A DNA stretch of 64,000 bases from Subtercola boreus. GTDB taxonomy: Bacteria > Actinomycetota > Actinomycetes > Actinomycetales > Microbacteriaceae. The stretch lies in contig NZ_NBXD01000014.1 in the NCBI RefSeq assembly GCF_003399645.1, forward strand, positions 1-64,000, given 5' to 3'. A model generated the notes under the pieces. The model was not told where the DNA came from. It made no database searches and was given only the letters and a program-made list of their open reading frames with translations. How positions within the stretch are numbered: the stretch's first letter is position 1; the number at the start of each line of letters is the position of its first letter. The position numbers and the translations under genes are program-made. This document shows, piece after piece, positions 1 to 64,000 of this stretch.

Positions 1-54
1 TCAGCGCCGATGGTACTGCAAGGGAGACCTTGTGGGAGAGTAGGACACCGCCGG
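1..54 (+). rRNA. rrf: 5S ribosomal RNA, 3' part
   Basis: The first bases match the conserved 3' half of actinobacterial 5S rRNA: the GATGGTACTGC stretch, the GGGAGA and GTGGGAGAGTAGG blocks, and the terminal ACACCGCC that pairs with the missing 5' end. The molecule is cut by the window edge, so about half is present. An intrinsic terminator follows, which fits the end of an rrn operon lying to the left. The exact 3' end is uncertain by a few bases. Confidence 0.93.
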
Positions 55-66
55 ACCCATCCTCGA

Positions 67-96
67 AACAGCCCAGCCCACACCGGCTGGGCTGTT
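67..96 (+). terminator. Rho-independent terminator of the rRNA operon
   Basis: A perfect 12-bp inverted repeat (AACAGCCCAGCC and GGCTGGGCTGTT) with a 6-nt loop lies 12 nt after the 5S end and is followed by a short T-containing tract. This is the usual layout for the end of an rrn operon. Confidence 0.9.
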
Positions 97-176
97 CTCG
101 TTAAGCCACCACAAACCCGCCACTAGACTGGCGGACACATATCTACACAGCGCGCACCAAGACGACAGGGAGTGTC

Positions 177-1169
177 ATGAGCGATTCGCCAGACAGGGAG
201 AAGCGCCCGGGGCGTCGTGCAGACGGTGCGCGATCAGACGGCCCACGAAGCGGTTCCGACCGGCCGAGGGGCTCCCGTCCGCCGCAGAAGTCGGGGGAGC
301 GCAAGCTCTGGACCAGTGACGGCAAGCCTGCACGAAGTGCCGCTCCCGGCTCCCGCGACAAGGCCAACCGCGGCGGGTACCGCGACGAGGGTCTGAGCCC
401 CGAAGAGCTGCGGCAGCGTGAGCTGCGCGCCGTTCGGGCGCACCACGACGACCCGGAGGTACCCGAAGACGTTTCGGTCAAGGAGCTCGATCGCGTCGCG
501 TTCAACGAACTCAAGACGCTGTCGAAGGAGAACGCCGATGGCGTGGCCAAGCACCTCGTCATGGTGGCGCGACTGATCGAGAGTGACCCGGAGCTCGCCC
601 ACAAGCACGCCACCTCGGCCTCTCGACGGGCGGGTCGTATTGCGATGGTGCGCGAGACCCTGGCGATCACGGCCTACGCGACGGGTGACTACGGGCTGGC
701 CATCCGCGAGCTGCGCACATACCGGCGTATCTCCGGTTCGAACGAGCAATTGGCGCTGATGGTCGACAGTGAGCGCGGGCTCGGCCGGCCCGACCGAGCG
801 CTCGAGCTCGGTCGTTCGGTTCCACGGGAGTCGCTGACGCCGGCCACACAGGTCGCCGTTGCAATCGCGATGTCGGGTGCACGGCTCGACCTCGACCAGC
901 CTGAAGCTGCCCTGGCCGAGCTGAGCATCCCGAAGCTCGATGCGTCGCGCGCGTACAGCTACAGCCCCGAGCTGTTCTGGGCCTACGCCGAGGTGCTCGA
1001 TGATCTCGGGCGCGCGGCCGAGGCCGCCGAGTGGCGCGAGCGGGCCGACCGGGCTGAGGCGGCGCTCTACGCGGCCTCAGCGGAAGAAGACGACGACCTG
1101 GTGGAGGTCTTCGAAGAAGAAGGCGAAGACGGGGCTGACAGTGAACCTCTTCACGACGAGAAGGAGTAG
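177..1169 (+). CDS. TPR-like protein of unknown function
   Basis: A 330-residue protein. Residues 1-75 are charged and probably disordered (Arg, Ser, Gly and Pro rich). Residues about 105-290 form repeated helical pairs such as TAYATGDYGLAIRELRTYRR and QPEAALAEL, as in TPR folds. The C-terminal 30 residues are strongly acidic (EEDDDLVEVFEEEGED). The ATG follows an AGGGAG-type ribosome site at about 167-172. It heads the block that continues with the HAD phosphatase 4 nt downstream, the position of the TPR-like Rv1691 in mycobacteria. The biochemical role is unknown. Confidence 0.85.
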   Translation: MSDSPDREKRPGRRADGARSDGPRSGSDRPRGSRPPQKSGERKLWTSDGKPARSAAPGSRDKANRGGYRDEGLSPEELRQRELRAVRAHHDDPEVPEDVSVKELDRVAFNELKTLSKENADGVAKHLVMVARLIESDPELAHKHATSASRRAGRIAMVRETLAITAYATGDYGLAIRELRTYRRISGSNEQLALMVDSERGLGRPDRALELGRSVPRESLTPATQVAVAIAMSGARLDLDQPEAALAELSIPKLDASRAYSYSPELFWAYAEVLDDLGRAAEAAEWRERADRAEAALYAASAEEDDDLVEVFEEEGEDGADSEPLHDEKE

Positions 1170-1173
1170 AGAC

Positions 1174-2166
1174 GTGGCATCCGAAACCCCCCTCAACGGA
1201 GTAGACGTGGTGCTGGCCGACCTCGACGGCGTCGTCTACACGGGAAAGAACGCGATCGAGTTCGCCGTGGATGCTCTCGGCCGCGCCGTCTCCGAAGGCA
1301 CACGGGTCGGTTACATCACCAACAACGCCTCGCGCACCGACGAGCAGGTGGCCGAACACCTCTCGAGCTTCGGCCTGAGGGTCGCTCCCCACGACGTGGT
1401 GACGAGCCCGCAGGCCGCGGTGCTGCTGCTGGTCGACCTGGTCGAGCCGGCATCGACGATCCTCGTGGTCGGGGGAGTCGGGCTGACCTCGGAGGTCGAG
1501 AAGGCCGGCTTCACCGTCACGCGACGGGCGGCTGACCAGCCGGCGGCGGTCATCCAGGGCTTTGCTCCGGATGTCGCGTGGACCGATCTGGCCCAGGCGA
1601 GCTTTGCGCTGCACACCGGTATCCCCTGGGTCGCGACGAACACCGACTGGACGATCCCTGTCGAGGGCGGTATCGCACCCGGCAACGGCACTCTCGTGTC
1701 GGCCGTGCACACCGCCGTCGGTATTCTGCCGGTGGTAGGCGGTAAGCCGGAGAAGGCGATCTTCGAGGCGGCGGTGAAGCGTTTTGCCGCTGAGACCCCG
1801 CTCTTCATCGGCGACCGGCTCGACACCGACATTGTGGGTGCCAACCGCGCCGGAATGCGTTCGGTGCATGTTCTGACCGGTATCGACGGAGCCAAACAGC
1901 TCATCGCCGCCGACAAGGACTCCCGGCCGACGTACATTCTCGATGACCTGCGCGGGCTCTTCGAGCCCTATCCCGAGACGGTGTTCTCGAAGGACGGGCT
2001 GAGCGCGACCGTGGGTTCCGCTACCGTGCGACTGAAGGGCAACGAGGTCGAGGTGGCGAAGGCGGGCGACTCCGCGGTGAACCGGCTGCGGGCTGCGTGT
2101 GCGCTCATCTGGGAATCCGGGCGCCCCATCTACGGTCTGAAGGTCGCCCCGGAGCTCTACAGCTGA
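1174..2166 (+). CDS. HAD-superfamily (NagD-like) sugar/glycerol phosphatase
   Basis: A 330-residue protein of the HAD-IIA type. Motif I is DLDGVVYTG near residue 17 (nucleophile Asp plus acid/base Asp). Motif II is YITNNAS near residue 48, and motif IV is IGDRLDTDIVGANRAGM near residue 215. The large C2 cap between motifs II and III is typical of NagD and p-nitrophenyl phosphatases. The GTG start at 1174 has AAGGAG at 1161-1166. A further ATG upstream would run through the previous gene. The position corresponds to mycobacterial Rv1692, reported as a glycerol-3-phosphate phosphatase, so that substrate is plausible but inferred from synteny only. Confidence 0.88.
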   Translation: MASETPLNGVDVVLADLDGVVYTGKNAIEFAVDALGRAVSEGTRVGYITNNASRTDEQVAEHLSSFGLRVAPHDVVTSPQAAVLLLVDLVEPASTILVVGGVGLTSEVEKAGFTVTRRAADQPAAVIQGFAPDVAWTDLAQASFALHTGIPWVATNTDWTIPVEGGIAPGNGTLVSAVHTAVGILPVVGGKPEKAIFEAAVKRFAAETPLFIGDRLDTDIVGANRAGMRSVHVLTGIDGAKQLIAADKDSRPTYILDDLRGLFEPYPETVFSKDGLSATVGSATVRLKGNEVEVAKAGDSAVNRLRAACALIWESGRPIYGLKVAPELYS

Positions 2167-2187
2167 GGCGTCGGGTAGCCTTGCAGC

Positions 2188-2361
2188 GTGACAGACGATG
2201 AGGCGCCGAGCGGAGGCGCGGAGCTGAGGGGCGAGCTGCTGTCGCGGCTGCGGGTCATCGAGGACCAGCCGCTCGAGGCGCGCTCGGGCGCGTACAGCCA
2301 GCTGCACGACGAGCTGCGAACCCGCCTCGAAGGCGGAGACGTGTCGACCCCGCGTGCCTGA
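2188..2361 (+). CDS. Small conserved protein between HAD phosphatase and tlyA
   Basis: A 57-residue ORF starting at GTG 2188 and overlapping tlyA by 8 nt. The product is acidic and mostly helical, with the recognisable core RLRVIEDQPLEARSGAY followed by LHDELRTRLE. A small gene of about this size occupies the same slot in mycobacteria (Rv1693), which supports a real gene despite its length. No domain or function is recognised. The tight overlap suggests translational coupling into tlyA. Confidence 0.72.
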   Translation: MTDDEAPSGGAELRGELLSRLRVIEDQPLEARSGAYSQLHDELRTRLEGGDVSTPRA

Positions 2362-3220
2362 TCCTGCCGAGCAGGGCGTGGCCGACGACGATCGCGCGGT
2401 GGGGTACGCGGAGGGCAGCCGCCTCGATTCCGCGTTGGCCTCGAGCGGCTTGGCGCGCTCGCGCAACCACGCTGCGCAACTGATCGCCGACGGGTTCGTG
2501 AGCGTGGACGGCGTGGTCGTGGTCAAGCCCTCGGCGAAGGTGTTCGGGGGCCAGGCGCTGCGGGTCGAAGGCAGCGACCACTACGTCAGCCGCGGTGCCG
2601 GCAAACTGCTGGCCGCGCTCGATGCGTTCGACGGGGTCGTGGTGGCGGGCCGCGTTGCGCTCGACGCCGGGGCGTCGACCGGTGGCTTCACGCAGGTGCT
2701 GCTCGAGCGCGGTGCCCGGCTGGTGCTGGCAGTCGACGTGGGCCACGACCAGCTCTCGCCTGTCGTGTCGACGGATGCCCGGGTGCGCGTCATCGAGGGG
2801 TACAACGTCAGGCATGCCACCCCGGAGTCGCTCGCTGGGGTCTCCGGAGTCTCGGAGTCGCCCGCGCTGGTCGTGGCCGACCTCTCGTTCATCTCGCTGA
2901 CCACGGTGCTGCCGGCCCTGGTGGCCGTCGCGGCGCCAGGCGCAGACTTCGTGCTGCTGATCAAGCCGCAGTTCGAGGTGGGACGGACGGGCATCCGTGA
3001 GGGAGTCGTGAGAAATGCCGGGCTGCGCGCCGACGCGATCACCACCGTGCTCTGGGCGGCGTTCGACCTCGGGTTGGGCACGGCGGGGCTCCTCTCCTCC
3101 CCAGTCATCGGAACTGCCGGGAATCATGAGTATCTGGTCTGGCTGAGCAGTTCGGCTGGAACCAATCCGACAGAATGGTTGGACCGCGCACTTTCACTGT
3201 CAGGAGCTCAGACGTCGTGA
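2354..3220 (+). CDS. tlyA: TlyA-family rRNA 2'-O-methyltransferase (hemolysin-like)
   Basis: A 288-residue protein. The N-terminal S4 RNA-binding domain (LDSALASSGLARSRNHAAQL, about residues 18-75) precedes an FtsJ-like methyltransferase fold. The SAM motif is DAGASTGGFTQVLLERGA near residue 105, followed by VADLSFISL and LIKPQFEVGR. The TlyA family 2'-O-methylates cytidines of 16S and 23S rRNA and sets capreomycin susceptibility in mycobacteria. Start GTG 2354 overlaps the small upstream gene. Its stop overlaps the nadK start (GTGA). Confidence 0.92.
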   Translation: MPDPAEQGVADDDRAVGYAEGSRLDSALASSGLARSRNHAAQLIADGFVSVDGVVVVKPSAKVFGGQALRVEGSDHYVSRGAGKLLAALDAFDGVVVAGRVALDAGASTGGFTQVLLERGARLVLAVDVGHDQLSPVVSTDARVRVIEGYNVRHATPESLAGVSGVSESPALVVADLSFISLTTVLPALVAVAAPGADFVLLIKPQFEVGRTGIREGVVRNAGLRADAITTVLWAAFDLGLGTAGLLSSPVIGTAGNHEYLVWLSSSAGTNPTEWLDRALSLSGAQTS

Positions 3221-4128
3221 CGACACCCCGCTATTTTCTCGTCGTGCTGCACACCGGGCGCCGGGATTCCGTCGACGCGGCGATGCAGGTCTGCGACCAG
3301 CTGGCGGCATCGGGCGTCACGGCGGTGCTGTCGCCGAGCGACCTGGCCGACATCTCCGACCGGCTGACCGACCCGGCGCTCGTGGGTGTTCTCGGCGAAG
3401 GCGTGCAGATCAGCGAGCTCGAGCTCGTGATCGTGCTGGGCGGCGACGGCACCATCCTGCGCGCCGCGGAGATCGTGCGCGGCTGCAAGGTGCCGCTGCT
3501 CGGCGTCAACCTCGGCCACGTCGGTTTTCTGGCCGAGAGCGAGCGCGAAGACCTGAAGGCATCGGTTTCGAGGGTTCTCGACGGTGACTACATCGTCGAG
3601 GAACGCATGACGCTCGACGTGGTCGTGACGCATGCCTCCGAGGTGGTCTACTCCGGCTGGGCCCTGAACGAGGCGACCGTCGAGAAGGCCAGCCGGGAGC
3701 GGATGATCGAGGTCGTGATCGAGGTCGACGGCCGGCCGCTCTCGACCTTCGGCTGCGACGGTGTCGTGATGGCGACGCCCACGGGCTCCACGGCGTACGC
3801 ATTCTCGGCCGGCGGCCCCATCGTGTGGCCGAGTCTCGACGCGCTGCTCTTCGTGCCCCTGAGCCCGCATGCGCTGTTCTCCCGCGCGCTGGTCATCGGC
3901 CCCGACTCGGTGCTGGCGGTCGAGATGCTCGAGCGCACGCCGGGTGCGGGGGTGCTCTGGTGCGACGGGCGACGCGGGTTCGACCTGCCGAACGGGTCGC
4001 GGGTGGAGTCACGGCGCTCCGAGGTGCCGGTGCGGCTCGCCCGGTTGACGCACGGGCCGTTCTCCGACCGGTTGGTTCGCAAGTTCGCGCTGCCGGTCGA
4101 CGGCTGGCGGGGGCCGGTGATCCGGTGA
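3217..4128 (+). CDS. nadK: NAD kinase
   Basis: A 303-residue ATP-NAD kinase that makes NADP+. The diagnostic GGDGTILRAAE lies near residues 75-85. NEATVEK and TPTGSTAYAFSAGGPIV form the rest of the active site. The longer open frame begins at 3175, but GTG 3217 is chosen because it overlaps the tlyA stop as GTGA and has CAGGAG at 3201-3206. It is coupled to recN downstream by the same four-base overlap. The order tlyA-nadK-recN is conserved in actinobacteria. Confidence 0.94.
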   Translation: MTTPRYFLVVLHTGRRDSVDAAMQVCDQLAASGVTAVLSPSDLADISDRLTDPALVGVLGEGVQISELELVIVLGGDGTILRAAEIVRGCKVPLLGVNLGHVGFLAESEREDLKASVSRVLDGDYIVEERMTLDVVVTHASEVVYSGWALNEATVEKASRERMIEVVIEVDGRPLSTFGCDGVVMATPTGSTAYAFSAGGPIVWPSLDALLFVPLSPHALFSRALVIGPDSVLAVEMLERTPGAGVLWCDGRRGFDLPNGSRVESRRSEVPVRLARLTHGPFSDRLVRKFALPVDGWRGPVIR

Positions 4129-5864
4129 GCGGCCCCCGTTCCGGAGTGATCGACGAGATCACGATCCGCGACCTCGGGGTGATCGCCGAAGCGGTGCTGC
4201 CCCTCGGGCCGGGTTTCACAGCAGTGACCGGCGAGACCGGTGCCGGCAAGACGATGGTCGTGCAGGCGCTCGGGCTGCTGATGGGCCAGCGCGCCGTCGC
4301 GGGCCAGGTTCGGCTCGGCAGTGCCCAGAGTTGGGTGGAGGGTCGCTGGAGCGTTCGCGTCGACGGCGTCGTCGCCCAGCGGGTGCGTGACGCCGGCGGC
4401 GAGGTCGAGGAGTTCGAGCCCCGGGCCGCGCTCGGCGAGCTGATCCTTTCGCGCTCGGTCTCGGGCGAGGGCCGCAGCCGCGCCATTGTCGGTGGCCGCA
4501 GCGCCCCGGTCGGGGTGCTCGGCGAGCTCGGCGAGAGTCTTGTGGTGGTGCACGGGCAGTCAGACCAATTGCGCCTGAAGTCGTCGACCGAGCAGCGGCT
4601 CGCACTCGACCGGTTCGCCGGGCGGGCGTTCCGCGACCTGCTCGACTCCTACGAGAGTGCGTTCCACGCCTGGCAGGGCCTTCGTTCTGAGCTCGAGACG
4701 CTCGTCTCCCAGCGTGAGGCGCGCATCCGCGAGGCCGACGCCCTGCGCATCGCGGTGGCCGAGATCGACGCACTCGCGCCGATCGCCGGCGAGGAGGAGG
4801 CGCTGGCGGAACGGGCGAGCAGGCTCACCAACCTCGAAGACCTGCGGCTCGCGGCGGCGTCGGCCCGGGAGTCGGTCTCCTCCGATGAACTCGATGGGCG
4901 CGCCGACACGGTCGGTCTGCTCGACTCCGCCCTGCGGCAGCTCGAACGGGTTCAGGCGCACGACCCCGCCCTCGAGCCCATCGTCGAGTCGCTGACCAGC
5001 GCCTCGTTCCTCGTCGCCGAGATCTCCACCCAGCTCTCGAGCTACCTCGCCGAGCTCGACACCGACGGCGGCTCCGAACTCGACGAGGTGCAGGATCGAC
5101 GCGCGGCGCTGTCGGTGCTTGCCCGCAAATACGGGCCGACCCTCGACGAAGTCATCGACTACTTCGGGGCGGCCGGGCCGCGGCTGATCGAACTCGAGAA
5201 CGATTCCGATCGCATCGACGAATTGACGGATGCAACGGCCGACGCCCTCGCTCTGGCCGAGACCCTCGCCGCCAACGTGAGCGTGGCGCGGTCGGAGGCC
5301 GCGGGGCGACTGAGCGGATCGGTCTCCGACGAACTGGCGGCCCTGGCGATGGGCGGCTCCTCCCTCGTGGTGGAGGTCGTTTCGGGCATCGAGCTGACGA
5401 CCTCGGGGCGGGACGCTGTGCACTTCCTGCTGGCCTCGCACGCCGGCGCCGAGCCGCGGCCGCTCGGGCGGGGAGCCTCGGGCGGCGAACTTTCGCGCAT
5501 CATGCTCGCCATCGAGGTGGTGCTGGCCGCGACCGATCCGGTGCCGACCTTCGTGTTCGACGAGGTCGATGCGGGGGTGGGCGGGGCATCCGCCATCGAG
5601 ATCGGGCGGCGACTCGCCCGGCTGGCCGAACAATCCCAGGTCATCGTGGTGACCCATCTGGCGCAGGTGGCGGCGTTCGCCACGAACCATCTCTCGGTGG
5701 TGAAGGACTCCGAGGGGGCCGTCACCGAATCGAGCGTGCAGCAGCTCACCGGCGAGGCCCGGGTGGCCGAGATGGCCCGGCTGCTGTCGGGTCTTCCCGA
5801 CAGCGAGAGCGGGCTCGCTCACGCGCGCGAACTGATCGAACTGGCGAGCGAGTCGGGGGCGTGA
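4125..5864 (+). CDS. recN: DNA repair protein RecN
   Basis: A 579-residue SMC-like ATPase for double-strand break repair. The N-terminal head has Walker A GETGAGKT near residue 36. Two heptad-rich coiled-coil arms fill the middle (about 150-360). The C-terminal head has the ABC signature LGRGASGGELSRI and Walker B TFVFDEVDAGVGG, followed by the VTHLAQVAA switch His. GTG 4125 overlaps the nadK stop as GTGA. The open frame extends further upstream but only as a shadow of nadK. Length and motifs are normal for the family. Confidence 0.95.
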   Translation: MSGPRSGVIDEITIRDLGVIAEAVLPLGPGFTAVTGETGAGKTMVVQALGLLMGQRAVAGQVRLGSAQSWVEGRWSVRVDGVVAQRVRDAGGEVEEFEPRAALGELILSRSVSGEGRSRAIVGGRSAPVGVLGELGESLVVVHGQSDQLRLKSSTEQRLALDRFAGRAFRDLLDSYESAFHAWQGLRSELETLVSQREARIREADALRIAVAEIDALAPIAGEEEALAERASRLTNLEDLRLAAASARESVSSDELDGRADTVGLLDSALRQLERVQAHDPALEPIVESLTSASFLVAEISTQLSSYLAELDTDGGSELDEVQDRRAALSVLARKYGPTLDEVIDYFGAAGPRLIELENDSDRIDELTDATADALALAETLAANVSVARSEAAGRLSGSVSDELAALAMGGSSLVVEVVSGIELTTSGRDAVHFLLASHAGAEPRPLGRGASGGELSRIMLAIEVVLAATDPVPTFVFDEVDAGVGGASAIEIGRRLARLAEQSQVIVVTHLAQVAAFATNHLSVVKDSEGAVTESSVQQLTGEARVAEMARLLSGLPDSESGLAHARELIELASESGA

Positions 5865-5915
5865 CCGCTCGGCGAACGGCGGGGACGGGCATCCGTACTG
5901 TTAGAGTGGAACTCC

Positions 5916-7637
<1,722 letters not shown>

Positions 7638-7646
7638 GGGCTTCCC

Positions 7647-8294
7647 GTGACCGACTCCACACCCTCACCGCTCTCCGACGAGACAGCCACCCCCGAGATC
7701 ACCGGCAGCGAGGTCGTCTTCGACGGCAAAATCTGGGATGTCCGCCGTGAGACGTTCGTGTACAACGGCGCCGATGTGGTGCGCGAGTTCGTCGACCACA
7801 CCGGGGCCGTTGCGATCGTCGCGCTCGACGAGAACGACCGGATGCTGCTGATCAAGCAGTACCGCCACCCCATCCGCACGCGGGAGTGGGAGATCCCGGC
7901 CGGGCTGCTCGACGTCTCGGGTGAAGACTGGCTCGTCGGCGCGAAGCGCGAACTGGCAGAGGAGGCCGATCTCGAGGCCGACACCTGGAACGTGCTGACC
8001 GACTACGCCACGACGCCGGGTGGCAACAACGAACTGATCCGCATCTATCTGGCCCGCGACGTGCGCTCGACGGCCACGCCGTTCGAGCGCGAAGACGAAG
8101 AAGCCGACATCGAGTTGCGGTGGGTCGACCTCGACGAGGTGGTGGATGCGGTACTGCGGCGTGAGCTGCAGAATCCGAACCTCGTGATCGCATCCCTGGC
8201 GCTGGCGGCGAGCCGGTCGCGCGGGTGGGGCTCTCTCGGAGCGCCCGACGCACCGTGGCCGGAGTACACCCGGCTGCACCCCGCGGCCTCCTGA
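7647..8294 (+). CDS. Nudix hydrolase, ADP-ribose pyrophosphatase type
   Basis: A 215-residue protein. The Nudix box begins at GLLDVSGEDW and ends in RELAEEADL near residues 90-112, with the catalytic Glu residues intact and Ala in place of the last box Gly. The flanking IKQYRHP and TTPGGNNELIRIYLA sequences are typical of the ADP-ribose pyrophosphatase branch. GTG 7647 lies 10 nt after pyrG, so the two are probably cotranscribed. The position matches mycobacterial Rv1700 in front of xerD. Confidence 0.9.
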   Translation: MTDSTPSPLSDETATPEITGSEVVFDGKIWDVRRETFVYNGADVVREFVDHTGAVAIVALDENDRMLLIKQYRHPIRTREWEIPAGLLDVSGEDWLVGAKRELAEEADLEADTWNVLTDYATTPGGNNELIRIYLARDVRSTATPFEREDEEADIELRWVDLDEVVDAVLRRELQNPNLVIASLALAASRSRGWGSLGAPDAPWPEYTRLHPAAS

Positions 8295-8320
8295 GGCCCG
8301 ATCTTTACCGGCGGCGCGTG

Positions 8321-9238
8321 ATGGACGAGCTCATCGACGGGTACCTGCGGCACCTCACGATCGAACGCGGACTCTCGGCCAACACGCTGGCCGCCTACCG
8401 CCGTGACCTCGAACGGTATGCGGCGTGGCTGGCGTCGGCGGGCATCCGGGGCCCGGGGGAGATCGGTGAGACCGCGATCGGGGAGTTCACGCGGCAGTTG
8501 CAGACACTCGCCGAACCCGGTGTCGAGGCTTCGCCGCTGGCCGCGACATCCGTCGCCCGTATCGTGTCATCGGTGCGGGGGCTGCACCGGTTTCTCGCCG
8601 AAGAGGGCGCGACCGACGCGAACCCGGCGCGGGAGGTGAAGCCGCCGAAGCTCGCGATGCGACTGCCGAAGGCGATCTCGATCGGGCAGATGACGACGCT
8701 GTTGGAGGCGACCGGAGGAGATGATCCGCAGTCGCTTCGCGACCGGGCGCTGCTCGAGCTGCTCTACGCGACGGGCGCGCGGGTGTCGGAGGTGGTGGCG
8801 CTGAACGTCGACGACGTGGGCGCCGACGACGACTTCGTGCGGGTCGTGGGCAAGGGGAGCAAACAGCGCATCGTTCCGGTGGGGAGTTTCGCGCGGGCAG
8901 CGCTCGACGCGTACCTCGTGCGGGTGCGGCCGCTCTACTCGGTACGGGGGAGGTCGACGCCGGCACTCTTCCTCGGGCTGCGCGGCGACCGGTTGAGCCG
9001 GCAGGGGGCGTGGCTCGTCATCCAGGCGGCGGCGAGACGGGCAGGGTTCGAGACGCACATCTCCCCGCACACCTTCCGGCACTCCTTCGCGACCCACCTG
9101 ATCACCGGTGGCGCTGATGTGCGCGTGGTGCAGGACCTCCTGGGCCACTCCTCGGTCACCACGACGCAGATCTACACCCAGGTCACCGCCGACACCCTCC
9201 GCGACATGTACCAGACGGCGCACCCCCGCGCCCGCTGA
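8321..9238 (+). CDS. xerD: Tyrosine recombinase XerD
   Basis: A 305-residue site-specific recombinase resolving chromosome dimers at dif with FtsK and XerC. The N-terminal SAM-like core-binding domain (YLRHLTIERGLSANTLAAYR) is followed by the catalytic domain with the full set of residues: Arg in ATGARVSEV, Lys in GKGSKQR, HxxR in HTFRHSFATH, His in LLGHSS and the nucleophile Tyr in TQIYTQV. The start is ATG 8321, directly preceded by an in-frame GTG. Nudix-xerD-parA is the mycobacterial order too, so this is the housekeeping XerD and not an integrase of a mobile element. Confidence 0.94.
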   Translation: MDELIDGYLRHLTIERGLSANTLAAYRRDLERYAAWLASAGIRGPGEIGETAIGEFTRQLQTLAEPGVEASPLAATSVARIVSSVRGLHRFLAEEGATDANPAREVKPPKLAMRLPKAISIGQMTTLLEATGGDDPQSLRDRALLELLYATGARVSEVVALNVDDVGADDDFVRVVGKGSKQRIVPVGSFARAALDAYLVRVRPLYSVRGRSTPALFLGLRGDRLSRQGAWLVIQAAARRAGFETHISPHTFRHSFATHLITGGADVRVVQDLLGHSSVTTTQIYTQVTADTLRDMYQTAHPRAR

Positions 9239-9282
9239 CGCACCCCGCGCCCGCCGACGCACCGCGCGCCGCTGCATCTTCA

Positions 9283-9344
9283 GTGAGACACTTTCGGACA
9301 GGTGAGAGCCGCGTGCGCGTCTCACGTGTCCGGAGGTGTCTCAC
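9283..9344. repeat. Long imperfect palindrome downstream of xerD
   Basis: Two 25-nt arms (9283-9307, starting GTGAGACACTTTCGGAC, and 9320-9344) are inverse complements with three mismatches and are separated by a 12-nt GC-rich loop. No T-run follows, so it is a poor intrinsic terminator. It lies in the 207-bp gap between xerD and parA and could be a REP-like element or a protein-binding site. Confidence 0.7.
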
Positions 9345-9445
9345 CGACGGGCGCGCGGGCGCGGCTCCCCGAGGGCAACGCGCCGTCGCACTAGAATTGG
9401 GTCACCCGCCCTGGGAGAGGTCGGGGTGAGTGAGGAGCAGCGCCT

Positions 9446-10336
9446 GTGACGGCAAAGAAGAACGACCTTGCTTCTGAACTTCCGGGTCTCGAGGCTCCTG
9501 ATCTGGGGCCCACCGGCCGGCCGCGCCGTATCTTTCCGCAGCCCGCTCCGCTGAAGAGCCACGGCCCCGCGCGCATCATCTCGCTCTGCAACCAGAAGGG
9601 TGGCGTGGGCAAGACCACGACAACCGTCAACCTGGGCGCAACTCTCGCCGACGATGGCCGGCGTGTGCTGGCGGTCGACTTCGACCCGCAGGGCGCGCTG
9701 TCGGCCGGGCTCGGCGTCGACACTCACGACAGCCTGACGATCTACGACCTGCTGCTGGGTACCGAGAAAGACCCCCACAACGTGATTCGGCAGACCAGTG
9801 TGCCGAACTTCGACATCATCCCCGCCAACATCGACCTCTCGGCCGCCGAGGTGCACCTCATCAGCGAGGTCGCCCGCGAGACCATTTTGGCGCGGGTGCT
9901 GCGCCGCGTGAGCGACGAGTACGACGTCATTCTGATCGACTGCCAGCCGTCGCTCGGCCTGCTGACCGTGAACGCGCTGACCGCCAGCCACGGGGTGCTG
10001 ATTCCGCTCGAATGCGAGTTCTTCGCGCTGCGCGGTGTGGCGCTGCTGGTCGAGACGATCGAGAAGGTCAAAGACCGGCTGAACCCGGCGATCAAGCTCG
10101 ACGGCATCCTCGCGACCATGTACGACTCGCGCACCCTGCACTCGCGTGAGGTCATGCAGCGCGTGGTCGACGCGTTCGGCACGGATGTGCTCGAGACGGT
10201 CATCGGGCGCACGATCAAGTTTCCCGACGCGAGCGTGTCGGGTACGCCGATCACGCAGTTCGCTCCCGATCACCCGGCCGCGAACGCGTACCGGCAGCTC
10301 GCGCGAGAACTGGTCTTCCGTGGCGCGGTCGCCTAG
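9446..10336 (+). CDS. ParA/Soj-family chromosome-partition ATPase
   Basis: A 296-residue protein. The deviant Walker A is CNQKGGVGKTTTTVNLG near residues 48-64. Walker A' is VDFDPQGALSAGLG and Walker B is VILIDCQPSLGLLT. About 45 residues precede the ATPase core. No parB lies beside it. Instead it leads into scpA/scpB with a 17-nt overlap, as with mycobacterial Rv1708. It is therefore the second, condensin-linked ParA and probably not the oriC-proximal one. GTG 9446 is preceded by GAGGAGC. Confidence 0.9.
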   Translation: MTAKKNDLASELPGLEAPDLGPTGRPRRIFPQPAPLKSHGPARIISLCNQKGGVGKTTTTVNLGATLADDGRRVLAVDFDPQGALSAGLGVDTHDSLTIYDLLLGTEKDPHNVIRQTSVPNFDIIPANIDLSAAEVHLISEVARETILARVLRRVSDEYDVILIDCQPSLGLLTVNALTASHGVLIPLECEFFALRGVALLVETIEKVKDRLNPAIKLDGILATMYDSRTLHSREVMQRVVDAFGTDVLETVIGRTIKFPDASVSGTPITQFAPDHPAANAYRQLARELVFRGAVA

Positions 10337-11192
10337 GGCGGTTCTGGATGCCCGCGGTGGCGGTGCCTCCCGCGGTGGCGGTGAACCCCTCGCGGAACAG
10401 CTGCCTGCCACACCCGGCTTCTCGCTCAGCCTCAGCAACTTCGAAGGTCCCTTCGACCTGCTTCTCTCGCTGATCTCGAAGCACGAGGTCGACATCACCG
10501 ACATCGCCCTCAGCGCTGTCACCGACGAGTTTCTGAGCTACCTGAAGAACCTCGACTCCGAGGAGGAGTTGGAACGGGCATCCGAGTTTTTGGTGGTGGC
10601 AGCAACCCTGCTCGACCTGAAGATCGTCGGGCTGCTGCCGCAGGGTGAGCTCGTCGATGCCGAAGATGTGGCATTGCTCGAGGCGCGCGACCTGCTGTTC
10701 GCCCGGCTTCTGCAGTACCGGGCGTTCAAACAGGTGTCGCTGTGGTTCGCGTCGCACTTCGACGACGAGGGGCACCGGCACGCGCGCGCTGTGCGGCTGG
10801 AGGAGAAGTTTCGGCAGCAGACACCCGAACTGGTGTGGACGCTTAGCCCCGACGACTTCGCCGCGCTCGCGGTGCTGGCGCTGACGCCACGCGAGGTGCC
10901 CGTGCTCGGGCTGGAGCATCTGCACGCACCGCTGGTGAGCATCCGGGAGCAGGCCGCGCACGTCGTGTCGGCGCTGCGGTCGGGTGAGCCGGTGTCGTTC
11001 CGGCGGCTGATCGACGGCATCCTCGAGAAGGGGATCGTGGTGGCCCGGTTCATCGCCGTGCTCGAGCTTTACCGGCACGCGGCACTCGCGTTCGAGCAGC
11101 TCGAGCCGCTCGGTGAACTGACCCTGCGCTGGACGGCCGAGAACTGGTCGGAAGAGAGCCTCTCGAGCCTGGGGGCCGACTATGACAGCTGA
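10320..11192 (+). CDS. scpA: Segregation and condensation protein A
   Basis: A 290-residue kleisin that bridges SMC heads. The N-terminal SMC-neck-binding region contains LSNFEGPFDLLLSLISKHEVDI-type sequence after about 40 low-complexity residues (DARGGGASRGGGE). LVVAATLLDLKIVGLLP follows, and the C-terminal winged helix binds the SMC cap (VSFRRLIDGILEKGIVVARF). Start GTG 10320 lies inside the end of parA in another frame. It is the only good start upstream of the conserved core, but its exact position is less certain. It overlaps scpB by 11 nt. Confidence 0.9.
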   Translation: MARSPRAVLDARGGGASRGGGEPLAEQLPATPGFSLSLSNFEGPFDLLLSLISKHEVDITDIALSAVTDEFLSYLKNLDSEEELERASEFLVVAATLLDLKIVGLLPQGELVDAEDVALLEARDLLFARLLQYRAFKQVSLWFASHFDDEGHRHARAVRLEEKFRQQTPELVWTLSPDDFAALAVLALTPREVPVLGLEHLHAPLVSIREQAAHVVSALRSGEPVSFRRLIDGILEKGIVVARFIAVLELYRHAALAFEQLEPLGELTLRWTAENWSEESLSSLGADYDS

Positions 11193-11811
11193 GATCCTGG
11201 GGCAGGTGGGGCAGGTGGGGCAGGGCATGGCCGGCGCGCCGGTTCAGGATGATCGTCCGCTCGATCTCGAACGCTCCCTCGAAGCGATCTTCACGGTGGC
11301 CGACGCACCGCAGAGCCTGATGGCCCTGGCGACGACCCTCGGGCGACCCGTCGCGGCCGTGCGTCAGAGCATCGAGCGGCTCGTGGCCGACTTCGACGGT
11401 GCAGACGGCGGCGTTCAGCGCGGATTCGAGCTGCGGGAGGTCGCCGGAGGCTGGCGACTGTATGTTCGATCGACCTATGACGCCGTCGTTCGTGACTTCG
11501 TCCTGACCGAAAACCCTTCACGGCTCTCGCAGGCGGCGCTCGAGACGCTCTCGGTGATCGCCTACAAGCAGCCGATCACGCGAAGTGCGATCGCGTCGAT
11601 CCGGGCCGTGAACGTCGATTCGGTGGTGCGCACGCTCCTCGGGCGGGGGCTCATCACCGAGGTCTCGACCGACGGCGAAACCGGCGCCATCTACTATGGA
11701 ACGACGGATCTGCTGCTGTCACAGCTCGGCATCAACACGCTTGACGAGCTTCCGAGAATTTCACCACTCCTGGCCGATGGTGCGGAGGGTTTCGATGACC
11801 GGTTCCACTGA
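11182..11811 (+). CDS. scpB: Segregation and condensation protein B
   Basis: A 209-residue protein of two winged-helix domains that dimerises and binds ScpA in the SMC-ScpAB condensin. LERSLEAIFTVADAP begins the conserved part. FVLTENPSRLSQAALETLSV and AYKQPITRSAIASIRAVNVD form the second domain, and GAIYYGTT closes it. ATG 11182 overlaps the end of scpA. The N-terminus carries a short GQVGQVGQG repeat not expected in the family. Confidence 0.92.
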   Translation: MTAEILGQVGQVGQGMAGAPVQDDRPLDLERSLEAIFTVADAPQSLMALATTLGRPVAAVRQSIERLVADFDGADGGVQRGFELREVAGGWRLYVRSTYDAVVRDFVLTENPSRLSQAALETLSVIAYKQPITRSAIASIRAVNVDSVVRTLLGRGLITEVSTDGETGAIYYGTTDLLLSQLGINTLDELPRISPLLADGAEGFDDRFH

Positions 11812-12670
11812 GTTTCCTGAAGAGCGGCGCGGTGGCGACGCCCGCGCCGGCGACGCTCCACTGCCCGAGGGTGTGCGCCTGCAGAAGGTGCTCGCCTCCG
11901 CGGGGGTCGCCTCACGGCGCGTGTCGGAAGACCTCATCACCGCGGGCCGGGTGCGCGTCAACGGCGAGGTCGTGCGGGAGCTCGGCCGGCGCATCGACCC
12001 GACGACCGACAGAGTCGCGGTCGACAACACGGCCGTGCAGCTCGACACGACGAAGCGCTACGTTCTGCTGAACAAGCCCGTGGGCATCGTGTCGTCGCTC
12101 GCCGACCAGCACGGCCGGCCCGACCTCTCGCGCTACACCTCGCAGTACGAGGAGCGCCTGTTCAACGTGGGCCGGCTCGACGCCGAGACCTCGGGCCTGC
12201 TCATCCTCACCAACGACGGCGAATTGGCGCACGTGCTGGCGCATCCGTCGTTCGGCGTGCTGAAGACGTACATCGCGCAGGTCGAGGGGCGCGTCACGCC
12301 GCAGACCATCTCGAAGCTGACCGCCGGGGTCGAGCTCGACGACGGCCCGATCGTGGCCGACAGGGTGCGCCTCATCGACAGTTCGAACGGCTCGAGCCTC
12401 GTCGAGGTGACCCTGCACTCCGGGCGCAACCGCATTGTTCGGCGGATGCTCGAGGAGGTCGGCCACCCCGTCATCGAGCTCGTGCGCCGCCAGTTCGGCC
12501 CGCTGCACCTCGGCACGCTTGCGGCAGGCGAGCTGCGCGACCTCAGCCGCGACGAGCTCGGCGCGCTGCTGACCCTGTCGCGACAGGCGAAGGCCCCGGG
12601 CGCGCAGGGCGCATCCAATGCGCCTGGCGCGTCCGCAGCACCCGTCACCGGGGCCCCCGACCGTGGTTGA
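11795..12670 (+). CDS. RluB-type rRNA pseudouridine synthase
   Basis: A 291-residue enzyme. The N-terminal S4 domain (VRLQKVLASAGVASRRVSED) precedes the RsuA/RluB catalytic fold with the nucleophile Asp in GRLDAETSGLLILTNDG. Later blocks such as VTLHSGRNRIVRRMLEEVGH are diagnostic. The last 25 residues are Ala/Pro/Gly rich and probably disordered. The start is ATG 11795, inside the end of scpB, with GCGGAGGG upstream. This family modifies 23S rRNA (position 2605 in E. coli RluB). The exact target here is inferred. Confidence 0.9.
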   Translation: MTGSTEFPEERRGGDARAGDAPLPEGVRLQKVLASAGVASRRVSEDLITAGRVRVNGEVVRELGRRIDPTTDRVAVDNTAVQLDTTKRYVLLNKPVGIVSSLADQHGRPDLSRYTSQYEERLFNVGRLDAETSGLLILTNDGELAHVLAHPSFGVLKTYIAQVEGRVTPQTISKLTAGVELDDGPIVADRVRLIDSSNGSSLVEVTLHSGRNRIVRRMLEEVGHPVIELVRRQFGPLHLGTLAAGELRDLSRDELGALLTLSRQAKAPGAQGASNAPGASAAPVTGAPDRG

Positions 12671-13745
12671 GAGCCGCCTCACTGGTTCGGTGCGGGTGGT
12701 CGGTGCCGGGCTGCTCGGCACGAGCATCGGGTTGGGCCTCGTCGCGCGCGGTGTCGACGTGATCGTCGCCGACGCCTCACCGACGCATGTCAGCATTGCG
12801 GTCGACTACGGTGCGGGCCGGCAGGCGGCACCGGATGATCGGCCCTCCCTCATCGTCGTGTGTGTTCCGCCCGACGTCACCGCGCAGGTGGTCGCCGCCG
12901 AGCTCGAGGCCTTTCCGCACGCGGTGGTGGCGGATGTGGCGAGCGTGAAGCTCAGCGTTCTGCACGAACTCCGGGCATCCGGTGCCGACGTCTCGCGCTA
13001 TATCGGCACCCACCCGATGGCCGGTCGCGAGCGGGGCGGGCCGCTGCAGGGCAGGGCCGACCTCTTTCTCGGACGGCCCTGGGTCGTGGCGGCGCACGAC
13101 GGCGTCTCGTACCAGCGGGGGAGCGTCATCGACGACCTCATCCTCGACCTCGGCGCGACCCTCGTGGAGATGACGCCCGAGGCGCACGACAGCAGCGTGG
13201 CGCTGGTCTCGCACGTTCCGCAGGTGGTGTCGACACTGATGGCGAAGCGGCTGACCGACGCTCCGGGCGCCGCGGTGAACCTCGCGGGGCAGGGCCTCCG
13301 CGACGTGACCCGGGTCGCCGCGAGCGACCCGGGGCTCTGGGTGCAGATACTCGGGGCGAACGCAGCACCTGTGGCGGGCATCCTGAAGGCCTTTCGTGCC
13401 GATCTCGACCGCGTGATAGAGACCCTCGACGCGCCCGAGGCCGTCGGCAACCGGCGGCGGCTGGCCGAGGAACTGCTGGGCGGCAACGTCGGAGTGGCGC
13501 GCATTCCGGGCAAGCACGGGCAGGACCGGCGCTTCGCGCAGCTGGTTGTGATGGTCGACGACAGGCCCGGCGAACTGGCGCGGCTGATGAGCGAGATCGG
13601 CGAGGCCGGCGTGAACCTCGAAGACCTGCGACTGGAACACTCCCCGGGTGCGCAGATCGGGCTCGCCGAGATCGCGGTCGTGCCCGAGGCGGTCCCGGGG
13701 CTGACAGAGTGGCTGGGCGAACGCGGATGGCGGATCGCCGGATGA
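12663..13745 (+). CDS. tyrA: Prephenate dehydrogenase
   Basis: A 360-residue NAD(P)-dependent enzyme of tyrosine synthesis. The Rossmann motif [15 protein letters not shown] starts near residue 11. [15 protein letters not shown] supplies the catalytic region, and [17 protein letters not shown] and [20 protein letters not shown] follow. The C-terminal 75 residues resemble a regulatory ACT domain ([20 protein letters not shown]), so feedback by tyrosine is possible. GTG 12663 overlaps rluB by 8 nt, and its stop overlaps cmk as ATGA. The rluB-tyrA-cmk-der order also occurs in streptomycetes. Confidence 0.92.
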
Positions 13746-14530
13746 GTGGAGATGCAGTGAGTGACGAAGTGGCGGTGGCCGGTCGGGCAGCGGTGGCCGG
13801 GCATCCTGAGCCGGTCGTGGTCGTGGTCGCGTTCGACGGGCCGGTCGTGGTGGCCATCGACGGACCGGCCGGCAGCGGCAAGTCGAGTGTGAGCAAGGGG
13901 GCAGCGCGTGAGCTCGGCTTCGCGTACCTCGACACCGGGGCCGCATACCGCGCACTGGCGTGGATGCTGCTCGACCGCGGGCTCGACGCCGAGAACCCCG
14001 ACGTCGTGGTGGCGTCGCTGCCCGAGTTCGACCTGTCGATCGGAACCGACCCCGACGGGTACTTCGTGAAGGTCGGTCCCGACGATGTGACCGACGCTAT
14101 CCGCGAGCCGTGGGTGACGAGCGAAGTGCGGCTCGTCGCGCGGTTGCCCGAGGTGCGAACGTTTCTGACGAACCTGTTCCGTGACACCATCCTGTCGACG
14201 GATCGAGCGGGCATCGTGGTCGAGGGCCGCGACATCACGACGGTGGTCGCGCCCGATGCGACCAGCAGAATCCTGCTGACGGCCTCAGAAGAGGCTAGAA
14301 TGAACCGGCGTTCAGCAGAAATCGTCGGATCGACGGCCGCCGTGGTTGGCGAACAGCTGAGATCTCGCGATCGGGCAGACTCCCGGGTCGTCGACTTCAT
14401 GAATGCCGCAGACGGGGTCACCACCGTCGACTCCACCGAACTCGACTTCGGCCAGACCGTGAAAGCGGTGGTCGACGTTGTCACACTTGCACGAACGAAG
14501 GCTTCAGATGGTCAATATACACAGCGCTGA
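13742..14530 (+). CDS. cmk: Cytidylate kinase
   Basis: A 262-residue (d)CMP kinase. The P-loop is [19 protein letters not shown] near residues 38-56, followed by [28 protein letters not shown] and [12 protein letters not shown]. The 35-residue N-terminal extension is Val/Ala rich and unusual. GTG 13757 is an alternative start, but ATG 13742 overlaps the tyrA stop as ATGA and is preferred. Its end overlaps der by 23 nt, suggesting coupled translation. Confidence 0.92.
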
Positions 14531-16046
14531 CAAAGACACCGACGGCGAGTACGACGAGTACCCCGAGGTCTCGAGCGCGGTCGTCGAACGCCTGAGCGAC
14601 CTCGACGAAGACCTCGTCACCCGGCGGGCGGATGCTCTGCGGAGCGGCCTCGCCGACTACGACCTCGGCGACGAGGACCTCGCCATCCTCCAGGCTGCGA
14701 CAGACGACCCCGATGCGATCACCTACCTGCCGGCCCTGCCGGTGCTGGCGATCGTCGGTCGGCCGAACGTCGGCAAGTCGGCCCTCGTCAACCGCATCAT
14801 CGGCCGCCGCGAGGCCGTCGTCGAAGACACCCCCGGCGTGACCCGCGACCGCGTCAACTACAAGGCCGAGTGGGCCGGGCGCCACTTCACCATCGTCGAC
14901 ACCGGCGGCTGGGAGCCGGATGCCCGGGGTATCGACGCCTCGGTCGCCGCGCAGGCGGAGATCGCCATCGACCTCGCCGACGCCGTGCTGTTCGTGGTCG
15001 ACGCCAACGTCGGCCCGACCGCGACCGACGAGCACGTGGTGCGCATGCTGCGAAAGACCAAGCGGCCCGTGTTCGTCGCGGCGAACAAGATCGACGACGT
15101 GCGCCAGGAGCCGAACGCGGCCTCCCTCTGGTCGCTCGGCCTCGGCAACCCCTACCCCGTGTCTGCGCTGCACGGCCGGGGTGTCGCCGACCTCCTCGAC
15201 CAGATCATGAAGGTGCTGCCGGAGGTCTCGGCCGTCGCCAAGCAGGAGGTCGGCGGGCCCCGCCGTGTCGCCATCCTCGGCCGGCCGAACGTCGGCAAGT
15301 CGTCGCTGCTGAACCGCGCTGCGGGCGAGGAGCGTGTCGTCGTGAACGAGCTCGCGGGCACCACCCGCGACCCCGTCGACGAGCAGGTCGAGATCGCCGG
15401 CAAGATCTGGCGCTTCGTCGACACTGCCGGCATCCGTCGCCGGGTGCACCTGCAGCAGGGCGCCGACTTCTACGCGTCGCTGCGCACGTCGGCCGCGCTG
15501 GAGAAGGCCGAGGTCGCGGTCGTCATGATCGATGTGTCACAGCCGGTGAGCGAGCAGGATGTGCGCATCATCGACCTCGTGCTCGAGTCCGGTCGCGCGC
15601 TGGTGCTCGCCTTCAACAAGTGGGACCTGCTCGACGACGAACGGCGCCGCTACCTCGAGCGGGAGATCGAGCAGGATCTGGCGCACGTGTCGTGGGCGCC
15701 GCGCGTCAACATCTCGGCCAAGACCGGGCGTCACATGGAGAAGCTGGTTCCGGCCCTGGAGCTGGCACTCGAGTCGTGGGACACGCGTATTCCGACCGGA
15801 AAGTTCAACGCCTTCCTCGCCGAACTCACGGCCGAGCATCCTCACCCCGTTCGTGGTGGCAAGCAGCCGCGCATCCTGTTCGGCACCCAGGCGTCGAGCC
15901 GCCCGCCGACCTTCGTGCTGTTCACGACCGGGTTCCTCGACCCCGGCTACCGCCGCTACATCACCCGTCGCCTCCGCGAGATCTGGGGCTTCGAGGGCAG
16001 CCCCGTCAACGTGAACATGCGGGTGCGCGAGAAGCGCAAGCGCTAG
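14508..16046 (+). CDS. der: Ribosome assembly GTPase Der (EngA)
   Basis: A 512-residue protein with two tandem Era-like GTPase domains: [16 protein letters not shown] near residue 84 and [16 protein letters not shown] near residue 258. Each has a G2/G3 set (DTPGVTRD and [14 protein letters not shown] and DTAGIRR) and NKID/NKWD base-recognition motifs. A C-terminal KH-like domain binds 23S rRNA. About 80 acidic N-terminal residues ([14 protein letters not shown]) precede the first domain, as in actinobacterial Der. ATG 14508 lies within the end of cmk. It acts in 50S subunit maturation and closes the housekeeping block. Confidence 0.95.
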
Positions 16047-16240
16047 AACCCGGGCGCTCCGGGCGCTGAGGTTCCCGGCGCACTGGGAGGTGGCTGGGAG
16101 GCTACCCACGGGAATGTCAGGGGGGCTCGACTATCGTGGAGGCTTGGTCGGCGCCGCTGTGGTGCCGGCACGGGCCCCTCGCGCAGTCGGGTTGCCCGGT
16201 CGCGCGTGGCTGTGGCCTCGCCGGGTGAGCTGAGACAGGG

Positions 16241-16789
16241 GTGAGCCGAGTGACCACGCCGCCGCCACCCCTGCCGCCCCGGCCGCGACGCGAGGGCGCG
16301 CCCGGTGCCGGTGCCGGTACGTCGGGTGCTGGTGCGTGGGGTGCTGGTGCGTCACGCTCCGCGGTGCCCGCGACATCGGGCCGCGGGGGCGGCCCCGGTC
16401 TTGCCGCTCGCGCCGGGCGTTCGGGTGACGTCGCGAGCGTGCTTCCGCTGGCCCTCGGCGGCGCGGCGTTCGTGATCAGCCTGGTGTTGGCGTTCGTCGA
16501 GGGGGCGGATGCCCGGGCATCCGATCTGGGAATCGCGACGCTTCCCGTGATCGAGCCGCGCCTGTGGTGGGTGGCGCTTCTCGGATACCTGCTGACGCCG
16601 ATCGTGGTCATCGTCGCCTCGGGGCTGGACAGGCTCTGGCAGCGCGCGGGCCTGCGCGATCGCCGGTTCACACCGAGGCCGCTCTACAGCACGGTGCTCA
16701 CCTGGCTCGTGCGCGTGGGTTTCGTGCTGGCGCTCTGGCACATCGTCAACCTCGCCGCGGCGATCTCCGACTTCTGGAGCAACCGGTGA
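16241..16789 (+). CDS. Three-helix membrane protein, first gene of the tubulin-like operon
   Basis: A 182-residue protein. Residues 1-65 are Pro, Gly and Ala rich (TTPPPPLPPRPRREGAPGAG) and probably cytosolic and disordered. Three hydrophobic helices follow at about 66-90, 105-127 and 150-175, with positively charged connections (RLWQRAGLRDRRFTPRP). The GTG start has GACAGGGG just upstream, and the stop overlaps the next gene as TGATG. I recognise no family. Its close coupling to the VWA gene suggests it is part of the same membrane complex. Confidence 0.75.
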   Translation: MSRVTTPPPPLPPRPRREGAPGAGAGTSGAGAWGAGASRSAVPATSGRGGGPGLAARAGRSGDVASVLPLALGGAAFVISLVLAFVEGADARASDLGIATLPVIEPRLWWVALLGYLLTPIVVIVASGLDRLWQRAGLRDRRFTPRPLYSTVLTWLVRVGFVLALWHIVNLAAAISDFWSNR

Positions 16790-19503
16790 TGCGCCGGATG
16801 CTCGCGCTCGCGGTGAGCGTGGTGCTCGCGGTGGGTGGGGTGGCGACACTCACCGCTGCCGCGTCGCTGCCGAACGAGAGCACGGTCACGGCCACCCTCG
16901 CCGCCGCGGGTGACGCCGGCACGCTGGACGCCTCCGGCACGGCGGCCATCGACGACGTGCGCCGCTGCATCGCGTCGAACAAGCAGCTCAACGTCTTCTA
17001 CCTCATCGATGCCTCGGGCAGCCTCTTCAAAGATGTCGATCCGGTCAACGCGACCGACCCCGACTTCGTGCGCGCCGACATCCTCGGCAACAGCCTGACC
17101 CAGCTCGCCGGGCTCGGCAACGGCGTGCAGGTGAACTACAGCGCCGGATTCTTCGGTTCGAGCTACAAGACCGCCACGGGCTGGTCGTCGGTGACGCCGG
17201 AGACCGCAGCCGCGGCATCCGAATCGCTGAAACAGACCATCCGCACCCAGCCCTCGCTCGGTTTCACCGACTGGGGTGCGGGCATCGCGGGTGCCCAGGA
17301 TGCGCTGGCCACCCAGCACGCCGCCAACAACGGCTGCCAGATGATGGTGTGGCTCACGGATGGGGCGCTGAACATCCGCGACGATGCCGCCCAGAATGCG
17401 GCCGCGATCAACACCCTCTGCGGCAACGCCATCGACGGGTCGACCCAGCCCGCCGAGGGGCTCGGCACGTTCAACGCGCTTCGCCAGAGCGGGGTCGTCG
17501 TCGTGGGCGTGCTGCTCTCGGTGCACCCCGACGGCGGCGAAGCGGTGAACACCCAGTACATGCGGCCGCTCGTAGAGTCGTCGGGCGAGGTCGACGGCAC
17601 AGCTGTGACGTGCGGCCAGTCGCCGCCACCGAGTTCGTCGGTGAATGGAGCGCTCGTCGAAGCCAACGATCCGAGCCAGCTCGCCTCGGTGTTCGCGCAA
17701 CTCGGCGTGCTGATCAACGGCGGGTACCCGCATCCGTTCGACGCCGACGGCGGCTTCCAGGTCGACCCGGGGGTCGCGAGCTTCACGATCATCACGTCCG
17801 ACCCGAGCTGGACGCTCACGCCGCCCCAGGGCTCGGGGTTGGCTGCGGTGTCGGCTGCGAGCGTCGACCCATCGGTGGTCGTGACGTCGACGGGCGGGGC
17901 CATCCAGATCGACGTCGACGTGGCGAGTGCGGCCCAGCAGGGGCGATGGATGCTCGCCACACCGGGCGGCGGAGACCGCCAGCTCTTCTACTACAGCGGT
18001 CTCACCATCGTGCCCGGCACGGGCAACCAGCTCGTGGCGGGGCTCGCCGGCGCGGTCTCGGGGCAGGTCGCAACCACAACGGGGCGTGCCCTCGTCGCCA
18101 CCGACTACTCGTCGCTCACGGTGTCGGTGTCGAAACTTCCGGCCGACGGATCGGCGGCGCAGAAGATCGGCGATGCCGTCGTCTCTGCCGACGGCTCGTT
18201 CACCCTGCCCTACACCCCGGGCGCCGACGACGGAGGGGCGGTCGATCTGGTCTACTCGATCGATCCGCTGGCGACGGCGCTGAATCAGATCGCGCTCGCG
18301 GCAGTGAGTGCCTCGCAGACGGTGATCGTGACCGTTCCCGCGAACTACCCGACCGTCACTCCCTCTGCTCTCGTGCTCGGTGCGCTCGAGGGAGCCAAGG
18401 GCTCGGCGACCGGAACCCTGACACTGGCCGCGCCGGCGGACGGGTCGGCCGGCTCGGTGTGCTTCCCGTCGGGCGCGACGCCCACCGTGGTATCCGACCC
18501 GGCGAACCGGGTCGACACCTGGCAGTGGAGCAGCTCGGCTGAGCTCACCGGCGGCTGTGTGGCGCTTCTGCCCGGGCAGAGCGTGACGGTCGACCTTGCG
18601 GCGTCGAACCCGGTCGCGGCGAACAGCTCGGTGGCAGCCGCGCTGCCGGTCGCGCTGACGAGCGCCGCGGGCGAGAGCCTGCCGCAGACGATCGCGGTGA
18701 CGTTCGACACGACCCGCCCGGTCAACGCTGCGGCGTTCAACGTGGCTGTGCTGCTGCTCATTCTGCTCGGACTGCTGATCGCCCTCGTCGTGCTGTGGCT
18801 GATGAACTTCGTAACGTCCGGCATCGCCCACGGTCGACAGCTCCTGCGGGCGTCGTTCCCCGTGACGGTCGATGCCGAGAACGGTGTCGTCGGTGCTCGG
18901 GGGATAGACCTGATGGCGGCCACGCTCGACGACTTTCTCTACCAGCCGCAGCTCGGAACGGTGAAGACACTCACCGACCCGGAGCTCGGAACGCTCCGCA
19001 CGCACGCCCGGCTGTTCCAGACGCGCTACGAGATCCAGGCACCGGCCGGGATGCGCGTCTTCACGGTCGTCTCAGCGGGTTCGCGCCGGGTGGCCGTCGA
19101 GCAGGGCACGATCGCCCCGATGACCGACCAGCTCAACCGGCTGTGGGCGGTCGTCGTGCGCGACAACGATCTCCTGGCGGGGGAGCCGGGCAGCCCGATC
19201 GCCGGCCGGCTCGTGGTGTACAAGCGCAACGAGTCGAACCGCGCCGACCAGTTCACTGACCGGATGCTCGACGTGACCCGGGACCGCACGCTCTGGTCGC
19301 GCGTGGCGCGGGCGCGGGTGCTGCTGCTCGAAGAGCGCGGCAGAGGGCCGGCCGCGACCGCAGAGCGCGGCGCCGGGCCGGCCGCGACCGCGGAGCGCGG
19401 CGCCCCCGCACCCCCACCGGCACCCCGGGCATCCGGAACCGCCGCACCCCCGCCCGTCACACCTCGCCGCGACCCTCGCGACCCGCCGCCGCCCCGCCGC
19501 TGA
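16789..19503 (+). CDS. Secreted, membrane-anchored VWA-domain protein
   Basis: A 904-residue type-I membrane protein. Residues 1-25 are a signal peptide (MLALAVSVVLAVGGVATLTA). A von Willebrand factor A domain follows with the metal-site motif DASGS at 74-78, a later TDWGAGI and the WLTDGALN strand. The domain therefore probably binds a divalent ion and a ligand outside the cell. Beta-rich repeats fill about 300-640. A membrane helix (VAVLLLILLGLLIALVVLWL) lies near 650-673, leaving a cytosolic tail of about 230 residues that ends in a Pro-rich stretch. ATG 16789 overlaps the previous stop. The cytosolic tail is a plausible contact for the tubulin-like protein encoded next; that is inference. 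Confidence 0.85.
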   Translation: MRRMLALAVSVVLAVGGVATLTAAASLPNESTVTATLAAAGDAGTLDASGTAAIDDVRRCIASNKQLNVFYLIDASGSLFKDVDPVNATDPDFVRADILGNSLTQLAGLGNGVQVNYSAGFFGSSYKTATGWSSVTPETAAAASESLKQTIRTQPSLGFTDWGAGIAGAQDALATQHAANNGCQMMVWLTDGALNIRDDAAQNAAAINTLCGNAIDGSTQPAEGLGTFNALRQSGVVVVGVLLSVHPDGGEAVNTQYMRPLVESSGEVDGTAVTCGQSPPPSSSVNGALVEANDPSQLASVFAQLGVLINGGYPHPFDADGGFQVDPGVASFTIITSDPSWTLTPPQGSGLAAVSAASVDPSVVVTSTGGAIQIDVDVASAAQQGRWMLATPGGGDRQLFYYSGLTIVPGTGNQLVAGLAGAVSGQVATTTGRALVATDYSSLTVSVSKLPADGSAAQKIGDAVVSADGSFTLPYTPGADDGGAVDLVYSIDPLATALNQIALAAVSASQTVIVTVPANYPTVTPSALVLGALEGAKGSATGTLTLAAPADGSAGSVCFPSGATPTVVSDPANRVDTWQWSSSAELTGGCVALLPGQSVTVDLAASNPVAANSSVAAALPVALTSAAGESLPQTIAVTFDTTRPVNAAAFNVAVLLLILLGLLIALVVLWLMNFVTSGIAHGRQLLRASFPVTVDAENGVVGARGIDLMAATLDDFLYQPQLGTVKTLTDPELGTLRTHARLFQTRYEIQAPAGMRVFTVVSAGSRRVAVEQGTIAPMTDQLNRLWAVVVRDNDLLAGEPGSPIAGRLVVYKRNESNRADQFTDRMLDVTRDRTLWSRVARARVLLLEERGRGPAATAERGAGPAATAERGAPAPPPAPRASGTAAPPPVTPRRDPRDPPPPRR
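19345..19404 (+). repeat. 30-bp direct repeat, two copies, in the VWA tail
   Basis: Two adjacent 30-bp copies (19345-19374 and 19375-19404) differ at one base and encode GPAATAERGA twice. The length is a multiple of three, so copy-number change would keep the frame. It sits in the Pro/Ala-rich cytosolic end of the VWA protein. Confidence 0.8.
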
Positions 19504-19553
19504 CCCGGCGCTCCCCACTTCACCGACATCCCCCTCTCGTCAGGAGACAGACC

Positions 19554-22500
19554 ATGCTCAGACCGTTCCTCATCATCGGCGTCGGCGGCTCCGGCGGCAA
19601 GACCCTGCGCGGCCTCCGGCACGCCCTCGAGCTGCGCCTGCAGCAGGCCGGCTGGGACGGCGGCCTTCCCGCGGCCTGGCAGATGCTGCACTTCGACACG
19701 CCCATCGCGCAGGACGGCGCCGACTATCCCCAGCCGTTCATGCCGCCGCAGAACTACAAAGGACTCGTCGCCGGTGGGGGAGCGTACGAGAGCGTCTTCG
19801 GCGGCATCGTGCACGGCAAGAAGATCGCGTCGCAGGCGATGGACGACGTGCTGCGCCAGCTCCCCGACCCTAAGCGGGTGCCGGTGGATGTGACGAAGGG
19901 CGCCGGGCAGTTCCGTGCCGTTGGGCGCGCGGTTGCCCTCTCGAAGCTCTCCGACATCGCGAAGGCTGCGTCGGAGTCCATCAACACGATGAGCGACGCG
20001 AAGGCGCTCGGCCAGTTGCGCACCCTCGGCGACGTGCTGCGGGCGAAGAGCGAGGGCGGCGTCACGCCGAACCCGACGGTGATCGTGATCTCGTCGATCG
20101 CCGGCGGATCGGGCGCCGGCCAGTACATCGACGTGATCGAGGCCATAAAGGCGACCGCGAAGACGCAGCCCTGGGCGTATCAGTTCTTCAGCCTGCTCTT
20201 CGCCCCCGACGTCTTCGACCAGATCAAGGGCAGTGGCGGCATCCCGAGCAACGCACTTGCGACGGTCGCCGAGACGATGAACGGATTCTGGACGACGAAC
20301 CCGTCGGAGTCGACGATCGAGCTGTTCAAGAGCAAGGGTCTGACGCCGAGCTATGGTGGTGCGCGCGACAGGGTCGGCGGTGCCTACCCGTTCATCATCG
20401 GCCGGCAGAACTCGAAGATCTCGTTCGACAACCAGGGCGAGGTCTACTCGGCGCTCGCGACGAGCGTGGCCGCCTGGATGACCGACGACCGCGTGCAGGG
20501 CGACATCGACGAGTACGCGACCGGCAACTGGACGGCGAACGTCGGTGCGAACAAGTTGAGCGACGAGTCAAGACTGATGCGTCCGATCGACCAGTCGCCG
20601 CCGTTCTCGAGCCTCGGCTTCGGCCGGGTGACGCTCGGGCGTGAGAAGTTCCTCGACTATGCCGCCGAACGGTTCGCCCGCTCCTCCGTCGACCGCATGC
20701 TGTTCTGGCACGCCGAGAGCGACCCGCAGTTCACCGAGCGCACCCGCGAGGAGTGGATCGAGCTCAAGGCATCGTGGGCGCTGACCGGCTTCATCAGCGC
20801 GGCCCGGCTCGACGAAGAGACGGAGGAGCGCAACGACGTCATCGACGCCCTGCGCGATGCGCCCGCCCAGAAGACCCTGCAGCTCGAGTTCGAAAAGGAC
20901 GTTCTCGCCTCCGCCGGCGCCGAGTACTCGCTCGACAAGTCGGGCGGGCTCGACATCTCGGTCTGGCACGAGCGGCTGATGAGCGAGTACAACGACAAAG
21001 TGGAGCGGTTCCTCTCCCGCGACACGGCCAATCGCCAGGCGAAACTCGACGAATGGATCGCGTCGCAGCCCTCCCACATCGTTACCACCGTCGAGCAGGC
21101 CATCGGCGAGCACGGCCTGCCCGTCACCGTCGAGCTGCTGAACCGGGTCGGCCGCGTCGTGAAGAGCGCCTCGGAGACCCTGACTGCCGAGGCGGAGCTT
21201 CGCCGCAGCTGGATCCGGCAGCTGCCCGGCTACATCCACGAGGAGCTGAGCCGGTCGTCGAGCCAGAACTCGATCCGGCCCGACCAGGAGCCGGTCGACC
21301 TCGCGATCGGCCGTATCGGCCAGGCCTTCGAGTGGGAGTCTGAGGCGCGCCTGCGCGACAGCGCCTCGGCGCTGCTGCGGGAGCTGCGCCGCGACTTCCT
21401 CGATCCGCTGCGCGCCCACCTCGCCAGCAGCCTCGCCGCACTGCAGTCCCGCGTCTCGGAGCAGAACCACTCCGACGGCCGCGTCAACGAGTACGAGTTC
21501 TGGCCGCGCCAGGACGACCAGACCGTTCCGCGCAAGTACGCGCCGGCGCCGAACGAGCGCCTGCTCGTCGAGGTCGCCGAGTACGCCGGCGAGTTCGAAT
21601 CCCTGGTCTCCTCCGCAGCGAGCGGAGCATCGTTCGGCGACGCCATGCCCACGGTGATGAGCTCGATCCTGCTGGGTACGATCGGCGACGAGACGGTCAC
21701 CGATCCGAAGCAGCGCTGGCGACTCATCCAGAGCACCCGCTCGTGGAAGCCCGTGGTGACGGCCGACAAGACCCACGTCGTGTCGTCGCCCCAGCTGCCG
21801 CGGTTCACCTTCGCCGACCAGCCCGAGGTCTACGTCGACAGGGCGAGGGTGTGGATGCTGCGCCAGGGCACCGCGTTCCAGAGCTACATCACCGAAGACC
21901 TGCGTACCTACTTCGATGTGCAGCATGTCGACCCGGTCACGTTCAAGAACCGCCGCGACAAGTTCACCGAGCAGCTGCGCGCGGCGCTGGGATCGAGCGA
22001 ACCGCTCGTCAAGCTCAACCCCGCCCTGCTCTCCGAGGTTCACGGAAAGTCGGTCGGCGACGGCACCCGGCTGGTCTTCAGCTCGATTCCGTTCGAGGCC
22101 GGCACCGAGATGTACGAGGTCACCAAGCACGCCCTCGTCACGCAGGGCGTCTGGGACGACAGCGTCTCGAAGGGCTGGTTCCAGGATGCCCGGGTCGACG
22201 GTATCGAGATCTTCGCCATGTCGGGGTTCCCGTACCAGCCCTTCGTCATGGACTCCGTCATGGAGCCCATCGCCCGCGGCTGGCTGGCCGAGTCGAACAA
22301 CGTCAACAGCCGCGCTGCGTTCTGGAAGTGGAAGCGCTCGCGCCTGCTGATGGAGGCTGTGCCGGCCGACCCCGAGGTCGCCGAGTCGATCATCCGCGGC
22401 TGGTACGTGGCCAAGGCGCTCGGCCAGCTCGCCGTCGACACCAGCGACGACGCCCGTGGCCCCGCGCTCAGCGTGTGGGACGCCGAGCACCGCACGTTCG

Positions 22501-22967
22501 CCGACTTTCCGCACCCGCTGCTCTATCCCGGCATCGCCCCCTCGAACGACTACCCGGGTGTGGTGCTCGAGTCGCTCATCGTCGCGATGGCGCTCATCAG
22601 TTCGGAGGGGTCGCTTCGGCCGCTCCACGCGTACCACGCGCTGATGGAGCTGGGCGGGGCGCCGGGACAGCTGTCGCGTCCGCTCTCGACGTGGATCCGG
22701 TCGGGCGAGCTGGCCGGCGGCGCGCCGGAACCCGACGACGAGCGGGCGGGGGGCGCATCCGCGAGTCTGAGCGCACGCCAGGATGCGCTGCGGGCCTTCC
22801 TCGAGAGCGAGCTCGACGACTTCCGTGCCGAGATCGCGACGCAGGATGCCCGCACCAGCGTCTACAACTACCCGGTGAGCTGGGAGATCCGCAACGAGAT
22901 CATCCGCGTGCTGGGCGACCTGCGTGACGGTGTCGTCGAAATCAAGGCCGCGAAGTCAGGGATCTAG
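19554..22967 (+). CDS. Tubulin/FtsZ-like GTPase-domain protein (Tubulin_2 type)
   Basis: A 1137-residue protein whose N-terminus reads LIIGVGGSGGKTLRGLRHAL (residues 7-26), equivalent to the FtsZ/tubulin T1 loop. SSIAGGSGAGQYIDV near 180-195 matches the T4 glycine loop (GGGTGSG in FtsZ). These two phosphate-binding elements with correct spacing, plus a TP-rich strand between them, identify the tubulin-like fold. The remaining roughly 800 residues, including long helical and coiled regions (WIASQPSHIVTTVEQAIGEH), match nothing I recognise. No signal peptide or membrane helix is visible, so it is cytosolic. ATG 19554 has AGGAG at 19542-19546. Large tubulin-like proteins of unknown role exist in bacteria (Pfam Tubulin_2). 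Polymerisation and nucleotide use are inferred. Confidence 0.85.
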   Translation: MLRPFLIIGVGGSGGKTLRGLRHALELRLQQAGWDGGLPAAWQMLHFDTPIAQDGADYPQPFMPPQNYKGLVAGGGAYESVFGGIVHGKKIASQAMDDVLRQLPDPKRVPVDVTKGAGQFRAVGRAVALSKLSDIAKAASESINTMSDAKALGQLRTLGDVLRAKSEGGVTPNPTVIVISSIAGGSGAGQYIDVIEAIKATAKTQPWAYQFFSLLFAPDVFDQIKGSGGIPSNALATVAETMNGFWTTNPSESTIELFKSKGLTPSYGGARDRVGGAYPFIIGRQNSKISFDNQGEVYSALATSVAAWMTDDRVQGDIDEYATGNWTANVGANKLSDESRLMRPIDQSPPFSSLGFGRVTLGREKFLDYAAERFARSSVDRMLFWHAESDPQFTERTREEWIELKASWALTGFISAARLDEETEERNDVIDALRDAPAQKTLQLEFEKDVLASAGAEYSLDKSGGLDISVWHERLMSEYNDKVERFLSRDTANRQAKLDEWIASQPSHIVTTVEQAIGEHGLPVTVELLNRVGRVVKSASETLTAEAELRRSWIRQLPGYIHEELSRSSSQNSIRPDQEPVDLAIGRIGQAFEWESEARLRDSASALLRELRRDFLDPLRAHLASSLAALQSRVSEQNHSDGRVNEYEFWPRQDDQTVPRKYAPAPNERLLVEVAEYAGEFESLVSSAASGASFGDAMPTVMSSILLGTIGDETVTDPKQRWRLIQSTRSWKPVVTADKTHVVSSPQLPRFTFADQPEVYVDRARVWMLRQGTAFQSYITEDLRTYFDVQHVDPVTFKNRRDKFTEQLRAALGSSEPLVKLNPALLSEVHGKSVGDGTRLVFSSIPFEAGTEMYEVTKHALVTQGVWDDSVSKGWFQDARVDGIEIFAMSGFPYQPFVMDSVMEPIARGWLAESNNVNSRAAFWKWKRSRLLMEAVPADPEVAESIIRGWYVAKALGQLAVDTSDDARGPALSVWDAEHRTFADFPHPLLYPGIAPSNDYPGVVLESLIVAMALISSEGSLRPLHAYHALMELGGAPGQLSRPLSTWIRSGELAGGAPEPDDERAGGASASLSARQDALRAFLESELDDFRAEIATQDARTSVYNYPVSWEIRNEIIRVLGDLRDGVVEIKAAKSGI

Positions 22968-22969
22968 CC

Positions 22970-25900
22970 GTGGCGCGCGGAATGTGGCCGAACGGCGCGG
23001 TGAGCATCATCCTGTTGCCGAGCGGCGACCAGGGAGCCTCGCTCTTCGATCTCGCTCGCGAATGGGTGGGACTGTCGCTCGTGGCGCCGGCGCTCTGGGT
23101 GCGGCCCGAGCGGGTGAGCATGCTGCCCGACAGCCCACCGAGCATCCGGGCCTGGGTGATCGGTGTCGACAGCGATCGTGAGGTTCAGCAGATCGATGTC
23201 GACCTCTTCGAGGCCCTCGCGCGCGAATCGCTGTCGCTCGTCAGGCTCATCAAGGTGCGCTCAGCGTTGCCGAGCCGGGAACAGGATGATCTGCAGGACG
23301 CCATCGGTCAGACGGTGTCTGACTACATCACCCTCTCGCTGCCCTCGGTGAACCCCGAGTACTCGCACCTCAAGGCCCGCACCTCGCTGACGAAGGTGAG
23401 CCTGATCGCAGCGCCCACCGAGTTCCAGCTGCGCGAGCGGGTGGAGTGGGCCGACACCGACCAGGGCGTCACCCTCGTGGCGTCGCCCGAAGACCGGTCG
23501 AGCCCCTGGGCCGGCGATGCGTTCGTGCGCGATAACGCCCGGTTCGTGGGATTCACGCTGATGCACATCGCAACGGTCGGCGGGCTCTGGAACGGGGTGC
23601 CCACCGGGTCTCTCGACATCGTCGACTCGTCGTCCTCCGCGCAGCCGGTCTCCGGCGGAATCTGGATGCCCCGGGTCTTCGTCAACGCCGTGCTGACCGA
23701 CGGCCTCGCCCGACGTGTCGCGGCGCAGGTGCTCGAGTCGGCCGCCGATCCATCCTCTGCCCTCATCGACCCCTCGCGGGGCGTGCCCGCCGAGGGAACG
23801 GCGGCGATTCCGGATGAGCGGATCGATGACTACGTGGGCGCGATGGTCGAAGCAGCCTTCCAGCTCGACGACGCGAAACTCAGCTACCGGGCTCCCGTGC
23901 TGGAAGGCATCCGGGGGAAGGACAGCGTCGGGGTCTTCCGCCAGCTCGGGCTCTTCACAGCGTTCGCCGCGGAGAAGATCCTCTGGATGCCGTACTGGTT
24001 CGTCGCATTCTTTCGCGACGGGCTCGTGGCGGCGGTGCAACGGTTGTTCCAGGGGAACAGGGGCCGGCTCGAAGTGGTGGCCGGCGGCGGTTCGGCGACG
24101 GACGGCGGCGCCCTCTTCGGCCGCCGTGCGCCCCGCGTCGATTCCCGCGACCGGATGCTGTTGACCGCCCGATCGGCGTTGGTCGAGGCCGAGGCGACCG
24201 CACAGCAGTCGCTCAACACCCCCGCTGCGGCCAGTGCGCTGCGGTCGACACCTCGCCTCTGGACCGGCCTTCGCGAGCTGGTCTTCGGATCGCTCGACGG
24301 CAGCGCCGACCTCGAAGACCGCGGGTTCACGCCGATCGAAGACAAGACGCCGGTCTTCGGCCGCGTCAGTGACGTTCTGCCCGACGCGAACGACGTCTGG
24401 CACTTCCCGGGTGACGTTCTGCCCCCCGGATTCCCCGCGTCGATCGGGTCGCAGAACCTGCACGAGGCCTCCACCCTGCGCGAGAGGATCGGGTCGGCGA
24501 TACGTGACACGCGTCTCGAGGCAGAGGGTGTTCAGACGGCGTACGACGCGGCACAGTCCGAGTACGTGACCGCATCGGCGCGCTTCGAGGTATTGCAGAA
24601 GTACCTGCTCGCCCAGAACGCCATCAGCCTCGACGGCGAGGGGCGGCCGACTGTGCTGGTGCCCGGGCTGCCGAGCGGCGAAGCCGACCCGGCGGCGGCC
24701 GGTGCCGCTTCGGGGGCAGGATCGGCTGACGACTCGTTCGCATCCCTTCGCCCGTATCTCACTGAGTACCTTGCGCTGCCCGTGCGCCTCGAGACCCTCG
24801 AGCTGAGCGGAACGGAGTTCGGCGCCGACCTCGAGCGGCTCACCGCGCGGCTCGAGACCCATCGCACCGCCCTGGCCTCGTTCGAGACCTGGCTCAGCCA
24901 GCGCGAGCGGTCCTTTCTCTGGCGAACGCTCGCCCGCATGAACCGTACCCGCGACAGGGCGCGTTCCGACCTTTCGGGGTTCGAACGCCGCATCGTCGCC
25001 ACCGAGCTGCCCGAGGCCGGCACGCTGGTGCGCCTCCGGCAGAGCTTCCACGGGCGAATCGGACTCGCGGCCTTCGTGCTGTTGGTCATCGGCGCGCTGC
25101 TCGTGCTGTTGCCCCGCGCCGTGCAGCAGGTGCGCGACTGGCCCCCGTACCCGGCCGACTGGATGATCGTCACCGCACTCGTCGTGCTGGTGCTCCTCTT
25201 TCTTCTGGGCTATCTGGTGGCCTACTACCGCGGCTGGTCGGAGTTCGACCGAACCGTCGCCGAGACCCTCGACGAGTTGCACCAGCTGGGCCGCGCGACC
25301 ACGCAGGTGCGCAGCGAGCTGCACCGGCTGGCGAGCCTGCACGGCCAGTCGATGGACTGGCTCGAACTGCTCGCTGTCTCGCTCTACCGGCCGTGGGCGG
25401 TCAAGCCGTCGTGGCTCGACTCCGGGCTGACGTCACTCGACACGCTGGCGATGCCGTTCGCGATGCAGGTCGCGCAGGCCTACGAGGGCAGCTCCACCGA
25501 GTCGGTGCGCCTGCAGCATGCGGCGGCCCGCAGCCTGGTACGCACCGGATGGCGCGCCCGGGCCTTCGAGCAGATGCTGGCAGCGATCGGCACCCGCCTC
25601 GGCCTCTCGCCCGAACAACTTGGGCTCGACGCTCTCGACCACGACCTTCCGCACGCCTCGAACAACTCCCGTCGGATCGTGCGCGACAACATGACCGATG
25701 GGGTACTGCTCGAGACCGTGGCGCGCACCCACCTCGGCGAGCTCATCCAGGAGGTGCAGAGTGGTGCGCTCTACGAGTCCAAACCGCGGGTGCGCCGACT
25801 CGTCAGCGACCCCCTGGCGCGGCTGCAGTCCGATGCCTCAGGAATCGACACGAGTGTCGAAGACCTTGAGTGGAGCGGCTTCCTCACGGGCGCACTGGGG

Positions 25901-26317
25901 GAGGCGAGCGATCCCATCTCCCCCCTGAGCGCCCTCGGAATCGCGCCCTTCGAGGTGCAGGACGGACACCACATCGAACCGTCCACCTTCGTTCTCGCTC
26001 CGGCCCGCATCGCGTCGGGACTGGCGGCGCGGGAGGGGCGCCGTGTGCACATCACGTCGTACAGCGACGCTGTGGCACGCCCTCTCGACATCGTGCTGCG
26101 CATCGACCTGGCGGGCCCCCTGCCTCTCAGCGCCGTGCACCTGTGGGGAGAAGGCAAGCGGCGGCATCCGCAGCTCGTCGACGCCCTCGCCGCAGCCGCG
26201 CCCGCGGGCAACCCAGCGGCGCGCGCCGATGCGGCCCGCTGCCCCCAGTGCGGCAAGACCTCGTGCCCTGCCGCAGACCCCGCGAGCGGTGCCGCCTGCG
26301 TGAACTCGGGGATCTGA
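22970..26317 (+). CDS. Large two-helix membrane protein of unknown family, last gene of the operon
   Basis: A 1115-residue protein starting 2 nt after the tubulin-like gene, hence translationally coupled. Residues 1-600 are mixed alpha/beta without a known motif. A helical region with coiled-coil character (about 505-690) leads into two adjacent membrane helices near 695-720 and 735-758 (ALVVLVLLFLLGYLVAYY). The C-terminus carries a small Cys cluster (RCPQCGKTSCPAADP, then ACVNSG) that could bind zinc. I do not recognise the family. Context suggests a membrane scaffold for the tubulin-like and VWA proteins. Confidence 0.8.
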   Translation: MARGMWPNGAVSIILLPSGDQGASLFDLAREWVGLSLVAPALWVRPERVSMLPDSPPSIRAWVIGVDSDREVQQIDVDLFEALARESLSLVRLIKVRSALPSREQDDLQDAIGQTVSDYITLSLPSVNPEYSHLKARTSLTKVSLIAAPTEFQLRERVEWADTDQGVTLVASPEDRSSPWAGDAFVRDNARFVGFTLMHIATVGGLWNGVPTGSLDIVDSSSSAQPVSGGIWMPRVFVNAVLTDGLARRVAAQVLESAADPSSALIDPSRGVPAEGTAAIPDERIDDYVGAMVEAAFQLDDAKLSYRAPVLEGIRGKDSVGVFRQLGLFTAFAAEKILWMPYWFVAFFRDGLVAAVQRLFQGNRGRLEVVAGGGSATDGGALFGRRAPRVDSRDRMLLTARSALVEAEATAQQSLNTPAAASALRSTPRLWTGLRELVFGSLDGSADLEDRGFTPIEDKTPVFGRVSDVLPDANDVWHFPGDVLPPGFPASIGSQNLHEASTLRERIGSAIRDTRLEAEGVQTAYDAAQSEYVTASARFEVLQKYLLAQNAISLDGEGRPTVLVPGLPSGEADPAAAGAASGAGSADDSFASLRPYLTEYLALPVRLETLELSGTEFGADLERLTARLETHRTALASFETWLSQRERSFLWRTLARMNRTRDRARSDLSGFERRIVATELPEAGTLVRLRQSFHGRIGLAAFVLLVIGALLVLLPRAVQQVRDWPPYPADWMIVTALVVLVLLFLLGYLVAYYRGWSEFDRTVAETLDELHQLGRATTQVRSELHRLASLHGQSMDWLELLAVSLYRPWAVKPSWLDSGLTSLDTLAMPFAMQVAQAYEGSSTESVRLQHAAARSLVRTGWRARAFEQMLAAIGTRLGLSPEQLGLDALDHDLPHASNNSRRIVRDNMTDGVLLETVARTHLGELIQEVQSGALYESKPRVRRLVSDPLARLQSDASGIDTSVEDLEWSGFLTGALGEASDPISPLSALGIAPFEVQDGHHIEPSTFVLAPARIASGLAAREGRRVHITSYSDAVARPLDIVLRIDLAGPLPLSAVHLWGEGKRRHPQLVDALAAAAPAGNPAARADAARCPQCGKTSCPAADPASGAACVNSGI

Positions 26318-26379
26318 GCCCTCGGTCCCCGGTCGGGGTCTTCGCTAGGCTGGGGGCCCGTACACTCTGGGAGGTTTTC

Positions 26380-26946
26380 GTGGGATCACTCGAGGCGGCG
26401 TGTGTCGTTCACCAACTGCGTTCGGACTCCGGCAACGTCGGTGTCACCGCCATCGACAAACGCCCGGTCGACGGTCCCGTGCGCGTGAGGCCGCTCGGCC
26501 TCTACGCCGATGCCCAGGCCGACCGCGCACACCACGGCGGCGCTGACAAGGCGCTCTACGCGTACTCGGCCGCTGATGCCGAGTACTGGGAGTCGGAGCT
26601 CGGGCGCCCCCTGCCGGCGGGCTGGTTCGGAGAGAACCTGCGCGTCTCGGGCATCGATGTGTCGGGCGCGCCAATCGGCTCGCGCTGGCAGATCGGCGCA
26701 CAGGTCGTCGTCGAGGTCACCATGCCCCGAACGCCCTGCCAGACGTTCGCCCGCTGGGTGGGCGGTGCGGATGCCCGGGGCTGGGTCAAGCGCTTCGCCA
26801 CAGCCCTCCGCCCCGGCGCCTACCTCCGCGTCGTGACGCCGGGCTCGATCCTCGCTGGCGACACGATCACGGTGCTGTCGCAGCCCGCGGGTGCACCGAC
26901 CATCGCAGAGGTGTTCGCGGGCTCGCTGTCGTCGACGCGCGCCTGA
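26380..26946 (+). CDS. MOSC-domain protein (YiiM-like)
   Basis: A 188-residue protein. GVTAIDKRPVDGPVRVRPLG, the DRAHHGGADKALYAY block and WFGENLRVSGI are classic MOSC sequences. The conserved Cys lies in RTPCQTFARW, followed by YLRVVTPGSILAGD. MOSC proteins bind or transfer sulfur or molybdenum-cofactor ligands. The YiiM/YuaD branch reduces N-hydroxylated compounds. GTG 26380 has a strong GGGAGG at 26369-26374, and the longer open frame upstream is a shadow of the previous gene. It is separated from the tubulin-like operon by 62 bp and is probably independent. Confidence 0.88.
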   Translation: MGSLEAACVVHQLRSDSGNVGVTAIDKRPVDGPVRVRPLGLYADAQADRAHHGGADKALYAYSAADAEYWESELGRPLPAGWFGENLRVSGIDVSGAPIGSRWQIGAQVVVEVTMPRTPCQTFARWVGGADARGWVKRFATALRPGAYLRVVTPGSILAGDTITVLSQPAGAPTIAEVFAGSLSSTRA

Positions 26947-27052
26947 GGCGCGCTGCGCGCTGCGCGCTGCGCGCTCGCGTGGGCGGTGCGCGCCGGTGGG
27001 TTCGCGACTGCCGCCGGGTTGGGCTAATATGGACAAGTTGTCGTCCCACCAA

Positions 27053-27126
27053 CGGGCTGTAGCGCAGCTTGGTAGCGCACCTGACTGGGGGTCAGGGGGT
27101 CGCAGGTTCAAATCCTGTCAGCCCGA
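27053..27126 (+). tRNA. tRNA-Pro, anticodon GGG
   Basis: It folds as a full cloverleaf: acceptor CGGGCTG with CAGCCCG, D arm GCGC/GCGC, anticodon stem CCTGA/TCAGG with loop CTGGGGG giving anticodon GGG, and T arm GCAGG-TTCAAAT-CCTGT. The discriminator base is A and CCA is not encoded. It is 74 nt long. Confidence 0.95.
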
Positions 27127-27132
27127 CACAAA

Positions 27133-27172
27133 GCCCCGGAACCCGGCCAGTAGGCAAGGCTCCGGGGCCTTC
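27133..27172 (+). terminator. Terminator after tRNA-Pro
   Basis: An 8-bp stem (GCCCCGGA at 27133-27140, TCCGGGGC at 27161-27168) with a 20-nt loop and a pyrimidine tail (CTTCTTC) lies 6 nt after the tRNA. Confidence 0.7.
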
Positions 27173-27217
27173 TTCGTTCCGGGCGGTGTCTTCTACGAGT
27201 TCCCGCAGGTCTTTCCT

Positions 27218-27343
27218 CTACTCGCTGTCGTCTGCGCCGCCACCCGAGGTCGTGTCTGCCCCATCGTCGGCCTGGCTGCCATCGGACCCCGAACCGTCCG
27301 GAATCGCGTCGACATCGGGTTTGCCACCATCGAATTCAGTCAT
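27218..27343 (-). CDS. Small acidic protein, unknown
   Basis: A 41-residue ORF opposite to its neighbours. ATG is preceded on the minus strand by GAGAGGGAG, a strong ribosome site. The product (MTEFDGGKPDVDAIPDGS and onward) is very acidic with Gly/Ser/Asp repeats and is probably disordered. The ribosome site is the main reason to accept so short a gene. No function is assigned. Confidence 0.5.
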   Translation of the reverse strand: MTEFDGGKPDVDAIPDGSGSDGSQADDGADTTSGGGADDSE

Positions 27344-27574
27344 GTCTCCCTCTCGTTGTGCTGCGAAACTACGCCCATCCACGGGCCTTGGCACGGGGTT
27401 GACTCCGCAGCGCACGCTGACTTTCATAAAACTGAGTCCAGTCCTGGTTTTTGGTAACTGACAAACATTCGCTTCGGCGAATTTCCGGCTGAGGGGTCTG
27501 CGATGAGCGCCAGGCGGCTGCGAACCATGAAGTCGTGGACGCGACGCCGGTCGGCAGCCTCCGCTTTTCTTCTG

Positions 27575-27608
27575 CTTAGTAACACTTAAGCGCACAAGTG
27601 TTACTAAG
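27575..27608. promoter_or_regulatory. Perfect palindrome in front of the fic gene, probable operator
   Basis: Two identical inverted 13-nt arms (CTTAGTAACACTT and AAGTGTTACTAAG) around an 8-nt spacer end 8 nt before the fic start. AT-rich half-sites in high-GC DNA are typical of a repressor site. The Fic protein carries its own C-terminal winged helix, so autorepression is the simplest reading. The remaining 230 bp back to 27344 hold only a small ATTCGC-TTCG-GCGAAT hairpin (27467-27482). Confidence 0.75.
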
Positions 27609-27616
27609 CTGATCGT

Positions 27617-28852
27617 GTGAAACCAGATAGTCCCGTCACCAGCTCTCTTCCCATCCCGCCCGGGGCAGCAGAGAACAGGGTGTGGAAGCCGAGGGACACC
27701 GGCTACCATTCTCGCAACGAGCTCCGGCGGCAGACCGGCGAATACAGCTCCTCGGTCACGCCTGAGATCGTCTCCTGGAACCCCCGTCTCTCGAGCGCTC
27801 TCAGCGCTGACGTGGAGGACGCCGCGAGGGCGCTCGTGGATTTCGACTCCTACGCGTTGCGCGTTCTCGGGGTGGACAGCCCGGCAGTCGGCCCGATGTC
27901 CGCGATCCTGCTCCGCACAGAGAGCGCCTCCAGTTCGCAGATCGAGAACCTGACGACCAGCGCACGACAGATCGCGCTTGCCGAGATCGAGGAGACGGTG
28001 AAACCCAACGCGTTGACCGTCATCGGTAATGTCCGAGCAATGGAGGCCGCACTCGCGCTCTCAGAAAGCATCGATAGGGCGGCGATACTGGCGATGCATC
28101 GAGAACTCCTCAGCCGACAGCGGGGATGGGAGGAGCACGCGGGGGTGTTCCGGTCGGAACTGGTCTGGATCGGAAAAAGCAGAGCCGGGCCCCTGGGTGC
28201 CGATTTTGTTGCTCCTCAGCATGAGCGGGTCGGTGCGGCGATCGACGACCTCATCGCTTTTGCCGACCGGGACGATCTTCCCGTTCTGGTGCAGGTCGCC
28301 GTAGCGCACGCACAGTTCGAGTCCGTGCATCCCTTCGTCGACGGCAACGGCCGCACCGGCCGCGCCCTCGCGCAAGCGATGCTGAAGAACAAGGGGCTCG
28401 TCTCCCACACCACCGTGCCGATTTCAGCGGGCCTCCTGACGCAGACGGAGGTCTACTTCGGTGCTCTGGAGAGATTTCGGGCCGGGGACGCGGCGCCCAT
28501 CGTCGAGAGCTTCGCGTGGGCGTCGCGGTACGCCGCTGCGACCGGCCGCGGGCTCATCGACCGGCTCTCGGAGCAATTGGAGTCATCGCGATCGCACCTG
28601 CGGGGCATTCGATCGGATGCAGCCGCCTGGGGTGTTCTGCCGAGGCTCATCGCCCAGCCGATGTTGAACACGCAGTATCTTCGGTCGGCGCTCGGTATGA
28701 GCACGATGACGGCCCAGCGGGCGCTCGAGGTGCTCACGGACCGCGGCGTGCTGAAGGAGACGACGGGGCTCAGACGCAATCGCGTATGGCAGCACACGGG
28801 CATCCTGGGTGTGCTCGACCAGTACGCCGACGACATCAGGCGCGGACGATAG
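27617..28852 (+). CDS. Fic-family AMP transferase with C-terminal winged helix
   Basis: A 411-residue protein. An N-terminal Fic_N domain is followed by the Fic core with the catalytic loop HPFVDGNGRTGRALAQ near residues 238-253, which matches HPFxxGNGRxxR completely. SSQIEN near residue 102 fits the inhibitory S/TxxxE(G/N) motif of class II Fic proteins, so activity is probably autoinhibited. The C-terminal 90 residues form a winged helix (LGMSTMTAQRALEVLTDRGVL) expected to bind DNA. GTG 27617 lies 8 nt from the palindrome with no clear ribosome site, so the message may be leaderless. Fic enzymes AMPylate target proteins. The target here is unknown. Confidence 0.9.
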   Translation: MKPDSPVTSSLPIPPGAAENRVWKPRDTGYHSRNELRRQTGEYSSSVTPEIVSWNPRLSSALSADVEDAARALVDFDSYALRVLGVDSPAVGPMSAILLRTESASSSQIENLTTSARQIALAEIEETVKPNALTVIGNVRAMEAALALSESIDRAAILAMHRELLSRQRGWEEHAGVFRSELVWIGKSRAGPLGADFVAPQHERVGAAIDDLIAFADRDDLPVLVQVAVAHAQFESVHPFVDGNGRTGRALAQAMLKNKGLVSHTTVPISAGLLTQTEVYFGALERFRAGDAAPIVESFAWASRYAAATGRGLIDRLSEQLESSRSHLRGIRSDAAAWGVLPRLIAQPMLNTQYLRSALGMSTMTAQRALEVLTDRGVLKETTGLRRNRVWQHTGILGVLDQYADDIRRGR

Positions 28853-28976
28853 TCGCGCCCCGATCGTTCCTCGGCGAGACCGCCGGGCCGGGGGCTGGTG
28901 CTCTGCAGGCTCGTGGGCGGTACACCGGCCGATCTGTGCGAACGTATGATCAGGTGAACGCATTCGGGGGAACGTT

Positions 28977-30551
28977 GTGAGTACTTCATCGGGGATGCCT
29001 GCGGGCTGGTATCCGGATTCGCAGATCGACGGCGGCGAGCGGTACTGGAACGGCGTCTCGTGGAGCACCCGGCGGATGGCGGCTCCGCCAGCGGCGGCTC
29101 CCGCAGTACCTCCGCCGGTCGCGCCACGACGGCCGGCCCCGCCACGACGGCCAGCCTCGCCGCGACGGCCAGCCTCGAAACGACGACGGGTCTCGCAACG
29201 ACGACCGGTCGCGCCTCGGCGGGGCGTTCCAGTGGTGACCATGGTCGTCGGTGCTGTGGTGCTGCTCGTCCTGGCGCTCTCGCTCGTCAGCGGCGTCGGC
29301 GGGTTTCTGATCACGCTCGGCCTCATCGCGCTGCTGACGGGGCTGTACGTCGCCGTCACGAAGCGCCGGAGTTGGGCGCGGCTGCCCGCATCCCGGATGA
29401 TCGGGGCCGGCGTCGTGGTCGGCGCGCTCATCATCGCGGGGGTCGGTGTCGGGGTTTCGCCGAAGCGGGTTCCGGATGTCGCACCCGCCGCCCTCGCGGC
29501 GACTGGGGCGGTGGCAGACCCTACTTCTGGCGATCCGACCCCGGCTGTGCCGACGGCCGCGCCCACGACTGCTTCGGACGCGGAGCTGGCCGCCGCTCAA
29601 ATGGATCCGGAGACCGCCACGACCCCGCCCGAAGGCTCGAGCGTGGTCGCTGCCGACACCAGCGTCACGACGGGCACGGCCCTCGCGGTGCTCGCGACGT
29701 TGGCGGTGAAGGGCCGGGCGCCCAAGACGGGGTACGACCGGGTCGGGCAGTTCGGGATCGCCTGGCTCGACGTCGATCGGAACGGCTGCGACACTCGCAA
29801 CGACATCCTCGCCCGTGACCTGGCGGATGTGACGAAGTCGGGCCCGTGCAAAGTGCTGACGGGTGTCCTGACCGACCGGTACACGGGAAAGACCATCGAC
29901 TTCGTGCGCGGCAACACGACCTCGACGCTGGTGCAGATCGACCACGTCGTCGCACTGTCCGATGCTTGGCAGAAGGGCGCACAGCAGCTCACGGCGGCGC
30001 AGCGGGTGAGCTTCGCGAACGATCCGCTCAATCTGTGGGCGGTCGACGGAGCGACCAACGAGGCGAAGAGTGACGGGGATGCCGCCACCTGGCTGCCGCC
30101 CAGCACAGGGATTCGGTGTGAGTACGCTGCCCGCCAGATCTCAGTGAAGGCGACCTACGCGCTCTGGGTGACGCAGGCGGAGCACGACGCGCTCGCGGGC
30201 ATCCTCTCGGCGTGCCCCGACCAGGCGGCGGTGTCGTCGGCGTTCACGCCCGCTGCCGCGGTTACCGTGCAGGCCGCGCCTCCGGCCGCGCCGGCACCTG
30301 CCCCCGTCGCCGCGCCGGTTCCCGCACCCGCACCGGTGCCTGCGCCCGTCGCGCCCGTGCCGCAACCGGCCCCCGCTGAACCCGCCGCACCTGCCGCACC
30401 TGCACCGGCCCCCGTCGAACCGGCCCCGGCAGACGTCTATTACGCGAACTGCGCGGCAGCGCGAGCAGCGGGGGCCGCGCCTCTGTATCGCGGAGATCCC
30501 GGCTACCGGCCGAAGCTCGACGGCGACAGCGACGGCATCGCCTGCGAGTAG
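28977..30551 (+). CDS. Membrane protein with DUF2510, DUF1524 (HNH-like) and Excalibur domains
   Basis: A 524-residue protein. DUF2510 at residues 3-32 (MPAGWYPDSQIDGGERYW) is followed by a basic Pro/Arg linker and hydrophobic segments near 86-128 and 141-160. The DUF1524 domain (about 240-410) has QIDHVVALSDAW near 320, then NDPLNLWAVDG and NEAKSD, an HNH-like metal and catalytic arrangement. A Pro/Ala linker of about 70 residues leads to a C-terminal Excalibur calcium-binding motif (DGDSDGIACE). It is probably a surface-exposed nuclease-like protein. Function on extracellular DNA is inferred. GTG 28977 ends a GGGGGAAC stretch. It converges on the next gene with only 4 bp between. Confidence 0.85.
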   Translation: MSTSSGMPAGWYPDSQIDGGERYWNGVSWSTRRMAAPPAAAPAVPPPVAPRRPAPPRRPASPRRPASKRRRVSQRRPVAPRRGVPVVTMVVGAVVLLVLALSLVSGVGGFLITLGLIALLTGLYVAVTKRRSWARLPASRMIGAGVVVGALIIAGVGVGVSPKRVPDVAPAALAATGAVADPTSGDPTPAVPTAAPTTASDAELAAAQMDPETATTPPEGSSVVAADTSVTTGTALAVLATLAVKGRAPKTGYDRVGQFGIAWLDVDRNGCDTRNDILARDLADVTKSGPCKVLTGVLTDRYTGKTIDFVRGNTTSTLVQIDHVVALSDAWQKGAQQLTAAQRVSFANDPLNLWAVDGATNEAKSDGDAATWLPPSTGIRCEYAARQISVKATYALWVTQAEHDALAGILSACPDQAAVSSAFTPAAAVTVQAAPPAAPAPAPVAAPVPAPAPVPAPVAPVPQPAPAEPAAPAAPAPAPVEPAPADVYYANCAAARAAGAAPLYRGDPGYRPKLDGDSDGIACE

Positions 30552-30555
30552 GCGG

Positions 30556-31242
30556 TCAGTTCACCTCGAGCAGCACCGTCAGCCCGACCATCGCCGAGCC
30601 GATGAGCGCCAGCGCGACTCCGGCGATACCCGCCCTGATGGTGGTGAAGGGCGCCCACCAGGTTCCGATGAGAAAGAGCGAGGCGATAGCGATGGCGTTC
30701 GAGAGGTCGAGCGCTACGTCGGGGTCGAGGGGGAGGAGGAACGGGATGATCGGGGGGAGCGTCGTGGCGAGCACCAGCACGACGATCGCTCCGGCGGCGA
30801 GCAGATCGGAGCGCCGCAGTCGGGGCGCGAAACGGCGACCGGCCACGTTCTCGGCGACGGCGTCGTAGAGGTGATCGACGGCATCCGGGGTCGCGTAGTC
30901 GTCGAGCGCGGAGTCGAGGGCACCTCGCACGAGGGCACGACGCTCGCTGGCGTCGGGGGAAGAAGCGCGGAGGGTGCTCGCCACAAGGTCGAGCCGCCCA
31001 CGCTGGAACAGCACGTTCATGAGATACAGCGCCGCGTCGATGATGGCCCAGGCCAGCGCCGTCGAGAAGGCGACCGTCAGCAGGTTGTTCACGCCCTCGT
31101 CGGTGTTGATCACATCGAGGCGGGCGGTCGAGGTGATGCCGATGACCATCACCAGACCGACGACGATCTCGGGGAGCGTCTCCGCAGGGCTCAGATTGCC
31201 GAGGACGGGCAGCTTCCGCTGGAGGAACGGTTTCTTGGTCAC
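30556..31242 (-). CDS. Multi-spanning membrane protein, possibly VIT/CCC1-like
   Basis: A 228-residue protein with five predicted helices: about 25-45, 52-78, 148-168, 178-195 and 203-226. A soluble loop of about 70 residues lies between helices 2 and 3 (TLRASSPDASERRALVRGAL). The layout resembles VIT1/CCC1 iron or manganese transporters, but I see no firm signature. GTG start at 31242. It is divergent from the UvrA paralogue with 41 bp between the starts. Confidence 0.65.
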   Translation of the reverse strand: MTKKPFLQRKLPVLGNLSPAETLPEIVVGLVMVIGITSTARLDVINTDEGVNNLLTVAFSTALAWAIIDAALYLMNVLFQRGRLDLVASTLRASSPDASERRALVRGALDSALDDYATPDAVDHLYDAVAENVAGRRFAPRLRRSDLLAAGAIVVLVLATTLPPIIPFLLPLDPDVALDLSNAIAIASLFLIGTWWAPFTTIRAGIAGVALALIGSAMVGLTVLLEVN

Positions 31243-31283
31243 TGTTCGCGATGGTACTGGATGCTGGCCGGTACCATCGGCCC

Positions 31284-33713
31284 ATGCCAGATTCGCGACA
31301 CGCAGCCGACAGCCACGACCTGATCCGGGTTTTCGGAGCGCGGGAGAACAACTTGAAGGATGTCTCGCTCGACATCCCGAAGAGGCGTCTCACGGTGTTC
31401 ACCGGGGTGTCGGGTTCGGGCAAGACCTCGCTCGTGTTCGGCACCATCGCGGCTGAATCGCAACGTCTCATCAATGAGACCTACACCGCGTTCGTGCAGT
31501 CGTTCATGCCCAGCCTCGGCCGGCCCGACGTTGACGCACTGACGGGGCTGACGCCGGCGATCATCGTCGACCAGGAGCGCATGGGTGCCAACTCCCGCTC
31601 CACGGTCGGTACGGCCACCGATGCGAACGCCATGTTGCGCATCCTGTTCAGCAGGCTGGCGGAGCCCCGGCTGGGGGCGTCGATGCGCTACGGGTTCAAT
31701 AGCGCAGAGGGGATGTGCCCGCGCTGCGAGGGTCTGGGCGAGGTCAACGACATCGATGTCGACGAGCTCGTCGATCGCTCGCTCTCCCTGGAGCAGGGCG
31801 CCATCCGGGTCCCGGGCTACACGCCCGATGGGTGGTACGTGCGCATCTTCACCGAGTCGGGTTTCGTCGACGGTGCGAAGAGGGTCGCCGACTTCAGCGC
31901 GCAGGAGCTCGTCGACTTTCTCCACCGACCGGCCGAGAAGGTCAAGATCGGCAACACCAATATGACATACGAGGGGCTGGTGCCGAAGGTGCAGCGCACT
32001 CTGCTCTCGAAAGACCGGGAGTCGATGCAGCCGCACATCCGGGCCTTCGTCGACAGGGCCGTGACGTTCACCTCGTGCCCGGAGTGCGGTGGCACCCGGC
32101 TGAACGCGGCCGCGCTGGGTTCGACGATCGAGGGCCTGAGCATTGCCGACTGCACGGCGATGCAGATCAGCGACCTGGTTCCGTTCATCCGGGGCCTCGG
32201 CACGTCGTCGGGTGCAGCATCCGTCGCCCCGATCGTCGAGACGCTGGCAGAGACGCTCGACTCCTTCGTCGAGATCGGACTCGGCTACCTGAGCCTCGAC
32301 CGCCGCACCGGAACGCTCTCGGGCGGCGAGGCGCAGCGCGTCAAAATGGTGCGGCACCTCGGATCGAGCCTCACCGACGTGACATATGTGTTCGACGAGC
32401 CCACCGTCGGCTTGCATCCGCACGACATCCAGCGAATGAACGGGCTGCTGCTGAGCCTCCGCGACAAGGGCAACACGGTGCTGGTCGTCGAGCACAAGCC
32501 CGAGACCATTGCCATTGCCGACCACGTTGTCGACCTGGGGCCGCGGGCCGGAACGAACGGTGGCGAGATCTGCTTCACGGGCACGGTTGCCGAGCTGCGG
32601 GCATCCGACTCCCTGACCGGGCGACACCTCGAAGACCGAACTCGGCTGAAGGGGATGCCCCGGGTGGCGCGCGAGGTTCTCTCGATTCAGGATGCGACCA
32701 CCCACAACCTGCAGAACGTCAGTGTCGATGTTCCTCTCGGCGTGCTGACGGTCATCACGGGGGTGGCGGGCTCGGGCAAGAGCTCGCTCATCCACGGGTC
32801 GATCCCGCGCGGGGCGAACTTGGTCTCGGTCGACCAGACGGCGATCCGTGGGTCTCGGCGCAGCAACCCGGCGACATACACGGGGCTGCTCGACCCGATC
32901 CGCACGGCGTTCGCGAAGGCCAACGGGGTGAAGCCGGCGCTGTTCAGCGCGAACTCGACCGGGGCGTGCCCGACCTGCAACGGTGCGGGCGTGATCTACA
33001 CCGATCTCGCGATGATGGCCGGGGTGGCGACGGTCTGCGAGGAGTGCGGTGGCGCGCGCTTCCAGGCGCAGGTGCTCGAGTACCGGCTCGGCGGTCAGAA
33101 CATCGCGGAGGTGCTGGCGATGCCGGTCGCCGAGGCGGAGCGGTTCTTCGCGGCCGCGGGTGCGGGGGGCGAGGGCGCGCACGCTGGTGCTGGTGCTGGT
33201 GCTGGTGCTGGTGCTGGTGCCGGTGCGGCGGGTGCGGGGGCTGCGGCTGGCGCTGGCGCCCGTGCGGCTTCTGCGGCGGGCGCGGGTTCCGCCGCGGCGG
33301 CGGCGCACGCCATCCTGACCCGGATGCTCGACACCGGCCTCGGCTACCTGAGCCTCGGGCAGCCGCTCACCACGCTCTCGGGCGGAGAACGTCAGCGCCT
33401 GAAGCTCGCAATCCACATGGCCGACAGAGGCGGCATCTACGTTCTCGACGAGCCCACCTCCGGGCTTCACCTCGCAGACGTCGAGCAGCTGCTCCGGCTG
33501 CTCGACCGACTCGTCGACTCCGGCAAATCTGTTATCGTCATCGAGCACCACCAGGCCGTCATGGCCCACGCCGACTGGATCATCGACATCGGCCCCGGCG
33601 CCGGCCACGACGGAGGCCGAGTCGTCTTCGAGGGCACGCCCGCCGACCTCGTCGCGGCCAGATCGACCCTCACGGGCATTCACCTCGCCGACTACGTCGC
33701 AACGGCGCGGTAG
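31284..33713 (+). CDS. UvrA paralogue (UvrA-like ABC ATPase)
   Basis: An 809-residue tandem ABC ATPase. The first Walker A is GVSGSGKTSLVFGT near residue 41 and the first signature is LSGGEAQRVK near 345. The second Walker A is GVAGSGKSSLIHGS near 496 and the second signature is LSGGERQRLK. Zinc-binding CPRCEGLG, CPECGGTRLN and CPTCNGAGV with CEECGGARF are present. It is about 150 residues shorter than housekeeping UvrA and belongs with the UvrA2/drug-resistance-type paralogues. No uvrB or uvrC is near. Residues about 620-675 are an Ala/Gly-rich insertion. ATG 31284 is chosen because conserved sequence begins soon after (LIRVFGARENNLKDV). DNA-repair or drug-tolerance roles are inferred. Confidence 0.88.
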   Translation: MPDSRHAADSHDLIRVFGARENNLKDVSLDIPKRRLTVFTGVSGSGKTSLVFGTIAAESQRLINETYTAFVQSFMPSLGRPDVDALTGLTPAIIVDQERMGANSRSTVGTATDANAMLRILFSRLAEPRLGASMRYGFNSAEGMCPRCEGLGEVNDIDVDELVDRSLSLEQGAIRVPGYTPDGWYVRIFTESGFVDGAKRVADFSAQELVDFLHRPAEKVKIGNTNMTYEGLVPKVQRTLLSKDRESMQPHIRAFVDRAVTFTSCPECGGTRLNAAALGSTIEGLSIADCTAMQISDLVPFIRGLGTSSGAASVAPIVETLAETLDSFVEIGLGYLSLDRRTGTLSGGEAQRVKMVRHLGSSLTDVTYVFDEPTVGLHPHDIQRMNGLLLSLRDKGNTVLVVEHKPETIAIADHVVDLGPRAGTNGGEICFTGTVAELRASDSLTGRHLEDRTRLKGMPRVAREVLSIQDATTHNLQNVSVDVPLGVLTVITGVAGSGKSSLIHGSIPRGANLVSVDQTAIRGSRRSNPATYTGLLDPIRTAFAKANGVKPALFSANSTGACPTCNGAGVIYTDLAMMAGVATVCEECGGARFQAQVLEYRLGGQNIAEVLAMPVAEAERFFAAAGAGGEGAHAGAGAGAGAGAGAGAAGAGAAAGAGARAASAAGAGSAAAAAHAILTRMLDTGLGYLSLGQPLTTLSGGERQRLKLAIHMADRGGIYVLDEPTSGLHLADVEQLLRLLDRLVDSGKSVIVIEHHQAVMAHADWIIDIGPGAGHDGGRVVFEGTPADLVAARSTLTGIHLADYVATAR
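33183..33224 (+). repeat. Hexanucleotide repeat GCTGGT inside the UvrA paralogue
   Basis: Six perfect GCTGGT units (33183-33218) and one imperfect unit encode an alternating Ala-Gly run. Further Ala/Gly codons follow. The unit is a multiple of three, so slippage changes length without breaking the frame. Confidence 0.9.
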
Positions 33714-34192
33714 CCCCCGCTGGCCTGCGCAGCACCCACCACCCCAAGAATGCCGTCGCCGCGGGACGGGGAGGCCCCCCGCTGCGATTCCCTACGCCGT
33801 CAGCTCGGGTAGGAAATCGCGTGGCTCAGTCGAAAGTTTCAATCGACGCATTTCGATGAGCGCCTCGAGTTGTCAAAGAATCAGGGACGCTCATCACCGT
33901 GCAGTGAATTGCAAAAGTTTCGAGGTGAACCTCGGCGGGGTGGAACAGGGTTGCAGATCGACTTCAGTCTTCACACGACAGTGCAGTCTTCACATGACGA
34001 TGCTGTCTTCACACGACAGTGCAGTCTTCACACGACGACGCGGCGCACATCAGCGATGCACCGTAGCGACGATCTCAGACCCCGTGCTCGAGCTTCCGCA
34101 GGGCGGTCAAGCGAGCAACCAGAACTGTAGCACGGTCGGCGTGCCGTGGCGAATCGGATGCCTCGGACAGCCGTACTGACTAGGTTTGACCC
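33714..34192. other. Gene-free stretch with lower GC content
   Basis: 479 bp between the UvrA paralogue and the polymerase gene. Short open frames here have no ribosome sites and unlike composition, so none is called. The left part holds a GAGGT-GA-ACCTC mini-hairpin (about 33922-33933). The middle holds the four-copy 19-bp repeat listed separately. A promoter for the polymerase gene must lie in the right part, but no clear hexamers are seen. Confidence 0.6.
33965..34040. repeat. Four-copy 19-bp tandem repeat
   Basis: Units at 33965-33983, 33984-34002, 34003-34021 and 34022-34040 share the consensus CAGTCTTCACACGACAGTG with one to four changes each. They are contiguous with no spacers, so this is not a CRISPR. 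Such iteron-like arrays usually bind a protein, or arise by slippage. Confidence 0.88.
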
Positions 34193-35212
34193 ATGGCAAG
34201 CAAAGCAGTGGTGCTCGACGTTCCCGGCCCGGAGGGCGACCGGCAGGTGCGCGTGTCGAGCCCGAGCCGCGTGCTGTGGCCGGAGCTGGGCATCACCAAG
34301 CTCGACCTGGCAAACTACATCATCGCGGTCGGCGACGCGTTCATCAATGCCAACGGCGGGCGCCCGCTTTCGCTCGAGAGGTTTCCCGAGGGAATCGAAG
34401 GCGAACGGTTCTATTCGAAGAACCCTCCGCGGGGAGCGCCCGACTATGTGCGCTCGGTGGTGGTGACGTACCCGAGCGCGCGGGCGCATCCGCAGCTCAT
34501 CCTCGACGAACCGGCCGCGGCGGTCTGGGCCGTGCAGATGAACACCGTCGTGTTCCATCCGTGGGCGTCGCGGGCCGAAACGAGCGACTTCCCCGACCAA
34601 TTGCGCATCGACCTCGACCCGCAGCCCGGCACCGACTTCGATGACGCCGTGCCGGCCGCGCTCGAACTGCGGAAGGTGCTCACGGAGGCCGGTCTCGAGG
34701 CGTTCATCAAGACATCCGGTAACCGTGGGTTGCACATCTTCGCGCCCATCGAGCCGAAGCACGAGTTTCTCGAGGTGCGGCACGCGGTCATCGCCGCCGC
34801 CCGCGAACTCGAACGCCGGATGCCCGAAAAGGTCACCACCGCCTGGTGGAAGGAGGAGCGCGGCACCCGCATCTTCGTCGACTTCAACCAAGCCAACCGC
34901 GACCGCACCATGGCCGGCGCCTACAGCCCGCGCGCCCTCGCCCACGCACCCGTCTCGACCCCCCTCGAGTGGAGCGAACTCGAGGGCGCCGACCCGCGTG
35001 CGTTCACGATCGGCACGGTTCCCGAGCGGCTTCGGATGATCGGAAACCCGTGGGAGCGGATGCACGAGAACCCCGGCACGATCGACACTCTTCTCGAGTG
35101 GTGGAAACGCGACCTGGCCGCGGGGCTCGGTGAGCTGCCCTTCCCGCCGGACTACCCGAAGATGCCGGGGGAGCCGCCGCGGGTTCAGCCGAGCCGGGCG
35201 AAGAAAGCCTGA
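34193..35212 (+). CDS. LigD-type DNA polymerase/primase domain protein (Prim-Pol)
   Basis: A 339-residue stand-alone archaeo-eukaryotic primase-like polymerase. The catalytic carboxylates lie in RIDLDPQPGTDF near residue 140. KTSGNRGLHIFAPI holds the conserved nucleotide-binding residues, and RIFVDFNQANRDRTMAGAYS carries the third Asp. Family members fill gaps and add ribonucleotides during end joining or base-excision repair. The nearby LigC-type ligase (37669-38721, opposite strand) makes this the counterpart of the mycobacterial LigC/Prim-PolC neighbourhood. No ku gene is present in the window. ATG 34193 follows shortly after a TAGGTTTGACCC stretch, with no strong ribosome site. Confidence 0.9.
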   Translation: MASKAVVLDVPGPEGDRQVRVSSPSRVLWPELGITKLDLANYIIAVGDAFINANGGRPLSLERFPEGIEGERFYSKNPPRGAPDYVRSVVVTYPSARAHPQLILDEPAAAVWAVQMNTVVFHPWASRAETSDFPDQLRIDLDPQPGTDFDDAVPAALELRKVLTEAGLEAFIKTSGNRGLHIFAPIEPKHEFLEVRHAVIAAARELERRMPEKVTTAWWKEERGTRIFVDFNQANRDRTMAGAYSPRALAHAPVSTPLEWSELEGADPRAFTIGTVPERLRMIGNPWERMHENPGTIDTLLEWWKRDLAAGLGELPFPPDYPKMPGEPPRVQPSRAKKA

Positions 35213-35495
35213 TCAGGGCGGCTTCAACCGTATTGTGCGCATCGACTTTCACCGTTGTGAGCATTTGTTCAGGAAGTCAACGTACTTTGGACGCTTCGCC
35301 CGGCTGACGGCCTCTGGTCGCGGGCGTTCGGTGAGATGGTTCGCGTCTTGCCTGTGATACCGACTGTCATCCGTCGCTCGCTCGTGCGCTCACCCCGCTC
35401 GCGCAGTGCCCTGTTCCGTGCCCTCTGCGGCTCTGAACCCCGGATGCGCGTGCCCCTCCCTGAGGCCGGCGCACGTCGGCCGACCATTGGAAGAC

Positions 35496-36470
35496 ATGCA
35501 GCCCGAACAGCCCGAAACATCCAGACGCTCAGCCCGCCGCGCACACGCTGCGTCGGCGAAGAACCCCGCATTCCCGGCCCGACAGGGTCACCCTGCCAGC
35601 ACCGCTCCCGCCACGGCCGCATCCACCACCCCGCCGGACGCCGATGCGTTCCCCACCCGCCGGTCGCTCCGCACGCCGAACCGGCGTCACCGCAGCCGCA
35701 CTGTGCTCGTGTCGACCGCGGTCGTGGCCACGGGCATCCTGATCGGCTCCGGGTTCGTCGTGCAGTCGACGGTGACGGCCAACCAGGTCGCGGCCGAGGC
35801 TGCAGCGTCGACCGCTCGCACGCAGGCCGATGTCATCGCGCGGGTCGCGCAGTCGAAGGTCGACGCAGACGCGCAGAACGCACTCACGAAGGCCAATGCG
35901 GTCGTCGACCAGTCCGCGGCCAAGGTCGATGCGACCCCGCTCATCGCCTCGATCGCCTCGCTGAACAACTACACCGAGCTCGATGCGCAGACCGTGACCG
36001 CGCTGACCACCCAGACGGAGTCGCAGGCGCAGACGATCGCTGCCGCCGCTGCGGAGGCCGACCGGGTTGCCGCTGAGGCCGCCGCCGCAGCCGCCGCGAA
36101 AGCCGCGGCCGACGCCGCTGCAGCCGCCGAAGCCGCAGCTGCCGCGCTCGCGGCAGGCAACACGGTCTCGGGGGCGAAGGCCACGGCCGAGAGCATCGCC
36201 TCCTCCGACTACGGCTGGGGTGCCAGCCAGTTCTCCTGCCTCGTCTCGCTCTGGGCGAAGGAGTCCGGATGGTCGTACCAGGCCTACAACGCGTCGAGCG
36301 GTGCCACGGGCATCCCGCAGGCCCTGCCCGGCAGCAAGATGGCGACCATCGCCGACGACTGGAAGACCAACGCCACGACCCAGATCAGGTGGGGCCTGGC
36401 CTACATCAACTCTTCCTATGGCAGTCCCTGCTCAGCATGGTCGCACTCGCAGTCGGTGAACTGGTACTGA
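35496..36470 (+). CDS. Membrane-anchored lytic transglycosylase-like protein
   Basis: A 324-residue protein. About 70 Pro/Ser/Ala-rich residues precede a membrane helix (VLVSTAVVATGILIGSGFVV, about 71-90). A long Ala-rich coiled coil (about 95-245) follows. The C-terminal domain has the catalytic-like Glu in LVSLWAKESGWSYQAYN, then GIPQALPGSKMA and IRWGLAYINSSYGSPCSAW. This is the standard actinobacterial SLT-like peptidoglycan lyase domain, exposed outside the cell. ATG 35496 is chosen because upstream codons lack character. The 283-bp gap before it shows no other gene. Confidence 0.85.
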   Translation: MQPEQPETSRRSARRAHAASAKNPAFPARQGHPASTAPATAASTTPPDADAFPTRRSLRTPNRRHRSRTVLVSTAVVATGILIGSGFVVQSTVTANQVAAEAAASTARTQADVIARVAQSKVDADAQNALTKANAVVDQSAAKVDATPLIASIASLNNYTELDAQTVTALTTQTESQAQTIAAAAAEADRVAAEAAAAAAAKAAADAAAAAEAAAAALAAGNTVSGAKATAESIASSDYGWGASQFSCLVSLWAKESGWSYQAYNASSGATGIPQALPGSKMATIADDWKTNATTQIRWGLAYINSSYGSPCSAWSHSQSVNWY

Positions 36471-36574
36471 GCCCCGGCCTACTCACCACCGAAACCCGTG
36501 AATCTGTCGATTCGACTGCCGGGGGCGACACCTTCCGGGGCTTCGACGAAAACGGCCCTCTGTACGCTGGCCGC

Positions 36575-36862
36575 ATGGATCTGCGATTCAGCGGCGTGCT
36601 CTGGTACTGGCGCGGGCCGGCGCCGTACTACTTCGTGACGGTTCCGGTCGAGGAGTGTGAGGCGATCAGCATTGTCGCGGCCGTGGTGAGCTACGGGTGG
36701 GGGATGATTCCAGCGACCGTCCGCGTGGGCGACACCGTCGTCTCCACGTCCCTCTGGCCGAAGGATGGCGGCTACATCGTGCCGCTGAAGAAGCAGTTGC
36801 GCACGGCCGAGTTGCTCGAGTTGGGCGACGTCGTGAACGTTCGGGTGGGCATCCGCGTGTGA
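36575..36862 (+). CDS. DUF1905 protein
   Basis: A 95-residue protein matching DUF1905 in full: FSGVLWYWRGPAPYYFVTVP, the GWGMIPATVRVGDTVVSTSL block, LWPKDGGYIVPLKK and a final GDVVNVRVGI. The family is a small beta-barrel of unknown function. The open frame continues upstream to 36269, but only as a shadow of the lytic transglycosylase, so ATG 36575 is used. Confidence 0.85.
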   Translation: MDLRFSGVLWYWRGPAPYYFVTVPVEECEAISIVAAVVSYGWGMIPATVRVGDTVVSTSLWPKDGGYIVPLKKQLRTAELLELGDVVNVRVGIRV

Positions 36863-36923
36863 GTGAGGGCGGTGTGACGTTCGTTCGGCAGGCGTGCTGC
36901 CGATCATCCTGAACCGGGGGAGG

Positions 36924-37547
36924 CTACGGGCGCACCGTCTGGAGTTCGCTCATCTCCAGCCCGGGGGAGGCGGCAACGCGCATCGGCGGCGTGTAGGAGC
37001 GGAAGGCGGCGACGAGCTCGTCGATCGAGTCGGAGAAGCGCAGCATGGCGGTGTAGCGCGGGTGCGTGAAACCCCGATCGCGCATGGTCTCGACAAGCGT
37101 GATCAGTGGGTCGTAGTAGCCGGCCACGTTGAGAAAACCGCACGGTTTCTCGTGGATGCCGAGCTGGGCCCACGTCCACTGCTCGGTGATCTCCTCGAGG
37201 GTCCCGGGGCCGCCGGGAAGGGCGAGGAACGCATCTGACCTCTCGGCCATGACCATTTTGCGCTCGTGCATCGTCTCGACGATGACGAGTTCGGAGACGG
37301 TGTCGTGGATGATCTCCCGATCGTGCAGCGCCTGGGGAATCACGCCCGTGACATGACCGCCCGCGTCGAGGGCGGCGTCGGCCACGGCACCCATCAGTCC
37401 GACGTGGCCGCCGCCGTAGACGACGGCGATGCCCTGCAGCGCGAGGGTTTCGCCGACAGTGCGGGCGGCATCGACGTAGACGGGATCGTTGCCGGTGCTC
37501 GAGCCGCAGAACACGGCGACGGTGAACGGGCGGTCGGTGGATGTCAT
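36924..37547 (-). CDS. LOG-family nucleoside monophosphate phosphoribohydrolase
   Basis: A 207-residue Rossmann-like protein. VFCGSSTGNDPVY and VVYGGGHVGLMG open it, and the signature LPGGPGTLEEITE lies near residues 113-125, as in LOG (Lonely Guy) enzymes that release cytokinin bases from riboside monophosphates. HERKMVMAERSDAF precedes the signature as expected. ATG at 37547 has AAAGAGG upstream on the minus strand. The frame extends further upstream but without conservation. Confidence 0.92.
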   Translation of the reverse strand: MTSTDRPFTVAVFCGSSTGNDPVYVDAARTVGETLALQGIAVVYGGGHVGLMGAVADAALDAGGHVTGVIPQALHDREIIHDTVSELVIVETMHERKMVMAERSDAFLALPGGPGTLEEITEQWTWAQLGIHEKPCGFLNVAGYYDPLITLVETMRDRGFTHPRYTAMLRFSDSIDELVAAFRSYTPPMRVAASPGLEMSELQTVRP

Positions 37548-37668
37548 GGTGTGCCTCTTTCGGATGCCGTGGGCCAGGTCAGGGGGCACGGTTCTTCTCC
37601 AGTGAATCTGCCTCACGCGTGTTTCGCGCCGGTTACCGTGCGGGAAATTCCAGAGAGTTCGCGCCGGG

Positions 37669-38721
37669 TCAGACCAGGACCTCCGAGAGGTCGTAGGCGA
37701 TCGGGCGGTCGAGCTGGTCGAAGGTGCACGAGCGGGCCTCGCGATCCGGCCGCCAGCGATCGAACTGCACGGTGTGGCGAAAGCGCGACCCCTCCATCTG
37801 GTCGTACCGCACCTCGACCACGAGTTCGGGGCGGAGTCGCACGAACGAGACATCCTTCGACCCCGAGAACCTGCTGCGATCGGTTTCGCCGCGCACCATC
37901 TCGCCGTCGGCATCCCGTTCGGCGTAAGGCGCGAGTTCGTCGATCAACTCGAGGCGGCGTGCATTGCTGAACGCGGAGGCGCCCCCGATGCCCTGCAGCT
38001 CTCCCTCGGCGGTGTACAACCCGAGCAGCAGGGACCCGACGCCCTGGCCGCTGGTGTGCATCCGGTACCCGATGACCACGACATCGGCGGAGCGGTGGTG
38101 TTTCGTCTTGAGCATGACGCGCTTGCCCGGGGCGTAGGGTGCGGCGAGCGGTTTGGAGACCACGCCGTCGAGGCCCGCGCCCTCGAACTCGACCAGCCAG
38201 CGGTTCGCTGTGGCCTCGTCGGTGGTCACCTGGCTGAGGTGCACCGGATGCTCGGTTCCTGCCAGCAGCGTCTCGAGCGCTTCCCGGCGCTCGCCGAAGG
38301 GCCGGGAAGCGTAGTCGTCATCGTCGATGGCGAGGAGGTCGAACGCGACGAACATCGCCGGAGTCTCGACGCTCAGCTTCGCCACCCGGCTGGCGGCGGG
38401 GTGGATGCGCTGCGACAGTGTCTCCCAGTCGAGCTTCTCGTGGCCGGGCTCGCCGGCGCGCACCACGATCTCTCCGTCGAGAACGCACGGCCTCGGCAAC
38501 AGCGTCACGAACGCCTCGACGAGCTCGGGAAAGTAGCGGGTCAGCATTTTCGACCCGCGGCTGCCGATCTCGACCGTTTCGCCGTCGAAATAGATGATGG
38601 CGCGAAAGCCATCCCACTTGGGCTCGTAGCTCAGGCCGCCCTCCACCGAGTCGGCGGCCGGAATCGTCGCGACGGCCTTGGCGAGCATCGGAGTGAGGGC
38701 GTCTTCGGGGGAGTAGGGCAT
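37669..38721 (-). CDS. ligC: ATP-dependent DNA ligase, LigC type
   Basis: A 350-residue ligase. The adenylated Lys is K35 in YEPKWDGFRAI (motif KxDG). Later nucleotidyltransferase motifs include DGEIVVRAG, LDGVVSKPL and VMLKTKHHRSADVVV, then an OB-fold tail with FVRLRPELVVEVRYDQ. The length equals mycobacterial LigC (about 358). There are no polymerase or nuclease domains, unlike LigD. ATG at 38721. The frame upstream to 39375 is antisense to the next gene and is not included. It is likely a partner of the Prim-Pol at 34193 in short-patch repair; that is inferred from the family. Confidence 0.93.
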   Translation of the reverse strand: MPYSPEDALTPMLAKAVATIPAADSVEGGLSYEPKWDGFRAIIYFDGETVEIGSRGSKMLTRYFPELVEAFVTLLPRPCVLDGEIVVRAGEPGHEKLDWETLSQRIHPAASRVAKLSVETPAMFVAFDLLAIDDDDYASRPFGERREALETLLAGTEHPVHLSQVTTDEATANRWLVEFEGAGLDGVVSKPLAAPYAPGKRVMLKTKHHRSADVVVIGYRMHTSGQGVGSLLLGLYTAEGELQGIGGASAFSNARRLELIDELAPYAERDADGEMVRGETDRSRFSGSKDVSFVRLRPELVVEVRYDQMEGSRFRHTVQFDRWRPDREARSCTFDQLDRPIAYDLSEVLV

Positions 38722-38859
38722 GCTCCGATCATGCAGCACGGCGGAGGGTTGCGACAGGGTGTTGCGGGCGCGCGGTCGACGGCTCGTACAATCGAACCGG
38801 TGGCTGATGCACTCGGCCACGGCGCCACAGGGCGCGCGAACGTGAGAGGTACGACACAC

Positions 38860-39372
38860 ATGGCAGGTAGTACGGGAACGAAATGTCCCGTCTGTGGCAA
38901 GTCCATAGGTGTCGGCCTGGTGTCGGGAACGTTGATCCAACACGAGAACAAGCACGGCGAGCGCTGCGAGGGCACCGGGAGGGCTCCCGTCGTGGCGGCT
39001 CCGCGGGTATCCGCGGCATCCGGGTCGAAGGCCCCCGCGCGCGCCCGCGCGTCGGCCGCCTCGACCGGTTCGTCGGGTGCGGGCGAGGCATACAAGCCGT
39101 CGACGGGCACGAGCGTGACGGGGGCACCGCCGGCTGCTGCGGGGTCCGCCGCGCGAACGGCACCCGCGGCGCGGCGCGGCGTCACCGTTCGAAAGGTCGA
39201 GGTTGATCCCGAGTGGCTGGCGGCGCGGGAGGCGAAGCAGGCGCGGTTGCGTGACGAGCGCGACGCGCGGGCGCGTGCCCGCAACGAGATCTACTCGACG
39301 GGACTCGACGAGGAGCCGGCGCATGTCGCCGAGCAGACCCCGGACATCCCGCAGGCCGACGGCGAGAAGTAG
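38860..39372 (+). CDS. Small zinc-ribbon-like protein of unknown function
   Basis: A 170-residue protein. Its N-terminus has KCPVCGKSIGVGLVSG followed by LIQHENKHGERCEG: a CxxC pair, then His and Cys residues that could bind zinc. Residues 35-110 are Ala/Ser/Pro/Thr rich and likely disordered. The C-terminal half is helical and basic (DPEWLAAREAKQARLRDERD). ATG 38860 has GAGAGG about 10 nt upstream. GTG 38842 is in frame and possible. Divergent from ligC. A nucleic-acid-binding role is only a guess. Confidence 0.7.
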   Translation: MAGSTGTKCPVCGKSIGVGLVSGTLIQHENKHGERCEGTGRAPVVAAPRVSAASGSKAPARARASAASTGSSGAGEAYKPSTGTSVTGAPPAAAGSAARTAPAARRGVTVRKVEVDPEWLAAREAKQARLRDERDARARARNEIYSTGLDEEPAHVAEQTPDIPQADGEK

Positions 39373-39420
39373 CACCCGTTATTCACCGACGCGGGGCTCT
39401 CAGAGTCGTAGTGTGAAGTC

Positions 39421-40290
39421 ATGGAACTAGGCATTCACTTCGCGAACTTCACCCTCCCCGGCGGTCCGCAGGCCCTCGGCCCCGCGCTCGCAGCATCAGC
39501 AAAGGCTGCAGAGGAGGGCGGATGCTCGCTGTTCACCCTGATGGACCACTGGTTCCAGATGGAGAGCCTCGCCACGTCGTACGATCCGATGCTCGAGGGG
39601 TACACCTCGCTCGGGTTCCTCGCGGGGCAGACCTCGAGCATCCGTCTGGGTCTGCTTGTCACCGGCGTGACGTACCGCTACCCCGGGCTGCTCGCGAAGA
39701 TCGTCACGACGCTCGACGTTCTCTCGCAGGGTCGCGCCATGCTCGGTCTCGGCGCCGCCTGGTACGAGCGCGAGCACCTCGGGCTCGGCGTGCCCTACCC
39801 CGCCATCAGCGAGCGGTTCGAGCGCCTCGAGGAGACGCTGCAGATCTGCGCGCAGATGTGGAGCGACAACGACGGCCCGTACGCCGGAAAGCACTACCAG
39901 CTGGCCGAGACGATCTGCGTGCCGCAGCCCATCCAGAAGCCCGGCCCGCCGGTGATGATCGGCGGCAGTGGCGAGAAGAAGACCCTGCGCCTCGTCGCGA
40001 AGTACGGCAACGCCTGCAATATCTTCGACCTCGGAGTGGAGGGCGTCGCCCACAAGCTCGACGTGCTCAAGGGGCACTGCGACACCGAGGGCACCGACTA
40101 CGACGCTATCGAGAAGACGCTGATCACGTCGGCGGATCTGCTCGGAGACCCCGACGCATTCCTCGCGTCGATGGAGCAGTACGCCGCCATCGGCATCGAC
40201 CTCGTGACGACAGGCCCTCGCGCCGACGACCCCGCGGCGTGGGTCTCCGAGGTGACGGCGGCGATCGTGCCGCGCCTCCGCGAGATCTGA
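39421..40290 (+). CDS. Luciferase-like (LLM) oxidoreductase, probably F420-dependent
   Basis: A 289-residue TIM-barrel protein of the bacterial luciferase superfamily. GIHFANFTLPGG starts it. TGVTYRYPGLLAKIVTTLDVLSQGRAMLGLGAAW is split over the conserved strand-helix that lines the cofactor site. PGPPVMIGGSGEKKTLRL near residue 177 is the second hallmark. Actinobacterial members of this subgroup usually use coenzyme F420. The substrate is unknown. ATG 39421 lies 48 nt after the zinc-ribbon gene. Confidence 0.88.
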   Translation: MELGIHFANFTLPGGPQALGPALAASAKAAEEGGCSLFTLMDHWFQMESLATSYDPMLEGYTSLGFLAGQTSSIRLGLLVTGVTYRYPGLLAKIVTTLDVLSQGRAMLGLGAAWYEREHLGLGVPYPAISERFERLEETLQICAQMWSDNDGPYAGKHYQLAETICVPQPIQKPGPPVMIGGSGEKKTLRLVAKYGNACNIFDLGVEGVAHKLDVLKGHCDTEGTDYDAIEKTLITSADLLGDPDAFLASMEQYAAIGIDLVTTGPRADDPAAWVSEVTAAIVPRLREI

Positions 40291-40317
40291 TCCGCGGCGC
40301 CAGACGAGACCGAGAAA

Positions 40318-40342
40318 ACGCCGCGTTCTCGCGAGACGGCGT
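40318..40342. other. GC hairpin after the luciferase-like gene
   Basis: ACGCCG (40318-40323) pairs with CGGCGT (40337-40342), enclosing a TCTCG/CGAGA self-complement. There is no T-tract. It could stall transcription or be part of a repeat element. Confidence 0.4.
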
Positions 40343-40479
40343 ATCCCGCACTTCGTGTGCTCTGGCCGGGCCTTCTGAGCATCCGACCCCCGGGCGTCGG
40401 CGCGGGCGAGTAGGGTCGCGGTGAACGCACTACGGCGTGCCCCGCGGGGGCTAGCCACCTGAGACAGAGGAGTCCACCC

Positions 40480-40956
40480 ATGCAAGCCATCAGCCCGTTT
40501 CTGTGGTTCGACGACCAGGCCGAGCAGGCCGCCGAGTTCTACGTGAGCATCTTCGACAATTCGCGCATCCTTAACGTGTCGCGCTATCCCGAAGGTTCGC
40601 CCTACCCGGCCGGCACCGCGATGGGCGTGAGTTTCGTGCTCGACGGGCTGGAGTTCCAGGCGCTGAATGCCGGTCCGCAGTTCCACTTCAGCGAGGCGAT
40701 CTCGTTCTTCGTCTCGGCCGAGACGCAGGAGAAGATCAATCACCTCTGGGAGTCGCTGCTCGAGGGCGGCGGCACGGAGTCGCAGTGCGGTTGGCTGAAG
40801 GATCGCTTCGGCCTGTCGTGGCAGATCGTTCCGCCGGCGCTCGGTGAGCTGCTGGGCGACGCCGACCCCGAGAAGTCGCGCCGCACCATGGAGGCGATGA
40901 TGACCATGCAGAAGATCGTCATCGCCGACCTGCAGCGCGCGCACGACGGCGAGTGA
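40480..40956 (+). CDS. PhnB-like VOC-superfamily protein
   Basis: A 158-residue protein of the 3-demethylubiquinone-methyltransferase/PhnB type. ISPFLWFDDQAEQAAEFYVSIF opens it, SFVLDGLEFQALNAGP sits in the middle, and GWLKDRFGLSWQIVPPALGE closes the metal-site half of the vicinal-oxygen-chelate fold. AGAGGAG at 40467-40473 sets the ATG. Function within the VOC superfamily is not known. Confidence 0.88.
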   Translation: MQAISPFLWFDDQAEQAAEFYVSIFDNSRILNVSRYPEGSPYPAGTAMGVSFVLDGLEFQALNAGPQFHFSEAISFFVSAETQEKINHLWESLLEGGGTESQCGWLKDRFGLSWQIVPPALGELLGDADPEKSRRTMEAMMTMQKIVIADLQRAHDGE

Positions 40957-41084
40957 CCGTCTAGTGGTCGAGCGGGCGCACTGAGCAGCCGATCATCCAT
41001 TTCTCACCTGACATTCAGCAAAATGGGCAGGATTCGAGCCCGCGTCGCGTTGCACCCCTACGTAACGCAATCGAAGGGAACACC

Positions 41085-41912
41085 ATGAAGGTCTGGTTCA
41101 TCACCGGCACATCACGCGGATTCGGCCGCGAATGGGCGATCGCTGCCCTCGAGCGGGGCGACAGGGTCGCTGCTACCGCTCGCAACACCGACAGCCTCGA
41201 CGACCTGGTCGAGAAGTACGGCGACAACATCCTCCCGATCTCGCTCGACGTCACCGATCGCGCTGCCGCGTTCGCCGCCGTCGCTGCTGCGCACGAGAAG
41301 TTCGGCCGGCTCGATGTCGTCATCAACAACGCCGGCTACGGGCACTTCGCCTTCGTCGAGGAGATCACCGAAGACGAGGCCCGCGCCCAGCTCGAGACCA
41401 ACGTCTTCGGAGCGCTCTGGGTCACCCAGGCGGCGCTGCCCTTCCTGCGCGCTCAGAAGAGCGGTCACATCATCCAGGTCTCGTCCATCGGCGGTATCTC
41501 GGCCTTCCCGCTCGTCGGCATCTACCACGCGTCGAAGTGGGCGCTCGAAGGCTTCAGCCAGTCGCTCGCGCAGGAGGTCGCCGGCTTCGGCATCAAGGTC
41601 ACGCTCGTCGAGCCGGGCGGATTCTCCACCGACTGGGCCGGGTCGTCGTCGTCGACCTCCGAGCCGCTCGCGGACTACGCCGAGCTGCACGAGCAGGTCG
41701 CCGAAGCGCGCAAGTCGCGAAACGCGACCCCCGGCGACCCGAATGCGTCTGCCGCCGCCATCCTGAGGATCGTGGATGCCGAGGAGCCGCCGCTGCGCGT
41801 CTTCTTCGGCTCGGGCCCGCTCGGCATCGCGAAGGCCGACTACGCCTCGCGTATCGAGACGTGGGAGAAGTGGAACGATGTGTCGGTACTCGCCCAGGGC
41901 GGCGCCGCGTAA
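41085..41912 (+). CDS. Short-chain dehydrogenase/reductase
   Basis: A 275-residue classical SDR. The cofactor motif is FITGTSRGFGREWA near residues 5-18. NNAGYGHFAFVEE carries the NNAG element. The catalytic Ser is in IIQVSSIGG and YHASK gives the Tyr/Lys pair. PGGFSTDWAGS after strand 6 is typical of the oxidoreductase subgroup with this opening. A GAAGGGA ribosome site precedes ATG 41085. Substrate unknown. Confidence 0.9.
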   Translation: MKVWFITGTSRGFGREWAIAALERGDRVAATARNTDSLDDLVEKYGDNILPISLDVTDRAAAFAAVAAAHEKFGRLDVVINNAGYGHFAFVEEITEDEARAQLETNVFGALWVTQAALPFLRAQKSGHIIQVSSIGGISAFPLVGIYHASKWALEGFSQSLAQEVAGFGIKVTLVEPGGFSTDWAGSSSSTSEPLADYAELHEQVAEARKSRNATPGDPNASAAAILRIVDAEEPPLRVFFGSGPLGIAKADYASRIETWEKWNDVSVLAQGGAA

Positions 41913-41941
41913 CATCCGCCCCTGCGGGCTCGCGTCTGACG

Positions 41942-42006
41942 GAACGGACACGACTTGGGCACTCCGCCGCGCTCTGTGGCGGGGTGTGCCGGAGTCGTGT
42001 CCGTTC
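41942..42006. repeat. Long hairpin element downstream of the SDR gene
   Basis: Perfect 14-nt arms (GAACGGACACGACT at 41942-41955 and its complement at 41993-42006) enclose a second, imperfect stem around GCTCTGT. The 333-bp gap from 41913 to 42245 also holds two 19-nt direct copies of GTCGTGG(C/T)GGCCGCACCCG (about 42007-42049) and the separate element at 42053. No coding sequence is seen in the gap. Confidence 0.8.
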
Positions 42007-42052
42007 GTCGTGGCGGCCGCACCCGGTTGTCGTGGTGGCCGCACCCGTTTGT

Positions 42053-42092
42053 CGCAAAAGCACCCAAACCGCACAGTTTGGGTGCTTTTGCG
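42053..42092. repeat. Palindromic repeat element, copy 1
   Basis: Perfect 17-nt arms (CGCAAAAGCACCCAAAC and its complement) around a CGCACA loop. The same 38-nt core with a few changes, including a similar loop, recurs at 62608-62645. Sharing of loop sequence argues for a dispersed repeat family over independent terminators. Confidence 0.85.
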
Positions 42093-42245
42093 CAAGAGGG
42101 GTGGTGGTGCGGGGCCGGGACGCGGGGGGCGGGCCGGGACGCGGGGGCGGTGTGGCGCGGGTGGCAGGCACCGGTGATCGTGCTGCGGGCGGGCTCCGGT
42201 GGTCGTGCTGCGGGCGGGCTCCGGATGCTCGGCTAGCCTTGGTGC

Positions 42246-42719
42246 ATGGCGACCCCCGACTTCGTGCTGGCGCTGCGAGAGAAGATCGGGCACGACCCGA
42301 TCTGGCTCGTCGGCACCACCGCCGTGCTCACCCGCGGCTCCGAGATCCTGCTCGTGAAGCGCGCCGACAGCGGCGCCTGGACCCCGGTCACCGGCATCAT
42401 CGACCCCCGCGAGGAGCCGGCCGACGCCGCCGCCCGCGAGACTCTCGAAGAGGCCGATGTAGTCGCCGTCGCCGAGCGACTGGCATGGGTGCACACGATC
42501 CCGCGTGTGACGTATCCGAACGGCGACCAGGCCGACTACCTCGACTTCACATTCCGCATGCGGTACGTGTCGGGCGAACCGTACCCCGCCGACGGTGAGA
42601 ACACCGAGGCCCGGTGGTTCGAGCTCGACGCACTTCCACCGCTCTCGGAGGCGATGCGCGAGCGCATCGACCATGCCCTCGCCGACGAGGTCGCAACCGA
42701 GTTCGTTCGCGCATCCTGA
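42246..42719 (+). CDS. Nudix hydrolase
   Basis: A 157-residue protein. The Nudix box runs from GIIDPREEPADAAARET to LEEADV near residues 59-81 and keeps the catalytic Glu residues. The preceding TAVLTRGSEILLVKRADSG and following FRMRYVSGEP are typical of the MutT-like group that accepts diverse nucleoside diphosphates. Substrate unknown. ATG 42246 has no strong ribosome site. Confidence 0.88.
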   Translation: MATPDFVLALREKIGHDPIWLVGTTAVLTRGSEILLVKRADSGAWTPVTGIIDPREEPADAAARETLEEADVVAVAERLAWVHTIPRVTYPNGDQADYLDFTFRMRYVSGEPYPADGENTEARWFELDALPPLSEAMRERIDHALADEVATEFVRAS

Positions 42720-42773
42720 GTTGCGGCCCGCCGGTGCGCCCACTCTGCGCGGGTCGGCGGCGAATGCCCGCGC

Positions 42774-44063
42774 TCACCGGCGGGCAGCGCCCTCGCCGAG
42801 CACCTCGCGCGAGATGCGCTCGGGACGGAAACCGTACCCCACGACGCGGGCGGCGATCGGGCGGATGATCGGGATCGCAACACGCAACGCCACCCGCTGC
42901 CTGCGCGTGGGCGGGTTCTGCAACACCCGCTTGCCCGCACCCGTGCCGATGATCCGGTGCACCGACCGTTGCAGCCGCTGCATCAAGGCCGTCGGCCCCT
43001 CGCGGCGACGCTGCACGGCGCGGGTGGCGGCGTCGATGGCCTTGGGTGAGCCGCCCGCGCGCAGAACGGGCACCAGCAGATTCGCGGTTGCGACGGCATC
43101 CTGCACTGCGTAGTTGATACCCACGCCGAAAACCGGCGACATCGCGTGCGCCGCATCGCCGATGCACAGAGCGCCCGGCGCCGACCACGTCTTCAGCCGA
43201 TTGATCCGCACCGACAGCAGCTTCACGTCGTCGATCGAGGCGAGACTGGAGACGGATGTCGCGAGCCGCGGTGCAGCGACGGCGATGCGCTGGCGAAAGG
43301 CCTCGATGCCATCGCGCCGAAGCCCGGCGAACGACCCCTTCGGCACCAGCAGTCCACACTGCAGGTACTCGGGTCGCGGAATCGTGACGATGAACGCTGA
43401 ATCGCTCAGGTACCCGAGGGTGTCGGGCGCACTACCGGATGGGCGGTCGAGGCGGAACCACGTGACATCCACCGGTACGCCGAACTCTCTCCCGGCCAGA
43501 TCGAGAGCCTTCCGCACGATCGAGTCGCGCCCGTCGGCGGCTACGGTGAGTTCGGCGTCGATCCGCAGCAGCCCGCCGGCCGTCTGTGCGAGCACACCCG
43601 TGACGCGGCCGCCGGCGCCGTCGCGCACGACATCGACGACCTCGTAGCCCATCCGCAGCTCGAAGTGCGGTGAGCGGGCCCCCTCGATGGCGAGGAGCTT
43701 CAGCAGGTCCCACTGCGGCATAAGGGTGATGGCTCGGTTCGGTGCCGGCAGCGAGGCGAAATTGATCGCGTGCAGCCGGACTCCGTTGACCACCGCGTCG
43801 AGACGGGGAAGCAGAGCATGCCCAATGGCGTCGAACTCCGCGCGGATGCCCAGCTGGTCGATCAGGTTCAGTGTCGACGGGTGCACCGTGTCGCCACGAA
43901 AGTCACGGAAGAAGTCGGAGTGCTTCTCGAGCACCAGCACGTCGATTCCCGCCCGCGCGAGCAGCAGCCCGAGCATGACGCCCGCAGGCCCGCCTCCCGC
44001 AACGCACACCCGCGTCGAGATGCTGTCAGTCGTGCTCGGTGAGTCGCCACTCGGCATCGTCAT
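42774..44063 (-). CDS. FAD-dependent aromatic-hydroxylase-like monooxygenase
   Basis: A 429-residue flavoprotein of the p-hydroxybenzoate hydroxylase fold. The dinucleotide motif is VCVAGGGPAGVMLGLLLARAG near residues 19-39. The middle DG motif is AADGRDSIVRKAL and the second FAD motif is CIGDAAHAMSPVFGVGIN. The C-terminal part is basic and hydrophobic (VALRVAIPIIRPIAARVVGY). ATG at 44063 is chosen; ATG at 44057 is also possible. Substrate unknown. Confidence 0.9.
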   Translation of the reverse strand: MTMPSGDSPSTTDSISTRVCVAGGGPAGVMLGLLLARAGIDVLVLEKHSDFFRDFRGDTVHPSTLNLIDQLGIRAEFDAIGHALLPRLDAVVNGVRLHAINFASLPAPNRAITLMPQWDLLKLLAIEGARSPHFELRMGYEVVDVVRDGAGGRVTGVLAQTAGGLLRIDAELTVAADGRDSIVRKALDLAGREFGVPVDVTWFRLDRPSGSAPDTLGYLSDSAFIVTIPRPEYLQCGLLVPKGSFAGLRRDGIEAFRQRIAVAAPRLATSVSSLASIDDVKLLSVRINRLKTWSAPGALCIGDAAHAMSPVFGVGINYAVQDAVATANLLVPVLRAGGSPKAIDAATRAVQRRREGPTALMQRLQRSVHRIIGTGAGKRVLQNPPTRRQRVALRVAIPIIRPIAARVVGYGFRPERISREVLGEGAARR

Positions 44064-44189
44064 GACGCCATTCTGGCCCGCCGCGCGGTGCGAGACCAGA
44101 GGGTCGGGGCTCGGGATGATCGCCGACGGGGGGCTGCGGGTACGGGCGGAGCCGACCGTGCCGCTCACGGCCTGAGTCGACCGTGCCGC

Positions 44190-44921
44190 TCACGACCCGA
44201 GGATCGACTCCGCGATGCGTGTGCGGTTGGTGCCGGTGATTCGTCCGACCGTGAGCTGACGGCGGATCTCATCTCTCAGGGCGGTCGATTCCTCATCCGT
44301 CAGGGACTGGGCATCGACGGCCGCGCGGGCCGTCAGCAGCCCCTGGTACTGCTCGAAGGTGCTCCTCGATCCACCGATCGACTCGACCAGCATCTCGAGG
44401 CTTCCGAGATCGGGGCGCTTCTGGGTGATCGCCAGCGCGGTGATCCGTTTGTCCTCGCTGTGGTCGCCGTACAGCTTCTTCACGTCGGCGCGGCGAAGCG
44501 AGGGTCGCTTCGCGAGTGCGTGGCCGCGATTCAGGGCGGCCTGAATCTCGGGGGTGGGTGCGTTCTCGGTGGTGAGCTGTGCGCTCGCGCTTCCGTGGGG
44601 TTGCTGCGCGCCAACGCCGTCGCGCCTGTGGTCGTCTTCGCTGACTGGCGCAGCGGGTCGGGGCACCGGGGCGCGGCCGGAGGCCTCATTCTGACGCCGT
44701 CCATCGGCGTGTACCGGGGAGTTCGCGACGCGATCGCCGAAGAACCCCAGAACGACGAGCACCACGCCGGCGCCGATCAGCGCGGCCGTGCCGCCAGCAT
44801 TCGTCGAGACGAAGACCGCGACCGCACCCGCCGCGAGGAGGGCCACGCCGACGACGATCAACCCGGTGGTGCCGAGACGAGCGGCGGTAGTTCGCCACCG
44901 GGCAGAGGTCGTGGTGTTCAC
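44190..44921 (-). CDS. Two-helix membrane protein of unknown function
   Basis: A 243-residue protein with two N-terminal membrane helices (about 18-37 and 43-62) followed by a charged linker. A helical cytosolic domain ends in TVGRITGTNRTRIAESILG. The C-terminal domain (about 120-243) has repeated Leu/Arg helices without a family I recognise. GTG start at 44921. Confidence 0.7.
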   Translation of the reverse strand: MNTTTSARWRTTAARLGTTGLIVVGVALLAAGAVAVFVSTNAGGTAALIGAGVVLVVLGFFGDRVANSPVHADGRRQNEASGRAPVPRPAAPVSEDDHRRDGVGAQQPHGSASAQLTTENAPTPEIQAALNRGHALAKRPSLRRADVKKLYGDHSEDKRITALAITQKRPDLGSLEMLVESIGGSRSTFEQYQGLLTARAAVDAQSLTDEESTALRDEIRRQLTVGRITGTNRTRIAESILGS

Positions 44922-45106
44922 CCGCTCAGGCTATCCGCGCCTGGGAGGCGCCGCGGCGAAAGGTCATCGCGGCGGCGGGGGTGTTGGGGTGGTGGGGGTG
45001 GGGGATGCGAGCGGCGGCATGTCGGCGCGCAAGCGACGAGACCTGCCGAGAGTTCGCCGCGTGTCTTCCGCGAAGAGCCCGAGCACCGCGGGGTCCCATC
45101 CGCCCT

Positions 45107-45134
45107 CGCCCATCGCCCATCGCCCATCGCCCAT
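45107..45134. repeat. Four-copy 7-bp tandem repeat upstream of the DUF4214 gene
   Basis: CGCCCAT is repeated four times without interruption and followed by three CGCCAC units (about 45137-45157). It sits about 90 bp before the start of a secreted protein. The rest of the 300-bp gap 44922-45221 shows no gene. Confidence 0.85.
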
Positions 45135-45221
45135 CGACCGCCACCGCCACCGCCACCGGCATGCTAGGTTGTGCGAATTCGATGGATTCGCCCCGGGGTG
45201 GCGACTCGGGGGAGACAAGCT

Positions 45222-46862
45222 GTGCTGAAACGCGTTCTGGCCTCAGGTGCGGCCCTCTTGTTGGTCGCCGGTCTCACCGTGACCCTCGCGCCCACCGCAC
45301 AGGCCGCCGTGACCCAGCCGCCCACCGCTACGGCGGCGCCCCCCACCCCGGCGGCCTCCGCTCCGCAGCAGGCGCCGGCTCCGACCGCGGACACCCCCGA
45401 CCCCACCACCCTCCCCGCTGCAGCAGCGGCCCCTTTCACGCTCAACGGCCACATCGATCTCGGCTCGGCCGGGCATCCTGCAGGCCCCACCGACGTCGTC
45501 ATCACCATCTGGGGCTGGACGAGTATCGAGGGCGGCTACTGGCTGCACTACAACTCCGAGTTGCGTCCCGACGCCGCGGGCAACTTCACCCTAGGCTCCG
45601 CCCTTCCCGACGTCGTGCTGCAGTACGACTACGTCGGTGCGGGCAACTTCGTCAGCGCCTACACCAGCGATTTCAAACAGCGTCCCCTCGCCAGTGAGCC
45701 CGGTGTCATCCACCTGACCGCACCCGTCACCAGCCTGAACTCGACCCTCGGTGTCGGCGCCACGATCGCCGGCAGCGTCACCGACACGGTGCACAGCCTG
45801 ACCGACGGCCTCACGGCGCTCGCCGTCCCATCCTCCGGCACCCGGACGACTCCGCGGTACGTCTCCACGAAGGTGAAGAGCGACGGGACCTACGTGCTCA
45901 CGGGTCTGCCCGCCGGCACCTACACCGTCGAGTTCTCAGGCAACGACGTGCGGGGCAGCAACTTCTGGCAGTTGTGGAAGGGAACCCCGGCGCATCCGGA
46001 GGGTGTCTCGATCACTCTCGCCACCGGCGGCCGCGCCGACCTCACGCTCGAGACCGTCAAGCTCCAGGGCCGTATCGCCGGGTACGTCGACTGCGGCCAG
46101 GACTGCCTCACCGCGAACAGGTCGAAACTCACCCTGCAGGCCTTCGATCCGGTCACCTCCACCTGGGTCACGCAGCTGGATCCGAATCTGACCCGGTCGT
46201 CGGAAGACCCTCGTGTCGCCTACGAGTTCCCGCGGCTGCTTCCCGGCACGTACCGACTGGCCGTCGACTACCTGCTCCAGGGCGACTACGACGACCTGCT
46301 CACCGCACCGTTCACCCTGAACCCGGGGGAGAACAGGAGCGCCTCGCTCGTCCTAGTCAAGCACGCCATTCCATCGGCCGGTGTCTCACCCGCGGTGAGC
46401 TCCTTCGTCACCGCGCTCTACATGGACTACCTCAACCGGCGCCCCAGCTCGGCGGATGTCGCGTGGTGGGGCGGCAAGCTCGCCGCGGGCGCCCCACGTT
46501 CCGCTGTCACCGCGGGTTTTGTCAACAGCGACGAGTACCGGTTGATCCGCATCGACGCCGCCTACAACACCGTGCTGGGACGGGCACCGGATGCTGGCGG
46601 CCGCCAGTCGTGGCTCACGGCCATGCAGGCCGGCGCGATCACGACCGACGACATCGAGCGCTCGTTCTACGCGTCGTGGGAGTATTTCACGCGGAAGGGC
46701 GGTACCGACAAGACATGGGCCGCCGCCCTGTACAGCACTCTGCTCGGGCGTTCAGGATCGGACACGGACTACACGTTCTGGGCGAACCTCGCCGCCCAGC
46801 ACGGCCGCGACTGGGTGATCACCCAGTTCTGGATCAGTCCCGAAACGATCGCCGCCGGCTGA
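45222..46862 (+). CDS. Secreted DUF4214-repeat protein, C-terminus truncated by frameshift
   Basis: 546 residues as read. GTG 45222 with GGGGGAG upstream begins a signal peptide (VLASGAALLLVAGLTV, ending near APTAQAA). A Pro/Thr/Ala linker (about 30-75) follows, then carboxypeptidase-regulatory or CNA-B-like beta modules (SDGTYVLTGLPAGTYTVEF near 225 and FPRLLPGTYRLAVDY near 345). From about 400 there are DUF4214 units: LYMDYLNRRPSSADVAWW, YNTVLGRAPDAGGRQSW and LYSTLLGRSGSDTDYTFW. Translation stops at 46862 inside what should lead to a fourth unit. It is probably an adhesin or surface protein. The start at 45171 is rejected because the signal peptide would be buried. Confidence 0.85.
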   Translation: MLKRVLASGAALLLVAGLTVTLAPTAQAAVTQPPTATAAPPTPAASAPQQAPAPTADTPDPTTLPAAAAAPFTLNGHIDLGSAGHPAGPTDVVITIWGWTSIEGGYWLHYNSELRPDAAGNFTLGSALPDVVLQYDYVGAGNFVSAYTSDFKQRPLASEPGVIHLTAPVTSLNSTLGVGATIAGSVTDTVHSLTDGLTALAVPSSGTRTTPRYVSTKVKSDGTYVLTGLPAGTYTVEFSGNDVRGSNFWQLWKGTPAHPEGVSITLATGGRADLTLETVKLQGRIAGYVDCGQDCLTANRSKLTLQAFDPVTSTWVTQLDPNLTRSSEDPRVAYEFPRLLPGTYRLAVDYLLQGDYDDLLTAPFTLNPGENRSASLVLVKHAIPSAGVSPAVSSFVTALYMDYLNRRPSSADVAWWGGKLAAGAPRSAVTAGFVNSDEYRLIRIDAAYNTVLGRAPDAGGRQSWLTAMQAGAITTDDIERSFYASWEYFTRKGGTDKTWAAALYSTLLGRSGSDTDYTFWANLAAQHGRDWVITQFWISPETIAAG

Positions 46863-47021
46863 GCGCGATGTACAGCCGCTATCTCAACCGCCAACCCGAC
46901 GCCCCCGGCCTCAGGCTGGGTCGGTGTCGCGCTTGCCCTGGGGGATTCGGGACTCCGCTCGGCGCTGACGAGCAGCGACGAGTACTTCGCCAAGGCGTCG
47001 GTGCGCTTCCCGGCTGTGTAG
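46863..47021 (+). pseudogene. Out-of-frame fourth DUF4214 unit
   Basis: Just after the stop, the frame one base back (minus 1) reads RLSAMYSRYLNRQPDAPGL, a clear DUF4214 start. From 46914 the original frame resumes with GWVGVALALGDSGLRS and SSDEYFAKASVRFPAV, ending in TAG at 47019-47021. Two small compensating indels, one near 46850-46862 and one near 46913, would restore a protein of about 600 residues. Either recent mutation or sequencing error. Confidence 0.75.
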
Positions 47022-47155
47022 GGCCCCACATGACCGGCCCCCGCCTGGCCCGGGCGCCCTGCGCGACGGAGGTTCAGCATCCGTTCACCGAGCCCTCACC
47101 TGCCACGGCCCCTCAGGCCCGGCGCCCGGCGCCGCGCCTGCCTACTATCGGAGGC

Positions 47156-47359
47156 ATGCCGCACGCGACCGAACGTGACATCCCGCTGCCCGACTCGATC
47201 CTGCGTGCTCTCTGGCGCGCCGTCGAGGTGTACGTATTCGTCGTGCTGATCGTGAAGGATAGGCGGGTGCCCGCCTGGAACGGTGCGATTCCGGATGCCC
47301 GGCCACCCGCCGATGTCAGTGCACCGTCACCGTTCCGCACCCTCCTGGCCCGACAATAG
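47156..47359 (+). CDS. Possible small protein, unknown
   Basis: A 67-residue ORF (MPHATERDIPLPDSILRALW and onward) with one hydrophobic stretch (VEVYVFVVLIV). GGAGG stands only 1-2 nt before the ATG, too close for a good ribosome site. It ends 5 nt before the DUF2200 gene, so it could be the first gene of a pair. Weakly supported. Confidence 0.35.
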   Translation: MPHATERDIPLPDSILRALWRAVEVYVFVVLIVKDRRVPAWNGAIPDARPPADVSAPSPFRTLLARQ

Positions 47360-47363
47360 AGGG

Positions 47364-47720
47364 ATGGGCGAGACTCAACACCGCATCTTCGCCACTCCTT
47401 TTGCCGCCATCCACCCCCTCTACGTGAGGAAGGTCGAGCGCAAGGGTCACACCCGCGCCGAGGTCGACGAGGTCATCGGCTGGCTCACGGGCTACGACGA
47501 GCTCGGCCTCGCACTGGCTGTCGCTGAAGGAGTCGATCTCGAGACCTTCTTCGCCCGGGCACCCGCCGTCAATCCGAATGCGACGCTCATCACCGGACTG
47601 ATCTGCGGAATCCGGGTCGAGCAGGTCGAAGACCCCCTGATGCAGAAGATCCGCTACGTGGACAAGCTCGTCGACGAGGTTTCGCGCGGCAAGAAGATGT
47701 CTTCGATTCTGCGCGCCTGA
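47364..47720 (+). CDS. DUF2200 protein
   Basis: A 118-residue protein that matches DUF2200 throughout: HRIFATPFAAIHPLYVRKVE, RTRAE-like HTRAEVDEVIGWLTGYD, then NPNATLITGLICGIRVE and LMQKIRYVDKLVDE. The family's function is unknown. ATG 47364 begins the conserved region. Upstream frame to 47283 is not conserved. Confidence 0.9.
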   Translation: MGETQHRIFATPFAAIHPLYVRKVERKGHTRAEVDEVIGWLTGYDELGLALAVAEGVDLETFFARAPAVNPNATLITGLICGIRVEQVEDPLMQKIRYVDKLVDEVSRGKKMSSILRA

Positions 47721-47798
47721 GCCGAGTATGCGAACAGGGGCGCGTTGCCAGACACGCTCTGTTTCCGTGCCGGCAACGTCACTGAAGTCGATCTCGAT

Positions 47799-48600
47799 TC
47801 ACACCAGCCCAAGCTCCCGCAGGCTCTCCGCCGTCTCCACGATCGTCTCCTCCACAGCCCGCGGACGAAACCCGAGTTCGCGCTTCGCCCGGTCGTTGTG
47901 GATGACCAGCGGCGTCGGCTCGTCCCCGGGCGCCTCCACGGTCGGCACGGCGTCAGCGAACGCTCCCAGCCGCTCCCGCAGCACCCGCGCCACGTCGAGG
48001 AACGACAGTGTCGGACCGTCGGCCAGTGCGAGATACCGTCGCCCCGCAGCATCCGGAGCCTGCATCGCGGCGATGTGCAGCCAGGCGACGTCGCGCACAT
48101 CCGCAATGCCGAAGAGCTGGCGGGGTGTCGCCGTCATCGAGCCGTCGAGCATCGCGGTGAACACCTGCAGCGACGAACGTGCGTCGACGGTGAGGGTGGG
48201 GCCGGCGATCCACGTCGGGTTGATCACGACCAGCGAGGTGTCGCCGCCCTCCCGCTCGATGAAGTCCCACGCCGCACGCTCGGCGACCGCCTTCGACAGT
48301 GGATACGCGGCCAGTCCGGGCGTCGCCGGATCGGTGAAGTCGTCTTCGTCGTAGTCGCGCACGGGCTTGGGGGAGTACCCGACCGCGGCGAACGATGACG
48401 TGAGCACCACGCGGGGCACACTCGCATCCCGCGCCGCCCGCAGCACGCGCAACGCCCCGTCGCGGGCCGGAACGACCACCTCGTCGGGCGTCGTTCCGAG
48501 GATCATCGGCGACGCCAGGTGGTAGACACCCTCCATGCCGTCGGCGGCGGATGCCCAGCCCTCGTCTTCGGTGAGGCTGGCGTGCACGATCTGCAGGAAG
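47799..48600 (-). pseudogene. NAD-dependent epimerase/reductase, 5' end deleted
   Basis: The minus-strand frame from about 48600 to the stop at 47799 encodes roughly 265 residues of an extended-SDR protein: LQIVHASLTEDEGWASAADG, GVYHLASPMIL, the catalytic VLTSSFAAVGY and YPLSK, NPTWIAGPTL and the C-terminal substrate domain. The first 50-60 residues, including the NAD-binding GxxGxxG, are absent. Upstream codons are antisense of the next gene. Without the Rossmann N-terminus the protein is unlikely to work. It probably acted on dihydroflavonol-type or aldehyde substrates. Confidence 0.8.
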
Positions 48601-48602
48601 CG

Positions 48603-49226
48603 GTGGTCGTCGGCGTGATCACGGGGGTGATCGGTGGCGTGATCATCGGGATTCCGGCGACCGTCGCGAGCAACAGTCTCGGCGCCGCGATCGACAACCA
48701 GGCCACGTGCGACAACCCGCAGGAGCTCACCCTGCTCAGGGGTGACACGATCCAGGCGACAGGCGAATATCTGATCTACCCGATGCCGGACGGGCCGTTC
48801 AGGTACCCGCCCGGGCAACTTGTCGACGGAACCCGCTCGACCGCCTGGGTGGCCAAGGAGACCGACGATCAAGGCGTCGGGTCGACGGTCACTCTGACCC
48901 TGCCCGATGAGACGGATGTCCGGCTCATCTGTGTTCTGAACGGATACGCGAAAGGCGCGGACTACGAGATGAACGCCAGCGTGCAGGTGGTCAAGGTGGT
49001 GACGGATCGCGGCGAACGCGACGCCACCCTTCCTCCCCTTGACGCCGCGAACGCGTTCACCTACCAGCCTCTGGCGTTCGCGCCGGGCAAGACCAGAACG
49101 ATCACCTTGACGGTGCTCGTGGTCGATCCGCCCGCGCATCCGGATCCCGCCGAGGGACCCGTCTCGGCGACGATGAGCGAAGTCGAGGTATGGACCAGCT
49201 CAGGTGGTCGACTTCCGTTCCTGTGA
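48603..49226 (+). pseudogene. Membrane-anchored discoidin-like protein, 5' end lost or remodelled
   Basis: The plus-strand frame opens at the same junction as the truncated epimerase. In-frame GTG 48603 would give 207 residues: a membrane helix (VGVITGVIGGVIIGIPATVA), then a beta-sandwich with DGTRSTAWVAKETDDQGVGS and LTLPDETDVRLICVLNGY. That is the style of discoidin or NADase-type glycan-binding domains near actinobacterial membrane proteins. The expected cytosolic N-terminus before the helix is missing. AGGAAG before GTG 48603 might allow expression, so a short functional protein is possible. Confidence 0.6.
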
Positions 49227-49635
49227 GGCGCCGCGATATCGAGCCCCAGAGCGCTGCTGTTGTACGAGCAGCGGAATCCGGGTATCCGGATTTCCGCCGC
49301 CAGCCGCGAGCTGCGGGAGCGACTCGAGAGCACGCGCGACGGGTCCAGCAGCGAGTGGCGCATCATCGGCCTGCCCGCGCCCGAGATGCGGGAGATCCTT
49401 GCTCGCGGTGGCGGCAGCCACCGCATCACCCAGCAGCAGCCAGCGAGGCACGTGCGATGACGGGCGACGCGTCGAGGAGCATCCAATGCTCCAGGGCGCA
49501 CGTGAGTTCGGGGAACTCTCTGAGGAGCGGTCGTTGTTGTTGGCGGAGACCGCGATGGCTTCCAAGATATATCCGATGCCGATGTGAGCGAAGAGGTGTT
49601 GGATCTGCTGATCCCTGATGGGCGCCTCGGCTCAA
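49227..49635. other. Probable gene debris
   Basis: 409 bp without a convincing gene. An ORF entered at TTG 49260 gives 66 residues with a coding look (ISAASRELRERLEST, then WRIIGLPAPEMREILARG) but no start signal. Two further short frames downstream (MLQGAREFGELSEERS near 49486 and DVSEEVLDLLIPDGR near 49580) also look like coding fragments. They may be remnants of one broken gene that I cannot identify. Confidence 0.4.
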
Positions 49636-50589
49636 TCAGCTGAGAAGCCCCCGAAGTACCGAGGCGAGAGAGTCGGAACCGTCGACGCTGACGGCGAAAC
49701 TTCGCCCACTCTTGAGGTCGACGACGATGCCCTCGCCACGCCTCAAGATAATGGCCGACCTGCTTGGTGTGACGCGATATCCCCATCCTCCCCATTCCGC
49801 TGGGCGGATCTCAACCGAGTGAACGTCTGCCATCTTGGCAAGACTGATTGTTCGCGCCGCGAAGGGGAGGAAGCGCGAAGATATTCGGAGGCCCCGATCG
49901 TCGGCGGTGACGCGCAGCCAGGCGAGGGCGGCGCAGACGAGGGCCAGACCGATCATTGCCGCTGAGGAGCTAATGACGGCTGCGTTCCAGTCGTGGTGGG
50001 TGAACGGGCCGAGTACGAGCATCCCGATTGCAGCGACAAGCGCTGACGCTGCGACCCAGGCAAATGCAGGTGTCGTCATGGTTTGGTTCCACGACGCTCT
50101 CTCGTGAGGTGAAAGCGTGAGTGGAGCGGCTTGGGTTCGCGATTTTGCAGGTGGGGGCGTTCGCGCTACGAGAAAAACGATCAGCCCGTACAACGGAGCC
50201 GCGATGACAACCAACCCCAGCGAGCCGATGGCAGGTTGGATGCTCGGGGCGGTGTTGACGGCTAGGCCCGCACTGATCATCCAGATCGCAGCAGCAAGCG
50301 CAGCGAATAGTCCGCAGAGGAGAAACCCAAGGCGCGAGGTGTAATTCGTCAGTGGGAGCGCTGCCTTGCTGACGGTGAAGGCGGCGGCGACAAGCGCTGT
50401 GACACCGCTCACAACAAGAACGGCAATAGTCGGCTGTGTTGAGACCACCCTGTCGCCAGACCACTGGGTCGGAAGGGTCTGCGGTAGCGCGTCTCTCCAG
50501 GTCAGCCACGTGATGACGATGAGAAGGAGGGGAATGGTGGCCAAGGTTGCCGCGGTAATGTTTCGTGGGGAGCGTTGAAAGCTTGTCAC
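49636..50589 (-). CDS. DUF1648-type membrane protein
   Basis: A 317-residue protein with about eight hydrophobic segments. The N-terminal part (LTWRDALPQTLPTQWSGDRVVS) is the DUF1648 hallmark, a loop after the first helix. The C-terminal 90 residues are soluble beta-rich (VTADDRGLRISSRFLPFA and VHSVEIRPAEWGGWGYRV), like a PH-type module. Genes of this type usually sit beside YtrA-like GntR regulators, as here. GTG start at 50589, 1 nt after the remnant's stop. Transport or envelope-stress roles are unproven. Confidence 0.85.
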   Translation of the reverse strand: MTSFQRSPRNITAATLATIPLLLIVITWLTWRDALPQTLPTQWSGDRVVSTQPTIAVLVVSGVTALVAAAFTVSKAALPLTNYTSRLGFLLCGLFAALAAAIWMISAGLAVNTAPSIQPAIGSLGLVVIAAPLYGLIVFLVARTPPPAKSRTQAAPLTLSPHERASWNQTMTTPAFAWVAASALVAAIGMLVLGPFTHHDWNAAVISSSAAMIGLALVCAALAWLRVTADDRGLRISSRFLPFAARTISLAKMADVHSVEIRPAEWGGWGYRVTPSRSAIILRRGEGIVVDLKSGRSFAVSVDGSDSLASVLRGLLS

Positions 50590-50590
50590 T

Positions 50591-50846
50591 TTACGTCCTG
50601 TCCAGGAGGCGGATGACGTCGCTTCGCGTCAACCCGAGTTCGTGTGCTTCGTTGAGAAATTCAAGGGCGAGCTGGTTCAGGTGTGCGGTTCGGGGAGCGA
50701 ACCGCGATCTCACCCACGCGCCGCGGCTCTGTCGCATCTCGACCAGGCCTTCGTCCCGAAGCCTGCTGTAAGCCCTGAGCACGGTATGCGATCTGTCTGG
50801 CCAGAGGTTGACTCGATGAGTGATCAATCCTCACAAATAATGACAC
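50591..50846 (-). pseudogene. YtrA-type GntR regulator with internal deletion
   Basis: GTG at 50846 starts SLFVRIDHSSSQPLARQIA, the normal N-terminus of small GntR/YtrA regulators. Near 50786-50790 the conserved continuation switches frame to HTVLRAYSRLRDEGLVEMRQ and runs to a stop at 50591. About 35-40 residues between (the DNA-recognition part of the winged helix) are missing, and the two halves are in different frames. It cannot make a functional repressor as read, so the downstream DUF1648 gene may be derepressed. Confidence 0.8.
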
Positions 50847-50858
50847 AGTGTCACTATA
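50841..50858 (-). promoter_or_regulatory. Promoter -10 and operator palindrome of the GntR/DUF1648 pair
   Basis: On the minus strand TATAGT (50853-50858) is a good -10 hexamer. A 13-bp palindrome TGACACAGTGTCA (50841-50853) overlaps both it and the GTG start, which lies about 6 nt downstream. This implies a leaderless message and autorepression by the now broken GntR protein. Confidence 0.6.
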
Positions 50859-51265
50859 GCGATGCGTGTTGGACGATGTGGGTGCTCAGCGCGGATGGGT
50901 CGGGGATGAAGAGCGCGCTCGCTGGTGTTGAGCACGCCTGCTTCCAGCGGGTATCGACGTCGTCGCCCGACCTCGCCAAGACGCCTGCGCCGGATGACGC
51001 TACGCTCGGCCGCCCACGAATCCGCGCGAGACGGTCACATCGTGGAGCTCCGGTCACTCGAGAGCCGCAGCGTCGACCGTGAAGCCGCGATGCGCTCCGC
51101 CGACGCACCTCAGCTGACCTGCGGACGTCCGAGCGCGTCCGAGGTGGGGTGGTCGGTTGGGGCCGATGAAGTACTGTCGGAGGGTGCTGCGATGGTAGGC
51201 GGCGAGCAACACGGCGGGGGTCAGCGCTTGCGAGGGAAGACGGTAGACGTGACAGGGGAAGGCCC
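50859..51265. other. Gene-free stretch before the giant helicase gene
   Basis: About 400 bp without a supported gene. Several open frames cross it on both strands but lack ribosome sites and known motifs. The helicase gene has AGGGGAAGG at about 51254-51262. No clear promoter hexamers or repeats are seen. Confidence 0.5.
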
Positions 51266-54200
51266 GTGCCGATGACGGTCATCATCGATCTCGAATGCTC
51301 TGACGTGATCTCGTACGCGGCCACGCACAACGGTCGTCCGTTCGTGCAGCATCTCTCGGTGCGGCCGGCGGACAGCGCCGCCGAGCTCACAGACATCACC
51401 GTCGCCGTCGAACTCACCAGCCTCGGCACGGCGCTCATCGAGCCGTGGCGGCGCGAGCAGGCCGTGGTGGGCTCGCAGGGCACCAGCTGGGACGACCTCG
51501 ACCTCCGGATGCGCGCCGACGTGCTGTTCGAATTCACCGACCAGCGGGCCGCCGAGGTCGTCGTGACCGTGACGCAGGCGCAGGGAGCGGCGGCGGCGCA
51601 GGGAGCAGCAACGGCGCAGGAGGGAGCGACGGCGCAGGAGGGAGCGGAGAACGAGCCCACCATCCTCGCCGTCGAACGTCGCCCCGTGCGCGTGCTCGCC
51701 GCGAACGCCTGGGTCTGGCAGGCCCCGCCCCGCGACTACGCGCTGATGCTGCCCGCGTTCGTGATGCCGAATCACCCAGCGCTCCGCCCGATCCTCGCCG
51801 AAGCGACCGAGCGGTTGGAGAGGGCGGGCTTCTCGGCCGGGATGTTCGGCTACAGCAGCGAGAGCGGTGACCCCGAAACCGACCCGGAGACCGCCGCGGA
51901 GTCCGATCGGCGCATCGACGCGACCGTCGAGGCGATCTACGAGACGGTGCGTGCGGTCGGGCTCACCTACGTGCATCCACCCACCTCGTGGGACATGAAA
52001 GACAATCCGAGCACCCGGGGCCAGCGCATCCGCACACCCGGCGACGTGATGGGCGAACGCGCCGGAACCTGTCTCGACACGACCATGCTGTTCGCCAGCC
52101 TGCTCGAGAACATCGGGCTGAAGCCGCTGGTGATCGTCGTGCCGGGGCATGCTTTCGTGGGCTACTGGCGACTCGACAGCGAGGCGCTCGAGTTCGCCGA
52201 CGCTGTTGCCGGATGCTCGACGGCGGTCAATTTCGTCGATGCAGGGTCGACCAGGCTGTTCGAGACGACCACCGTCTGCGGAACGGAGAGTCTTCCCTAT
52301 AGAGAGGCCTGCGTGATCGGCCGGGCGAAGCTCTCCGACCCCGAGGTGCTCGACCCTGCGAACCCGTTCTCAGTGTTCGTCGACGTGGCGATGGCCCGTC
52401 GGCGCAACCGTGTTCTGCCGATCCCTGCCCGGGTGATGAACGCAGACGGCACGGTCGAGATCGTCGAATACCGGCCGCAGGAGTTCACGGTGAACCAGCT
52501 GCGCCTGAACCTGGCCGGGCAGTTCGCGAACCGCTCTGCGCTGCACTCGTCGCACGAGCCTGCGCGCATCCGGCGCTGGAAGAATTCGCTGCTCGACCTC
52601 AGCCTTCGCAACCCGCTCATCAACTACCGCTCACCGGCGGCCTCCTCGGTGGGGCTGATGGTTCCGCGGGGCACTCTCGGCACGATCGAAGACCTGCTGC
52701 AGTCGGGTTTCGAGCTGAAACTCGGGCCGGCCCCGGCGCTCGGCAGCGGGCAGCCGCTCGCCCTGAACGCGCGTGGAGAGGTTCCCGAAGAAATCAACGC
52801 GCATCTGGAGACGCGGTTGACCACCGAGCGCAGGCTGGCGACGACGGCCAGCGAAGAGGTGTTCGTCACGCGGATGCGCCGCATAGCATCCATTGCTCGA
52901 GCCTCGGAGGAGGACACCGGCAACAACACGCTGTTCCTTGCGATGGGGTCGCTCGTCTGGGTACCCGAGGGCAAGGCCGAGGTGCGATCGCCGCTGATTC
53001 TCGTGCCGGTGACCCTGCGGGCGTTGAACCGGTCGAAGAACTTCTCGCTCGTGATCGATGAGGCGAGCGCGGTCACGCCGAATTACAGCCTGGCCGAGAA
53101 GCTGTTGCAGGATGCGAACCTGGTGCTGCCGAAGCTCATCGAACCCGATCTCGACGAGTCGGGTGTCGACATCGACGGGCTGCTCACCTACATGCGCGAG
53201 GCGCTGGCGACGACCGAGCTGGCGAACTTCCGCGTCGACGAGACCTGCTCGCTCGGCTTCTTCGATTTCAGCACCTACCGGCTCTGGCGCGACCTGAGCG
53301 ACAACTGGCCGACCTTTGTCGGTGCTCCCCTCGTCGACCATCTCGTGCACACGCCGCAGCTCGAGTTCGTCGACCCCGCCGATGCCGCGCCGCACGACCT
53401 CGACGAGCTGGCGGCGCTGCTCCCGATCTCGACCGACGGCTCGCAGGTCACGGCTGTGCAGAAAGCGATGGCCGGCCAGACGTTCGTGCTGCAGGGCCCG
53501 CCCGGCACAGGCAAGTCGCAGACCATCACGAACCTGCTCGCGCGGGCGCTGCACTCGGGCAAGCGGGTGCTGTTCATCGCCGAGAAACCGCCGGCGCTCA
53601 ACGTCGTGAAAGACCGTCTCGAGAGTGTCGGTCTCGCTCCCTTTCTGCTGAACCTGCACGACAGGGGTATGCGGCCGGCCGAGGTTCGCCGGCAGCTGCT
53701 GGCGGTTCTGGATGCTGCGGTGGTTCCTGATCGCGCCGGTTACGACGCTTCACAGGCGGAGCTCGACCGCGCGCTTCCGCCGTTGCAGCGCTACCCCGAG
53801 CGCATCCACACACGCGGGAAGTTCGGCGAATCGGCCTACTCCGCGCGCGGCAAGCTGTTGGCTGCTCTGGATGTCGCGGAAGTGCCGGTTCCGTCTGCCT
53901 TTCTGTCGTTCGGTGACCTGCCGGCGAAGGATGCCGTCGCCGGCGCGCTCCGCGACGTGGCCGAGCTCGGGCCCTCCGCGGGTACGGCCCGGCAGAATCC
54001 CTGGTCGCTCTCTCTGCTGAGCACCGAGCACCTGACGACGGAGGCGACGTCCCAGATCGCGGCGGCGGTTGCCGCACTCTGGAAGGGGTTGTCGACGCTG
54101 CGTTCTGTCGAGCCGGCGTCGCGGTTCCTCGGGTCTGTCGACTCGCTGGGGGAGCTCGCTGATGCGGCCGTGCTCAGCCAGCCGAACGCCCTCACGCTCG

Positions 54201-57200
54201 CGCAGATCGACCTCGCTGCCGATCCAGCGGAGGCCGCGACACGGGAGCAGCTGAAAGAAGTTCTCGGGCGGCTGGCCGCTGCGCCATCGACCATCGTGCC
54301 CGGCACGGCTTTCGCGCCGCTGGCCGAGTTGACCGCATCGGTGGCCGCGGCCGAGGGCAGCTTCTTCATCGGCCGAAAGAAGCGTCTGCAGGTGGAGTGT
54401 CGCCGCGTCGAGGAGTTTCTCTCTCCCGGTTCGACGGTCGCTCCGGAAGCGCTCAGGTCGACCCTCGAGCTGATCGGCCGGGTGCAGCAGGATGCCGCGG
54501 CCGCCGTCTCGCTCGCGCAGAACATCGCAGGGATGGTGGTGCCCGACGCCTTCAACCCAGTCGATTGGTCGAGGCATCCGGAGGTCATCAACCAGCTCGA
54601 CTGGATCGCCTACTGGGCAGCGGTGCTGGGCCCGTCGACCGGCGCTGCTCGCGAACGACTGCGGCAGGTGTTCAGTGAGTGCGACCCGGTGTCGCGAGCC
54701 GGGGTCGGTGCTCTGGGCGGCGCCGTGGGGGCGCTCGTCGAGCTGTTGCGGGCCACCCCCGAGAGCATCGCGCTCTGGCAGGGAGACGAAGGCATCGCAG
54801 ACGCCCTTCTTCGTCGGGCGGAGGCGTGGCAGCTCGACGCCGTCGACGACGAACTGCGCAGACTGCGCCGCTGGGGTGCCCTGGTGTTGGCAGTGGAGCC
54901 CGTTCGCGCGAACGGACTGACAGAGGTGGTTCAGGCGCTTCTCACGGGCGCGACCGCCTACGCCGATGGTGGGCCTGCGTTCGAAAGGGGCTTTCTGAAG
55001 GCCGTGTTCCGGCGCCAGCTCGATGACCAGAGCCTCGACACCTTCGACGGGTTGGCCCACGACGTGGTGGTGAGCCGCTTCGACCAGAGCAGTTCTGCCC
55101 TTCGGTCGACGATCCCGAACATCCTCGGTGCTGACCTCATCGAGGCCCGAGGATTCGCGGCGTCGGTCGCGATCGGGGCCGTCGGTGAGCTCAAGCGAGA
55201 ACTGTCGAAGACGCGCGGAGGCAAGCCGATCCGTCGGCTGATCAAAGACCACTGGTCGGTCATCTCGCGGCTGACGCCGTGCGTGCTGGCGAGCCCGGAT
55301 TCGGTGGTTCGCTTCATCGACGCTGACCTCGAGCCCTTCGACCTGGTGGTCTTCGATGAAGCATCTCAGATCAGGGTTCCGCACGCGATCGGGGCGCTCG
55401 GTCGTGCGCGCGCGGCAGTCATCGTGGGCGACAGTAAACAGATGCCGCCGACGTCCATCGCCGAGATCGGTGTCGCCGACGAGTTCCCTGAGGACGACGC
55501 GGGCACCGCCGGGCCTGACGGTTCGGATGCCGACCCCAATGCCTTCGTCATCGATGAGGAGAGAATCCTTTCGGAGAGCGTGCAGGCTCGCGTTCCCGAC
55601 GTCATGCTGGCCTGGCACTACCGCAGCGAGGATGAGTCGCTCATCGCCTTCTCGAACCAGCAGTACTACGACGGGCGTCTGAGCTCGTTCCCCTCTGCTC
55701 GCGACACACTCGACGACAAGGGCCTGTCGTTCGTGCCGGTGAAGGGCGAGTTCATCCGGTCGGGGTCGGCCAAGGAGTTCCGCACGAACCCTGAGGAGGC
55801 GCGCGCGATCGTCGCCGAGATCACACGTCGGCTGCACGACCCCGAGCTGTCGGCGTTCAGCATCGGAGTGGTGACGTTCAACAAGCAGCAGCAGCTGCTC
55901 ATTCTGCAGCTGCTCGAAGACGCGGGTGACGAGCTGGTGGATGCCGCTCTGCAGTCGAGCACACCCGACTCCATTCTCGTGAAGAACCTGGAAGACGTGC
56001 AGGGCCAGGAGCGTGACGTCGTGCTGTTCTCGGTCGCCTTCAGCCGCAACGCGGCTGGGGTGCTGCCGCTGAACTTCGGACCACTCAACCGGACCGGTGG
56101 CGAGCGACGTCTCAACGTGGCCGTGACGAGGGCCAGGCGCCAGGTGGTGGTGTTCTGCTCGTTCGAGCCGAGCGACCTGCGGGTCGACCCCTCGAGCCCG
56201 GCCGGCCTCCGGCACCTGCGCACGTACCTGGAGCTGGCGAAGTACGGCCCGTCCTCGTCGGGCGCCGTGTCGAGCAGGGCGGTGCGGCCGCCCGACCGGC
56301 ACCGCGATGAGATCCTCGCGGCGCTCACCGCGCGGGGCCTCCGGTGCGTCTCCGATGTCGGACTTTCGGACTTCAAGGTCGACATCGCCGTGCTCGACCC
56401 GGCTGACCCGTCACGGCGGGTGCTTGGCATCCTGCTCGACGGTGATACGTGGCGCTCGCGCGTGACGGTCGGCGACCGCGACGGACTGCCCTCCGAACTG
56501 CTGACGGGTCGCATGGGCTGGCCCGCGATCGCGCGGGTGTGGATGCCCACCTGGGTGCGGGATGGTGCGCAGGAGGTCGAGCGCATCGTGGCGCTCTACG
56601 GGAAGGTGATGGCGGGGGAGTTCGAGCCGGGGGAGTTCGAGCCGGGGGTGGTTGATCCCCCGAACGCCGTCGAGGCCACGCCGGTGGATGCCAGCGAGTC
56701 CGCTCTGATGGCGCCTCCGCCGGTCAGTACTGGATCCGGTATCGACTCAGGCGCGCTGTGGCCCGATGTTCCGGAATGGAGGGTGTGGGCCCCGCGGGCC
56801 GTCGGCAGGACCTCCGATCTCGATCGGCTCGGGCACCCGGTGGTGAGGGCGGGCATCGGGGCTCTGGCGCTCGAGATGCTTGCAAGCGAGGGCGATCTGC
56901 ACCCCGCCCGCTTCGCCCGGATGGTCGGGTTCGCTCACGGGCTTCAGCGCGTGGTGGCGCGGCGCTCCGAGCAGATCGGGGCGGTAGCAATCGACGGTGT
57001 GCGCCGTGATGCGGAGGAGTTTCTCGTGCTCGAGAGCGTGCGCGCAGGCGACCTCGACTGGCGCACCTCCCGGCCCGGGGCGGGGCGCGACATCGCCGAG
57101 ATCTCGCTGCGCGAACTGGGCAACGCGATGCGTGCTGTCGCCCTCGTCGGGCTGGGGGCGACGCCGGATGATCTTGCACGACTCACCAGCCAGGCGTTCG

Positions 57201-57310
57201 GAGTGACCCGCCTCACGGCGGGCATCCGGGTTCGACTCGACGAGGCGCTCGCCGACGCACTGGGGCGCGGCATCGTCGAGGAGCGCTCCGGCTACGTGGT
57301 CGCCACCTGA
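51266..57310 (+). CDS. Giant SF1 helicase with transglutaminase-like and restriction-nuclease-like domains
   Basis: A 2014-residue protein. A transglutaminase-like domain (about 230-320) has C269 in ERAGTCLDTTMLF, H295 in VPGHAFVGYW and an acidic LEFADAV, the Cys-His-Asp order of the fold. A DUF4011-type region begins near 430 (WKNSLLDLSLRNPLINYR). The superfamily-1 (Dna2/Nam7-like) helicase follows: Walker A GPPGTGKSQTITN with K750, Walker B VVFDEASQIRVP with D1364, QRRLNV-type ERRLNVAVTRARRQVV near 1615. A nuclease-fold domain near 1690-1780 has FKVDIAVLDP, GILLDGDTW and GDRDGLPSELL, ending in ARVWMPTW. A DUF3320 segment lies near 1843-1900. The second nuclease motif has Leu where IECDG is usual. 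GTG 51266 or ATG 51272 may start it. Probably a single-gene anti-phage or DNA-quality system, by analogy. Confidence 0.85.
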   Translation: MPMTVIIDLECSDVISYAATHNGRPFVQHLSVRPADSAAELTDITVAVELTSLGTALIEPWRREQAVVGSQGTSWDDLDLRMRADVLFEFTDQRAAEVVVTVTQAQGAAAAQGAATAQEGATAQEGAENEPTILAVERRPVRVLAANAWVWQAPPRDYALMLPAFVMPNHPALRPILAEATERLERAGFSAGMFGYSSESGDPETDPETAAESDRRIDATVEAIYETVRAVGLTYVHPPTSWDMKDNPSTRGQRIRTPGDVMGERAGTCLDTTMLFASLLENIGLKPLVIVVPGHAFVGYWRLDSEALEFADAVAGCSTAVNFVDAGSTRLFETTTVCGTESLPYREACVIGRAKLSDPEVLDPANPFSVFVDVAMARRRNRVLPIPARVMNADGTVEIVEYRPQEFTVNQLRLNLAGQFANRSALHSSHEPARIRRWKNSLLDLSLRNPLINYRSPAASSVGLMVPRGTLGTIEDLLQSGFELKLGPAPALGSGQPLALNARGEVPEEINAHLETRLTTERRLATTASEEVFVTRMRRIASIARASEEDTGNNTLFLAMGSLVWVPEGKAEVRSPLILVPVTLRALNRSKNFSLVIDEASAVTPNYSLAEKLLQDANLVLPKLIEPDLDESGVDIDGLLTYMREALATTELANFRVDETCSLGFFDFSTYRLWRDLSDNWPTFVGAPLVDHLVHTPQLEFVDPADAAPHDLDELAALLPISTDGSQVTAVQKAMAGQTFVLQGPPGTGKSQTITNLLARALHSGKRVLFIAEKPPALNVVKDRLESVGLAPFLLNLHDRGMRPAEVRRQLLAVLDAAVVPDRAGYDASQAELDRALPPLQRYPERIHTRGKFGESAYSARGKLLAALDVAEVPVPSAFLSFGDLPAKDAVAGALRDVAELGPSAGTARQNPWSLSLLSTEHLTTEATSQIAAAVAALWKGLSTLRSVEPASRFLGSVDSLGELADAAVLSQPNALTLAQIDLAADPAEAATREQLKEVLGRLAAAPSTIVPGTAFAPLAELTASVAAAEGSFFIGRKKRLQVECRRVEEFLSPGSTVAPEALRSTLELIGRVQQDAAAAVSLAQNIAGMVVPDAFNPVDWSRHPEVINQLDWIAYWAAVLGPSTGAARERLRQVFSECDPVSRAGVGALGGAVGALVELLRATPESIALWQGDEGIADALLRRAEAWQLDAVDDELRRLRRWGALVLAVEPVRANGLTEVVQALLTGATAYADGGPAFERGFLKAVFRRQLDDQSLDTFDGLAHDVVVSRFDQSSSALRSTIPNILGADLIEARGFAASVAIGAVGELKRELSKTRGGKPIRRLIKDHWSVISRLTPCVLASPDSVVRFIDADLEPFDLVVFDEASQIRVPHAIGALGRARAAVIVGDSKQMPPTSIAEIGVADEFPEDDAGTAGPDGSDADPNAFVIDEERILSESVQARVPDVMLAWHYRSEDESLIAFSNQQYYDGRLSSFPSARDTLDDKGLSFVPVKGEFIRSGSAKEFRTNPEEARAIVAEITRRLHDPELSAFSIGVVTFNKQQQLLILQLLEDAGDELVDAALQSSTPDSILVKNLEDVQGQERDVVLFSVAFSRNAAGVLPLNFGPLNRTGGERRLNVAVTRARRQVVVFCSFEPSDLRVDPSSPAGLRHLRTYLELAKYGPSSSGAVSSRAVRPPDRHRDEILAALTARGLRCVSDVGLSDFKVDIAVLDPADPSRRVLGILLDGDTWRSRVTVGDRDGLPSELLTGRMGWPAIARVWMPTWVRDGAQEVERIVALYGKVMAGEFEPGEFEPGVVDPPNAVEATPVDASESALMAPPPVSTGSGIDSGALWPDVPEWRVWAPRAVGRTSDLDRLGHPVVRAGIGALALEMLASEGDLHPARFARMVGFAHGLQRVVARRSEQIGAVAIDGVRRDAEEFLVLESVRAGDLDWRTSRPGAGRDIAEISLRELGNAMRAVALVGLGATPDDLARLTSQAFGVTRLTAGIRVRLDEALADALGRGIVEERSGYVVAT

Positions 57311-57373
57311 CCGCCCTGCTCCCTTCCCAGGGGCCAGCGAGCGCCAGCCGCACCCGGTGGGTACGCTGGAGGG

Positions 57374-58042
57374 GTGACACAACCCGGGGGCGCGGCGAAC
57401 TGGCGCACGCGTGCGCGCGAGCTGTCACGCAAGGTGCCCACGAAGTGGTTCGTGACGGGTGTCATCGCGGTGTTCCTCTCGGGGTCGGCGGCGTTCGGCG
57501 GGTTGAACACGGTCGAAGCGGATGCTCTGCCACAGGTCGCGGCGGCCACGCCCTACGACGGGGCCGAACTCCGCATCAGCGTCGAGCGGGCCGTGCTCGT
57601 CGACGGGTTTCCGGAGCAGAGCATCAACCCGGCGGAGGGCAAACGCTTCTTCGTCGTGGTCGCGACGGTCGAGAACCTCTGGGACCGTCCTGTCTCCACC
57701 TACAGCGACTCCGGCGCGGCCGACAATCTGCGCCCGGTGGGCATCGACGGCATCAGCGCAGACACGAAGCCCGTCGACGTGATCGTGATCAGTGATGCCA
57801 CGCGCTCGCCGAGGCTGCAGCCGCATGTGCCGATCCAGCTCGCCTACCTCTGGGAGGTCGACCCCGGTGTTGCGGCGGGAATGGACGAGGTGAAGGTCGA
57901 CATCTACGACAAGGTGTATGCGGCGGGCGGTTTCGTCACCTTTGGCGCGCGGTACGACGATCCGTTCCTCGCGGCCACCTCGACGGTGCCGCTGAAGGAC
58001 AACGGCGCCGGCGCGAGCGCCGAGACCGGGGCGTCGTCATGA
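57374..58042 (+). CDS. Single-helix exported protein, cluster gene 1
   Basis: A 222-residue protein with one membrane helix near 26-45 (WFVTGVIAVFLSGSAAFGGL) and an extracellular beta-sandwich-like domain (LRISVERAVLVDGF, FFVVVATVENLWDRPVS). It resembles DUF4352-style Ig-like domains, without a firm match. The GTG start follows TGGAGGGG. Its stop overlaps the next gene as ATGA. Confidence 0.75.
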   Translation: MTQPGGAANWRTRARELSRKVPTKWFVTGVIAVFLSGSAAFGGLNTVEADALPQVAAATPYDGAELRISVERAVLVDGFPEQSINPAEGKRFFVVVATVENLWDRPVSTYSDSGAADNLRPVGIDGISADTKPVDVIVISDATRSPRLQPHVPIQLAYLWEVDPGVAAGMDEVKVDIYDKVYAAGGFVTFGARYDDPFLAATSTVPLKDNGAGASAETGASS

Positions 58043-58740
58043 CGAATGAGTCGACACCGGAGGGCGGGCCGCCGACACCGGAGGGCGGCCCGCAGGCCCC
58101 CGCCGCCGCATCGCAGACCTCTGCCGAAGCCCTGAAGACCCCCGCCGCACCCCCGCGCACCCCCGTCTGGCGACACATCGCCAACGGCGCGGCACTCGTC
58201 GGCTTCCTCGTCGTCGGCGGCATCGTGGTGCACACCGCCCCGACCGAGGAGCAGTGGCAGGCGCCCATCGCCGTGACCGGGGCGATCGGGCAGACGCTCA
58301 CGGGCCGCAACATCCAGGCGACGGTGACCGACATCCGGGTGGCCGACTCCGTGACCGCGAGCAACGGATGGTCAGGCGAGACGTCGGGCGTGTGGGTGGT
58401 GGTCGACGCCAGCGTCGAGGCCGTCGTCACCGATTACGGAGCGAGCCTCAGCACCGCGCAACTGAAGGTCGGCGACACGCTCTACGGAGCATCCGAACGC
58501 CCCGACCAGGCGACGATCGAGGGGGTTCCGCTGAGCGTCGGGCTGCCGAACACCGGGCCGCTGATGTTCGAGGTGCCGGCCGATGCGCTCGCGGGCGACG
58601 ATGCGCGTGATGCCGAGGTGCAGCTCGCCGCCACCTCCGACCCGCGCACCGACTCGATGATCGTCGTTCCGGTCGACCTCTCGGCGATCGCGCGGCAGAC
58701 ATCGGTCACCACCGAGAAGCCGACGTGGGGTGACGGATGA
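58039..58740 (+). CDS. Single-helix exported protein, cluster gene 2
   Basis: A 233-residue protein. A Pro/Thr/Ala-rich cytosolic head carries EGGPPTPEGGP repeats. A membrane helix follows near 51-70 (GAALVGFLVVGGIVVHTA), then an extracellular beta domain (NIQATVTDIRVADSV, SGVWVVVDASVEAVV) paralogous in layout to genes 1 and 3. Overlaps both neighbours by four bases. Confidence 0.75.
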   Translation: MTNESTPEGGPPTPEGGPQAPAAASQTSAEALKTPAAPPRTPVWRHIANGAALVGFLVVGGIVVHTAPTEEQWQAPIAVTGAIGQTLTGRNIQATVTDIRVADSVTASNGWSGETSGVWVVVDASVEAVVTDYGASLSTAQLKVGDTLYGASERPDQATIEGVPLSVGLPNTGPLMFEVPADALAGDDARDAEVQLAATSDPRTDSMIVVPVDLSAIARQTSVTTEKPTWGDG

Positions 58741-59291
58741 GCGGGGGCTGGTTGAGACGCAACGGGATCGCCCTCGGGGCCGTCGTCGTGCTCGTTCCGC
58801 TGACGCTGGGCGTGACCTTCTCGAACGAATGGGTGGCGTACTACGCGAACCGGCCGAGCCAGCCCGTGGCGGTCGCTGCGGCGTCCACGGCGGATTTCGC
58901 GGGCACCGGCTGGGCCGTCGAGAGCAGCCGCCGTATCGCCGCCGACAGCGCCGAGGGTGTCGAGGCCGGGCTCCCTTCAGGCAGCCAGCTCGTGGTGGTG
59001 ACCGTCGATGTCACCCCACGGGAGCTGAGCGGCGAGGGGAAGTCGCCGTACTGCACGTTGCGGCTCGAGGAGCAGGGGCGCGGGGAGCTGGCGCGTACCT
59101 GGGGTGATGCGACGTTCGACGCCATCGACTATCGGGAGCCCGAGGGCGTCGAGTCCGGCTGCAACACCGATCTGGCAACGCCGTACCGCATGGAGGCGAA
59201 GTTCGTCATCCCCGGCGACGTGCAGACGACGCTCGCGCTGAGGCTCGAGGTGGTCGACGAACTGCCGCGCTACCTCTCGTTCACGCTGTGA
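58737..59291 (+). CDS. Single-helix exported protein, cluster gene 3
   Basis: A 184-residue protein with a membrane helix near 10-30 (GIALGAVVVLVPLTLGVTF) and an extracellular beta domain (GSQLVVVTVDVTPREL) containing two Cys (SPYCTLRL and SGCNTDLA) that could form a disulfide. ATG 58737 overlaps the previous stop. Its end overlaps the convergent membrane gene by 11 bp. Confidence 0.75.
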   Translation: MSGGWLRRNGIALGAVVVLVPLTLGVTFSNEWVAYYANRPSQPVAVAAASTADFAGTGWAVESSRRIAADSAEGVEAGLPSGSQLVVVTVDVTPRELSGEGKSPYCTLRLEEQGRGELARTWGDATFDAIDYREPEGVESGCNTDLATPYRMEAKFVIPGDVQTTLALRLEVVDELPRYLSFTL

Positions 59292-60585
59292 CGCTGCCCC
59301 GGGCATCCGCCGTACCGGCCGTGCCGCCCGAACCCGCCGTGCCGGTCGCGGCCGCCGCCACCTCGCGGCGCTCCTCGAGCTTCACCAGGCAGAAGTTGTA
59401 GGCGGCGGCGACCAGGCAGAGTCGCAGCGGCTCGACGATCACGTCGACGACGAAGCTCAGAATCTGGTCGAAGTTCATCCACCACGAGCCGAGGTCGTGC
59501 GGGCCGATGATCCGCACGGCGGCGAAGTCGAGCCAGGCGCTGGCGCTCTCGAGCACGGTGTAGCCGAGGATGAAGATGCCCATGGGGACGACCCCGGCGC
59601 GCCAGATGAGCAGCAGAGCATCCGCGAACGGGCGCCAGCGGCCGGCCCAGTCGGCGCCGAGGTCTTTGAGGCGATTGCTGACGGCGGGGGGCAGAGCGTT
59701 GAAGCGGGTGCGCGCGCCGGTGTACAGGCGGTTGCGGGGTTCGCGCAGGCGTACGCGTGGGGCGGCGAGGGCGCGGCCGTAGACGATTCCGGCGAGGGTG
59801 AGCCAGGCGAGCGGGAGCAGCACGAGGCCGCCGGTCTCGTTGATGGCCCACTGCACGGCGTTGTAGATCGTCTCGAACGGGGCGAACACCCCGACGATCG
59901 CCTGCCGGGTGTCGTCGAGCCAGCGCATGGCCTGGCGGTCGGCGAGCCAGGTCTGGAATCCCTGCTGATAGTTCGTGATGAGGAAGAGGGTGAGGTAGAC
60001 CCAGACGGCTTCGAGGTAGACCGCGACGAGGTTCGTCCAGCGGGGGAGGCGGTCGCTGTAGCGCTTGATGAGGAAGCGGCCCGCGAACGCCAGCACGATC
60101 ACGCCGACCGAGACCGGGCTGAACTCGATGCTGAGCACGGAGTTCGGGGCGCTCCCCGCGAAGAAATCGATGTTCTTCAGGGCCGCCTGGGCGTAGGCCT
60201 GCGTGTCGTCTTTGAGCAGCTGCCACGCGGCATAGAACGCGAAGAACGGCAGGATGCTCACCAGCAGGATGTCGTAGAGCCTCTGCCGCGGGGCGTCTGC
60301 TGTGCCGGCGGTGGTGCGGTCGACCGCGTCTTCGCCCTTGTCGCGCAGGCTCACGAAGCCCGGCAGGGCTGGGCGCAGCACGAGGAACATCGCGATGTAG
60401 CTGCCGAGGCGGGCCAGGATCGCGAGGGGCATGAGCAGCAGGCCCATCAGTGCGCTGGTCGCGCCGAAGAACGCGGCCAGCTCGATGAGGAGGTAGCGCG
60501 CCAGCCAGCCCGTGAGATACCACGCCAGCAGCTGCGGCCAGCGGGCCGCCACCAGGCGCAGGGTGCGGGTCAGGATGGAGAACAC
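59281..60585 (-). CDS. Multi-spanning membrane protein converging on the exported trio
   Basis: A 434-residue protein with about eight or nine hydrophobic helices, the clearest near 17-35, 45-75, 110-125, 155-175, 195-212 and 255-280. The C-terminus is cytosolic and Gly/Ala/Thr rich. Motifs such as WPQLLAWYLTGWLARYLLIE and DLGSWWMNFDQILSF match no family I know. The gene and the trio probably form one envelope complex. The ATG is at 60585. Confidence 0.75.
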   Translation of the reverse strand: MFSILTRTLRLVAARWPQLLAWYLTGWLARYLLIELAAFFGATSALMGLLLMPLAILARLGSYIAMFLVLRPALPGFVSLRDKGEDAVDRTTAGTADAPRQRLYDILLVSILPFFAFYAAWQLLKDDTQAYAQAALKNIDFFAGSAPNSVLSIEFSPVSVGVIVLAFAGRFLIKRYSDRLPRWTNLVAVYLEAVWVYLTLFLITNYQQGFQTWLADRQAMRWLDDTRQAIVGVFAPFETIYNAVQWAINETGGLVLLPLAWLTLAGIVYGRALAAPRVRLREPRNRLYTGARTRFNALPPAVSNRLKDLGADWAGRWRPFADALLLIWRAGVVPMGIFILGYTVLESASAWLDFAAVRIIGPHDLGSWWMNFDQILSFVVDVIVEPLRLCLVAAAYNFCLVKLEERREVAAAATGTAGSGGTAGTADARGSVTA

Positions 60586-60630
60586 GCCACCAGCGTACCG
60601 CCGCGCCCGCGTGCGGTCGCGATGTGCCGT

Positions 60631-60691
60631 AATTCAGGCGTGGGCGGTCGCCGTCCCCGAATACGCCGCCGCGAGTCGCTCCTCCTGAATT
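60631..60691. repeat. Imperfect inverted repeat
   Basis: AATTCAGG (60631-60638) and CCTGAATT (60684-60691) bracket a GC-rich, partly self-complementary stretch. It lies in the 222-bp gap between divergent genes and could hold their promoters. No clear hexamers were found. Confidence 0.45.
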
Positions 60692-60807
60692 GATGTCGCG
60701 GCGGCGGCGTTGTGATCTTCTTCTCCACAGGCACGCTGTTCGGCGAACTGTCCACAATTGGTCGCTGTAGCGCCCCGGACGCGCTGGGCCGCTCGTAACG
60801 TCAGCAC

Positions 60808-61500
60808 ATGCTCGAAAACGACTACCAACCACCCCCGTTGACCTTCGCCGAACCCGGTTCTTCCTGGGGAGAACTCGCCGCGCGTTTTCCGACCACAAAC
60901 CTGTGGCCGATCTTCGGTGCCGGGCACTGCTACCGGGATCGCCCCGGGGTTCGCCACACGCACTGGCGCGATGACCCGCCGACGCCGGCCACGACCCTGC
61001 GGGAGCAGTTCGGGCTCGACCGCCGGGATGAGTACGACATCCAGGAAGACGACTTCTGCTTCGAGTGCGGGGTCGTGCGAGATCGGTCGGGCGAGCTCAG
61101 CATCGGCAATCCCTCCGGTGATGGCGACTTTCTGCGAGCCCTCGACCGCTGGCGGGATGAGGAGGAGAGGCCGGCGTTGATCGCTGCGGAGAATGCGTGG
61201 GACTGTCTGGCCGAGTTGGGTTGGACGGGCGCCGTCAACTCCGGGATGCTCGGGGCGGACGCCTCAGTCGTTCTGGAGTCCTGGCAGCGACGTTTCGGTG
61301 CCTACGTGTTTTCTGCCTACGGGGCATCTCTCGAACTGGTGGTCGCACGGCCGCCCACGACCGTGGAAGACGCCCGACTCCTGGCGCGCGAACACTTTCA
61401 CTTCTGCCGCTACGACAGTCAGTTTCACGGCACCGGGGGAATCGGCCCCTACGTCCGGCAGCTGGTTGGTTCCCACAGCTGGAGCTTCTGGTGGGACTGA
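60808..61500 (+). CDS. DUF4253 protein
   Basis: A 230-residue protein. The C-terminal half fits DUF4253: RFGAYVFSAYGASLELVVARPP, ARLLAREHFHFC and the closing HSWSFWWD. The N-terminal half is acidic and Trp rich. DUF4253 proteins often sit beside toxin or immunity genes and may be immunity proteins. No toxin is evident beside it except the PIN gene downstream. ATG 60808. Confidence 0.85.
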   Translation: MLENDYQPPPLTFAEPGSSWGELAARFPTTNLWPIFGAGHCYRDRPGVRHTHWRDDPPTPATTLREQFGLDRRDEYDIQEDDFCFECGVVRDRSGELSIGNPSGDGDFLRALDRWRDEEERPALIAAENAWDCLAELGWTGAVNSGMLGADASVVLESWQRRFGAYVFSAYGASLELVVARPPTTVEDARLLAREHFHFCRYDSQFHGTGGIGPYVRQLVGSHSWSFWWD

Positions 61501-61502
61501 TG

Positions 61503-61526
61503 GTTGACCAACTAAAGTTGGTCAAC
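61503..61526. promoter_or_regulatory. Perfect palindrome at the antitoxin start, probable operator
   Basis: Eleven-nt arms (GTTGACCAACT and AGTTGGTCAAC) around a 2-nt centre end exactly before the antitoxin ATG at 61527. This is the usual place for autorepression of Phd/VapB modules. Confidence 0.8.
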
Positions 61527-61757
61527 ATGACCGAGGTAGTGAATGTCCAGGATGCCAAGACACGGCTGAGCGAGATCCTCAGCCGTGTGGAGCGGGGGGA
61601 GGAGTTCATCTTCGCGCGCGCAGGGAAGCCCATCGCGATGCTGCGCGCGGTGGAGCCTGTGCGGCGCATCGAGCTGGGGTTCGCCCCGGGGCCGGACCTG
61701 CCGGACTCGTTCTGGGAACCGATGAGCGAAGAAGAACTCGCCGATTGGGGCCTGTAG
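61527..61757 (+). CDS. Phd/YefM-type antitoxin
   Basis: A 76-residue protein. EVVNVQDAKTRLSEILSRVE and GEEFIFARAGKPIAMLRAV form the complete Phd DNA-binding fold. The C-terminal tail (FWEPMSEEELADWGL) binds and blocks the toxin. ATG 61527 directly follows the palindrome, implying a leaderless message. In-frame ATG 61500 would add nine residues. Its stop overlaps the toxin GTG. Confidence 0.9.
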   Translation: MTEVVNVQDAKTRLSEILSRVERGEEFIFARAGKPIAMLRAVEPVRRIELGFAPGPDLPDSFWEPMSEEELADWGL

Positions 61758-62149
61758 TGAAACTACTCCTCGACACCCACACGGCGTATTGGGCCGTTCG
61801 GGTGCCCGAACGAATACCGGAGGCGGCCATGACGCTCATCACCGACCCGTCGAATGAGCGTCTTGTCTCAGCCGTGACGCCCTGGGAGCTGGGAATCAAG
61901 CTTCGCAAGGGCGGGTTCCCCGAGGCCGGGCCGTTCCTGGCTGCTCTGGCTCACCATCTCGTGTCGCTGAGGGCGACTGAATTACCGATAACCGGAGAGC
62001 ACGCCCTCGCGGCGGGTCGACTCGATTGGGACCACAACGATCCATTCGACCGGATGCTGGCCTCCCAGGCGATCGTGGAGAATGCCGTGCTGGTGACGGC
62101 AGACACCGCGTTCGCAGGTCTCGCCGGCCTTCGATCGGTCTGGCGATAG
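61757..62149 (+). CDS. PIN-domain toxin, VapC type
   Basis: A 130-residue ribonuclease toxin. The acidic residues of the PIN site lie in LLLDTHTAYWAV, TPWELGIKLR, HNDPFDRMLASQA and VTADTAF. GTG 61757 shares one base with the antitoxin stop, so the pair is coupled. RNA target unknown. Confidence 0.92.
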   Translation: MKLLLDTHTAYWAVRVPERIPEAAMTLITDPSNERLVSAVTPWELGIKLRKGGFPEAGPFLAALAHHLVSLRATELPITGEHALAAGRLDWDHNDPFDRMLASQAIVENAVLVTADTAFAGLAGLRSVWR

Positions 62150-62159
62150 GGAGCGGCGG

Positions 62160-62567
62160 TCAGACGAAGGGGGTGGCCGAGTCCATCAGGCGGGAGCGGA
62201 TCATGAAGCGCACGCCCTCGGGGGCCTCGACGCTGAAGCCACTGCCGCGGCCCTTGACCACGTCGATCGTGAGATGGGTGTGGCTCCAGTAGGCGAACTG
62301 CTCGGCACTCATCCAGAAGTCGATCGGCTGTGGCTCGCCACCCGGAGGGGCGATGTCGAGTACGCCGAGCAGAACGTCGGCGTCGGAGGTGATGAAATCC
62401 CCGGCGGGGTAGCACATCGGGGAACTGCCGTCGCAGCATCCGCCCGACTGGTGGAACATCAGGGGGCCGTACTGGTCCCAGAGCTTGCGCAGCAGTTCGG
62501 CGGCCGCGTCGTTCGCGGCGACGCGCGATTGCGTCTCGTTCGGCACGGTGACGGTGGCGTCGATCAT
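62160..62567 (-). CDS. DUF779 protein
   Basis: A 135-residue protein of DUF779: LMFHQSGGCCDGSSPMCYP carries the CC pair, followed by GEPQPIDFWMSAEQFAYW and FSVEAPEGVRFMIRSRL. The family is almost always encoded directly after an NAD-dependent aldehyde dehydrogenase, as here, but its role is not settled. ATG has AGAGAAGG on the minus strand. It converges on the toxin gene with 10 bp between. Confidence 0.9.
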   Translation of the reverse strand: MIDATVTVPNETQSRVAANDAAAELLRKLWDQYGPLMFHQSGGCCDGSSPMCYPAGDFITSDADVLLGVLDIAPPGGEPQPIDFWMSAEQFAYWSHTHLTIDVVKGRGSGFSVEAPEGVRFMIRSRLMDSATPFV

Positions 62568-62605
62568 GGTGGCCTTCTCTCTGGGTCGAACAGTACGCCG
62601 GATTT

Positions 62606-62647
62606 GCGCAGAAGCACCCAAAACCTGCGGTTCGGGTGCTTCTGCGC
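62606..62647. repeat. Palindromic repeat element, copy 2
   Basis: Fourteen-nt perfect arms (GCGCAGAAGCACCC and GGGTGCTTCTGCGC) with an inner AACC/GGTT stem. The 38-nt core at 62608-62645 closely matches copy 1 at 42054-42091. It lies between the aldehyde dehydrogenase and DUF779 genes of one operon and could attenuate the second gene. Confidence 0.85.
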
Positions 62648-62705
62648 TGAGTGGGCGGGTGGTGCCGCGGCCGAGGGCACGCGGCACCACCCACGATTGG
62701 TGGGT

Positions 62706-64000
62706 TTAGAAGAAGCCGAGCGCGCTGTCGCTGTACGACACGAGGAGGTTCTTCGTCTGCTGGTAGTGGTCGAGCGCGAGCTTGTTGTTCTCGCGGCCGA
62801 TGCCCGAGCTCTTGTAGCCACCGAACGCGGCCCCGGCCGGGTAGGCATGGTAGTTGTTGATCCACACGCGACCGGCCTGGATGTCGCGGCCCGCCCGATA
62901 GGCGACGTTGCCGTTCCGTGACCAGACGCCGGCCCCGAGGCCGTAGAGCGTGTCGTTCGCAATGGAGATCGCGTCGTCGTAATCGTCGAAGCTCGTCACC
63001 GCGACGACCGGGCCGAAGATCTCCTCCTGGAAGATGCGCATCTTGTTGTGGCCCTCGAAGATGGTCGGCTGCACGTAGTAGCCCTCCGACAGGTCGCCGC
63101 CGAGGTCGGCGCGCTCGCCGCCGAGGCGCACCTTCGCGCCCTCCTGCTTGCCGATGTCCATGTAGCTGAGGATCTTCTCGAGCTGGTCGTTCGAGGCCTG
63201 CGCCCCGACCTGGGTGTCGGTGTCGAGCGGGTTGCCCTGCACGGCTTTCGCGGTGCGCGCCGTGACGGTGTCGAGGAACGAGTCGTAGATGGGCTTCTGG
63301 ATGAGCGCCCGGCTCGGGCACGTGCACACCTCACCCTGGTTGAAGGCGAAGAGCGTGAAGCCCTCCTGCGCCTTGTCATAGAACGCATCGTTCTCGTCTG
63401 CGACATCTTTGAAGAAGATGTTCGGGGACTTGCCGCCGAGCTCCAGCGTGACGGGGATGAGGTTCGCCGACGCGTACTGCGAGATGAGCCGGCCCGTGCT
63501 GGTTTCGCCGGTGAAGGCGATCTTGCGGATGCGCGGGCTCGACGCGAGCGGCTTGCCGGCTTCGACACCGAACCCGTTGACGACGTTGATCACCCCGGGC
63601 GGCAGGATGTCGCCGATGAGCTCCATCAGCACCAGGATCGACACCGGGGTCTGCTCCGCAGGCTTCAGCACCACCGTGTTGCCAGCGGCGATCGCGGGCG
63701 CGAGCTTCCACACCGCCATCAGGATGGGGAAGTTCCAGGGGATGATCTGCCCCACGACCCCGAGCGGCTCGTGGAACTGATACGCGACTGTGTCCTGGTC
63801 GATCTCGGCGTGGTCGCCGTCCTGCGCGCGGATCGCCGCGGCGAAGTAGCGGAAGTGGTCGGCGGCGAGCGGCAGGTCGGCGTTCAGCGGCTCGCGGATC
63901 GGCTTGCCGTTGTCCCAGGTCTCGGCGACAGCGAGCAGTTCGAGATTGGCGTCGATCACGTCGGCCATCTTGTTGAGCACGGCGGCTCGTTCTGCCGGCG
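62706..64000 (-). CDS. NAD-dependent aldehyde dehydrogenase, 5' end outside the window
   Basis: At least 431 residues; the N-terminus is cut off by the right edge. [20 protein letters not shown] and [11 protein letters not shown] bind NAD. The general base Glu lies in [13 protein letters not shown] and the nucleophile Cys in [48 protein letters not shown] and the closing ALGFF are those of the acetaldehyde/AldB-ExaC branch. With DUF779 after it, a role in alcohol or acetaldehyde oxidation is likely. Confidence 0.93.

Follow-up and report, generated by a model that had tools for sequence, protein, structure and literature searches.

Genes of the Tubulin_2 (FtsZl1) family lying beside vWA genes were published in 2010 (Makarova and Koonin; PMC2875224). 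The operons described there resemble the one presented here in joining the same GTPase family to vWA proteins, often with a signal peptide, and to lineage-specific membrane proteins. The paper mentions an actinobacterial FtsZl1 clade, and a reviewer there names a vWA protein of C. glutamicum. GAP1-N2 systems with tubulin and vWA components were published in 2020 (Kaur et al.; PMC7159879); their features include GAP1-N2, tubulin, a membrane vWA protein, a GTPase with zinc ribbons and FNIII repeats. Likenesses to the present locus are an actinobacterial tubulin protein with a helical C-terminal part, a membrane-bound vWA protein and extracellular or membrane themes. Both papers predict functions for the Tubulin_2 and vWA arrangement, and their available portions hold no test of function. 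No experimental study of FtsZl1/Tubulin_2 function was found at the level of titles and abstract openings in the open-licence literature. A preliminary description of this DNA knew of no function for the arrangement; this stands as regards functional tests in the available portions of the two papers, but the arrangement itself is in print, with predicted functions.

The tubulin gene and the membrane vWA protein of the GAP1-N2 systems are also present in the window, the 64,000-nucleotide stretch of Subtercola boreus DNA analyzed here. The PF20013 (GAP1-N2) profile has no match in the window genome, nor does it match in nine further genomes (10 of the 11 tested). One genome of the same class, G579, contains P1-, VWA-, tubulin- and P4-like genes, and its GAP1-N2 match lies on the contig that carries the tubulin match, some 7 kb away from it. 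Tubulin_2 and GAP1-N2 each also match in a control genome of Corynebacterium glutamicum. The core therefore seems common to both systems, with lineage-specific attachments. The available portions of PMC7159879 describe neither P4 nor docking tails. Those of PMC2875224 describe neither P1 nor P4, which may be among the unnamed families of its supplement, and do not mention the HNH satellite or the tail motif treated below. While the Tubulin_2 family and its vWA partnership are already known, new here are a GAP1-N2-free variant, a complete, split tubulin fold (predicted), a possible pseudo-tubulin partner and a putative tail code.

Layout and distribution of the four-gene block

The preliminary description placed a four-gene operon at 16241-26317, with genes overlapping or 2-50 nt apart. 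The open reading frames and their translations bear this out in coordinates, spacing and strand. The block and its nearby features are as follows.

16241..16789, + strand: P1, a small membrane protein of 182 aa with three predicted TM helices and an N-tail rich in proline and arginine (TTPPPPLPPRPRR)
16789..19503, + strand: VWA surface protein, 904 aa, with signal peptide, extracellular VWA, one TM and a cytosolic tail ending PPPVTPRRDPRDPPPPRR
19554..22967, + strand: Tubulin_2/FtsZl1 protein P0003, 1137 aa, whose predicted tubulin fold is interrupted by a long helical insertion
22970..26317, + strand: P4, 1115 aa; an alpha/beta N-terminal part is followed by long helices that include a two-TM hairpin and then by a C-terminal part
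27053-27127: tRNA-Pro, shortly after the end of the block
28977..30551, + strand: membrane-anchored protein resembling HNH (GmrSD_C) nucleases, with TM helices, a PF07510 match and a Pro/Arg-rich N-tail (VPPPVAPRRPAPPRRPASPRRP)

The VWA start codon (ATG, 16789) shares one base with the P1 stop, 50 nt separate the VWA stop from the tubulin gene, and P4 starts 2 nt after the latter. P1 and P4 had been called membrane proteins, which remains valid with the helix numbers corrected to three and two: by Kyte-Doolittle hydropathy alone, hydrophobic helices lie at residues 67-85, 111-129 and 157-175 of P1 and 697-715 and 732-750 of P4.

Conservation was assessed in 45 loci from one scan, and loci with too little flank were set aside for each gene. 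In this neighborhood survey, which the preliminary description had proposed, a VWA gene accompanies the Tubulin_2 gene in all 42 loci with sufficient flank, P1 in 36 of 40 and P4 in 38 of 41, always on the tubulin strand. All loci without a P1 or P4 match belong to Acidimicrobiia, and in three of these (L055, L059 and L063) a long unmatched ORF occupies the P4 position. The closest relatives of P0003 are encoded on Subtercola contigs (84-90% identical).

Of 199 genomes of the family, 11 have Tubulin_2 and 10 have P4; nine of the P4 matches are strong and one is weak (G065; E 2.7e-5, internal stop). All nine strong P4 genomes fall within the 11 Tubulin_2 genomes (hypergeometric 4.9e-14, taking genomes as independent and ignoring kinship), so the pairing is not due to chance. 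The Tubulin_2 genomes lacking P4, G009 and G179, both hold another Tubulin_2 operon subtype (L014 and L013, respectively), which occurs in the same family with other neighbors. Across the phylum, a search with the P4 alignment retrieved two strong and two weak genomes of 396, a figure that understates the spread because distant P4 homologues in G579 and G560 were missed.

Viral carriage of the block was rejected, since no relative is encoded at any of the 65 pattern matches in viral contigs. Plasmid matches are limited to two distant ones in Rhodococcus, at 24% identity. One locus, on a 1.39-Mb Rhodococcus plasmid, carries a Tubulin_2 gene (L156, 16001-19210) with a VWA gene upstream.

In G007, a genome of the same genus that lacks the block, 142 bp stand in place of the window's 10.3 kb. 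This empty site is bounded by a gene that we take from its sequence to be der and by the gene before tRNA-Pro. Another genome of the genus (G090) has two other ORFs at the site, which varies within the genus and is perhaps an insertion hotspot. Further downstream, 27617-28852 presumably encodes a Fic-like protein, judged by eye from HPFVDGNGRTGR.

P0003, a predicted tubulin-fold protein, and P4, a possible one

P0003 matches PF13809 (Tubulin_2) over residues 6-379 with an E-value of 3.5e-37 and 128.9 bits, against a curated cut-off of 27, and all 35 aligned homologues match the same family (E <= 1). The FtsZ-like loops noted earlier are present as GVGGSGGKT (T1) and GGSGAGQ (T4), and their glycines G9, G11, G12, G14 and G15 (T1) and G184, G185, G187 and G189 (T4) are invariant among the 35 sequences. 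Structure prediction, proposed earlier as the check on a tubulin fold, gives a confident model (mean pLDDT 89.4) that aligns with the tubulin fold over both N- and C-terminal domains, with BtubA/BtubB and eukaryotic alpha/beta tubulin among the structures matched. P0003 is thus predicted to be a complete tubulin fold with a long helical arm inserted, whereas the available portions of PMC2875224 report no T6-H7 or C-terminal FtsZ similarity. A role as the cell-division FtsZ was rejected, as P0003 has no FtsZ_C match and the genome encodes its ordinary FtsZ elsewhere (FtsZ_C match at G000:C14:144462).

Neither P1 nor P4 contains a known domain above cut-off in Pfam or NCBIfam, and any single Pfam family occurs in at most 3 of 24 P4 sequences. 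The P4 model matches the tubulin fold weakly and lacks the GTP loops. This match suggests, tentatively, that P4 is probably a degenerate, G-loop-less tubulin-fold protein whose helical insertion carries a two-TM membrane anchor. BtubA/BtubB and eukaryotic alpha/beta tubulin are pairs, and P0003 and P4 may likewise be a pair of tubulin-fold subunits; P4 differs from those proteins in its missing GTP loops, its TM hairpin and its weak fold match.

Profile comparison detects no sequence relation between P4 and the tubulin protein, and such a relation was rejected. The same holds for a relation to the post-tubulin genes of other Tubulin_2 subtypes (L013, L106 and L097). Weak alpha-pore-toxin matches to P4 in Foldseek (E 0.016, rmsd 31 A) were set aside as long-helix resemblance. 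A gene in L102 compares positively with P4 (hhalign E 2.5e-14); this homologue (G479, 3590-6838, minus strand) has a Trypsin_2 peptidase as its C-terminal part.

The VWA protein, HNH satellites and a shared tail motif

The VWA protein had been described as having a signal peptide, an extracellular metal site and a 230-residue cytosolic tail. A signal-like helix (residues 4-22) and a TM helix (652-670) are seen by Kyte-Doolittle hydropathy alone, leaving a cytosolic tail of 234 residues. The MIDAS is complete, with D74, S76 and S78 (DxSxS), T160 and D191 invariant in 20 aligned VWA sequences, as are six cysteines. Pfam VWA_2 is matched by 15 of the 20, but the window protein itself matches no Pfam VWA model. 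Among solved structures, a TRAP-type surface protein gives the VWA profile its best match, in the A-domain region (E 2.1e-4). The FNIII model is absent among the 12 Pfam families listed for the 20 sequences.

The window HNH gene sits about 2.7 kb from the block, and homologues adjoin the block (<=0.6 kb) in 17 of 45 loci, 12 of them downstream in line, four upstream and divergent (L044, L048, L049 and L065) and one upstream in line (L064). The HNH family is widespread, occurring in 126 of 199 family genomes, and each of the 16 genomes examined for PF07510 has one to three matches. The block-linked copy is the sole one in G045, G116 and G171, and one copy lies by the block in G106 and G006; the HNH copies listed for G046, G094, G153, G179, G579, G479 and G560 are on other contigs or far away. 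G009 has an HNH match on the opposite strand, roughly 3 kb upstream of its Tubulin_2 operon (L014). Two Acidimicrobiia loci (L055, 16807-18636; L059, 11588-13429) encode a TM-anchored Trypsin_2 and GmrSD_C protein directly after the P4-like ORF, beside the VWA-tubulin block.

The VWA C-tail and HNH N-tail of one locus can carry the same string: PPPPPPRR in Occultella (L049 and L065), PPPPRP in Rathayibacter, PPPRPG in L030 and L058, and PPPPRS in Georgenia (L044). In Demequina (L064), DFLG/DFLD is seen by eye in both tails, and the longest string shared by script is VAAV, probably by chance. The Pro/Arg motif occurs in 23 of 38 VWA ends (among which are the window's own and a few fragments from frame-split copies) and 13 of 20 HNH tails, defined as the 110 residues ahead of the first TM in the open frame. 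It occurs in 4 of 39 P1 tails, where neither motif nor covariation is significant. In the control set, which excludes genes whose GC3 is lower than their GC1 and any that share a frame with operon or HNH genes, it is found in 2 of 134 other TM genes and 4 of 355 other genes. One motif-positive TM control (L039, 17501-17920) is a small membrane protein with a PPPPPRR N-tail that adjoins an HNH gene and has a relative in L036.

Among the best 30 HNH loci, four of the five block-linked copies carry the strict motif, as against none of the other 25 (Fisher 1.8e-4), a sample in which three of the four positives come from one genus, one of the 25 (G143) has no detectable tail, and further block-linked copies, such as that of G006 at 935849, fall outside. 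The first 40 residues of that G006 protein lack the motif. Several HNH proteins have no tail, and the homologue in a block-less genome of the same genus starts at its TM helix.

In G579 the motif is instead [DN]PFG, a pattern that matches 13 times in 31.5 kb where 0.89 would be expected, counted on fetched loci; the p-value of this enrichment is descriptive because the motif was chosen after inspection. Six membrane proteins there carry [DNS]PFG ahead of the first TM, and the VWA tail has five copies. The Rhodococcus plasmid gives the tail code partial support: DPFG lies in the VWA tail and DPW/NPFL in one neighbor, while the other neighbors show no clear motif and P1 and P4 profiles are unmatched. 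From sequence, the shared tag suggests that a surface protein bearing it may dock on the same scaffold as VWA.

A candidate membrane scaffold and its alternatives

Our preferred reading, to which we give a little less than an even chance, is that a GTP-regulated, membrane-bound tubulin-like scaffold clusters VWA receptors and tagged surface enzymes. P0003 would be the GTP-binding subunit of a layer on the inner membrane face, with P4, on its weak fold match, as a tentative membrane-anchored partner and P1 as a small membrane subunit. The VWA protein would use its MIDAS site to sense an outside ligand or wall state. The same short motif, PPPPRP-like here and [DN]PFG in another lineage, recurs in its cytosolic tail and in those of neighboring satellites (the HNH nuclease in Micrococcales), and these tails could dock on a common receptor within the Tubulin_2/P4 layer. 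Ligand binding might then alter layer assembly, so that surface enzymes are clustered or released. The computed basis is the gene block, the predicted GTPase-subunit fold, HNH adjacency and motif sharing; from these we infer docking, polymerization, signal direction, ligand and output. A more specific form, which we regard as rather doubtful, makes P0003 and P4 a split-tubulin pair in a heteropolymeric sub-membrane sheet that recruits VWA and lineage-specific enzymes through a co-evolving tail code.

The alternatives differ mainly in output. A biological-conflict (defense) system is unlikely on balance; here VWA would sense envelope invasion, a GTP-driven tubulin layer would set a threshold, and effectors such as the HNH nuclease or a trypsin-like protease would act. 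Kaur et al. (2020; PMC7159879), in the portions available, place GAP1-N2 tubulin/vWA systems among conflict systems, and GAP1-N2 occurs close to the block in a related locus. The patchy presence (11 of 199 genomes), the empty site within the genus, the Trypsin_2 fusion to a P4 homologue and the Trypsin_2-GmrSD_C genes after P4-like ORFs point the same way. However, the four block proteins match nothing in PADLOC below E 0.3, the window genome lacks GAP1-N2, and, on hydropathy, an N-tail in the cytosol would place the nuclease domain on the outer side.

Slightly less probable is a membrane-remodeling or vesicle machine, in which FtsZl1 would polymerize on the membrane and bend it, with VWA and the membrane proteins as structural parts (Makarova and Koonin 2010). 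It is consistent with the same protein family and vWA association, with P1, VWA and P4 being membrane proteins by hydropathy, and with the complete tubulin fold predicted for P0003, which was invisible to that study as far as its available portions go; yet no remodeling component was identified, and the tail motif common to VWA and the satellite enzyme is left unexplained. A mechanical link or adhesion, with VWA binding a surface ligand and its tail coupling it to a cytosolic filament, is improbable: the complete MIDAS, six invariant cysteines and TRAP-type A-domain match agree with it, but VWA similarity is silent on the ligand and a motor-like component is not seen.

For the preferred scaffold, the tail-motif data would give concrete form to the earlier idea of an outside ligand linked to a cytosolic filament, with VWA and neighboring surface proteins docking on its cytosolic part. 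If the tail code is real, it names client proteins, a peptide for binding and a receptor subunit. If true, a membrane-anchored pseudo-tubulin would represent, as far as known, a novel means of attaching a tubulin polymer to a membrane.
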